Source of the DNA: an uncultured Oscillospiraceae bacterium
Lineage (GTDB): Bacteria; Bacillota; Clostridia; Oscillospirales; Oscillospiraceae
Assembly (NCBI GenBank): GCA_944387635.1
Contig: CALXFT010000026.1
Location: 1-32,078 of the forward strand
Length of the DNA: 32,078 nucleotides
Direction: 5' to 3'
In this document: positions 1 through 32,078 of the stretch, in pieces
How positions within the stretch are numbered: position 1 is the first letter of the stretch
Layout: every line of letters begins with the position of its first letter
Program-made: the position numbers and the translations under genes
Notes under the pieces: model-generated
What the model was told of the DNA's origin: nothing
The model's database searches: none
What the model saw: the letters and a program-made list of their open reading frames with translations, nothing else

Positions 1-194
1 AAAGCCGCCCTCCCCTGGACCCCTCCCGGCGCGCTCTTCGTTTGGTGCAGGTATTGCCTTAAGCGCCAAATCGGTGCGGTGACCGTGTGAAGCGTAAGCA
101 TCCTGGCAGCTGCCCAGACGGAAGCCTGCATAGAAGGAGCGGATATCTGCGTTTTCTGCCGCGCAAAGTCCATAAGCATTTCAAGAAATAGCAT
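1..194 (-). repeat. Dispersed intergenic repeat, module A, copy 1 (runs off window start)
   Basis: Read on the minus strand it begins with an outer motif ATGCTATTTCTTGA (194-181). Then comes the inner end ATGCTTATGGACTT (179-166), followed by about 165 bases closely similar to 14831-15010 and 19054-19215. Shared blocks include CTTCCGTCTGGGCAGCTG and TTTGGCGCTTAAGGCAATAC. The outer edge touches the TAA stop of the M42 peptidase. Small insertions and deletions between copies break every reading frame, so it is non-coding. The left end lies outside the window. Confidence 0.85.
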
Positions 195-1240
195 TAATCG
201 TGAAAGGGGTCCAGGTCTGTGTGCTCGTCCATGGTGCACAGCAGTTCCGTGAGCAGGGCGATGGTGTTCTCCACATCCTCCAGGCTGCACATCTCCGCCG
301 GAGAGTGCATATAGCGCAGAGGCAGGGAGACCAGGGCCACGGGTACGCCTCCGGCGCTGATGTGGATCTGGTCCGCGTCGGTGTAGGTGTGGCCCATGTA
401 GGACTCGATCTGCCAGGGGATGTTTCGCTTCTCGGCACAGTCCCGGAGCATCCGGTTGATCTTCCGGCTGCCGATGGAGCTGTTGCACAGCACCGGGCCG
501 CCGCCCAGCTTCACGCTGCCGGAGTCCTTGGGGTCCGACCCGGGGGAGTCCGAGGCGTAGGTCACGTCCACCACAATGGCCAGGTCCGGTTTTACCCGGC
601 TGGCGGACCAGTATGCCCCCCGGGTGGAGGTCTCCTCCCCCGCCGTGGTGGCCGCGTAGACGCCCACGGAGCAGCCCCGCTCCCGGGCGCGCTTCAGGGC
701 CTCCAGGATGATGAAGGCGCAGCCCCGGTCGTCGATGCCCCGGGCGCTGAGGAAGCCGTTGAGCAGCTCCTGATGATAGCTGTGGAAGTGGATGGGGTCC
801 CCCTCCTGGACATACTGCCGGGCGTCGGCGGCGTCTTTGGCGCCGATGTCGATGTACAGGTCGCCTACCTTCACCGGGTCCTTCTCCTTCTCCCGGTCCT
901 TCAGGGCCACCACGGCGCCGTAGACCTTGCCCTTCCGGCCGTGGACCACCACCTGATGGCCTGGGTACTGGCAGGCCCGGATACCCCCGGACTTGCCCAC
1001 CCGCAGCAAGCCGTCGTCCTGGATATGGGTGACGATGAGGCCGATCTCATCGATGTGGGCGGCCAGCATTACCCGGAAGGGGGCCTGGGGGTTGTGGACG
1101 CTGATGACGTTGCCCGTGCAGTCCGTGCGGATCTCGTCACAGCAGGGGGTCATGTGGGCAATGACCTTCTTCTGCAGGGGGATCTCATGGCCGGAGACGG
1201 ACATGCTGTCGAGCAGTTCGTACAAAAAGTCCTTGTTCAT
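194..1240 (-). CDS. M42 family metallo-aminopeptidase (glutamyl aminopeptidase/endoglucanase M-like)
   Basis: This 348-residue protein has the usual length of the M42 family of cytosolic, dinuclear-metal aminopeptidases that trim peptides. Visible family motifs are AHIDEIG (H62, D64), GIDDRG (D170/D171), the catalytic EE pair in AGEETSTRG (E202/E203), VVDVTYASD (D225) and the late histidine in RYMHSP (H312). All expected metal ligands are present. The start is supported by a GGAG ribosome site just upstream, and the gene is divergent from galE. The TAA stop sits exactly at the edge of a dispersed repeat (1-194), which therefore forms its 3' untranslated region. Substrate specificity cannot be told from sequence. 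Confidence 0.93.
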   Translation of the reverse strand: MNKDFLYELLDSMSVSGHEIPLQKKVIAHMTPCCDEIRTDCTGNVISVHNPQAPFRVMLAAHIDEIGLIVTHIQDDGLLRVGKSGGIRACQYPGHQVVVHGRKGKVYGAVVALKDREKEKDPVKVGDLYIDIGAKDAADARQYVQEGDPIHFHSYHQELLNGFLSARGIDDRGCAFIILEALKRARERGCSVGVYAATTAGEETSTRGAYWSASRVKPDLAIVVDVTYASDSPGSDPKDSGSVKLGGGPVLCNSSIGSRKINRMLRDCAEKRNIPWQIESYMGHTYTDADQIHISAGGVPVALVSLPLRYMHSPAEMCSLEDVENTIALLTELLCTMDEHTDLDPFHD

Positions 1241-1271
1241 AGACGCAGCTCCTTTTTATCTGTTTGCCGCC

Positions 1272-1280
1272 ATTATAGCA
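1272..1280 (-). promoter_or_regulatory. Extended -10 promoter for the M42 peptidase
   Basis: On the minus strand the sequence TGCTATAAT is a perfect TATAAT box with the TGn extension. It lies about 32 bases upstream of the start codon. The -35 region is poor (TTTTCT at a 17-base spacing), as is usual for extended -10 promoters. Confidence 0.6.
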
Positions 1281-1318
1281 CAAATTCTACTGTGAGAAAA
1301 TAGAAATCCCAATTGCTC

Positions 1319-1347
1319 TTGACAAAAATTCCCCCCGGTGATACTAT
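1319..1347 (+). promoter_or_regulatory. Sigma-A promoter for galE
   Basis: TTGACA (1319-1324) and TACTAT (1342-1347) are separated by exactly 17 bases. The galE start codon lies about 45 bases downstream. Confidence 0.8.
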
Positions 1348-1391
1348 CGATTCGATACAGATCCCTATTCATACCATCAGGAGGCATGCAT

Positions 1392-2408
1392 ATGAACATT
1401 CTGGTCACCGGCGGCGCCGGGTACATCGGTTCCCACACCTGCGTAGAGCTTCTGGAACTGGGCTACGGGGTCGTGGTGGTGGACAACCTGTGCAATTCCA
1501 ACCCCAGGAGCCTGGAACGGCTGGAGGAGCTGACGGGCAAAAGCGTCAAATTCTACCAGGGCGACGTCCGGGACGAGGCCCTTCTGCGCAGGATCTTCGC
1601 CGAGAACGAGATCAGCGCCGTGATCCATTTCGCCGGACTGAAGGCCGTTGGCGAGTCTGTGGCCCAGCCCTGGCGGTATTATGACAACAACTTAAACTCC
1701 ACCCTGGTTCTGACCAAGGTCATGGGCGAGGCGGGAGTCAAGCGGATCATCTTCTCCTCCTCCGCCACGGTGTACTCCGGGGACAATGAGATGCCCCTGC
1801 GGGAGGACAGCCGCACCGGCAACTGCACCAACCCCTACGGCTGGACCAAGTACATGACCGAGCAGATTCTCTCCGGCATGGCCAAGGCAGATCCGGAGTG
1901 GAGCGTGGTGCTGCTGCGCTACTTCAATCCTGTGGGCGCCCATGAGAGCGGCCGCATCGGCGAGGACCCCCGGGGCATTCCCAACAACCTGATGCCCTTC
2001 ATCACCCAAGTGGCCGTAGGCCGCCGGGAGAAGCTCAGCGTCTTCGGCAACGACTACCCCACCCCCGACGGCACCGGCGTCCGGGACTACATCCACGTGG
2101 TGGACCTGGCCAAGGGCCATGTGGCAGCGGTGAAGTATGTGGTGGAGAATTTGGGCTGCGAAGTCTTCAACCTGGGTACCGGCATCGGCTACAGCGTGCT
2201 GGACATGGTGAAGGCCTTCGAGGAAGCCAACCACGTTTCCGTCCCCTACCAGATTGTGGACCGCCGCCCCGGCGACCTGGCCACCTGTTACGCGGACCCG
2301 GCCAAGAGCGCCGAAATTCTGGGCTGGAAGGCCGAGAAGAACCTGGTGGACATGTGCCGGGACTCCTGGCGCTGGCAGTCCGCCAACCCCATGGGCTACG
2401 GGGAATAA
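1392..2408 (+). CDS. galE: UDP-glucose 4-epimerase
   Basis: The 338-residue protein is an extended short-chain dehydrogenase that interconverts UDP-glucose and UDP-galactose (Leloir pathway, cell-envelope sugars). The start [16 protein letters not shown] carries the NAD-binding GxxGxxG motif. SSSATVYSG holds the catalytic serine, and [12 protein letters not shown] the YxxxK pair. [16 protein letters not shown] and [10 protein letters not shown] are GalE signatures. The reading frame stays open further upstream, but the ATG at 1392 gives the family N-terminus and follows AGGAGG. It has its own promoter and terminator, so it is probably monocistronic. Confidence 0.97.
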
Positions 2409-2424
2409 CCGCCTGGAATTTGAA

Positions 2425-2462
2425 AATACCGGACTCTTTACCCAGAGTCCGGTATTATTTTA
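2425..2462 (+). terminator. Rho-independent terminator of galE
   Basis: A perfect 13-bp stem (2425-2437 with 2444-2456, AATACCGGACTCT) has a 6-base loop and is followed by ATTTT. The other side also ends in a T-rich stretch, so it may also stop the convergent gene at 2541-3206. Confidence 0.88.
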
Positions 2463-2540
2463 CCACAAAACAGAACGAGCCGCTCTGCTCCCCGCGATAC
2501 AGGGGCCGCCAGGACAGACCGGCGCGGCTCAGCAGAATTG

Positions 2541-3206
2541 TCAGCGGCGGCTGGTTTCGGCCGTGGCCCCCGGGCCGTCTTGTCCTTCAGACCGGTCCAT
2601 CTCCTCCCGAATCCGGTCCAGGAGCAGGGCCTTGGCGAAGTACATGGTCTCGTAACGGATGTACATGTCCGCGTTCTCGTCCCAGAGATAGCGCAGCCGT
2701 GCGGGAAACTCATCGTCCCCCATCCACAGCTGGATGGCCATGGGCAGGCCGTCGAACAGCTCCAGGGCATAGCCCATGTCTGCGCTGCCCAGGCTCCGTC
2801 CGCCCATTGCCAGGCAGGCCCGGCGGAAATCCTCGGGACGGCTCTGGAACAGCTCGGCCCAGGGGTCCAGGCCCGGCTCCAGCAGGTTCTGGTGAAACTG
2901 CATGCCGAAGGCGGTCATATTCTTCCACCGGCCGCTGAGGTGCCGGTCCGGACGGCTGTCGCAGATCAGGTCCAGAAGGGTCATGACCTCCTCATAGGCA
3001 TTGGCGTCTATCCAGCCCCCGTCCCTTTGCCGCTCAATATCCGCATTTTTGCGGTTGATCCGATAGGTCTGGCCCAGCATGGTCACATAGAGAAAGCTCT
3101 CGTCAGCCTTGATCCGGAGCTTGCGGATCAGCTTGGCCTGATCGTAGGTCAAAAACCGCCGCTTGGCCTGCCGGGCCTGGATCAGGTAATTATTCGTTCT
3201 ATTCAT
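2541..3206 (-). CDS. DUF3786-like protein
   Basis: This is a soluble 221-residue protein without signal peptide or membrane segment. The C-terminal half (about residues 120-205) contains GYALELFDGLPMAIQLW, GDDEFPARLRYLWDENAD and YETMYFAKALL. This resembles the DUF3786 pattern (a 'P-hydrophobic-W/D-dE-FPA-LWD-A' motif in proteins of unknown function in anaerobes). The N-terminal part is basic (QAKRRFLTYDQAKLIRKLRI), ahead of a stretch that could bind a ligand. It is convergent with galE and has no partner genes nearby. Family membership is recalled from motif shape, and no activity should be assumed. Confidence 0.72.
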   Translation of the reverse strand: MNRTNNYLIQARQAKRRFLTYDQAKLIRKLRIKADESFLYVTMLGQTYRINRKNADIERQRDGGWIDANAYEEVMTLLDLICDSRPDRHLSGRWKNMTAFGMQFHQNLLEPGLDPWAELFQSRPEDFRRACLAMGGRSLGSADMGYALELFDGLPMAIQLWMGDDEFPARLRYLWDENADMYIRYETMYFAKALLLDRIREEMDRSEGQDGPGATAETSRR

Positions 3207-3253
3207 GGATCTCTCCCGCTTTCCTTCCGCCTATGAAAACAAGTCCGCGCTTT

Positions 3254-3462
3254 ATACTGATTCTCTTTTAAAATCTTTAATCAATTCCGATTAAAGATTT
3301 TACTATGAAAGCTCCGCATTCATAGTAAAACTTCAAACAAATGAGCGCGTCTCGCCCCTTGCGGGGCAACCGATGCGAATGCATATCAATCCCCATGCGC
3401 CAACTGCTTTCATGGTTCATGGCGCGATCGTTTCGCATGGGGATTTAATCAAGAAAAAGCAT
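3254..3462 (+). repeat. Dispersed intergenic repeat, module B, copy 1
   Basis: This element fills most of the 311-base gap between the DUF3786 gene and rrf2. It opens with ATACTGATTCTCTTTTAAAA, identical to copy 2 at 24924, and ends with TCAAGAAAAAGCAT. Inside are a perfect 13-bp hairpin (3270-3282/3289-3301, loop AATTCC) and a 10-bp hairpin (3300-3309/3319-3328) that shares two bases with it, so the two may be alternative folds. There are also a GCCCC/GGGGC hairpin (3354-3367) and a 12-bp stem (3388-3399/3434-3445). The ends are imperfect inverted repeats of each other. No coding potential is seen. Confidence 0.82.
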
Positions 3463-3517
3463 TAAAGCCTGGCCTTCAAACGCGGACATGGTTTTTTCCA
3501 TGCTGGATGTCCCCCGT

Positions 3518-3928
3518 TCACTTTCCGTCTTTCAACAGGTCCGCTATGGTGATGCCCTCAAAGAAATCGTCGATCATCTTGTCCAGCCTGTCCCACATGG
3601 GCTTGGCCTGGCAGCACTCCGTCCGGGAGCAGGCGGCGGCGCCCTGGCTGGTGCAGGAGACGGCGCTGATGCCGCCTTCCGTCAGCTTCAGGATGCTGCC
3701 AACGGTGTACGCCTCGGGAGGACGGTTGAGCCGGTAGCCGCCGCCTTTGCCGTGGACCGCGTCTACAAATCCGGCCTTGGACAGGGTTGTCATGATGGAC
3801 TCCAGATACTTCTGGGAGATCCCCTCGGCTTCCGCGATCTCCTTCAGGGGGACGTAGGCATCCCCGCCCCGCTGGGCAAAGTTGACCATGACCCGCAGGG
3901 CGTAGCGTCCTTTGGTGGATACAATCAT
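3518..3928 (-). CDS. Rrf2/IscR-family transcriptional regulator
   Basis: The 136-residue protein begins MIVSTKGRYALRVMV, the hallmark of Rrf2 winged-helix regulators. The wing region carries HGKGGGYRLNRP. Cysteines at 92, 100, 105 and 106 sit where IscR-type proteins bind a [2Fe-2S] cluster, so it probably senses Fe-S status. CymR-type cysteine sensing is less likely because CymR lacks this cluster. The start at 3928 gives the conserved N-terminus and lies 4 bases after the iscU stop, which indicates translational coupling. Being the last gene of the nifS-iscU group, it probably autoregulates through the operator at 5912-5934. Confidence 0.92.
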   Translation of the reverse strand: MIVSTKGRYALRVMVNFAQRGGDAYVPLKEIAEAEGISQKYLESIMTTLSKAGFVDAVHGKGGGYRLNRPPEAYTVGSILKLTEGGISAVSCTSQGAAACSRTECCQAKPMWDRLDKMIDDFFEGITIADLLKDGK

Positions 3929-3932
3929 AGGA

Positions 3933-4361
3933 TCACTGGCAGTGGTCGCAGTGCTCGCAGTCTGGGAAGTCCTTGGCGTCGTAGGGCAGCCCATTGCGGT
4001 CGTAGTAGTCCTTCAGGGCGTTCTTGATGGCCTCCTCCGCCAGCACGGAGCAGTGGAGCTTGTGGGCGGGCAGGCCGTCCAGAGCCTCCGCCACGGCCTT
4101 GTTGGTCAGGTCCATGGCCTCATGGATGGACTTGCCCTTGATCATCTCCGTGGCCATGGAAGACGAGGCAATGGCGGAGCCGCAGCCGAAGGTCTCGAAC
4201 TTCACGTCCACAATGGTTTCGTTTTCAATTTTCAGGTAGATCTTCATGATGTCGCCGCACTTGGCGTTGCCCACCTCGCCGACGCCGTCGGGATTCTCAA
4301 TAATGCCCACATTTCTCGGGTGCATGAAATGATCCATTACTTTCTCGCTGTAAAGTGCCAT
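3933..4361 (-). CDS. iscU: NifU/IscU-type iron-sulphur cluster scaffold
   Basis: The 142-residue scaffold on which sulphur from NifS and iron are assembled into Fe-S clusters. Family features are YSEKVMDHFMHPRNVG, the three cluster cysteines C35 (KCGD, with D37), C60 (GCGSA) and C104 (HCS), and the conserved KGKSI. The C-terminus carries an extra C135-x2-C138-x2-C141 motif (CEHCDHC), absent from proteobacterial IscU. Such a tail may bind metal or interact with partners. A good AGGAG site precedes the start. It is separated from nifS by a repeat element. Confidence 0.95.
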   Translation of the reverse strand: MALYSEKVMDHFMHPRNVGIIENPDGVGEVGNAKCGDIMKIYLKIENETIVDVKFETFGCGSAIASSSMATEMIKGKSIHEAMDLTNKAVAEALDGLPAHKLHCSVLAEEAIKNALKDYYDRNGLPYDAKDFPDCEHCDHCQ

Positions 4362-4384
4362 AACGGGAATCGCTCCTTTTCTTG

Positions 4385-4415
4385 ATTATAATTTCATATG
4401 GGATAAACACGGCAA
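4385..4415 (-). promoter_or_regulatory. Possible promoter for iscU-rrf2
   Basis: On the minus strand there is a perfect TATAAT (4390-4385), 23 bases upstream of iscU. The -35 TTGCCG (4415-4410) is imperfect and spaced 19 bases away. It could allow iscU-rrf2 transcription independent of nifS across the inserted repeat. Confidence 0.4.
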
Positions 4416-4421
4416 GGTCTT

Positions 4422-4688
4422 ATACGGATTCTAATTTAAAATCTTTATGCTTATTGACTTTAAACAGCAGAAGTTGCAGAGGATACGTACCGGCTCAGAA
4501 ACCTGCGCGCCCCTTGGCTCCCCTTGTGAAGGGCAGCTGTCGCAAATCTCCGATTTGCGACAGCTGCCCGCCGCGGCTCTGACGCTCCACCGGAGCGTCA
4601 TTCACTCCCGCGACTGCGCTTCGCTTACCCCAAGGGGCGAGCCAAGGGCGGCCCGCAGGGCCGCAGGCTGGATCAAGTCGATAAGCAT
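4422..4688 (+). repeat. Dispersed intergenic repeat, module C, copy 1
   Basis: The outer part ATACGGATTCTAATTTAAAA matches module B starts. The inner part is bounded by near-perfect 14-base inverted ends, ATGCTTATTGACTT (4447-4460) and AAGTCGATAAGCAT (4675-4688), with 13 of 14 matching. Inside are a perfect 18-bp stem with a 3-base loop (4531-4548/4552-4569), an 8-bp GACGCTCC hairpin (4581-4599), a CGGCCC/GGGCCG hairpin near 4649-4663, and a long-range pairing of CCTTGGCTC with GAGCCAAGG. The right half is repeated in inverted orientation at the window end. It lies between nifS and iscU and fills that 340-base gap. Confidence 0.88.
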
Positions 4689-4701
4689 CAATGAACCGCG
4701 A

Positions 4702-5889
4702 TTACAGAATATACTGCCGCTTGCCGTTCTGCAGGTCCCGCCACACCGGGGAGATGCTGCGCAGGTAGGCCACCACCTCGGGCGTCACCCGGAGAATGTG
4801 GTCGATCTCCTCGTCGGTGTTGTACTCGCTGAGGCTCAGGCGCAGGGAGCCGTGGGCCACGTCGTGGACCCGTCCAATGGCCAGCAGCACGTGGCTGGGG
4901 TCCAGGGAGCCGGAGGTGCAGGCGGAGCCGGAGGAGGCGCAGACCCCCTTGGCGTCCAGCAGGAGCAGCAGGCTCTCGCCTTCGATGCCCTCGAAGCAGA
5001 AGCTCACATTGCCGGGCAGCCGGTTCACCGGATCGCCGTTGAGGGCGCTGTGGGGAATCTGGGACAGGCCGGCGATGAGCTTGTCCCGCATGGCGCTTAC
5101 CCGGGCCATGTTGGCGTCCATGTTGGCGCAGGACTCCTCCAGGGCCGCGGCCATGCCGCAGATGCCGGGCAGGTTCTCGGTGCCGGCCCGCTTGCCCCGC
5201 TCCTGGGCGCCGCCCTCAATGATGTTGACCAGGGGGAAGCCCTTGCGGACGTACAGAGCGCCCACGCCCTTGGGGCCATGGAACTTGTGGCCCGAGAGGC
5301 TGAGCATGTCGATGTTCTGCTCCTTGACGTTGATGTGCAGGTGTCCCACCGCCTGAACCGCGTCGGTGTGGAAGGACACGCCGGCCTCCCTGCACACGGC
5401 GCCGATCTCGGCAATGGGCAGGATGGAGCCGATTTCGTTGTTGGCGTACATCGTGGTCACCAGGCAGGTGTCCGGGCGGATGGCCTCCTGAACCTGCCGG
5501 GCGGTGACGTTGTGGCCCTGCTTCACGTCCAGATAGGTAACTTCAAAGCCCTCCTTCTCCAGCTTCTGGAGGGTGTGAAGCACGGCATGGTGCTCGAAGG
5601 CCGTGGAGATAATGTGCCTCTTGTTCTTCCGGGCGCCGTAGCGGGCGGCAGAGAGAATGGCCTGGTTGTCGGCCTCGCTGCCGCCGGAGGTGAAAATGAT
5701 CTCCCGGGGCTCGCAGCCCAGGCACCGCGCCACCTTGGCCCGGGCGGCGTCCAGAGCCTCCTTGGCCTCCTGGCCCACGGAGTGCAGGGAGGAGGGATTG
5801 CCGTAGATGCCATTGAAATAGGGAACCATGGCGTCAATGGCCGTCTGGCTCATGGCGGTGGTGGCCGCGTTGTCCGCGTAAACGTGCAT
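4702..5889 (-). CDS. nifS: Cysteine desulfurase (NifS/IscS-type)
   Basis: This 395-residue PLP enzyme releases sulphur from cysteine for Fe-S assembly. The N-terminus is YADNAATTAMSQTAIDAM. The PLP lysine is K202 in SLSGHKFHGPKG, and the persulfide cysteine is C324 in SSGSACTSGSLDPSHVL. RAGTENLPG and HTDAVQAVG are also typical. The start codon follows a perfect AAGGAGG. It is the first gene of the nifS-iscU-rrf2 group. A strong promoter with a palindromic operator lies directly upstream, inside the 3' end of the neighbouring msrC-like gene. Confidence 0.96.
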   Translation of the reverse strand: MHVYADNAATTAMSQTAIDAMVPYFNGIYGNPSSLHSVGQEAKEALDAARAKVARCLGCEPREIIFTSGGSEADNQAILSAARYGARKNKRHIISTAFEHHAVLHTLQKLEKEGFEVTYLDVKQGHNVTARQVQEAIRPDTCLVTTMYANNEIGSILPIAEIGAVCREAGVSFHTDAVQAVGHLHINVKEQNIDMLSLSGHKFHGPKGVGALYVRKGFPLVNIIEGGAQERGKRAGTENLPGICGMAAALEESCANMDANMARVSAMRDKLIAGLSQIPHSALNGDPVNRLPGNVSFCFEGIEGESLLLLLDAKGVCASSGSACTSGSLDPSHVLLAIGRVHDVAHGSLRLSLSEYNTDEEIDHILRVTPEVVAYLRSISPVWRDLQNGKRQYIL

Positions 5890-5911
5890 ATGAGAAAACC
5901 TCCTTTGGTTC

Positions 5912-5962
5912 TTACCTAGTTATCTTCTAGGTAAGAATAGCACTACTTACCCACTTTGTCAA
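5912..5962 (-). promoter_or_regulatory. nifS promoter with Rrf2-type operator
   Basis: On the minus strand TTGACA (5962-5957) and TATTCT (5939-5934) are 17 bases apart. Just downstream is a perfect palindrome, TTACCTAG-N7-CTAGGTAA (5934-5912), overlapping the -10 box by one base. A second GGTAAG/CTTACC inverted pair brackets the -10 region, and another TTTACCTA lies just upstream of the -35. Repeated TTACC half-sites over the promoter of an operon ending in an Rrf2 regulator fit autorepression. The link to that regulator is inferred. Confidence 0.78.
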
Positions 5963-6446
5963 TAGGTAAATGCTTTGCTTCGACACAATCGCCGAGGACC
6001 CTCTCCAGGACGGCGGCAACGGCCCCCAAGCCCGCCTCATCCTCCTGGGTAAAGCGGCCGAAAACCGGGCTGTCGATATCCAATACGCCCCAGAGTCTGC
6101 CGCCAACATACAGCGGCAGGACGATCTCGGCGTTGGACGCGCCGTCACAGGCGATATGGCCCGGAAAGGCGTGGACGTCCGCCACCCGCTGGACCTTCCC
6201 CAGCCAGGCCGCCGTGCCGCAGACCCCCTTCCCCGGCGCGATGCGCACGCAGGCGGGCTTTCCCTGGAAGGGTCCCAGAATCAGAGCCCCGTCTTCCATT
6301 TTATAAAAGCCCACCCAGTTGATGTCCTCCATGGCCTGCCACAGCAGGGCGGCGGCGTTGGCCAGGTTGGCGGTCTCGTAGGGCACGTCCCGGGTCAGGG
6401 CCAGCAACGCCCGGGAGAGCTCTTCATAATTGGCAAATCCTACCAT
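5943..6446 (-). CDS. msrC: Free methionine-R-sulfoxide reductase (GAF domain)
   Basis: The 167-residue single GAF domain matches the fRMsr family, which reduces free methionine-(R)-sulfoxide in the cytosol. Signature segments are INWVGFYKM, LILGPFQGKPACVRI, GKGVCGTAA, DVHAFPGHIACDGAS and EIVLPLY. The three redox cysteines are C66, C76 and C100. The start follows AGGAGG. Its 3' end overlaps the nifS promoter, so transcription through this gene could affect nifS. It is divergent from spoIVB. Confidence 0.92.
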   Translation of the reverse strand: MVGFANYEELSRALLALTRDVPYETANLANAAALLWQAMEDINWVGFYKMEDGALILGPFQGKPACVRIAPGKGVCGTAAWLGKVQRVADVHAFPGHIACDGASNAEIVLPLYVGGRLWGVLDIDSPVFGRFTQEDEAGLGAVAAVLERVLGDCVEAKHLPIDKVGK

Positions 6447-6480
6447 AGTTCCTCCTTCTGTTTTTCAAAGCGTTTTCTCC

Positions 6481-6509
6481 ATTGTACATAAGGGAGGAGA
6501 ACCGCGCAA
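6481..6509 (-). promoter_or_regulatory. Likely promoter of the msrC-like gene
   Basis: On the minus strand TTGCGC (6509-6504) and TACAAT (6486-6481) have a 17-base spacer and lie about 35 bases upstream of the start codon. Confidence 0.5.
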
Positions 6510-6620
6510 GAAAAAATTCCCGAAAAACCCAGACCGTTCCTCATTTTTCGACTTTTTCAGCGGTTACATTCCCGCCGGCGGGTCATATTAAGGAGGCAGA
6601 CAAAAAGGAGGGCAGAATGT

Positions 6621-7598
6621 ATGAAGCGAAAAATCAGCGCCATCGCTTTGGCGATGTTCCTGTTTGCTCTGCTTCCCTTGCAGACCTGGGCGGCAGAGCT
6701 TTTGATCCCCGTGGGAAAAATTGTGGGTTTGCAGCTTTTGGACGACACTTTGACAGTGGTGGCCTATGACGATATTTTCGGCAGCTGTGCCCGGGACGCC
6801 GGGCTGAAGATCGGCGACGAGCTGGTCAAAGTCAACGGCGACGACATCGCGGCGCCCCAGGACCTGCGGGACGCTCTGGAGGATCAGGCCGGATGTCCCG
6901 TGGAGCTGACGGTCCGCCGGGACGGGAAGCTGAACACGGTCCAGCTGACGCCACGGCAGACCGACGAGGGTCCCAGAATCGGAGTCTATCTGCGTCAGGG
7001 AGTCGCGGGGATCGGCACCGTGACCTTCTACGATCCGGACACCGGGGCCTTCGGCGCCCTGGGCCACGGAGTCAGCACCGCCCAGGGCGCCCTGGTGGAG
7101 CTGACCCGAGGCGGCGCCTATCCGGCCCGGATTCAAAGCGTAAAAAAGGGCCGCTGCGGCGAGCCCGGCCAACTCAAGGGGAGCGCGGACCCGGAATCCC
7201 CCTTAGGACCCCTGCTGCGCAACACTCCCCAGGGAGTCTTCGGCGTGACGAAGCAGGGCTGGAAGGGGATCGCCATTCCCACCGCGGCCTATGAGCAGAT
7301 CCACACCGGCCCCGCCGTCATCCGCTCCACCACTCAGGGCGATCAGGTGCAGGAATATTCTGTGGAAATTTTAAAGATCTATCCGGAAAACCGGGCGGAC
7401 TGCCGAAACTTTCTGATCAAAGTCACGGACCCGGCCCTGCTGAAGACCACCGGCGGCATCGTTCAAGGCATGTCGGGAAGTCCCATCATTCAGGACGGGC
7501 GGCTCATTGGAGCTGTGACCCACGTTCTGGTAAACGATCCCACCACCGGCTACGGGATTTTTATTGAAAATATGTTAAATGCCGCCGATCCGGCATAA
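6621..7598 (+). CDS. spoIVB: SpoIVB-type serine peptidase (sporulation)
   Basis: SpoIVB (family S55) is secreted by the forespore and triggers sigma-K activation by cleaving SpoIVFA. Residues 1-24 form a signal peptide or anchor. About residues 35-110 are a PDZ domain (GSCARDAGLKIGDELVKVNG). The peptidase domain shows GALGHGVS (H149), VTDP (D270) and QGMSGSPI (S285), the expected triad. At 325 residues it is shorter than B. subtilis SpoIVB (about 425), mainly at the N-terminus. AGGAGG precedes the start. Unlike the usual arrangement, spo0A does not follow it. No clear sigma-F/G promoter was recognised in the 174-base upstream gap. Confidence 0.93.
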   Translation: MKRKISAIALAMFLFALLPLQTWAAELLIPVGKIVGLQLLDDTLTVVAYDDIFGSCARDAGLKIGDELVKVNGDDIAAPQDLRDALEDQAGCPVELTVRRDGKLNTVQLTPRQTDEGPRIGVYLRQGVAGIGTVTFYDPDTGAFGALGHGVSTAQGALVELTRGGAYPARIQSVKKGRCGEPGQLKGSADPESPLGPLLRNTPQGVFGVTKQGWKGIAIPTAAYEQIHTGPAVIRSTTQGDQVQEYSVEILKIYPENRADCRNFLIKVTDPALLKTTGGIVQGMSGSPIIQDGRLIGAVTHVLVNDPTTGYGIFIENMLNAADPA

Positions 7599-7698
7599 CC
7601 GGGCCGCTGTCTGCACATCCTAAGAACGTCGAAATCCGGCGGATCGGATCGAACCGCCCGGATTCCGGCAGCCCGACAGCGAAAAGGAGGAAGAAAAC

Positions 7699-7884
7699 AT
7701 GGAATCCGATCAGCTTCCCAGCGGCTTCGTCTCCGCCCTGATGCGAAACGAAAACGCGGTAAACGCCTACGCCATGATGACCAAGGAACAAAAGAAGGCG
7801 GTGCTGGAAAAGGCCCGCTCCGCCCACTCCCGGCAGGAGATGGAGCGGCTTCTGGCCCAGGTGGCTCAGGACGGAGCCTTTTGA
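7699..7884 (+). CDS. Small conserved-looking hypothetical protein
   Basis: The 61-residue acidic/helical protein starts MESDQLPSGFVSALMRNENA and contains MTKEQKKAVLEKA and SRQEMERLLAQV. The pattern 'LPxGFxxALxxNExAxxxFxxMTxExKxxVLxxAxxxxSxxEM' is, from memory, common in short unannotated clostridial proteins. An ideal AAAAGGAGGAA ribosome site lies 8 bases upstream, and a strong terminator follows, so it is a real gene. It is 100 bases downstream of spoIVB and could be co-transcribed. The function is unknown. Confidence 0.78.
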   Translation: MESDQLPSGFVSALMRNENAVNAYAMMTKEQKKAVLEKARSAHSRQEMERLLAQVAQDGAF

Positions 7885-7894
7885 CCCCATGCGA

Positions 7895-7932
7895 ATACCG
7901 GACGGCGTCTGCCGTCCGGTATGGCTTTTCTT
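7895..7932 (+). terminator. Rho-independent terminator
   Basis: A perfect 12-bp stem ATACCGGACGGC (7895-7906/7911-7922) has a 4-base loop and is followed by GGCTTTTCTT. It ends the spoIVB/small-protein unit and lies just past the convergent phosphodiesterase gene. Confidence 0.87.
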
Positions 7933-8740
7933 ATGGCTTTTCGGGCCGGAAGCCCTCGAAGATGGGCAGCCATCCCTCCGCCACGGCCCGGTCGTAAGCC
8001 TCCCGGCTGCGCAGGGTCCAGGCCACGCCCTGGACCTTCCACAGCTTCTGCCAGATCAGATTCGTGGGGCTGGCCTTGCGGTGGGCAAAGCAGTAGGCCA
8101 CAAAGTCCGGCCGGGTCAGGAAGTTCAGCAGATTGTGGGTCAGCAGGAATTTCAGGACCCAGTGCATCCGGGACTTGCCTCCCAGGAAATTCTCCGTCAG
8201 CTGGCCCCGGATCACCTGGGGATGGGCGGTCCGCAGCCGCCAGACACAGCGGGGGTCGAAGGACTCCATGCACCAGGGGCCTTCATAGCCCGCCATGGCC
8301 GCCACGGCGGCGTCGGTCAGCTCCCGCCAGTTTCCCCCGTCGGCCTTCAGCTCGATGATCAGCGGGGCCTTCCCGGCAAACAGCGCCAGGACCTGCCGGA
8401 AGTCCGGGATGGTTTCCGCCGTTCCCTCCAGAGAAAAGTCCTTCAGCTGTTCCATGGTCAGATCCCCGATCTTCCGGTCCACCCCGGCGGTCCGGGCCAG
8501 GGAGGCGTCGTGGATCACCGCCAGACCGCCGTCCCTGGTCAGGTGGATGTCCAGCTCCACTCCGTATCCGGCCTCCAAAGCCGCCCGGAAGGCAGCCATG
8601 GAGTTTTCCGGCACCCCAGGTCCGTGAAGGCCCCGGTGGGCGTAGGACCAGCCCCGCAATTGGGAAAGCCCCGGGTGGTTCCGTCTGCCGCCTACGGCAA
8701 GCAGAAGCAGCAGAAGCAAAATCAGAATCAGAACCGTCAT
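7931..8740 (-). CDS. Membrane-anchored glycerophosphodiester phosphodiesterase
   Basis: The 269-residue protein has a hydrophobic N-terminal anchor (residues 2-17, LILILLLLLLLAV), then a GDPD TIM barrel that hydrolyses glycerophosphodiesters to glycerol-3-phosphate. Active-site motifs are AHRG (H35/R36), ENSMAAF, VELDIHLTRDG (E62, D64) and VIHD (H77). These are the metal and general-acid residues. The ATG at 8740 was chosen over an upstream in-frame start because it follows GAGGAAGTGAGG and lies 5 bases after the MFS stop. The catalytic domain is probably extracellular. It forms a two-gene operon with the transporter. Confidence 0.9.
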   Translation of the reverse strand: MTVLILILLLLLLLAVGGRRNHPGLSQLRGWSYAHRGLHGPGVPENSMAAFRAALEAGYGVELDIHLTRDGGLAVIHDASLARTAGVDRKIGDLTMEQLKDFSLEGTAETIPDFRQVLALFAGKAPLIIELKADGGNWRELTDAAVAAMAGYEGPWCMESFDPRCVWRLRTAHPQVIRGQLTENFLGGKSRMHWVLKFLLTHNLLNFLTRPDFVAYCFAHRKASPTNLIWQKLWKVQGVAWTLRSREAYDRAVAEGWLPIFEGFRPEKP

Positions 8741-8745
8741 GTTCC

Positions 8746-10275
8746 TCACTTCCTCTCTTCCAGGGGGCGGCTGTCTCCGTGGCGGACCAGGCTCATGGTC
8801 ACAAATGCCAGGGCCACGGCAATGGCCGCGTAGGGGAACAGGACCGTCATGCCCAGCCGGTCCATAAGCCAGCCCGACAGCACCGGGGTGGCGATCTGGG
8901 CGGACATGGAGGCGGTGTAGTAAAAGCCCGTGTACTTGCCGATGTCCCCTTCGGCGCACAGCTCCACCACCATGGGGAAGGAGTTGACGTTGATGGTGGC
9001 CCAGGCCACACCTGCCAGGGCGAACAGCAGATTCATGACCCAGGTGGGGCTGGATGCCCGCATGAAGGCCGCGCAGCCGAAGGCCAGGGCCAGCATGACC
9101 ACGCCGGCCAGAATGGTCTTCTTCCGGCCAAACCGGGAGCCGGCCTGGCCCGCCGGCAGGTAGGCCGCGATGGCCGCCCCCTGGGCCAGGAGCATGGTGG
9201 TGTTGTAGTCCTTATGTAGAATGTTTCCGGCATAGACCGCGTACTTGGAGGTCACGGCGTTGTAGCCGAAGAACCACAGGGCGATGGAGGCCAGGATCAG
9301 CCCCAGGGACCGTTTCTGCTCCGGGGTCAGTCCGCCGCCGGACGCCGCCTCCGCCTGCCCATCTTCCTGCCCCAGGCGCAGGCCGTCCCGGCGCGCTTCC
9401 TCGGACCAGTCCTTTTCCCGGACAGTGAGCAGGAAGACGGCCAGGGCGCCGACCATGAGTCCCGCCACAATGGCATAGTAGCCGGTATAGTCCATCAGGG
9501 CGTTTTCCGCGGCGGAGGTGGCAAAGACCATGCCCAGGACCAGCACGGCGATGCCTCCGGCGGTACCCATGAGGTTGATCACCGCGTTGGCCTTGCTGCG
9601 CAGGGGCTTCACCGTCACATCGGGCATGAGGGCCACCGCCGGAGACCGGAAGGTGGCCATGGCCAGCAGCAGAAGCAGCAGCAGTCCGATGAACAGATAC
9701 AGGAGCAGGGGATTGTCCCTGGTCGCCTCTGCCGCATAGGCCTGCCGGGCCGGGGTCACGTAGGCGGTGTAGTCCGGGTTGGTGACGGCTTTGCCGGTGT
9801 CAGGGTCCGGAATCTGACAGCTGATGGCGGCAAATTCCTCCCGGGTGAACCGCTCCGCCAGGACGAAGGGCTCCCCCTCGGGAGTCATCAGCCGGGTTTG
9901 GGACTGGGAATCGTAGATCGTCTCCAAAGACGCCGGGTCGTCCACCACCCGGCTCTGCCCCAGATTGGCCATCTGCAGCCCGTCGGCAAAGGACAGCCCC
10001 ACCAGGAGCACCGCCGCCGTCAGCGTACCCAGGGCAATGAAGGGCGTCCGCCTGCCCCACCGGCCGGCGCGCCTGTCCGACAAGGCCCCGAAGAAGGGCA
10101 GCAGGAACACGGCCAGCACGTTGTCCAGAGCCATAATCACGCCGGACCAGGTCTGAGACATGCCGAACTTGTTGGTCAGGATCACAGGGACCGTGGCGTC
10201 ATAGGCCTGCCAGAACGCGCTGATGAGAAAAAAGGCAAAGCCTACCAAAATCGTACGTTTGTAATTGAGCTTCAT
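8746..10275 (-). CDS. MFS transporter (SLC45/sucrose-transporter-like)
   Basis: The 509-residue protein has 12 predicted membrane segments, starting at FAFFLISAFWQAYDATVPVIL. The MFS loop motif between segments 2 and 3 is FFGALSDRRAGRWGRRTPF, followed by ALGTLTAAVLLVG. An unusually large loop (about residues 110-190, rich in charged and proline residues) lies between segments 3-4 and the following segments. The second half shows GYNAVTSKYAVYAG and GSRFGRKKTILAG. A GGAGGAAG site supports the start at 10275. It is the first gene of an operon with the phosphodiesterase, which hints at a glycoside or glycerophospho-compound, but the substrate is unproven. Confidence 0.85.
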   Translation of the reverse strand: MKLNYKRTILVGFAFFLISAFWQAYDATVPVILTNKFGMSQTWSGVIMALDNVLAVFLLPFFGALSDRRAGRWGRRTPFIALGTLTAAVLLVGLSFADGLQMANLGQSRVVDDPASLETIYDSQSQTRLMTPEGEPFVLAERFTREEFAAISCQIPDPDTGKAVTNPDYTAYVTPARQAYAAEATRDNPLLLYLFIGLLLLLLLAMATFRSPAVALMPDVTVKPLRSKANAVINLMGTAGGIAVLVLGMVFATSAAENALMDYTGYYAIVAGLMVGALAVFLLTVREKDWSEEARRDGLRLGQEDGQAEAASGGGLTPEQKRSLGLILASIALWFFGYNAVTSKYAVYAGNILHKDYNTTMLLAQGAAIAAYLPAGQAGSRFGRKKTILAGVVMLALAFGCAAFMRASSPTWVMNLLFALAGVAWATINVNSFPMVVELCAEGDIGKYTGFYYTASMSAQIATPVLSGWLMDRLGMTVLFPYAAIAVALAFVTMSLVRHGDSRPLEERK

Positions 10276-10324
10276 GGAGCTTCCTCCCCCGCGGTTGTCC
10301 GCGCCAATCGATATGGATGTCCCC

Positions 10325-10353
10325 ATTATAGTCCGTTTGCGGAAAAAAGTCCA
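10325..10353 (-). promoter_or_regulatory. Promoter of the MFS/GDPD operon
   Basis: On the minus strand TGGACT (10353-10348) and a perfect TATAAT (10330-10325) are separated by 17 bases, about 50 bases upstream of the transporter start. Confidence 0.6.
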
Positions 10354-10364
10354 GTGCTCCGGCC

Positions 10365-10393
10365 TTGCGGGCCGCTGTCCCTTGTGTTATGAT
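10365..10393 (+). promoter_or_regulatory. Likely promoter of the vanW-like gene
   Basis: TTGCGG (10365-10370) and TATGAT (10388-10393) have a 17-base spacer and lie about 54 bases upstream of the GTG start, back to back with the MFS promoter. Confidence 0.45.
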
Positions 10394-10446
10394 AACCATA
10401 ACGCCTTCGGCCTGTGCCGGAGGAAATCCACGGGAGGTGTTGGTCC

Positions 10447-11961
10447 GTGAAACTGCCCATTCTTTTTTCCCGGTTGAATCGGGACCCAAAACGGCTCCGG
10501 CGCATCGGCGGCCTGGCCGCCCTTGGCTTGCTTCTGGCTCTGGTCTGTCTGGTCCCGCGCCTGGCGGACCCCTACGACTGCCGGATTCTGGACGGGGTCT
10601 CCATCGGCGGCCTGGACGTAGGCGGCATGACCCGGTTCCAGGCCAGGTCCGCCCTGAAAAAAGCCCTGGACGAGACCCTCCTGGGCCGGGACCTGGTCAT
10701 CGCCCTGCCCGACGGCGCCGTGACCGTCTCGCCGGAAGAGGCAGGCCTTCAGGTCCGGGTCTGGGACGCGGTCCGGGACGCCTACCGCGTGGGCCGCTCC
10801 GAGGGCGAGCCGAACTCCACCCTGGGGCTTCTGGACAATATCCGCTTTGACAGCAGCGCCCTGGAAGAAGCCGCGGATGCCTGCGCCGGCGCCTGCGGCC
10901 GCACCCTGGCCCAGCCAACCTGGCGTCTGGAGGGAACGCGGCCGGAGCTGGCCACGGACCGCTGGCAGGAAGACGCCCCCTGCCAAACCCTGGTCATCAC
11001 CAAGGGGACCCCGGAGATCCGCCTGGACGTCCAGGTTGTCCTGGATGGGATTCTCGCCGTCTATGACATGCCCGTCTCCGCCGCGGCAGCCGGAGAATAC
11101 GGTTTTTCGATTCCGGCGCTGACCCCCCTGGCTCTGCCGGAGGAACCGGATCTGGAGGCCATCGCCGCCCAGGTCTGCTCCGAACCGGTGGATGACAGTC
11201 TGGACCTGGACACTTACGCCTTTGTCCCCGGCGCCTACGGTTACGGCTTCTCCACGGAACAGGTCCGGGAGGCTCTGGCGGCGGCGGACTGGGGCCAGGA
11301 TGTGTCCATTCCCCTTTCCTGCACCGCGCCGGAGATCCTGGGCCAGGCGGCCTACTTCCGGGATCTGCTGGGCGCCTGCCAGACCCGGCACAACGACAAC
11401 GAGAACCGCAACACCAACCTGCGCCTGATCTGTCAGATTCTGGACGGCCATGTGGTGGAGCCCGGGGAGACCTTCTCCTTCAACGACGTGGTCGGCCAGC
11501 GGACGGCGGAGCGGGGCTTCAAGCCCGCGCCGGCCTATTCCGGGAACCGGCTGGTGGATTCCGTAGGCGGCGGAGCCTGCCAGACCTCCACCACACTGTA
11601 TAACTGCGTGCTGCTGGGGGATCTGGAGGTGGTGACCCGGCTGTGCCACGGGGCCTCCGTAGGATACGTACCCCTGGGGCTGGACGCCGCCGTGAACTGG
11701 GGTACCACGGACTTCGCCTTCCGCAACAATTTTCACTTTCCCGTGAAGATCCGGGCGGAGGTGTCCGACGGATATGTAAAAATGGAGCTTTGGGGTACCG
11801 ACGAGAAGGACTACTATATTGAAATGACCTCCAACTACGACGACAGCGGCGAAACCGCCATCTACGCCGTGAGCTACAAAAACAAGTACGACAAGCAGAC
11901 CGGCCAGCTCATCAGCCGCGAACGGGAGGCCTTCTCCACCTACTATAAAAACATCGGCTGA
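10447..11961 (+). CDS. VanW family protein (membrane-anchored, peptidoglycan-associated)
   Basis: The 504-residue protein has one N-terminal membrane segment (about residues 20-38). It continues with a region resembling putative peptidoglycan-binding/YoaR-like repeats (about 45-300). A VanW domain follows from about residue 310 (TRHNDNENRNTNLRLI, ETFSFNDVVGQRTAERGF, VGGGACQTSTTLYN, FRNNFHFPVKIRAEV). VanW proteins accompany some glycopeptide-resistance loci, but most copies are chromosomal cell-surface proteins of unknown role, and no van ligase genes are present here. The GTG start was chosen because GGGAGG lies 8-9 bases upstream. An alternative GTG at 10414 has a weaker context. Confidence 0.88.
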   Translation: MKLPILFSRLNRDPKRLRRIGGLAALGLLLALVCLVPRLADPYDCRILDGVSIGGLDVGGMTRFQARSALKKALDETLLGRDLVIALPDGAVTVSPEEAGLQVRVWDAVRDAYRVGRSEGEPNSTLGLLDNIRFDSSALEEAADACAGACGRTLAQPTWRLEGTRPELATDRWQEDAPCQTLVITKGTPEIRLDVQVVLDGILAVYDMPVSAAAAGEYGFSIPALTPLALPEEPDLEAIAAQVCSEPVDDSLDLDTYAFVPGAYGYGFSTEQVREALAAADWGQDVSIPLSCTAPEILGQAAYFRDLLGACQTRHNDNENRNTNLRLICQILDGHVVEPGETFSFNDVVGQRTAERGFKPAPAYSGNRLVDSVGGGACQTSTTLYNCVLLGDLEVVTRLCHGASVGYVPLGLDAAVNWGTTDFAFRNNFHFPVKIRAEVSDGYVKMELWGTDEKDYYIEMTSNYDDSGETAIYAVSYKNKYDKQTGQLISREREAFSTYYKNIG

Positions 11962-11970
11962 GAACACGCG

Positions 11971-11999
11971 AAACCCGGGCGCGGACTGCGCCCGGGTTT
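11971..11999 (+). terminator. Bidirectional hairpin between convergent genes
   Basis: The 12-bp GC-rich stem AAACCCGGGCGC (11971-11982/11988-11999) has a 5-base loop and sits between the vanW-like gene and the convergent DASS transporter. The T tails are short on both sides (three T within the stem end). Confidence 0.65.
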
Positions 12000-12015
12000 G
12001 CGTATGTACATGGGT

Positions 12016-13404
12016 TTACCCCATGCCGAAAAACCTGCCCACCACCGGCAGCCACAGGGCGCACAGAAGGACCATGGCCATTTGCAGGAAAACGGTGGAG
12101 CGGGCCATGTCCGTCATGGAGTAGTAGCCCTTTCCGTAGGTGATCAGAGTCACCGTATCCAATGGCAGCAGATAGCAGTTGCCCGCGCACAGGGCGGCGG
12201 TCATGAGCACCAGAGCCGCCGGGACCCCGGCTGTCTGGGCAATGGACACCAGCGGGGCGGCCAGGATGGGAAGCATGGAGGTGGCCACGGGGTTGATCAG
12301 CAGGGCTGCGAAGACCAGCACCGCCGTCGCCGCCAGCAGCACCGGCGTGGACACCTCCATGGCGGGCAGCAGGCCGGAAATGGCGGCGGAGACCCCGTTG
12401 TCGATCAGGGCGCCGCTGATGGACAGCACCGTACCCACCAGGAAGAAGGCGTCCCAGCTGTTTTCCTTCAGGAAGGTCCGGATATCCAGGATCTCCACCC
12501 CCGGCAGGAACAGGACGCAGCAGCCCAGAATGGCCACAACCATGACGTTGATGCTGGGAATCCAACTGGAAGCAACCCACAGGATCATCATCCCCGCCAT
12601 AAGCCAGACCACCTTCCGCTCCTTGGCGTCCATCCGGTCCGGGACTCCCAGTTCCTCCGCGAAGCCGCGGATTCGGGCCTCATCCACAGGCACAGGCCGG
12701 TAGATCTTCACGATCAGGAACCAGGCCAGGGGGATCATAACCGCGGCCAGCGGGATCCCGGCGCACATCCACAGGACGAAGGGAATGGTCTGTCCGGTCA
12801 GATCCTCCAGCAGGGAGATGGCCATGAGATTGACAGAGCTGCCCGCCGGGGTCATCATGCCGCCGATCATGGAGGCCACAGGCACGGCGATCATCAGCGC
12901 CCGCAGGGTCCTGCGCCGCTCCGCCTCGTCGGTGTACAGCCGGGCAAAGGACAGGGCAATGGCCATGAAAATGGCGCAGGTGGGCACGTTGCTCACCACA
13001 GAGGACACCAGGGCCTCGCAGACCATCATGGCCAGAATCGCCCGCTCCGTATTTTTTCCGAAGGCCCGCAGAAGCCCCCGCAGAATCCGCCGGGAAAGGG
13101 GCACCGCACTGATGGCGGCGGCAATGCCAAAGGAGGCCAGGGTAAAGAAGACGATGGGCTGAGAATATCCTGCCAGGCCTCCGGCCAGATTTTCGGTCAC
13201 TCCCAGCACCGGCATCAGAGCGCTGAACAGCAGGCTGGTCACCACCACGGGCAGAGCCTCGGTGATGAGCATAATCAGGAAGGCCACCAGCATACCCAGG
13301 GTCCGGATTCCCGCCTGGCTGAACGGACCCATGGCCGGCAGAAGCTGCCCCAGAAGGAGCGCCGCCGCTGCCGCCCCCATACCGATCCATTGTTTTTGTT
13401 TCAT
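12016..13404 (-). CDS. DASS/SLC13 family anion transporter
   Basis: The 462-residue multi-span membrane protein has the two pseudo-symmetric halves of the divalent-anion:sodium symporter family (di/tricarboxylate, sulfate or related anions). Visible motifs are ITEALPVVVTSLLFSALMP near the N-terminus, the first hairpin motif SSVVSNVPTCAIFM (SN-P), IGGMMTPAGSSVN, and LINPVATSMLPI in the second half. ATG 13404 was chosen because GGGAGGAGAG lies upstream. The 71 additional in-frame upstream codons are low-complexity and cross the promoter. It is monocistronic. Which anion it moves cannot be told. Confidence 0.85.
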   Translation of the reverse strand: MKQKQWIGMGAAAAALLLGQLLPAMGPFSQAGIRTLGMLVAFLIMLITEALPVVVTSLLFSALMPVLGVTENLAGGLAGYSQPIVFFTLASFGIAAAISAVPLSRRILRGLLRAFGKNTERAILAMMVCEALVSSVVSNVPTCAIFMAIALSFARLYTDEAERRRTLRALMIAVPVASMIGGMMTPAGSSVNLMAISLLEDLTGQTIPFVLWMCAGIPLAAVMIPLAWFLIVKIYRPVPVDEARIRGFAEELGVPDRMDAKERKVVWLMAGMMILWVASSWIPSINVMVVAILGCCVLFLPGVEILDIRTFLKENSWDAFFLVGTVLSISGALIDNGVSAAISGLLPAMEVSTPVLLAATAVLVFAALLINPVATSMLPILAAPLVSIAQTAGVPAALVLMTAALCAGNCYLLPLDTVTLITYGKGYYSMTDMARSTVFLQMAMVLLCALWLPVVGRFFGMG

Positions 13405-13468
13405 AAAGACTGCTCTCCTCCCGTCCCGCGCCGGGCGCGCCCGGGGGACCGTCTTTGTATATGGCGCC

Positions 13469-13496
13469 ATTGTATCATATTTTCCTGCCAATGCAA
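13469..13496 (-). promoter_or_regulatory. Promoter of the DASS transporter
   Basis: On the minus strand TTGCAT (13496-13491) and TGATACAAT (-10 TACAAT at 13474-13469 with TGn extension) have a 16-base spacer and lie 65 bases upstream of the start. Confidence 0.6.
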
Positions 13497-13610
13497 TACA
13501 GGTCCCTGGATTTCCTCCAAATATTTTGAAAATGCCGCCCGCAGGGCCGCCCTTGGCCCGCTTCGCTGAACATCCCTCCCCCGGCGGGGGCCGGAGCGCG
13601 GCTTCTCTGG

Positions 13611-13644
13611 AAAACAAAATCCCGGACGGTGAGCCGTCCGGGAT
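13611..13644 (-). terminator. Rho-independent terminator after the sugar-transporter remnant
   Basis: The perfect 11-bp stem ATCCCGGACGG (13644-13634/13629-13619 on the minus strand) has a 4-base loop and is followed by TTTGTTTT. It is oriented to end the minus-strand gene at 13666-14691. The remaining gap to the next gene (13405-13610) holds the DASS promoter and a short stretch resembling module C (about 13534-13560). Confidence 0.87.
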
Positions 13645-13665
13645 CGTTGTGTTTGGCGGAAAAAT

Positions 13666-14691
13666 TTACTTGGCGACCTTGGATTCTTTCCAAGCGGAGA
13701 TCTTGGCCCTGGTCTCGTCGTTCAGGTTCCAGATGAAGGTGAAGCACAGCCAGGACAGAATTGCGGCGATCATGGGGAAGCCCACATACATCAGCTTGAT
13801 GCCGGCGATGGTGCCGTCGGCCTGGGCCATGCCCGCGGCGGTCAGGGTAGCGTCGTAGCCGATGGCGGCGATGATCAGCACCGTCAGAGAACTGGAAATG
13901 GTGCCTCCGATCCGGCGGGACAGGGAGAAGAAGCCGTAGATGGTGCCCTCGTTGCGCTTGCCGGTGAGGTACTCGTTGTAGTCGATGGACTCCGCCACCA
14001 GGCCCCACTGCATCTGCTGGGACATCATGATCAGGCCGCCGCCGAGGGAGTACAGGGTGATGAAGAGCCAGGGAGTCAGGGTGTCCGACAGCAGGGTGTA
14101 GCCCAGGGTCCCGGCCATGACGAAGAAGCCGCCAATGAGGCAGACCCGAATGATGGTGACCAGGTTCCACTTCCGGGTCAGCAGAGGCGCGGAGATCAGG
14201 ATGACGATCATCGTGACAGAGGAGAAGCCAGAGCCCAAGGACTGCAGACCGATGTCACCCAGGACGTCGGCGTACATGTAGGTGGCCGCGCCGGTGCCCA
14301 GAGTCTGGACCGCGCAGAGGGAGATGGAGTGCAGAACCAGAGCCAGGAAGGGACGGTTCTTGCGGACGATGGTCACGATGTCGGTGATCTTGACCTTCTC
14401 GGCAGCCTTCTGCTCCTCGGTCTTGGCGGCCAGAACAGAAGGATCGGTCTTGTTCCGCTCCTCCGTCAGAGCGTAGTGCAGGAAGATGAACACAGCGCCG
14501 GCAATCGCGCTGAAGATGGCGGCGGCCCGGAAGCCGGTGACATTGTCGCCGAACTTGGCGATGATCTGGGGCGTCAGAACGCCGAAGGTCAGGCTGACCA
14601 CAGGGGTGGCAAAGCCCCGGGCCTTTAAGAAGGAGTTCCACATCTCGCCGAAGCAGTATTTATCCCATCTGACCTCGGCGTCCCATCCCAT
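13666..14691 (-). pseudogene. 5'-truncated GPH/MFS sugar transporter remnant
   Basis: The 341-residue open frame matches only the C-terminal two thirds of glycoside-pentoside-hexuronide:cation symporters, which are usually about 450-500 residues. It begins abruptly with MGWDAEVRWDKYCFGEMWN and enters what looks like membrane segment 5 (FATPVVSLTFGVLTPQIIAKF). There follow a charged central loop (EERNKTDPSVLAAKTEEQK) and the second half, including GGGLIMMSQQMQWGLVAESIDYNE and TGKRNEGTIYGF, which are typical GPH motifs. The first 4 segments are missing, no ribosome site precedes the ATG, and the upstream sequence ends in a terminator of opposite direction. It is probably not functional, although the frame is intact. 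Confidence 0.75.
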
Positions 14692-14741
14692 CCATTCCCC
14701 GCCGGGACAGCCCGTCCCGTCCGCCGACAGCCCCTGACCGC

Positions 14742-14785
14742 CTTCCCCAGCCCGCCGCGCCGGGCTGGGGAAGTTCCTGGTTTTT
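14742..14785 (+). terminator. Orphan plus-strand terminator
   Basis: The perfect 13-bp stem CTTCCCCAGCCCG (14742-14754/14761-14773) is followed by TTCCTGGTTTTTG. It points to the plus strand, but no plus-strand gene ends here. It lies in the 452-base gap (14692-15143) between the transporter remnant and the next operon, together with repeat A2. Confidence 0.65.
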
Positions 14786-14830
14786 GCCTCTGCCTCTTTC
14801 CTATTGCCCGCCGTTGTGATAAAATGTAAT

Positions 14831-15103
14831 ATGCTTATCGACTTTGCGCGGCAGAAAAACGCGGATATCCGTTTCTTCCATGCAGACTTCCGTCTGGGCA
14901 GCTGTCAGGATGCTTACGCTTCACACGAGCACCCCGCCGATTTGGCGCTTAAGGCAATACCGGCACCAAACGAAGGGCGCGCCGGGAGGGGGCCAGGGGA
15001 GGGCGGCTTTGAGAGCGGGAGCCAAGGGGCCGGCTGTGATCGAAACACTATGCATAAGGCTGACGCTTTCTGAAACGTTTTGCTGTGTTAAGTCAATGAG
15101 CAT
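14831..15103 (+). repeat. Dispersed intergenic repeat, module A, copy 2 (both ends present)
   Basis: Inverted 14-base ends are ATGCTTATCGACTT (14831-14844) and AAGTCAATGAGCAT (15090-15103), matching at 12 of 14 positions. The first 170 bases match the copies at 1-179 (inverted) and 19054-19215, for example TTTGGCGCTTAAGGCAATAC. The right end (GCTGTGTTAAGTCAATGAGC) matches the inverted start of the element at 31971. The pattern is that of a MITE-like element. Frames are not conserved between copies. Confidence 0.87.
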
Positions 15104-15108
15104 AAAAT
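15080..15108 (+). promoter_or_regulatory. Promoter formed by the right end of repeat A2
   Basis: TTGCTG (15080-15085) and TAAAAT (15103-15108) are 17 bases apart, with the repeat's inverted end forming the spacer. It lies 36 bases upstream of the first gene of the isomerase-MATE-GH2 operon. Confidence 0.5.
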
Positions 15109-15143
15109 GCAGAAAACCAACGTTGCGCCGAAAGGATGATCCT

Positions 15144-15899
15144 ATGAAAACCGGAATTCAGATCTCCAGCCTGGCCCCTCTGATGCAGGGGCGGCAGGCG
15201 TCCGAAGCCGTCTTCTCCCGGGTCCGGGAGCTGGGATGCGGCGTCGTCCAGCTCCAATGGCTGGACCCTTCCCTCTCCCCCCAGGAGGCGGCCCAGATCC
15301 TGCGAAACAACGGCATCGTCTCCGTGTCCGTTCAGGACTTCTATGAGACGGTGCGGGAGAATTTCTCCTACTACACCCAGCTCAACGCCGCCACCGGCGG
15401 GACCTGGCTGTGCGTCAGCCGGATTCCGGACCGTCTGAAGACCCGGCAGGGCCTGGACGCCTTCGCCGGGGAGCTGTCCGAAATGGAGGCCCGCCTCACC
15501 CCCCTGGGGCAGAAGCTGTGCTTCCACCCGGTCACCGCCGACTTTACCGCCGTCCCCGGCATGGACGCCGTGGCATACCTGCTGGAGGCCATGCCCCGGC
15601 TGCCCCTCTGCCTGGACCTGTACCACCTGAACCGCAACCGCAATGACATGCCCGGCTTCATCCGCCGCCACGGCTCCCGGATCTGCATGGTCCACTTCAA
15701 GGACAGCCGGGACGGCCGGCTGACCCCGGCGGGCATGGGAGACACGGACTGGACCGGGGTGGTGGATGCCTGCCTGGAGGCCGGGGTCCCCTACGGCTTC
15801 GTGGAGCAGGAGACCTGGCAGGAGGACCCCTACTGGTCCATGTCCGCGGCCCTGGACTGGCTCAACGGACAGCTGGCAACGGGAGGGCAGACGCCGTGA
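15144..15899 (+). CDS. Sugar-phosphate isomerase/epimerase-type TIM-barrel protein
   Basis: The 251-residue protein belongs to the xylose-isomerase-like TIM-barrel superfamily (AP endonuclease 2 fold), used for sugar isomerisation, epimerisation or dehydration. The likely metal and active-site residues are H128 (CFHPVTADF), D158 (LCLDLYHL), H184 (CMVHFKDSRDG) and E221/E223 (FVEQETW). VHFKD and the VE motif are typical of the family. The ATG at 15144 follows AAAGGATGAT. In-frame sequence upstream is the repeat element and was excluded. It overlaps the MATE gene by 4 bases, and a GH2 glycosidase follows, so it probably acts on the released sugar. Confidence 0.85.
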   Translation: MKTGIQISSLAPLMQGRQASEAVFSRVRELGCGVVQLQWLDPSLSPQEAAQILRNNGIVSVSVQDFYETVRENFSYYTQLNAATGGTWLCVSRIPDRLKTRQGLDAFAGELSEMEARLTPLGQKLCFHPVTADFTAVPGMDAVAYLLEAMPRLPLCLDLYHLNRNRNDMPGFIRRHGSRICMVHFKDSRDGRLTPAGMGDTDWTGVVDACLEAGVPYGFVEQETWQEDPYWSMSAALDWLNGQLATGGQTP

Positions 15900-17230
15900 C
15901 CGACATGACCGTCGGCTCCCCGCGGGGCCATCTGATCCGCCACGCCCTGCCCCTGCTGCTGGGCAACTGGCTCCAGCTGAGCTACAACGCCGTGGACACC
16001 ATCATCGCCGGCCGGTTCCTGGGGCAGAACGCCCTGGCCGCCGAGGGCATTGCCGGGCCGGTGATGAACCTGCTGATCCTGGCCATTTCCGGCCTGTGCA
16101 TGGGGGCGGGGGTGCTCATGAGCGAGGCCTTCGGCGGCCGGGAGTACCCCAGGCTTCAGAAGATCCTGGGCAACACCCTGCTGTTCGGCCTGCTGACCTG
16201 CGCCGGCCTGGCCCTGGCCGGAATCCTCCTGACGGAGCCCATTCTGGCCTTCCTGGACGTCCCAGGGGAGATCTTCGGCATTACGGCGGCCTATTTGCGG
16301 ATCACCTTCCTGGGCGCGCCCTTCACCTTCTGCTGCAACGCTCTGGGCGCGGGGCTGAAAAGCGTAGGCGACGCCAGGACCCCCCTGAAATTTCTGGCCA
16401 CCTCCGCCATCCTGAACGCGGTCCTGGACCTGATCTTCTTGGGGATCTTCCGCTTCGGCATAGTGTGCAGCGCCGTGACCACGGTCTTCGCCGAGGCGGT
16501 GTGCGCGGCTCTGGCCCTGCGGCACATGGTCCGCCGGGTCCCCCTGCTGTGTCCCAGAGGCGTCCACTGGCGTCTGGAAGGCCCCCTGCTGAAGCAGATC
16601 CTTCACTACGGCGGACCCACCGCCCTGCAGCAGGCCATTCAGCCCGTGTGCAAGGTCCTGATCCAGGGCCAGGTCAACGCCCTGGGTGTCAGCTCCATCG
16701 CCGCCTTCAACGCCGTGACCCGAATGGACGACTTTGCCTGCATTCCCGCTCAGAGCATCTCCTCGGCCATCTCCACCTACATCGCCCAGAACCGGGGCGC
16801 CAGGAAGCCCGGCTCCATCCGGGCCGGATTCTCCGCGGGCATCCGGCTGGAATTTTGCTACTGGCTCCTCATCGGCGCCGTCACGGCCCTGCTGCGGCGG
16901 CCCATCGTCAGCCTCTTCGTCGCCGGCGACGGGGCCGGGGAGGTCGTCGCCCTGGGCAGCCGGTATCTGGGCTGGATGGCGGCGTTCTATCTGTTCCCCG
17001 CCATGACCAACGGGTTCCAGGGCTTTTTCCGGGGCATGGGGAAGATGAAGACCACCATGCTGGCCACCTTCCTCCAGGCCTCCACCCGGACAGTGTGCAC
17101 GTACCTTCTGGCTCCCCGGTTCGGCATCACCGGCATCGCCTTCTCCTGCGCCATAGGCTGGTCCCTGATGCTGCTGTACGAGGTTCCCTATTATTTCATC
17201 ACCTGCAAAAAGCGGTCGCTTCCCCGATAA
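15896..17230 (+). CDS. MATE family efflux transporter
   Basis: The 444-residue protein has 12 membrane segments. The N-terminal pattern HALPLLLGNWLQLSYNAVDTIIAGRFLG and ALAAEGIAGPVMNLL is diagnostic of the MATE (MatE domain) family, repeated in the second half by ALQQAIQPVCKVLIQGQVNALG. These are Na+/H+-coupled exporters of drugs or metabolites. It starts with GTG, overlapping the previous stop as GTGA, which implies translational coupling. Its place between a sugar-isomerase-like gene and a glycosidase is unusual for this family and may mean export of a glycoside, aglycone or sugar derivative. Confidence 0.93.
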   Translation: MTDMTVGSPRGHLIRHALPLLLGNWLQLSYNAVDTIIAGRFLGQNALAAEGIAGPVMNLLILAISGLCMGAGVLMSEAFGGREYPRLQKILGNTLLFGLLTCAGLALAGILLTEPILAFLDVPGEIFGITAAYLRITFLGAPFTFCCNALGAGLKSVGDARTPLKFLATSAILNAVLDLIFLGIFRFGIVCSAVTTVFAEAVCAALALRHMVRRVPLLCPRGVHWRLEGPLLKQILHYGGPTALQQAIQPVCKVLIQGQVNALGVSSIAAFNAVTRMDDFACIPAQSISSAISTYIAQNRGARKPGSIRAGFSAGIRLEFCYWLLIGAVTALLRRPIVSLFVAGDGAGEVVALGSRYLGWMAAFYLFPAMTNGFQGFFRGMGKMKTTMLATFLQASTRTVCTYLLAPRFGITGIAFSCAIGWSLMLLYEVPYYFITCKKRSLPR

Positions 17231-17251
17231 CTTCACGAAAGGGTTGATCCT

Positions 17252-18964
17252 ATGCAAACACTTTGGACCGACGCGGGCCGGGACCTGGCCGCTCAGCCGG
17301 ACCGGCAGCCCTGGCAGGTCTACCCCCGGCCCCAGATGCGCCGGGGCCAATGGCTGTGCCTCAACGGCTGGTGGGACTTTGCCGTGTCGGAAAAGCCGGA
17401 GATCCCCGGGGCCTTTGACCGCCGGATTCGGGTGCCCTTCTGTCCGGAGAGCGCCCTGTCCGGCATTGGCGAACACTTCCCGGAAGGGTCGTACCTGTAC
17501 TACCGGCTCCGGGTCCGGTTCCCGGAGTCCTGGCAGGGCCGGAGAATTCTGCTCCATGTGGGCGCGGCGGATCAGGAGGCGGACATCTTCGTCAACGGCC
17601 GTCACCTGACCCGCCACGAGGGAGGCTACGATCCCTTCTCCTGCGACATAACCCAGGTCCTGAAGGCGGAAAACGAGATCCTGATCCGCTGCCGGGACGA
17701 TCTGCGCGACCGGTCCTACCCCTACGGCAAGCAGACCATGAGCCGGGGCGGCATGTGGTACACCCCCGTCAGCGGCATCTGGCAGACGGTCTGGGCCGAG
17801 CCGGTGCCGGAAACCTACATCCCCTCCCTGCGCGTGGAAAACCGGGGCCGTTCCGTGACCATCGACACGGGCCGGGAGGATCTGACCGGCCGGGTCACGG
17901 TGGAGGGCCTGGGGACCTTCCCCCTTGCCCGGGGCGCCGTGACCATCACCCCCGAGGCCCCCCGGCTGTGGAGCCCCGAGGACCCGTACCTGTACCCCTT
18001 CACCCTGGAGGCGGGGGAAGACCGGGTGGAATCCTACTTCGCCCTGCGTACCCTGGAGATCCGGAACCCGGACGGCTATCCCCGGCTGTTCCTCAACGGA
18101 AGGCCCTATTTCTTCCACGGCCTCCTGGACCAGGGCTACTGGCCCGACGGCCTGTTCACCCCCGCCGCCCCGGAGTGCTTCGCCCAGGACATTCTTGCCA
18201 TGAAGCGCCTGGGCTTCAACACCCTGCGCAAGCACATCAAAGTGGAGCCCGAAGAATTCTACTACCAGTGCGACAAGCTGGGCATGATCGTATGGCAGGA
18301 CATGGTCAACAACGGCAGCTACCGCTTTCTGCGGGACACGGTTCTGCCTACGGCGGGGCTTCAGGTCCTTCCGGACAGGCATATGCACCGGGACAGGCAG
18401 TGCCGGGAGCGGTTCCTGGCCGCCATGGAGCGGACCGTGGGCCGCCTGGGCGGCCACGGCTGCGTCTGCTGCTGGACCGTCTTCAACGAGGGCTGGGGCC
18501 AGTTCGAGGGCAGCCGGGCCTACAGGCTCCTGAAGGACCTGGACGACACCCGGTTCATCAACACGGTCTCCGGCTGGTTCCGGGGCGCGGACAGCGACCT
18601 GGACAGCCGCCACATCTACTTCGGCAAGCTCCGCCTGCGAGGCGGCGGAAAAAAGCCCCTGGTCCTGACCGAGTTCGGCGGCAAGACCTATAAGGCCCAA
18701 GGCCACGTGTTCAACCCGGAAAAGACCTACGGCTACGGCAGCTTTGAGACCCTGGAGGCCTACCGGGACGCGGTGGCCGAGCTGTACGTCCTGGACATTC
18801 TTCCTGCCGTGGAGAAGGGCCTGTGCGCCGCCGTCTACACCCAGGTCAGCGACGTAGAGGACGAGATCAACGGCCTGGTGACCTACGACCGCCAAGTCCA
18901 AAAGCTGGAACCGGACCGGATGCTCCCCATCGCCCAGGCTTTACAGGCAGCCTTGGAAGGCTAA
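17252..18964 (+). CDS. Glycoside hydrolase family 2 protein
   Basis: This is a 570-residue cytosolic enzyme (no signal peptide). The N-terminal sugar-binding domain (about 20-185: LCLNGWWDFAV, YLYYRLRVRFP, HVGAADQEADIFVNG, HEGGYDPFSCDIT) is followed by an immunoglobulin-like domain (190-265) and a TIM barrel from about 270. The general acid/base is E413 in FNEGWGQF, after CCWTV, and the nucleophile is E474 in LTEFGG. It is shorter than LacZ and resembles the compact GH2 enzymes of gut Firmicutes. Whether it is a beta-galactosidase, glucuronidase or other type is undetermined. The last gene of the three-gene operon, 21 bases after the MATE stop, with AAAGGGTTGAT upstream. Confidence 0.92.
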   Translation: MQTLWTDAGRDLAAQPDRQPWQVYPRPQMRRGQWLCLNGWWDFAVSEKPEIPGAFDRRIRVPFCPESALSGIGEHFPEGSYLYYRLRVRFPESWQGRRILLHVGAADQEADIFVNGRHLTRHEGGYDPFSCDITQVLKAENEILIRCRDDLRDRSYPYGKQTMSRGGMWYTPVSGIWQTVWAEPVPETYIPSLRVENRGRSVTIDTGREDLTGRVTVEGLGTFPLARGAVTITPEAPRLWSPEDPYLYPFTLEAGEDRVESYFALRTLEIRNPDGYPRLFLNGRPYFFHGLLDQGYWPDGLFTPAAPECFAQDILAMKRLGFNTLRKHIKVEPEEFYYQCDKLGMIVWQDMVNNGSYRFLRDTVLPTAGLQVLPDRHMHRDRQCRERFLAAMERTVGRLGGHGCVCCWTVFNEGWGQFEGSRAYRLLKDLDDTRFINTVSGWFRGADSDLDSRHIYFGKLRLRGGGKKPLVLTEFGGKTYKAQGHVFNPEKTYGYGSFETLEAYRDAVAELYVLDILPAVEKGLCAAVYTQVSDVEDEINGLVTYDRQVQKLEPDRMLPIAQALQAALEG

Positions 18965-19044
18965 AAAGCCCGCCCCCGGTCAAAGGCGGACTTTGATTAA
19001 ATTTTCATGCTGCAAAACAGCGCCACCAAAAATGAAAGTCATTA

Positions 19045-19295
19045 AAAATGTTTATGCTTATCGACTTTGTGCAGCGAAAAACGCTGATATCCGTTCCTTC
19101 CATACAGACTTCCGTCTGGGCAGCTGCCAGGATGCTTGCGCTTCACACGGTCACCGCACCAATTTGGCGCTTAAGGCAATACCGGCACCAAACGAGAAGC
19201 GCGCCGGCAGGGGTCGGGGAGCACTTACCGCTGTCTCAGCACTTCACTTAGAACGCAATGCTCAAACCTTTCAGTCAAAAATCAAGAAATAGTAT
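19045..19295 (+). repeat. Dispersed intergenic repeat, module A, copy 3
   Basis: AAAATGTTTATGC then ATGCTTATCGACTT (19054-19067) opens a region matching module A through about 19215 (CTTCCGTCTGGGCAGCTG, TTTGGCGCTTAAGGCAATAC). The outer end TCAAGAAATAGTAT (19282-19295) matches the end of the module B copy at 25074. The stretch 19216-19281 is not shared with the other copies. It fills the 440-base gap after the GH2 gene together with the hairpin at 19333. Confidence 0.83.
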
Positions 19296-19332
19296 GAGCG
19301 GTCGTTGCCGCAGTACATTCCCGTAAAATGCC

Positions 19333-19363
19333 GAGGCAGAGACGGAAAATCCGTCTCTGCCTC
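19333..19363 (-). terminator. Hairpin terminator of the GltD-like gene
   Basis: A perfect 14-bp stem GAGGCAGAGACGGA (19333-19346/19350-19363) has a 3-base loop and lies about 40 bases past the stop codon. The following minus-strand tail GGCATTTTA is a weak T-run. Confidence 0.65.
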
Positions 19364-19404
19364 AAAATTATACGCGCAATCAGCCAACCGCGCCCGCCGG
19401 ATTC

Positions 19405-20637
19405 TTATTCCTCCTTCGGCAGGCTCTGGATGTACTCGTGCATGGCCTCGGCCACCACCTTGCTGTGGGCCACGGCCTCCACCACGGTCCGGGCGCCATT
19501 GACCACGTCTCCGGAGGCGAAGATGCCCGGGCGGCTGGTCCGGCCCCGCTCGTCGGCCACCAAAAGCCCCCGGTTGTTGGCGTCCAGGCCGGTGGTGGTG
19601 GTGACGATGGTGTTCTGGGGACCCTGGCTGATGGAGATGATGATGCTGTCCGCCGGGTACAGCCGGTCCGTTCCCGGCACCTCCCGCAGGGAGCCGTCCT
19701 CCTGCTCCTCCACATCCCGGAAGATCACGCCCTGGTCCACGATCTCCACAGGCTTCTTGTTGTAGGCAAACTGGATGCCCTCCAGCTGGGCGTAGCTGAA
19801 CTCATACTGGCTGGCCGCCACCTTCTTGCTCAGGGAGAAGCAGGTGATCTCCTCGCTGCCCTTGCGCCGGGCGGTCCGGGCCACGTCCATGGCCGCGTTG
19901 CCCGCGCCGATGACGATGACCTGCTTGCCCAAACGGTACACGTCGGGGTTGTGCAGATAGTTGATGGCATAGTGTACGTTGCCGAAGGACTCGCCCTTGA
20001 TGTGCAGGGTGTTGGGCTTCCAGACGCCGGTGCCGATGAAGATGGCCTTGTAGCCGTCCCGGAACAGGTCGTCGATGCCGATGGCGCTGCCGATGCGGGT
20101 GTTGGGCCGGATCTTGATGCCCTTGAGCTCCAGGTGCCGGTACTGGATGTCATCCAGGACGGACTTTGGAAGCCGGAACTCCGGAATGCCGTAGCGCAGA
20201 ACGCCGCCGATCTGGTCGTTGCTCTCAAAGATCGTCACCTGATAGCCGTAGCGGGCCAGAAGAATGGCAATGGTGATGCCCGCCGGGCCGGAGCCGATGA
20301 TGGCGGCCTTGATGCCGTTGGAGGGGTGGGGTCCCTGGACCATCTTGGGGGCGTAGGTGCTGGAGATGTAGTGCTCGATGGTGGAAAAATGCACCGGCGC
20401 GCCTTTCCTTCCCAGGACGCAGTGACCCTCGCACTGATTTTCGTGGTTGCAGATCAGACTGCACACCGTGGTCAGAGGGTTGTTCTCAAACAGAAGCCGC
20501 CCCGCCTTGTCCAATTGGTTGCTCTTGAGCAGCCGGATGACCTCGGGGATGGGGGTGTTGATGGGGCAGCCCTTCTGGCACTGGGGATTCTTGCAGCCCA
20601 GGCAGCGGTTGGCCTCGTCCATTACATGAAGCGCCAT
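19405..20637 (-). CDS. GltD/NfnB/SudA-type NAD(P)-dependent FeS-flavoprotein
   Basis: The 410-residue stand-alone oxidoreductase resembles the glutamate synthase small subunit. The N-terminal Fe-S domain has C12, C15, C20, C24 (RCLGCKNPQCQKGCP) and C59, C63, C69, C73, a pattern for two [4Fe-4S] clusters. It is followed by the FAD site GSGPAG (115-120), YGIPEFRLPKSVL, and the NAD(P) site VIVIGAGNAAMDVARTA. FASGDVVNGARTVVEAVAHSK closes the FAD domain. No glutamate synthase large subunit is adjacent, so it more likely feeds electrons to or from another partner. It lies about 1.4 kb from a molybdenum hydroxylase whose own redox partner has a damaged nucleotide site. Confidence 0.92.
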   Translation of the reverse strand: MALHVMDEANRCLGCKNPQCQKGCPINTPIPEVIRLLKSNQLDKAGRLLFENNPLTTVCSLICNHENQCEGHCVLGRKGAPVHFSTIEHYISSTYAPKMVQGPHPSNGIKAAIIGSGPAGITIAILLARYGYQVTIFESNDQIGGVLRYGIPEFRLPKSVLDDIQYRHLELKGIKIRPNTRIGSAIGIDDLFRDGYKAIFIGTGVWKPNTLHIKGESFGNVHYAINYLHNPDVYRLGKQVIVIGAGNAAMDVARTARRKGSEEITCFSLSKKVAASQYEFSYAQLEGIQFAYNKKPVEIVDQGVIFRDVEEQEDGSLREVPGTDRLYPADSIIISISQGPQNTIVTTTTGLDANNRGLLVADERGRTSRPGIFASGDVVNGARTVVEAVAHSKVVAEAMHEYIQSLPKEE

Positions 20638-20730
20638 GATCGTTCCTCCTTAAAGTGTTCCATGGGAGCTTCCCGGCAGTCTTGTGTAAATGGGCAGTTT
20701 CCTCCGTTCAGAATCCCAGGCATTTTGTCT

Positions 20731-20759
20731 ATTTTATCACGCGTCTGTCCGGGACGCAA
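20731..20759 (-). promoter_or_regulatory. Promoter of the GltD-like gene
   Basis: On the minus strand TTGCGT (20759-20754) and TAAAAT (20736-20731) are separated by 17 bases and lie about 95 bases upstream of the start, giving a long leader. Confidence 0.6.
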
Positions 20760-20870
20760 GGGTTTTCCCGGAAAAACCCTGCCCAAGGCCCCTCTGTCGA
20801 AAAAAGATTTACCGTTTCCTCACCGGCGGCTCCACAGGCCTGGGCAGAATGCCCAATTCCCACGCCCCAG

Positions 20871-20942
20871 GAGTTTACATAAATCTGCGTTTTCCCACCC
20901 TTGCTTTTTTACCCCGAAGCCGTGTATAATGAGTTTACATAA
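20871..20942 (+). promoter_or_regulatory. Promoter flanked by direct repeats GAGTTTACATAA
   Basis: TTGCTT (20901-20906) and a perfect TATAAT (20925-20930) have an 18-base spacer. The 12-base repeat GAGTTTACATAA occurs at 20871-20882 and 20931-20942, exactly 60 bases apart, bracketing the promoter. A third TTTACATAA is at 21047-21055. The spacing of about six helical turns suggests a regulator binding both sides. Promoter and leader (20943-21077) belong to the 440-base gap, and I recognise no riboswitch in it. Confidence 0.55.
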
Positions 20943-21077
20943 TGCATATCCGCCGGCCGGAACCGGGCTTCCGGCAGGTCCGGCCCAGGGTTTTGTGCCG
21001 GAACGGCGGGAGAAATTTCCCCGCGGCGGCGGAGTCTGCCCTGCACATTTACATAACACAACGTTTGGAGGAAGGAA

Positions 21078-21440
21078 ATGAAGCAGCATATCCCGATCCT
21101 GCTGGTCCTGATCCTGCTGGTGTCCCTCCTGATGGGCCTGAGCCAGACGGCTCTGGACCCGGCCCGATTTCAGGGGACCTGGTACGGCACGGAGGACGGC
21201 AGCCCCTACATCTTTGAAGACGGCGTGATCCGCCGGGAGGACCTGGGGATCGTCCTGTCCGACGGCCAGGTCTTAAGCGGGGCCTACACCTTCTGCCGGG
21301 ACCGGATCGCCGTGTTCTACATCGACAGCCGGGGCTTGGAGCAGGTTCAGGAACTGTACCTGGTCCCCGGCCCCCAGGGCGATACCCTCTGTCAGAACCC
21401 GGACGGCTCCGGTCTGGTCCGGTTCCGCCGGGAGCCTTAA
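21078..21440 (+). CDS. Small membrane-anchored or exported hypothetical protein
   Basis: The 120-residue protein has an N-terminal hydrophobic segment (residues 5-24, IPILLVLILLVSLLMGL) and no lipobox cysteine. It continues with a beta-rich domain: FQGTWYGTEDGSPYIFEDG, GIVLSDGQVLSGAYTF, IAVFYIDSRG, ELYLVPGPQGDTL. The G-T-W-Y opening followed by repeated beta strands looks like a small lipocalin/DUF-type ligand domain, but no family is recognised. GGAGGAAGGAA supports the start. It has its own promoter and terminator, so it is a monocistronic exported protein. The function is unknown. Confidence 0.8.
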   Translation: MKQHIPILLVLILLVSLLMGLSQTALDPARFQGTWYGTEDGSPYIFEDGVIRREDLGIVLSDGQVLSGAYTFCRDRIAVFYIDSRGLEQVQELYLVPGPQGDTLCQNPDGSGLVRFRREP

Positions 21441-21443
21441 GCC

Positions 21444-21490
21444 GCCGCCCCCGCTTCCGGTCTTGTCCGGGAGCGGGGGCGGCTTCGTTT
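21444..21490 (+). terminator. Rho-independent terminator
   Basis: A 17-bp stem with one mismatch (GCCGCCCCCGCTTCCGG, 21444-21460, with its complement at 21467-21483) is followed by TTCGTTTT. It immediately follows the small exported protein. The stretch from here to 21620 shows nothing recognisable. Confidence 0.85.
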
Positions 21491-21620
21491 TCCAACAGAT
21501 TCCGCGTTCATTAGGTGGATTGCCCGATTTTGCCTATAGTTTCCGTATTTTTCGCCTTGTTTTTGTGCAGACTGCTCAAAGAACCAGGATAGATTTCTGC
21601 GACTTGCATCTGAGTGAAAG

Positions 21621-21650
21621 TTGAAAACCGCCGTGCCGGCAAGGTACAAT
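21621..21650 (+). promoter_or_regulatory. Promoter of the 83-residue protein and mop
   Basis: TTGAAA (21621-21626) and TACAAT (21645-21650) with an 18-base spacer, about 50 bases upstream of the first start codon of the molybdenum hydroxylase locus. Confidence 0.6.
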
Positions 21651-21699
21651 AGTATTGGAACCACGTTTCCTCCATTCCAATGTCCGCGAGGTAGCCCGT

Positions 21700-21951
21700 A
21701 TGGAACAGCCCGTCTTTGAAATTTCCGCCCACGAAGTCACTGTAGAAGTGGTGGACGCCCGCACCGGCATCCGCTACCGCCGGCAGCTGCCCATTGAATA
21801 CTACGAGACAGCCAACGGTCTGGTGCTCCAGGGGGAAAACCTGGACGGCAGCGTTTCCCAGCTGGTGTTCTACTCGGACAGAGGCCTGGAGCGGCTTCAG
21901 GGCCTGACGGGAAAAGGCCCGGACGCGGACCCCTGCGGGTCCCACAAGTGA
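21700..21951 (+). CDS. Hypothetical 83-residue protein preceding mop
   Basis: The small protein begins MEQPVFEISAHEVTVEVVD and is predicted to be mostly beta strand (EVTVEVVDARTGIRYRRQLPI, GLVLQGENLDGSVSQLVF). It has no cysteine clusters (a single Cys near the C-terminus) and no signal peptide. GAGGTAG lies 8 bases upstream of the ATG at 21700. An earlier in-frame ATG at 21655 lacks a ribosome site and overlaps the promoter end. It is only 43 bases ahead of the molybdenum hydroxylase and probably co-transcribed. No known family is recognised, and it may be a locus-specific accessory protein. Confidence 0.72.
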   Translation: MEQPVFEISAHEVTVEVVDARTGIRYRRQLPIEYYETANGLVLQGENLDGSVSQLVFYSDRGLERLQGLTGKGPDADPCGSHK

Positions 21952-21994
21952 ACCTTCGACCACGTCCCCACCCAAGAAACAAGGAGGAGTTCCT

Positions 21995-24751
21995 ATGATT
22001 AAGAAAAATCTGGTTATCAACGGCGTCAGCCGCACCCTGCTGATTGATCCCAACGAAACCCTTGCTTCCGTCCTCCGGGAGCGGCTTCTGCTCACCGGCT
22101 GTAAGATCGGCTGCGGCGAAGGCCACTGCGGCGCCTGCAACGTCATTGTAGACGGCAAGGTCACCCGCTCCTGCATCGTAAAAATGAGCCGGATTCCGGA
22201 CGGCGCCCAGATCACCACCATCGAGGGCATCGGCACCATCTCCGACATGCACCCCCTGCAGGTGGCCTGGATGGCCCACGGCTGCGCCCAGTGCGGCTTC
22301 TGCTCCCCCGGCTTCATCATGAGCGCCAAGGTCCTTCTGGACAACAACCCCGCCCCCACCCGTGAGGAAGTCCGCGACTGGTTCCAGAAGAACCGGAACC
22401 TGTGCCGCTGCACCGGCTATAAGCCCCTGGTCGACGCGGTCATGGACGCCGCCCGGGTCATCCGCGGCGAAATCACCAAGGAAGACCTGATGTTCAAGCC
22501 CACCGGCGACTCCATCGTGGGTACCAAGTACATCCGCCCCTCCGCCGCCCAGAAGGTCACCGGCACCTGGGACTTCGGCGCCGACGACGCTCTGAAGATG
22601 CCCGAAGGCACCCTGCGTCTGGCCCTGGTCCAGGCCAAGGTCAGCCACGCCCTGATTAAGCGCGTGGACACCTCCGCCGCCGAGAAAATGCCCGGCGTCC
22701 ACCGGATCATCACCGCCAAGGACATTGTGGCCGCCGGCGGCAAGAACCGGATCAACGGCCTGGTCATGCTGCCCCTGAACAACAAGTGCGACGGCTGGGA
22801 CCGTCCGGTGCTGTGTGACGACAAGATCTTCCAGTACGGCGACGCCATTGCCATTGTGGCCGCCGACACCGAGGCCCATGCCCGGGCCGCCGCCGACGCC
22901 GTGGTGGTGGACATTGAGCAGCTGCCCGCCTACATGAACGCCATGGACGCCATTGCCGAGGACGCCATTGAGATCCATCCCGGCACCCCCAACGCCTACT
23001 ACGAGACCAACTGCATCAAGGGTCCCGACCTCGACTTTGACTCCGCCCCCAATATGGTAGAGATCGAGTCCTACTGTTCCCGTCAGCCCCACCTGCACCT
23101 GGAGCCCGACTGCGGCTACGCCTACATCGACGAAGACGGCATGGTCACTGTCCACTCCAAGTCCATCGGCATCCACCTGCACATGCCCATGATCGCCGAC
23201 GGCATCGGCGTGCCCATGGAGAAGCTGCGCCTGGTCCAGAACCACGCCGGCGGCACCTTCGGCTACAAGTTCTCCCCCACCAATGAGGCCATTCTGGGCG
23301 CCGCCGCCAAGATCATCGGCAAGCCCGTGTCCCTGGTCTTCAACCAGTACCAGAACATCACCTACACCGGCAAGCGCAGCCCGGCCTTCATGCACATCAA
23401 GCTGGCCGCCGACGAGAACGGCAAGCTGCTGGGCTTGTGGGGCAACAACTACATCGACCACGGCCCGTACTCCGAGTTCGGCGATCTGCTGACCCACCGG
23501 CTCAGCCAGTTCACCGGCGCGGGCTATCACATCCCCACCATCCGCAACAAGTCCACCACCGTCTTCACCAACCACGCCTGGGGCTCCGCCTTCCGGGCCT
23601 ACGGCTCTCCCCAGTCCTTCATGGGCTCCGAGATCGCCATTGACGTGCTGGCCGCCAAGATGGGCATGGACCCCTTCGATATCCGGGAGCTCAACTGCTA
23701 CAAGGAGTCCGAGCACTCCACCATTCCCACGGGCTACGCCCCCGACGTGTACTGCCTGGAGGAGATGTACAAGGTGGCCCGTCCCCTGTACGAGGCCAGC
23801 AAGAAGCGGGTGGCCGAGAAGAACGCCGCCTCCGACGGCCGGTATAAGTACGGCATCGGCGTGTCCTCCGGCGTGTACGGCTGCGGCCTGGACGGCGTGG
23901 ACGCCTCCCAGGCATACGCCGAGCTGAACCCCGACGGCACCGTCACCATGTACGCCTCCTGGGAGGATCACGGCCAGGGCGCCGACATGGGCGTGCTGGT
24001 CTCCGCTCACGAGACCCTGCGCCAGGCCGGCATCAAGCCCGAACAGATCCGCCTGGTCATGAACGATACCAAGATCACCCCCAACTCCGGCCCCGCCGGC
24101 GGCTCCCGCTCCCAGGTCATGTCCGGCAACGCCTGCCGTCTGGCCGCCGAGAACCTGCTGGCCGCCATGCGCAAGGAGGACGGCACCTACCGGACCTATG
24201 ACGAGATGAAGGCCGAGGGCATTGAGACCAAGGTCCAGGGCCAGTGGGTCACCACCTACTGCGCCGAGCATCCCGTGGATCAGGCTACCTCCCAGGGCGA
24301 GCCCTTCGCCACCTACATGTACACCCTGTTCCTGCCCGAGGTCCGCGTAGACACCCAGACCGGCAAGGTCACTGTGGAGAAGTTCACCTGCGTGGCCGAC
24401 GTAGGCACCATTATGAACAAGCTCCTGGTGGACGGCAACTTCTACGGCGGTCTGGCCCAGGGCATCGGCCTGGCCCTGACCGAGGACTTCGACGACCTGA
24501 GCAAGCACACCAGCCTGAAGAACTGCGGCATCCCCTACCCCAAGGACATTCCCGACGACATCGAGCTGCACTACGTCCAGACCTACCGGCCCAACGGCCC
24601 CTACGGCGCCGCCGGCTGCGGCGAGGCGCCCCTGGACGCCCCCCATCCCGCCATTCTGAACGCCATCTACAACGCCACCGGCGCCCGGATCACCCGTGTT
24701 CCGGCCCTGCCCGAGGTGGTCCTGGCGGCTCTGAAGGAGCTGGAGGCATAA
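21995..24751 (+). CDS. mop: Mop-type molybdenum hydroxylase (aldehyde oxidoreductase family)
   Basis: The 918-residue single-chain enzyme aligns along its whole length, from memory, with Desulfovibrio gigas aldehyde oxidoreductase (907 residues). A plant-type [2Fe-2S] cluster uses C40, C45, C48, C60. The second [2Fe-2S] uses C100, C103 (QCGFCSPG), C137, C139 (CRCTGYKPLVDAV). Then come the molybdopterin domains (GTFGYKFSPTNEA, SAFRAYGSPQSF, EDHGQGADMG, GPAGGSRSQVMSGNA) and the active-site glutamate E877 in GCGEAPL. There is no flavin domain, so electrons must leave through another protein. It would oxidise an aldehyde or hydroxylate a heterocycle with water in the cytosol. AAGGAGGAG precedes the ATG. 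Lys AAG and Gly GGC are used almost exclusively, suggesting high expression. Confidence 0.96.
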   Translation: MIKKNLVINGVSRTLLIDPNETLASVLRERLLLTGCKIGCGEGHCGACNVIVDGKVTRSCIVKMSRIPDGAQITTIEGIGTISDMHPLQVAWMAHGCAQCGFCSPGFIMSAKVLLDNNPAPTREEVRDWFQKNRNLCRCTGYKPLVDAVMDAARVIRGEITKEDLMFKPTGDSIVGTKYIRPSAAQKVTGTWDFGADDALKMPEGTLRLALVQAKVSHALIKRVDTSAAEKMPGVHRIITAKDIVAAGGKNRINGLVMLPLNNKCDGWDRPVLCDDKIFQYGDAIAIVAADTEAHARAAADAVVVDIEQLPAYMNAMDAIAEDAIEIHPGTPNAYYETNCIKGPDLDFDSAPNMVEIESYCSRQPHLHLEPDCGYAYIDEDGMVTVHSKSIGIHLHMPMIADGIGVPMEKLRLVQNHAGGTFGYKFSPTNEAILGAAAKIIGKPVSLVFNQYQNITYTGKRSPAFMHIKLAADENGKLLGLWGNNYIDHGPYSEFGDLLTHRLSQFTGAGYHIPTIRNKSTTVFTNHAWGSAFRAYGSPQSFMGSEIAIDVLAAKMGMDPFDIRELNCYKESEHSTIPTGYAPDVYCLEEMYKVARPLYEASKKRVAEKNAASDGRYKYGIGVSSGVYGCGLDGVDASQAYAELNPDGTVTMYASWEDHGQGADMGVLVSAHETLRQAGIKPEQIRLVMNDTKITPNSGPAGGSRSQVMSGNACRLAAENLLAAMRKEDGTYRTYDEMKAEGIETKVQGQWVTTYCAEHPVDQATSQGEPFATYMYTLFLPEVRVDTQTGKVTVEKFTCVADVGTIMNKLLVDGNFYGGLAQGIGLALTEDFDDLSKHTSLKNCGIPYPKDIPDDIELHYVQTYRPNGPYGAAGCGEAPLDAPHPAILNAIYNATGARITRVPALPEVVLAALKELEA

Positions 24752-24770
24752 GCACCTTTTCCAAACCGGC

Positions 24771-24830
24771 AAATGAGAGGCGGGCAACCGCCTCTCATTT
24801 TTCAAAAAAGGGGTCGAAAAAAGACCCCTT
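24771..24830 (+). terminator. Two consecutive hairpins after mop
   Basis: The first is a perfect 13-bp stem (AAATGAGAGGCGG, 24771-24783/24788-24800) with loop GCAA and the run ATTTTTC. The second is an 8-bp stem AAGGGGTC/GACCCCTT (24808-24815/24823-24830). The first is a good intrinsic terminator that should reduce read-through into the downstream block. The rest of the 383-base gap holds repeat B2. No convincing promoter was found in 24831-25134. Confidence 0.8.
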
Positions 24831-24923
24831 CTGTGATATGCTAAGGATACTCTGAATATATCGGCAAGCGCTGACAGCGAGAGATTTCGGCTCAGACGCG
24901 GATAATGGAGTCTGGAATTCATC

Positions 24924-25087
24924 ATACTGATTCTCTTTTAAAATCTTTAATCATTTCCGATTAAAGATTTTAATTTAGAGAATCATATGAGGCGGGAATA
25001 TGTGATTTTCTATTCCGAAAATCACATATTCGGCAGCGCCGCAAGGCGATGCCTTCTTGATTAAATATTTTTATCAAGAAATAGTAT
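24924..25087 (+). repeat. Dispersed intergenic repeat, module B, copy 2
   Basis: It starts ATACTGATTCTCTTTTAAAA, as at 3254, and ends TCAAGAAATAGTAT (25074-25087), as at 19282. The first hairpin pairs 24928-24935 with 24978-24985 and 24940-24952 with 24959-24971 (loop ATTTCC). A second perfect 14-bp hairpin pairs 24997-25010 with 25017-25030 (loop TATTCC). It separates mop from the redox gene that follows. It is AT-rich in an otherwise GC-rich region. Confidence 0.85.
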
Positions 25088-25134
25088 CAGAGCTGCCCAA
25101 GGTTCCCGCGGGCCAAACCGGAGGTGATCTGCCC

Positions 25135-27399
25135 ATGATCGAAGAACGCGTTTCCACCCACATCTACCGGCAGAAGCAGATGCTGACCAAGGAGGAGCTG
25201 GAGGCACGGGAGAGCCTGTGCGTCCACGAGCAGCCTCCCTACTGCAACGCCGCCTGTCCCCTGAAGCTGGATGTAAAGGCCATGACCGCCGCCATCGCCG
25301 CCGGAGATTTTGACCGGGCGCTGGGCCTGTACGAAAAGATCACTCCCTTCCCCCACCTGCTGGCCGCAGCCTGCGAGGCCCCCTGCGAGGCGGAATGCAA
25401 GCTGTGCGGCCTGGGGGAGGGCGTGTCCGTCCGGGCCCTGGAGTCCGCCGCCGTGACCTGGGGGACCAAGGCCAAAGGCCGCAGCCTCCTGCGCAAAAAG
25501 CCCACGAAGATCGGTATCTTCGGTGCGGACCTGATGACCGTGTTCCTGGCCGGAGAGCTTGCCAAAAAGCGCTACACCGTCAGCCTCTTCTGCGCCCAGT
25601 CCGGGCCGGAGGACCTGATGGCCCGCTGCATTCCGGACCAGGCCGAGGCCGTCCGGCAGGCCGCCGCCCGGACTCTGGCCGCCATGGACCTGGAGCTGTG
25701 CTGGAATACGGACCCGGCGGAGGAATACCGGCAGCGCGGTGAGGAATTCCGGATTCGGGCCGCCGCCTTTTCCGTGGCCCGGACCCTGTATCCGCAGATC
25801 GCGCCGGACCCGGCGGTTATGGTCAGCCGGGACCATGGGCTGATCACCGGCCCCGCCCAGGGTGTCCTGGACGCCGCCTTCGCCGCGAAAAAGGCCGCCC
25901 TCTCCGCCGACCGCATGGCCCAAAACTTAGACCCGGCCAACACCCGGGGCCAGGAGGGAAGCCTGGAGACCCGGCTCTACACCTCCCTGGAGGGCGTGGC
26001 CCCCTCCCGGCGGATACCCATTACCGACCAGGAATCCGCCATAGCCGAGGCCCGGCGGTGCATCCAGTGCCACTGCGACGAATGCGTCAAGGGCTGCGCC
26101 TACTTACAGCACTATCAGAAGTTCCCCCGGATTCTGACCAGGGAGATTTACAACAACGTCTCCATCATCATGGGCGACCATATGATGAACAAGCCCATCA
26201 ACGCCTGCGCCCTGTGCGGCCAGTGCAAGGTTCTGTGTCCCAACGGCTATGACATGGGCGAGATCTGCCGCATCGCTCGGGAGAACATGGTCTTCACGGG
26301 CAAAATGCCCCTGGCCCCCCACGAGTTCGCCCTGATGGACATGCTCTTTTCCAATGAGGAGGCCTTCCTGGCCCGGCCCCAGCCGGGGTTTGACCGGTGC
26401 CAATATGTCTTCTTCCCCGGCTGCCAGGCCACAGCCGTTGCCCCGGCCACAGTCCGGGCGGCCTATCGGGATCTATGCGCCCGGCTCCCCGGAGGCACAG
26501 CCCTGATGCTGGGCTGCTGCGGGGCCATCAGCCATTGGGCAGGCCGCTACGAACTGACGGACCAGACCCGAAGCTTTCTGCGCGAAGCCCTGGCCCGGCT
26601 GGGTGACCCGGTGATCATCGCCGGATGCCCCACCTGCAAACAGGAACTGGAATTTACCGGCCTGGAGGTCCGGGGCGTCTGGGAGATCCTGGAGCGGATC
26701 GGCCTTCCGGAAACCGCCGTGGCCAAGCCCCGGCCCGTGGCGCTTCACGACGCCTGCGGCGCCCGTGGAGATCCGGACACCCAGGCCAGCATCCGCCGGA
26801 TCGCCTCGGCTCTGGGCTGCCAGGTGGCGGACACCCCCTATTCCGGGGACCGGGCGCCCTGCTGCGGCTACGGCGGCCTGACCCAGTACACCAACCGGGA
26901 AGTGGCCAAAAAGATGACGGACCAGTGTCTTCAGCGGTCGGACCTGCCCTACTTAAGCTACTGCATGGCCTGCCGGGACCGGTTCGCCCGGGAGGGCCGG
27001 GAGTCCATGCACCTGCTGGAGCTGGTCTACGGCACCGCCGCGGACCACTGCCCGGACATCAGCGCCAAACGATGCAACCGGCTGGGCCTGAAGCAGCAGC
27101 TGGAAAAAGAGATCTGGAATCTGGAGGTTACGGAAATGGACCTGGGCTTCACCATTGAATACACCCCCGAGGCGGAAGCGCTTATGGACGACCGGATGAT
27201 CCTGAAGTCCGACGTGGCGGCCGTCTTCCAGAACCTGCGCCGGACCGGCGAGGCCATACTGGACAGCGAAACCGGCCTGTCCGTCACCCGCTCCCGTCAG
27301 GGCAACGTGACCTTCTGGGTCAAGTACCGGGAGACGGAAACCGGCTATCGGGTCTTCAGCGCCTACAGCCACCGCATGAAGGTGGTCGCCCGGAAGTAA
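25135..27399 (+). CDS. Multi-FeS 'pyridine nucleotide-disulfide oxidoreductase/dicluster' protein with CCG domains (DVU_1558-like)
   Basis: The 754-residue redox protein has a GltD-type N-terminal Fe-S domain (C29, C37, C41, C80, C84, C88, C91). A shortened, degenerate dinucleotide-binding region follows (about 125-300, IGIFGADLM where GxGxxG is expected). A ferredoxin-like dicluster region is at 309-368 (CIQCHCDECVKGC and CALCGQCKVLCP). Two CCG domains as in heterodisulfide reductase HdrB/LUD-type proteins follow (C430, CC461-462, C541, CC576-577). A roughly 85-residue C-terminal domain ends it. ATG 25135 was chosen for its perfect GGAGGTGATC site. An upstream in-frame start falls in the repeat. 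It is the likely electron carrier for Mop, as the order matches D. vulgaris DVU_1559-1558 by recall. Confidence 0.88.
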   Translation: MIEERVSTHIYRQKQMLTKEELEARESLCVHEQPPYCNAACPLKLDVKAMTAAIAAGDFDRALGLYEKITPFPHLLAAACEAPCEAECKLCGLGEGVSVRALESAAVTWGTKAKGRSLLRKKPTKIGIFGADLMTVFLAGELAKKRYTVSLFCAQSGPEDLMARCIPDQAEAVRQAAARTLAAMDLELCWNTDPAEEYRQRGEEFRIRAAAFSVARTLYPQIAPDPAVMVSRDHGLITGPAQGVLDAAFAAKKAALSADRMAQNLDPANTRGQEGSLETRLYTSLEGVAPSRRIPITDQESAIAEARRCIQCHCDECVKGCAYLQHYQKFPRILTREIYNNVSIIMGDHMMNKPINACALCGQCKVLCPNGYDMGEICRIARENMVFTGKMPLAPHEFALMDMLFSNEEAFLARPQPGFDRCQYVFFPGCQATAVAPATVRAAYRDLCARLPGGTALMLGCCGAISHWAGRYELTDQTRSFLREALARLGDPVIIAGCPTCKQELEFTGLEVRGVWEILERIGLPETAVAKPRPVALHDACGARGDPDTQASIRRIASALGCQVADTPYSGDRAPCCGYGGLTQYTNREVAKKMTDQCLQRSDLPYLSYCMACRDRFAREGRESMHLLELVYGTAADHCPDISAKRCNRLGLKQQLEKEIWNLEVTEMDLGFTIEYTPEAEALMDDRMILKSDVAAVFQNLRRTGEAILDSETGLSVTRSRQGNVTFWVKYRETETGYRVFSAYSHRMKVVARK

Positions 27400-27416
27400 A
27401 ACAAGGAGGAGATCCC

Positions 27417-27635
27417 ATGGCGGACAAAAACTACTACACCATCGACCCGGAGGGCAAGCTCACCTGCCTAAAATGCCGGTGCAAGCTGCAAAAGGACAAG
27501 GCCAAATTCCTCTACCTGGACAACGGCTTTCCCGTGGAGCTGCCGGTTTGCCCCCAGTGCGGCTTCGTCTACGTCCCCGAGGAGCTGGCTCTGGGCAAGG
27601 TTCTGGCGGTGGAGAAGGCGTTGGAGGACAAATGA
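27417..27635 (+). CDS. Small Cys-pair redox protein (DVU_1557-like)
   Basis: The 72-residue protein has a rubredoxin/zinc-ribbon-like arrangement: C17-x2-C20 (with C22) in LTCLKCRCKL and C45-x2-C48 in LPVCPQCGF. YVPEELALGKVLAVEKALEDK is a helical tail. Two CxxC knuckles about 25 residues apart can bind one iron or zinc. It begins 17 bases after the dicluster gene with AAGGAGGAG and overlaps the methyltransferase start. It probably shuttles electrons or donates metal within this locus. Confidence 0.85.
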   Translation: MADKNYYTIDPEGKLTCLKCRCKLQKDKAKFLYLDNGFPVELPVCPQCGFVYVPEELALGKVLAVEKALEDK

Positions 27636-28150
27636 TGAACGGACATCCCGGCGGGGAGGCCCACACCCGCTATCTGATCGAACTGGCCTTCCTGCCGCGG
27701 GGCAGCCGCTGGCTGGACATGGGAGCCGGAGACGGCTCCGCCCTGGCCCTGCTGCGTTCTCAGGGCTGCCAGGCCGTGGGCATCGACCTGGCCCCCAGAG
27801 GGCCGGACGTGGCGGAAGGGGACTTTCTGCGCGCCGGCTATGACGGCGGCAGCTTTGACGGAATCCTGTCCCAGTGCAGCTTTTTCCTCAGCGGAGACGT
27901 TGCCCAGGCTCTGAAAGAGGCGGGCCGTCTTCTGCGCAAGGGGGGCAAGCTGGTCTTCTCCGACGTGACGAAAGACGTAGTGGCCCTGCTGAGTCAGGTC
28001 CGGCAGGCGGGCTTCGCCGTCCGGCACCTGGAGGACCTGACCGAGCAGTGGCGGGAATATTACCTGGAGGCCCTGTGGCGGGAGGACAGCCCCTGCCTGC
28101 CCTCCGGGAAGGGATACAGCTATGTGCTGTTTGTCTGCGAAAGGATGTGA
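27632..28150 (+). CDS. Class I SAM-dependent methyltransferase (DVU_1556-like)
   Basis: The 172-residue Rossmann methyltransferase has motif I WLDMGAGDGS (D29 onwards) and the acidic residue D52 at the end of strand 2 (VGIDLAP). EGDFLRAGYDGGSFDGILS is motif II/III, and AQALKEAGRLLRKGGKLVFSDV is motif IV-V. This is the small 'type 11' form. Two adjacent ATG codons (27632, 27635) both fit; GGAGG lies 4 or 7 bases upstream. The start overlaps the previous gene as ATGA. The substrate is unknown. Its invariant company with a radical SAM enzyme suggests both modify the same small molecule or protein. Confidence 0.86.
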   Translation: MMNGHPGGEAHTRYLIELAFLPRGSRWLDMGAGDGSALALLRSQGCQAVGIDLAPRGPDVAEGDFLRAGYDGGSFDGILSQCSFFLSGDVAQALKEAGRLLRKGGKLVFSDVTKDVVALLSQVRQAGFAVRHLEDLTEQWREYYLEALWREDSPCLPSGKGYSYVLFVCERM

Positions 28151-28157
28151 AACCGTG

Positions 28158-28580
28158 GATCTGACCGAACGGATTCTGGAGCTGTCCCGGTACGGGTACT
28201 TCTGCTCCCAGATATTGGCGATTCTGCTGCTGGAGACCATTGGAGAGGAGAACCCCAAGCTGGTCCAGGCCATGGCGGGCCTGAACGGCGGCGTGGGCTA
28301 CTCCGGCGGGGTCTGCGGCTGCATGACCGGCGGCTGCTGCCTGATCTCCTACTTCACCGGCAAGAGCGGCGATACAGCCTATGACAGCCCCCATCACAAA
28401 AGCGCCCTGGGCGAATTCACCCGGTGGTTCACCGACGAGATGGAGCTGGAGCACATGAGCATCGACTGCCGGGACATCACCCGGGGCAACCCGGCCAAGC
28501 GGGTGGAGTACTGCCCGGAGATCATTGCCCAGACATACGAAAAATGCATGGAAATACTGGAAGAAAAGGGATTTTTGTAA
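28158..28580 (+). CDS. C_GCAxxG_C_C family protein (DVU_1555-like)
   Basis: The 140-residue Cys-rich protein has C17 (GYFCSQI), C54 and C56 (GGVCGCMTGGCC), C61/C62, C105, C120 and C131. This is the distribution of the C_GCAxxG_C_C family, proteins of unknown activity thought to bind metal or handle redox, often next to molybdenum or selenium enzymes and radical SAM genes. GLNGGVGYSGGVCGCM is the core motif. The GTG start at 28158 was chosen because AAGGATGTG lies just upstream and the family N-terminus (LTERILELSRYGYFCSQ) follows. The gap to the methyltransferase is only 7 bases. Confidence 0.88.
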   Translation, partial: DLTERILELSRYGYFCSQILAILLLETIGEENPKLVQAMAGLNGGVGYSGGVCGCMTGGCCLISYFTGKSGDTAYDSPHHKSALGEFTRWFTDEMELEHMSIDCRDITRGNPAKRVEYCPEIIAQTYEKCMEILEEKGFL

Positions 28581-29900
28581 ATGGAACTGGGAAAAACCGC
28601 CAGCGTCTGCCCGGTGTGCCTGAACCGGATTCCCGCCCGGAAGGTGGTGGGGGAAGACGGCAATCTGTATATGGAAAAACGATGCTGGGACCACGGCAGC
28701 TTCCGGACCCTGATCTGGGAGGGCTCCGCCGAGAGCTATCTGGCCTGGGGCGCCCAGGACCCGGGAGGCCCTGTGGTCCCTGTGGGCGCCGTGGACGTGG
28801 AGCGGGGCTGTCCCTATGACTGCGGTCTGTGCCGCGGCCATGAGCGCGACGGCTGCTGCGTGCTCCTGGAGCTGACCAACCGGTGCAATCTGCGCTGTCC
28901 GGTGTGCTTCGCCTCCGCGGGAGAGCAGCGTCCCCGGGACCTGTCCCTGGAGGAGATCCGCCGCCAGTACGACCTGCTCGTGGAGCGGGGCGGCTCCTTC
29001 AACATCCAGCTCTCCGGCGGCGAGCCCACTATGCGGGAGGATCTGCCCCGGATCATCGCCCTGGGCAGGGAGAAGGGCTTCACCTTCTTCCAGCTGAACA
29101 CCAACGGCCTGCGGCTGGCTCAGGAACCGGGCTATGCCGAAACCATGGCCAAGGCAGGGGTCAGCACCGTCTTTTTGCAGTTCGACGGCCTGGAGGACGG
29201 GATCTACCGGACCCTTCGGGGGGCAGACCTGCTGGAAACCAAGCTCCGGGCCATCGACGCCTGTGAGAAGGCCGGTCTGCCCGTGGTCCTGGTGCCAACC
29301 CTGGCCCCGGGCGTCAACGACCACGCCCTGGGGGACATCCTCCGCTTCTCCCTGGACCGCGCCCCCCACATCCGGGGGGTCCACATCCAGCCCATCTCCT
29401 ACTTCGGCCGCTGCGCCCTGGAGGCCCCGGAGATCCGGCTGACCATCCCAGGGGTCCTGCGGCGGATCGAGGCGCAGACCGGCGGCCTTATGAAGGCTTC
29501 GGACTTCGGCGGCGGCGGGGCCGAGAGTCCCTACTGCTCCTTCCACGCAAGCTATCTGCGCAGCAGCGGCGGCAGCCTGAAGGCCCTGCCCCGGCGCAGG
29601 AGCCAATGCTGCTGCGTCAAAAGCAGCGAGGCCCGGGACTATGTGTCCCAGCAGTGGAGCGGCAAAGCCGCCGGGGTGGACGGGGACCCGGACACCGGCT
29701 CCCTGGACGAATTTCTGCAGCGGACGGTGGAGAACACCTTCACCGTCTCCGGCATGGTCTTCCAGGACGCCTACAACCTGGACCTGGACCGACTGCGCCG
29801 GTGCTACATCTGCGAAGTGGACAGTGAACGGGGCATGGTCCCCTTCTGCGCCTACAACCTGACCGACATCCACGGCCGCGGCCTTTACAGAAGAACATGA
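28581..29900 (+). CDS. Cys-rich radical SAM enzyme (MJ0619/tetraether-synthase-like)
   Basis: A 439-residue radical SAM enzyme with the core motif C102-x3-C106-x2-C109 (TNRCNLRCPVCFASAG) and SAM-binding segments QLSGGEPTMRED and QLNTNGLRL. The N-terminal zinc- or Fe-S-binding block is characteristic of MJ0619-like proteins and archaeal tetraether synthase: C10/C13 (VCPVCLNRIPAR), C35 (KRCWDHGSF), C77/C81/C84 (GCPYDCGLCRGH). More cysteines follow at C319, CCC343-345, C408, C411 and C423 (CYICEVD), probably auxiliary clusters. By recall it belongs to the family named TrsS. It starts directly after the previous stop codon and overlaps the next gene. The chemistry may be C-C/C-S bond formation or methyl transfer, but this is unproven. 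Confidence 0.9.
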   Translation: MELGKTASVCPVCLNRIPARKVVGEDGNLYMEKRCWDHGSFRTLIWEGSAESYLAWGAQDPGGPVVPVGAVDVERGCPYDCGLCRGHERDGCCVLLELTNRCNLRCPVCFASAGEQRPRDLSLEEIRRQYDLLVERGGSFNIQLSGGEPTMREDLPRIIALGREKGFTFFQLNTNGLRLAQEPGYAETMAKAGVSTVFLQFDGLEDGIYRTLRGADLLETKLRAIDACEKAGLPVVLVPTLAPGVNDHALGDILRFSLDRAPHIRGVHIQPISYFGRCALEAPEIRLTIPGVLRRIEAQTGGLMKASDFGGGGAESPYCSFHASYLRSSGGSLKALPRRRSQCCCVKSSEARDYVSQQWSGKAAGVDGDPDTGSLDEFLQRTVENTFTVSGMVFQDAYNLDLDRLRRCYICEVDSERGMVPFCAYNLTDIHGRGLYRRT

Positions 29901-31105
29901 ATACGACGAAATTAGACGCCTGGATCTGCCAGACGGAAGGGATTCCCCGTCTGACCAGGGATGCGCTGCAAACCCTCCAGCTGGAAAAACTCAACGCGCT
30001 TCTGGCCCGTGCCAGCCGGCGGGGCGGACTCTACGCCGGTTATCCGGACCGCCTGTCCTCCCTGGAGCGGCTCCGGGAGCTGCCCTTCACCACCGCCGGG
30101 CAGTTGGGCGCCGCCCCCGGAAAGCTCCTGCTGACCTCCCAGTCCCAGGTCAGCCGGGTGATCTCCGGGGACACCTCCGGCACCACAGGCCCGGCCAAGC
30201 GGGTATTCTACACCGAAGGGGACCTGTCCCACACCGTAAGCTTCTTTGCCGCCGGGATCTCGGAAATGCTTCAGCCCGGGCAGCGCTGCCTCATCGCCTT
30301 CCCCTTCTCCGGCCCCTTCGGTCTGGGGGACCTGATCGCCAAGGCCGTGGAGCGGCTGGGGGCCGTGCCCATCCGGGCCGGCTTCGGCCAGAGCTGGGAA
30401 GCGCTTTCCCAGCTGGTGCGCGATGCCCGTCCCGACGCCTATATCGGCTTTCCCGTGCCTCTGCTGACCCTGGCCCGGCTCTATGGCGCGGACTTTCCCA
30501 TTCGCAAGGCCCTGGTCTCGGGAGACGCCTGTCCCAAGGGTGTTATGGAAACCTTACAGACCATACTGGGCGGCCCGCTCTATCCCCACTACGGCAGCCG
30601 GGAGTGCGGCCTGGGAGGTGCGGTGACCTGTCCGGCCCACGAAGGCATGCACATCCGGGAGAACCACATTCTGCCGGAGATCATCGACGAACACGGAAAC
30701 GTGCTCCCGGAGGGGAGATACGGAGAACTGGTGATCACCACCATCGGCCTGGAGGCCATGCCTCTGATCCGCTACCGCACGGGAGACTTCACCCGCCTCC
30801 TGTCCCCCTGCCCCTGCGGCGGCGTCAGCCGCCGGATCGACATGGTGTCCCGGCGCTCCGGCCCGGTGCCCATGGAGGACCTGGACAGCGCCCTGTTCCC
30901 CCTGGACTTTTTGGCAGACTACCGGGCGCAGCGGCGGGGGGAAGCCCTCCATCTGCAATGCGCGGTGCTGGAGCCGGGGAAGGGCGCGATTCTGGAAGCG
31001 GCGGCGTCGGCGTGCTGCCCCGGCCTGACCGTCCGCGTGGAGACCTTCCCCGCGGACCGGGCCCAGAGGCCCATGTACTTAGGCAAACGGTACTGCCCCG
31101 GCTGA
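29897..31105 (+). CDS. PaaK-like adenylate-forming enzyme (DVU_1553-like)
   Basis: The 402-residue AMP-forming enzyme resembles phenylacetate-CoA ligase. The phosphate loop SGTTGPAK is at 94-101, then LIAFPFSGPFGLGDL, ALVSGDACPKGV, YPHYGSRECGLGG (A5 motif) and PLIRYRTGDFTRL (A7/A8). The C-terminal lid is short and ends LGKRYCPG. It would activate a carboxylic acid as acyl-AMP, possibly onto CoA. It overlaps the radical SAM stop by 4 bases (ATGA), so the two are translationally coupled. Its association with an aldehyde oxidoreductase is suggestive, because Mop makes a carboxylate that such an enzyme could activate. Confidence 0.85.
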   Translation: MNTTKLDAWICQTEGIPRLTRDALQTLQLEKLNALLARASRRGGLYAGYPDRLSSLERLRELPFTTAGQLGAAPGKLLLTSQSQVSRVISGDTSGTTGPAKRVFYTEGDLSHTVSFFAAGISEMLQPGQRCLIAFPFSGPFGLGDLIAKAVERLGAVPIRAGFGQSWEALSQLVRDARPDAYIGFPVPLLTLARLYGADFPIRKALVSGDACPKGVMETLQTILGGPLYPHYGSRECGLGGAVTCPAHEGMHIRENHILPEIIDEHGNVLPEGRYGELVITTIGLEAMPLIRYRTGDFTRLLSPCPCGGVSRRIDMVSRRSGPVPMEDLDSALFPLDFLADYRAQRRGEALHLQCAVLEPGKGAILEAAASACCPGLTVRVETFPADRAQRPMYLGKRYCPG

Positions 31106-31135
31106 CCGCGGCTCAACCTGAGGAGGATACGCAAT

Positions 31136-31960
31136 ATGTTTTATGATCGTGTAAAAGAAAGCGCGGACTACATCCGTTCCAAAGCAGATATGAAGCTCGA
31201 TGTGGCCATCATCCTGGGCAGCGGTCTGGGCAATATGGTGGATATCATGGAGAACAAGCGGATCATTCCCTACAAGGAGGTCCCCAATTTCCCCCGGAGC
31301 TCCGTTGCGGGACACGCCGGCAACCTGGTCTTCGGCACCATCGGCCAGACCGGGATCATGGCGCTTCAGGGGCGTTTCCACTACTACGAAGGCTTCACCA
31401 TGAAGGAAACCGCCTATCCCGTGTATGTTATGAAGCTGCTGGGCATTGAGAACCTGATTGTCACCAACGCCTGCGGCGGCATAAATCCCGCCTTCGCGCC
31501 CGGAGACCTGATGATCATTGACGACTTCATCAACGCCGTTTCCACCAACCCTCTCCGCGGCGAAAACGACGAGCGGTTCGGTCCCCGTTTCCCCGACATG
31601 TCCGAGCCTTACAGCACCGTTCTGCGGGAAAAGGCGGAGAAGATCGCCAACGAGCTGGGCATCGAAGTGAAGCACGGCGTTTACACCATGTTCCAGGGTC
31701 CTTACTATGAGACCGCCGCTGAGATTCGGATGCTCAAGGCCGTGGGCAGTGACGCCGTCGGCATGTCCACCGTGCCCGAGACCATTGCGGCAAACTACGT
31801 CGGAATCAAGACCCTGGGCATCGCCTGCATCACCAACATGGCAACCGGCCTGCGCACCGGCAAGCACAGCCACGGGGAAGTGGTCGCCATGGCCGAGGAC
31901 TCCGGCAAGAAGCTGTGCGCCTGGATGGAAGCGCTGCTGAGGCAGTGGCATAATCATTAA
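31136..31960 (+). CDS. punA: Purine nucleoside phosphorylase (trimeric PNP-I type)
   Basis: The 274-residue enzyme cleaves purine nucleosides with phosphate to a base and (deoxy)ribose-1-phosphate. Motifs are the phosphate site LGSGLG (27-32), H60 in AGHAGN, GRFHYYEG (79-86), VTNACGGINP, and QGPYYETAAEIRML (E196 binds the base). MSTVPE and CITNMATGL (N234) indicate 6-oxopurine (inosine/guanosine) preference. GAGGAGG lies upstream, and it starts 30 bases after the PaaK-like gene on the same strand, so it is probably in the operon. Its stop codon TAA is the first part of a repeat element. Purine salvage at the end of a molybdenum hydroxylase locus is unusual. Confidence 0.96.
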   Translation: MFYDRVKESADYIRSKADMKLDVAIILGSGLGNMVDIMENKRIIPYKEVPNFPRSSVAGHAGNLVFGTIGQTGIMALQGRFHYYEGFTMKETAYPVYVMKLLGIENLIVTNACGGINPAFAPGDLMIIDDFINAVSTNPLRGENDERFGPRFPDMSEPYSTVLREKAEKIANELGIEVKHGVYTMFQGPYYETAAEIRMLKAVGSDAVGMSTVPETIAANYVGIKTLGIACITNMATGLRTGKHSHGEVVAMAEDSGKKLCAWMEALLRQWHNH

Positions 31961-32078
31961 TACTGTCTGTCTTATCGACTTAACACAGCCTGCGGCCCGC
32001 AGGGCCGCCTTGGCTCGCCCCTTGGGGTAAGCGAAGCGCAGTCGCGGGAGTGAATGACGCTCCGGTGGAGCGTCAGAG
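31960..32078 (+). repeat. Dispersed intergenic repeat, module C, copy 2 (runs off window end)
   Basis: ATACTG (31960-31965) is followed by CTTATCGACTTAACACAGCC and then about 100 bases matching the right half of the element at 4422-4688 in inverted orientation (GGCCCGCAGGGCCG, CTTGGCTCGCCCCTTGGGG, GACGCTCCGGTGGAGCGTC). The start overlaps the last base of the punA stop codon. The far end is outside the window. Confidence 0.85.

Follow-up and report, generated by a model that had tools for sequence, protein, structure and literature searches.

The window, the whole stretch of 32,078 nucleotides from an uncultured Oscillospiraceae bacterium that we analyzed, holds nine plus-strand genes in its list of open reading frames (ORFs) between 21655 and 31960 (Table 1). 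The span 21655-31105 comprises the gene for Mop, a flavin-free molybdenum aldehyde oxidoreductase, and seven neighbors. Mop and five of the neighbors pass the cut-offs of families already named in NCBIfam; the methyltransferase scores below its cut-off, and one neighbor, U98, has no family name. The original prediction had described a nine-gene block, mostly overlapping or less than 30 bases apart, in the Desulfovibrio vulgaris order DVU_1559-1553. That order agrees with the NCBIfam family names, the genome that we compared being that of Desulfovibrio gigas. All nine genes are present, but the last, a purine nucleoside phosphorylase, lies outside the unit: it has no homologue among the ORFs of 81 loci except the window's own, and we therefore place the unit's end at 31105. 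The close spacing likewise holds in part, as the gap between Mop and the dicluster protein (Diclust) is 305 or 383 bp, depending on the start codon chosen (an alternative Diclust ATG is possibly at 25135), while the remaining junctions overlap or are 0-43 bp apart.

Table 1. Features of the block and its flanks (positions in the window)
Feature	Position	Strand	Evidence
Terminator-like hairpin, upstream of the promoter-like site	21444-21483		Consensus match only; pattern count near shuffle mean
Promoter-like site 5' of the block	21621-21650	+	Consensus match only; pattern count near shuffle mean
U98, small protein without known family	21655-21951	+	No NCBIfam or Pfam match; conserved
Mop, flavin-free molybdenum aldehyde oxidoreductase	21995-24751	+	NF045668, 1535.6 bits (cut-off 1100)
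Diclust, dicluster protein	25057-27399	+	NF045663, 768.8 bits (cut-off 530); Pfam domains
DVU_1557-like four-Cys protein	27417-27635	+	NF045645, 90.4 bits (cut-off 60)
Class I SAM methyltransferase, DVU_1556-like	27632-28150	+	NF045667, 104.8 bits (under cut-off 155)
C_GCAxxG_C_C protein	28122-28580	+	NF045669, 148.2 bits (cut-off 103)
TrsS, radical SAM enzyme	28581-29900	+	NF045646, 570.2 bits (cut-off 490)
DVU_1553 PaaK-like adenylating (AMP) enzyme	29897-31105	+	NF045666, 318.9 bits (cut-off 300)
Purine nucleoside phosphorylase	31136-31960	+	Last of the nine genes; outside the unit

An Rfam search of the window returned nothing at gathering score. A flavoprotein resembling glutamate synthase, encoded on the minus strand (19405-20637), was also considered as the flavin partner that the degenerate Diclust lacks; we set it aside because the other listed loci gave no match above 150 bits.

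Mop and its putative redox partners

Window Mop has two [2Fe-2S] domains, the Mo domains and no FAD domain by Pfam, and matches the structures 1sij/1vlb (D. gigas) and 1dgj with 1165 and 1178 bits. Glu869 of D. gigas Mop aligns to a Glu in the window protein. Directly before Mop lies U98, of 98 amino acids, whose likely start is the ATG at 21700. It is represented by 42 ORFs, and its C-terminal Cys/His tail is mostly conserved across a 41-row alignment. The AF2 model of U98 (pLDDT 84.8) matched no PDB fold at an E value of 0.001 or better.

By Pfam, Diclust combines a DPD-II FeS domain, a degenerate flavin domain, an HdrC-like dicluster and two HdrB-like CCG motifs. The ligands of both CCG motifs (C-CC-CxxC) are present in 51/51 rows, so the protein is HdrB-like in sequence; a GxGxxG pattern occurs in 31 of these rows, the window not among them. 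The four Cys of the DVU_1557-like protein are each kept in 59 or all 60 of its rows, and at some loci (L113, L114) the protein is fused to Diclust in a single ORF. The fold predicted for the C_GCAxxG_C_C protein resembles, over most of its length, the iron-center domain of split-Soret cytochrome c (1h21). Supply or recycling of electrons for Mop, as originally proposed for the block, is thus plausible for part of it, given the HdrB-type CCG motifs in Diclust and the four-Cys proteins.

The methyltransferase, adenylating enzyme and TrsS

Despite its low score, the window methyltransferase shares its position in the block and its profile family with its counterparts at other loci, and C85 is invariant (57/57 and 7/7 rows). 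In two spirochaete loci (L063, L066) it forms a single ORF with the AMP enzyme. The AMP enzyme finds its best PDB match in PaaK (2y27); its N-domain motifs are retained and its C-domain is degenerate: none of the C-terminal positions is well conserved across 61 rows, and the ORF ends early in L070, L113 and L130. The C-terminal domain of PaaK-type phenylacetate-CoA ligases carries the hinge and the catalytic Lys; without a conserved domain of this kind, formation of a CoA thioester by the AMP enzyme is doubtful.

The window radical SAM enzyme belongs to TrsS by score (Table 1) and by its Tes-type metal ligands, which are present in 33/33 TrsS rows, the Met ligand in 32/33. Its best PDB match is the tetraether synthase Tes/GDGT-MAS (7tol, 427.7 bits with the profile), and it reaches 325.8 bits against the Tes family cut-off of 450. 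According to the excerpted source, Tyr459 of Tes is completely conserved among its archaeal homologues (PMC9433317). In our alignment, 5/5 archaeal Tes-like rows and 0/33 TrsS rows have Tyr at this position; the window has Glu412. We rejected the idea that the Cys-rich loop of TrsS replaces the labile Met ligand of Tes, since that Met is kept as M392. Cys motifs (CC or CxC) are also found in the loops of 3 of the 4 parsed outgroup rows (Mss-like). A cysteine desulfurase-like gene (CysD) directly precedes TrsS in 12 loci, and at 10 of these the loop has at least seven Cys; L054 and L059 have CysD and few Cys, and at L068, with many Cys, no CysD was found. As linked traits, CysD adjacency and loop expansion did not hold up: each changed four times on the tree, with three independent pairs and no significance.

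No selenocysteine-containing TrsS was seen among the matches listed, and the window ORF has no in-frame TGA; the sole internal stop among these matches lies at a gene end (G309). One further TrsS, in G512, appears frameshifted. Pterin methylation by TrsS was dropped as a candidate: the Pfam name ‘HMPTM zinc ribbon’ seemingly derives from the assignment of MJ0619 as a pterin methylase, which, in the excerpted source, the Tes authors were unable to corroborate (PMC9433317). An excerpted source credits TrsS to Haft and Tolstoy 2025 (mSystems) (PMC13188914); that work aside, none of the papers listed for the DVU155x locus tags or for TrsS is a functional study of these genes.

Mop and the block co-occur across phyla

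The same gene order is seen again in Clostridia, Chloroflexi, spirochaetes and sulfate reducers, D. gigas among them. We found Mop and TrsS together in 16 of 299 Bacillota genomes (TrsS in 17, Mop in 19; Fisher p 1e-22), in 85 of 150 Desulfovibrionales genomes (86 and 91; 2e-33) and in 25 of 297 genomes of the Desulfobacterota phylum sample (33 and 26; 2e-28), figures that would be inflated if the curated Mop cut-off was chosen with the neighborhood in view. As a paralogue control, for which up to two candidates in each genome were scored, 28 and 12 genomes had only a sub-cut-off Mop-family match, and TrsS exceeded its cut-off in just two of them (G102, G575), where a Mop truncated by the contig end lies beside TrsS. 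Some exceptions to the co-occurrence are contig ends. Conserved order across phyla and co-occurrence in three samples strongly support one functional unit of Mop and its neighbors, as the original prediction held, yet at least two genomes have Mop and no TrsS. In G327, the long flanks of Mop contain none of the block; G099 has a Mop fragment followed by 8.9 kb that lack the block, and it gave no TrsS match. G233, whose two Mops sit on short contigs, is probably a third. Two or three Mop N-terminal matches, some of the extra ones weak or short, accompany one TrsS match in G026, G418, G438, G440, G389 and G369, which argues that TrsS is not a fixed subunit of Mop. The notion that a single TrsS serves three Mops in Sporomusa was dropped, as the same genome contains the TrsS locus L064.

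Conversely, seven Desulfobacterota genomes have core genes but no Mop; in five of the seven (G512, G547, G579, G601, G679), no PF02738 molybdenum hydroxylase is present at all. Regular occurrence of the accessory genes without such an enzyme had been named as evidence against the original prediction, and is seen to this extent. All five Mop-less core loci that we placed in the TrsS tree fall outside the Mop-linked clade.

A proposed modular unit around Mop

D. gigas is the source of the crystallized Mop, which has served since 1995 as a structural model for molybdenum hydroxylases; the excerpted literature describes its natural role and partner as unsettled, with flavodoxin proposed (PMC3877041, PMC10223205). 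According to the excerpts, the natively purified enzyme has an ordinary cytidine-dinucleotide cofactor with an oxo, not sulfido, ligand (PMC3877041). Because D. gigas has the block, and because core genes occur in genomes without a PF02738 protein, the prediction that the block makes a modified cofactor on which Mop depends is weakened.

Our data fit best, at a probability of roughly 0.4, a model in which Mop, an HdrBC-like redox relay and a module of TrsS, methyltransferase and adenylating enzyme that makes or transforms a small molecule form one modular unit. Co-occurrence, the paralogue control, the D. gigas order, the Tes-type ligands and the methyltransferase/AMP fusion support it. Mop would oxidize an aldehyde at its Mo site, and its electron relay would be the four-Cys DVU_1557 protein, the C_GCAxxG_C_C iron protein and Diclust. 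A MocA-like nucleotidyl transferase and an XdhC-type factor, encoded next to the block at many other loci and on another contig (C30) in the window genome, would synthesize the cytidine-type Mo cofactor and insert it. In TrsS, a 5'-deoxyadenosyl radical would generate a substrate radical that is captured on the auxiliary cluster, as in tetraether synthase, to form a C-C or C-S bond; the latter idea draws on homology and the Cys-rich loop. The methyltransferase and adenylating enzyme would methylate and adenylate the same molecule. The module's product or substrate would be a diffusible metabolite, perhaps sulfur-bearing, on which Mop and the relay act or with which they trade electrons, and the Mo cofactor would undergo no permanent change; the cofactor report (PMC3877041, in excerpt) and the core genes without PF02738 speak against such a change. 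Against the modular unit stand the Cys motifs of the outgroup, the CysD link that is not significant on the tree, the genomes with Mop and no TrsS, the activity of D. gigas Mop in vitro (PMC3877041, in excerpt), and the MocA-like and XdhC genes, which suit a maturation role equally well.

Such a role seems to us unlikely: the Mo site would have a labile feature, a ligand or the dithiolene state, that is lost on purification, and TrsS, the methyltransferase and the adenylating enzyme would install or restore it. The MocA-like and XdhC-type genes and the 12 CysD genes are consistent with this role, as are excerpted reports that the oxidation state of the dithiolene governs how active D. gigas Mop is and that dithionite plus sulfide revive inactive batches; however, the native enzyme is reported with the ordinary cofactor, most batches being fully active (PMC3877041), and core genes are present where no PF02738 protein was found.

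It is also rather doubtful that the genes form a catabolic pathway, with Mop oxidizing an aldehyde, the PaaK-like enzyme adenylating the acid, and TrsS and the methyltransferase working on the carbon skeleton. Genes for AFOR-type aldehyde oxidoreductases adjoin the core in L046, L052 and L067, L145/L150 encode an acyl-CoA dehydratase activase and 2-hydroxyacyl-CoA dehydratase-like proteins (below family cut-offs), L147/L149 encode what read as TRAP transporter-like proteins, and the AMP enzyme and methyltransferase can be one ORF. But the neighbors of Mop-less loci vary, and the AMP enzyme lacks the conserved PaaK C-domain.

A more specific version of the modular unit strikes us as improbable: the module of TrsS, methyltransferase and adenylating enzyme, through Tes-type radical capture on an auxiliary cluster fed by the Cys-rich loop, would make a sulfur-bearing coenzyme that receives electrons from Mop and whose disulfide is recycled by the HdrB-like Diclust. 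That TrsS is a bacterial synthase of membrane-spanning or tetraether lipids is very hard to credit, for all that Tes is its closest solved structure and every metal ligand is kept, given the missing Tyr459 (PMC9433317, in excerpt) and the link to an aldehyde oxidoreductase.

In most of the sampled genomes that have Mop, genome evidence ties the enzyme to a module for radical SAM chemistry, methyl transfer and adenylation, which makes the question of its natural role testable in genetically tractable Desulfovibrio; the answer could reveal the function of TrsS-type enzymes. Were the sulfur-bearing coenzyme real, a 40-year-old model enzyme would have an overlooked private coenzyme.

Comparison with known systems

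Compared with the NCBIfam set DVU_1551 to DVU_1559 and TrsS, the window has Mop and five partners over cut-off; it differs in its sub-cut-off methyltransferase, its unnamed 5' U98, a block without NTP transferase or XdhC, and a TrsS free of TGA. Diclust shares the dicluster and two C-CC-CxxC motifs with HdrBC-type heterodisulfide reductase modules, but is fused to a DPD-II domain and to a flavin domain that is often degenerate, and reduction of a disulfide at noncubane clusters is only putative. The tandem MCD aldehyde oxidoreductase sets of C. ljungdahlii (PMC5640608) resemble the window in their aldehyde oxidoreductase and their fused FAD/CCG, four-Cys and C_GCAxxG_C_C proteins, whereas the excerpted published description of the sets names neither a radical SAM gene nor one for a methyltransferase or an adenylating enzyme. 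TrsS and Tes/GDGT-MAS (7tol, 7tom) have in common a rubredoxin-like site, an N-cluster with His, the radical SAM cluster, the C-cluster Cys and the Met ligand position; TrsS differs by its lack of Tyr459, its Cys-rich loop and its Mop neighborhood. Finally, the D. gigas aldehyde oxidoreductase locus (MOP, 1sij/1vlb) has the same Mop family and downstream order as the window (Mop, Diclust, DVU_1557-like protein, methyltransferase, C_GCAxxG_C_C protein, TrsS, AMP enzyme), but continues directly into XdhC, which in the window genome lies with the NTP transferase on another contig, and its Diclust has the GxGxxG pattern that the window's lacks.

Results

The original prediction described a nine-gene block, and nine plus-strand genes are present in the window, whose genome assembly comprises 2.36 Mb in 106 contigs. 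We exclude the ninth, a purine nucleoside phosphorylase directly 3' of the others: a search of the ORFs in 81 loci gave no homologue, so it is probably a chance neighbour. Mop (a molybdenum aldehyde oxidoreductase), the dicluster protein, DVU_1557, C_GCAxxG_C_C, TrsS (a radical SAM enzyme related to the tetraether lipid synthase Tes) and the DVU_1553 AMP enzyme exceeded their NCBIfam cut-offs, and the methyltransferase reached 104.8 bits against the DVU_1556 family, under its 155-bit NCBIfam cut-off. U98 (98 aa) received no family name from NCBIfam or Pfam and is conserved in an alignment of 41 rows.

Coordinates of the block and of neighbouring or variant genes
Feature	Location	Strand	Observation
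Nine genes	window 21655-31960	+	
Purine nucleoside phosphorylase	window 31136-31960	+	
ORF like cysteine desulfurase-like genes	window 4702-5889	-	415 bits to their profile; about 23 kb from TrsS
Glutamate-synthase-small-subunit-like flavoprotein	window 19405-20637	-	divergent to block; not found in the other loci
TrsS with tandem Cys-Cys repeat array	L057:9782-11566; also L065		up to 19 Cys; low-complexity insert in auxiliary-cluster region
S105, small gene	L059:9639-9953		matches no known family; in several loci it separates TrsS from the cysteine desulfurase-like gene
DVU_1551-type NTP transferase, then ModE-like domain	L169:7736-9865 (another contig of the window genome, C30)	-	single ORF

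Scanning genome contigs with the window TrsS yielded 79 loci from the best 80 of 120 relatives, a selection in which close relatives are over-represented. When profiles of the window proteins were compared with ORFs from 81 loci plus the window itself, the matching ORFs numbered 65 for Mop, 71 for the dicluster protein, 68 for DVU_1557, 71 for the methyltransferase, 66 for C_GCAxxG and 72 for the AMP enzyme. The exact order U98, Mop, dicluster protein, DVU_1557, methyltransferase, C_GCAxxG_C_C, TrsS, AMP enzyme was found in 19 of 120 TrsS-bearing loci and the same order minus U98 in 14 more; many of the remainder are truncated or extended versions. It recurs in Chloroflexi, Bilophila and D. 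gigas, and with changes in spirochaetes, where the AMP enzyme and methyltransferase can form a single ORF (L063, L066); the dicluster protein and DVU_1557 are likewise fused in L113 and L114. Metal ligands and motifs of the block proteins are conserved.

Co-occurrence was assessed with Fisher tests and a paralogue control. Among 299 Bacillota genomes, the window genome included, 19 had Mop over the cut-off, 17 TrsS and 16 both. Mop is truncated by a contig end in the TrsS-only G102. As for Mop-only genomes, TrsS is truncated by a contig end in G098 (469.5 bits), Mop runs to the contig end in G109, and G233 has two Mops on 7.7 and 6.0 kb contigs, one followed by the dicluster gene up to the contig end, the other with no block genes in about 2.4 kb. 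For 150 Desulfovibrionales (query, the N-terminal 206 residues of D. gigas Mop; E up to 1e-50), the counts were Mop 91, TrsS 86 and both 85. The six Mop-only genomes include two with TrsS in the retrieved DNA (G457, G468) and three with contigs of 3.7-7.5 kb (G401, G403, G405); in the TrsS-only G470 the locus begins at the contig start and PF02738 was not matched. In the Desulfobacterota sample (297 genomes), 33 had TrsS, 26 Mop and 25 both. Both Mops of the Mop-only G706 are truncated by contig ends; the TrsS-only genomes are G547, G579, G595, G601, G621, G679, G575, where a Mop fragment adjoins TrsS, and G718, with a contig of only 4.9 kb.

The paralogue control took the genomes whose matches to the Mop model all fell below its cut-off: TrsS exceeded its own cut-off in 1 of 28 from Bacillota (G102) and 1 of 12 from Desulfobacterota (G575), and Mop is truncated in both. 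Where TrsS-scan loci had no full Mop (17), the genome held Mop over the cut-off or a large fragment in 14; the others had no match (L011), a C-terminal fragment (L015) or, in the Geobacter-like L067, paralogues only. Whole-genome searches covered 26 genomes; in the seven Tes-like outgroup genomes among them, no Mop exceeded the cut-off.

TrsS and Mop occur mostly together in three samples, with at least two clean exceptions among the Mop-bearing genomes. G327 (Desulfovibrionales) has Mop without TrsS. G099, one of the 28 control Bacillota, has a Mop fragment (1056 bits, residues 248-904 of 905) truncated by the contig start, no block genes in the 8.9 kb downstream and no TrsS match in the genome. 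At the Mop loci of both (L115 and L172; L179), block genes do not adjoin Mop. Recurrent order and genome-level co-occurrence together bear out the proposal of one functional unit: the block is conserved and co-inherited.

The accessory genes were also expected to accompany a molybdenum hydroxylase. This fails in part: in one lineage, five genomes carry core genes although a search of each revealed no PF02738 protein (G512, G547, G579, G601, G679). Loci L144-L150 carry weak DVU_1557-like matches, a methyltransferase, TrsS (broken in L144), split or partial dicluster-like proteins and, except in L145, the AMP enzyme; Mop, NTP transferase and XdhC were absent from the stretches examined. G595 and G621 have several PF02738 proteins, none listed as Mop. 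AFOR-type aldehyde oxidoreductases matched in all seven genomes of this class (a fragment in G579) and are common in Mop-bearing genomes too. In a midpoint-rooted TrsS tree (82 rows, Cys-rich loop removed), a branch with SH-aLRT 95 splits 64 rows, including every Mop-bearing locus, from 18 that include the Tes-like rows and the Mop-less loci placed in the tree (five rows, L145-L148 and L150), which group together at SH-aLRT 98. L067 and L151, within the 64 rows, come from genomes without Mop over the cut-off. AFOR genes adjoin the core in L046, in L052, whose genome has Mop elsewhere, and in L067. Given the Mop-less and AFOR-adjoining loci, the core may be older than, or independent of, Mop.

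Discussion

Our tentative preference, at a probability of about 40%, is that Mop and a redox relay work with a TrsS/methyltransferase/AMP-enzyme module that makes or transforms a small molecule. Electrons would pass from Mop through DVU_1557 and C_GCAxxG_C_C to the dicluster protein, TrsS would capture a radical on its C-cluster, as in Tes, and methylation and adenylation would fall on one and the same small molecule.

That the module instead matures the Mo site of Mop is less likely. The D. gigas genome (G417), identified by a 100% match to the N-terminal 206 residues of D. gigas Mop, has the order Mop, dicluster protein, DVU_1557, methyltransferase, C_GCAxxG_C_C, TrsS, AMP enzyme and XdhC, a putative maturation gene; the crystallised native Mop therefore originates from a block-bearing cell. 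The retrieved text on that enzyme reports a cytidine-dinucleotide pyranopterin, an oxo ligand replacing sulfido and activation set by the dithiolene oxidation state, and describes no additional cofactor modification (Marangon et al., 2013, PMC3877041), which weakens the original suggestion that the block builds a modified cofactor for Mop.

Sulfur chemistry in the TrsS module is only a lead, suggested by the S-C intermediate of Tes (excerpts of PMC9433317), the Cys loop and an adjoining cysteine desulfurase-like gene; genes of this kind precede TrsS in other genomes. That the module makes a sulfur-bearing coenzyme, which Mop would reduce and whose disulfide the dicluster protein would recycle, is improbable, the exception G099 and a Cys motif in some outgroup rows slightly lowering the odds of this and of the small-molecule reading alike; those of Mo-site maturation rose slightly.

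The block families already carry NCBI names, and TrsS appears, credited to Haft and Tolstoy 2025, in the consulted portion of a 2026 review (PMC13188914). The present analysis contributes the connection to D. gigas, the class of loci without Mop and the examination of TrsS features, parts of which may be in print earlier.
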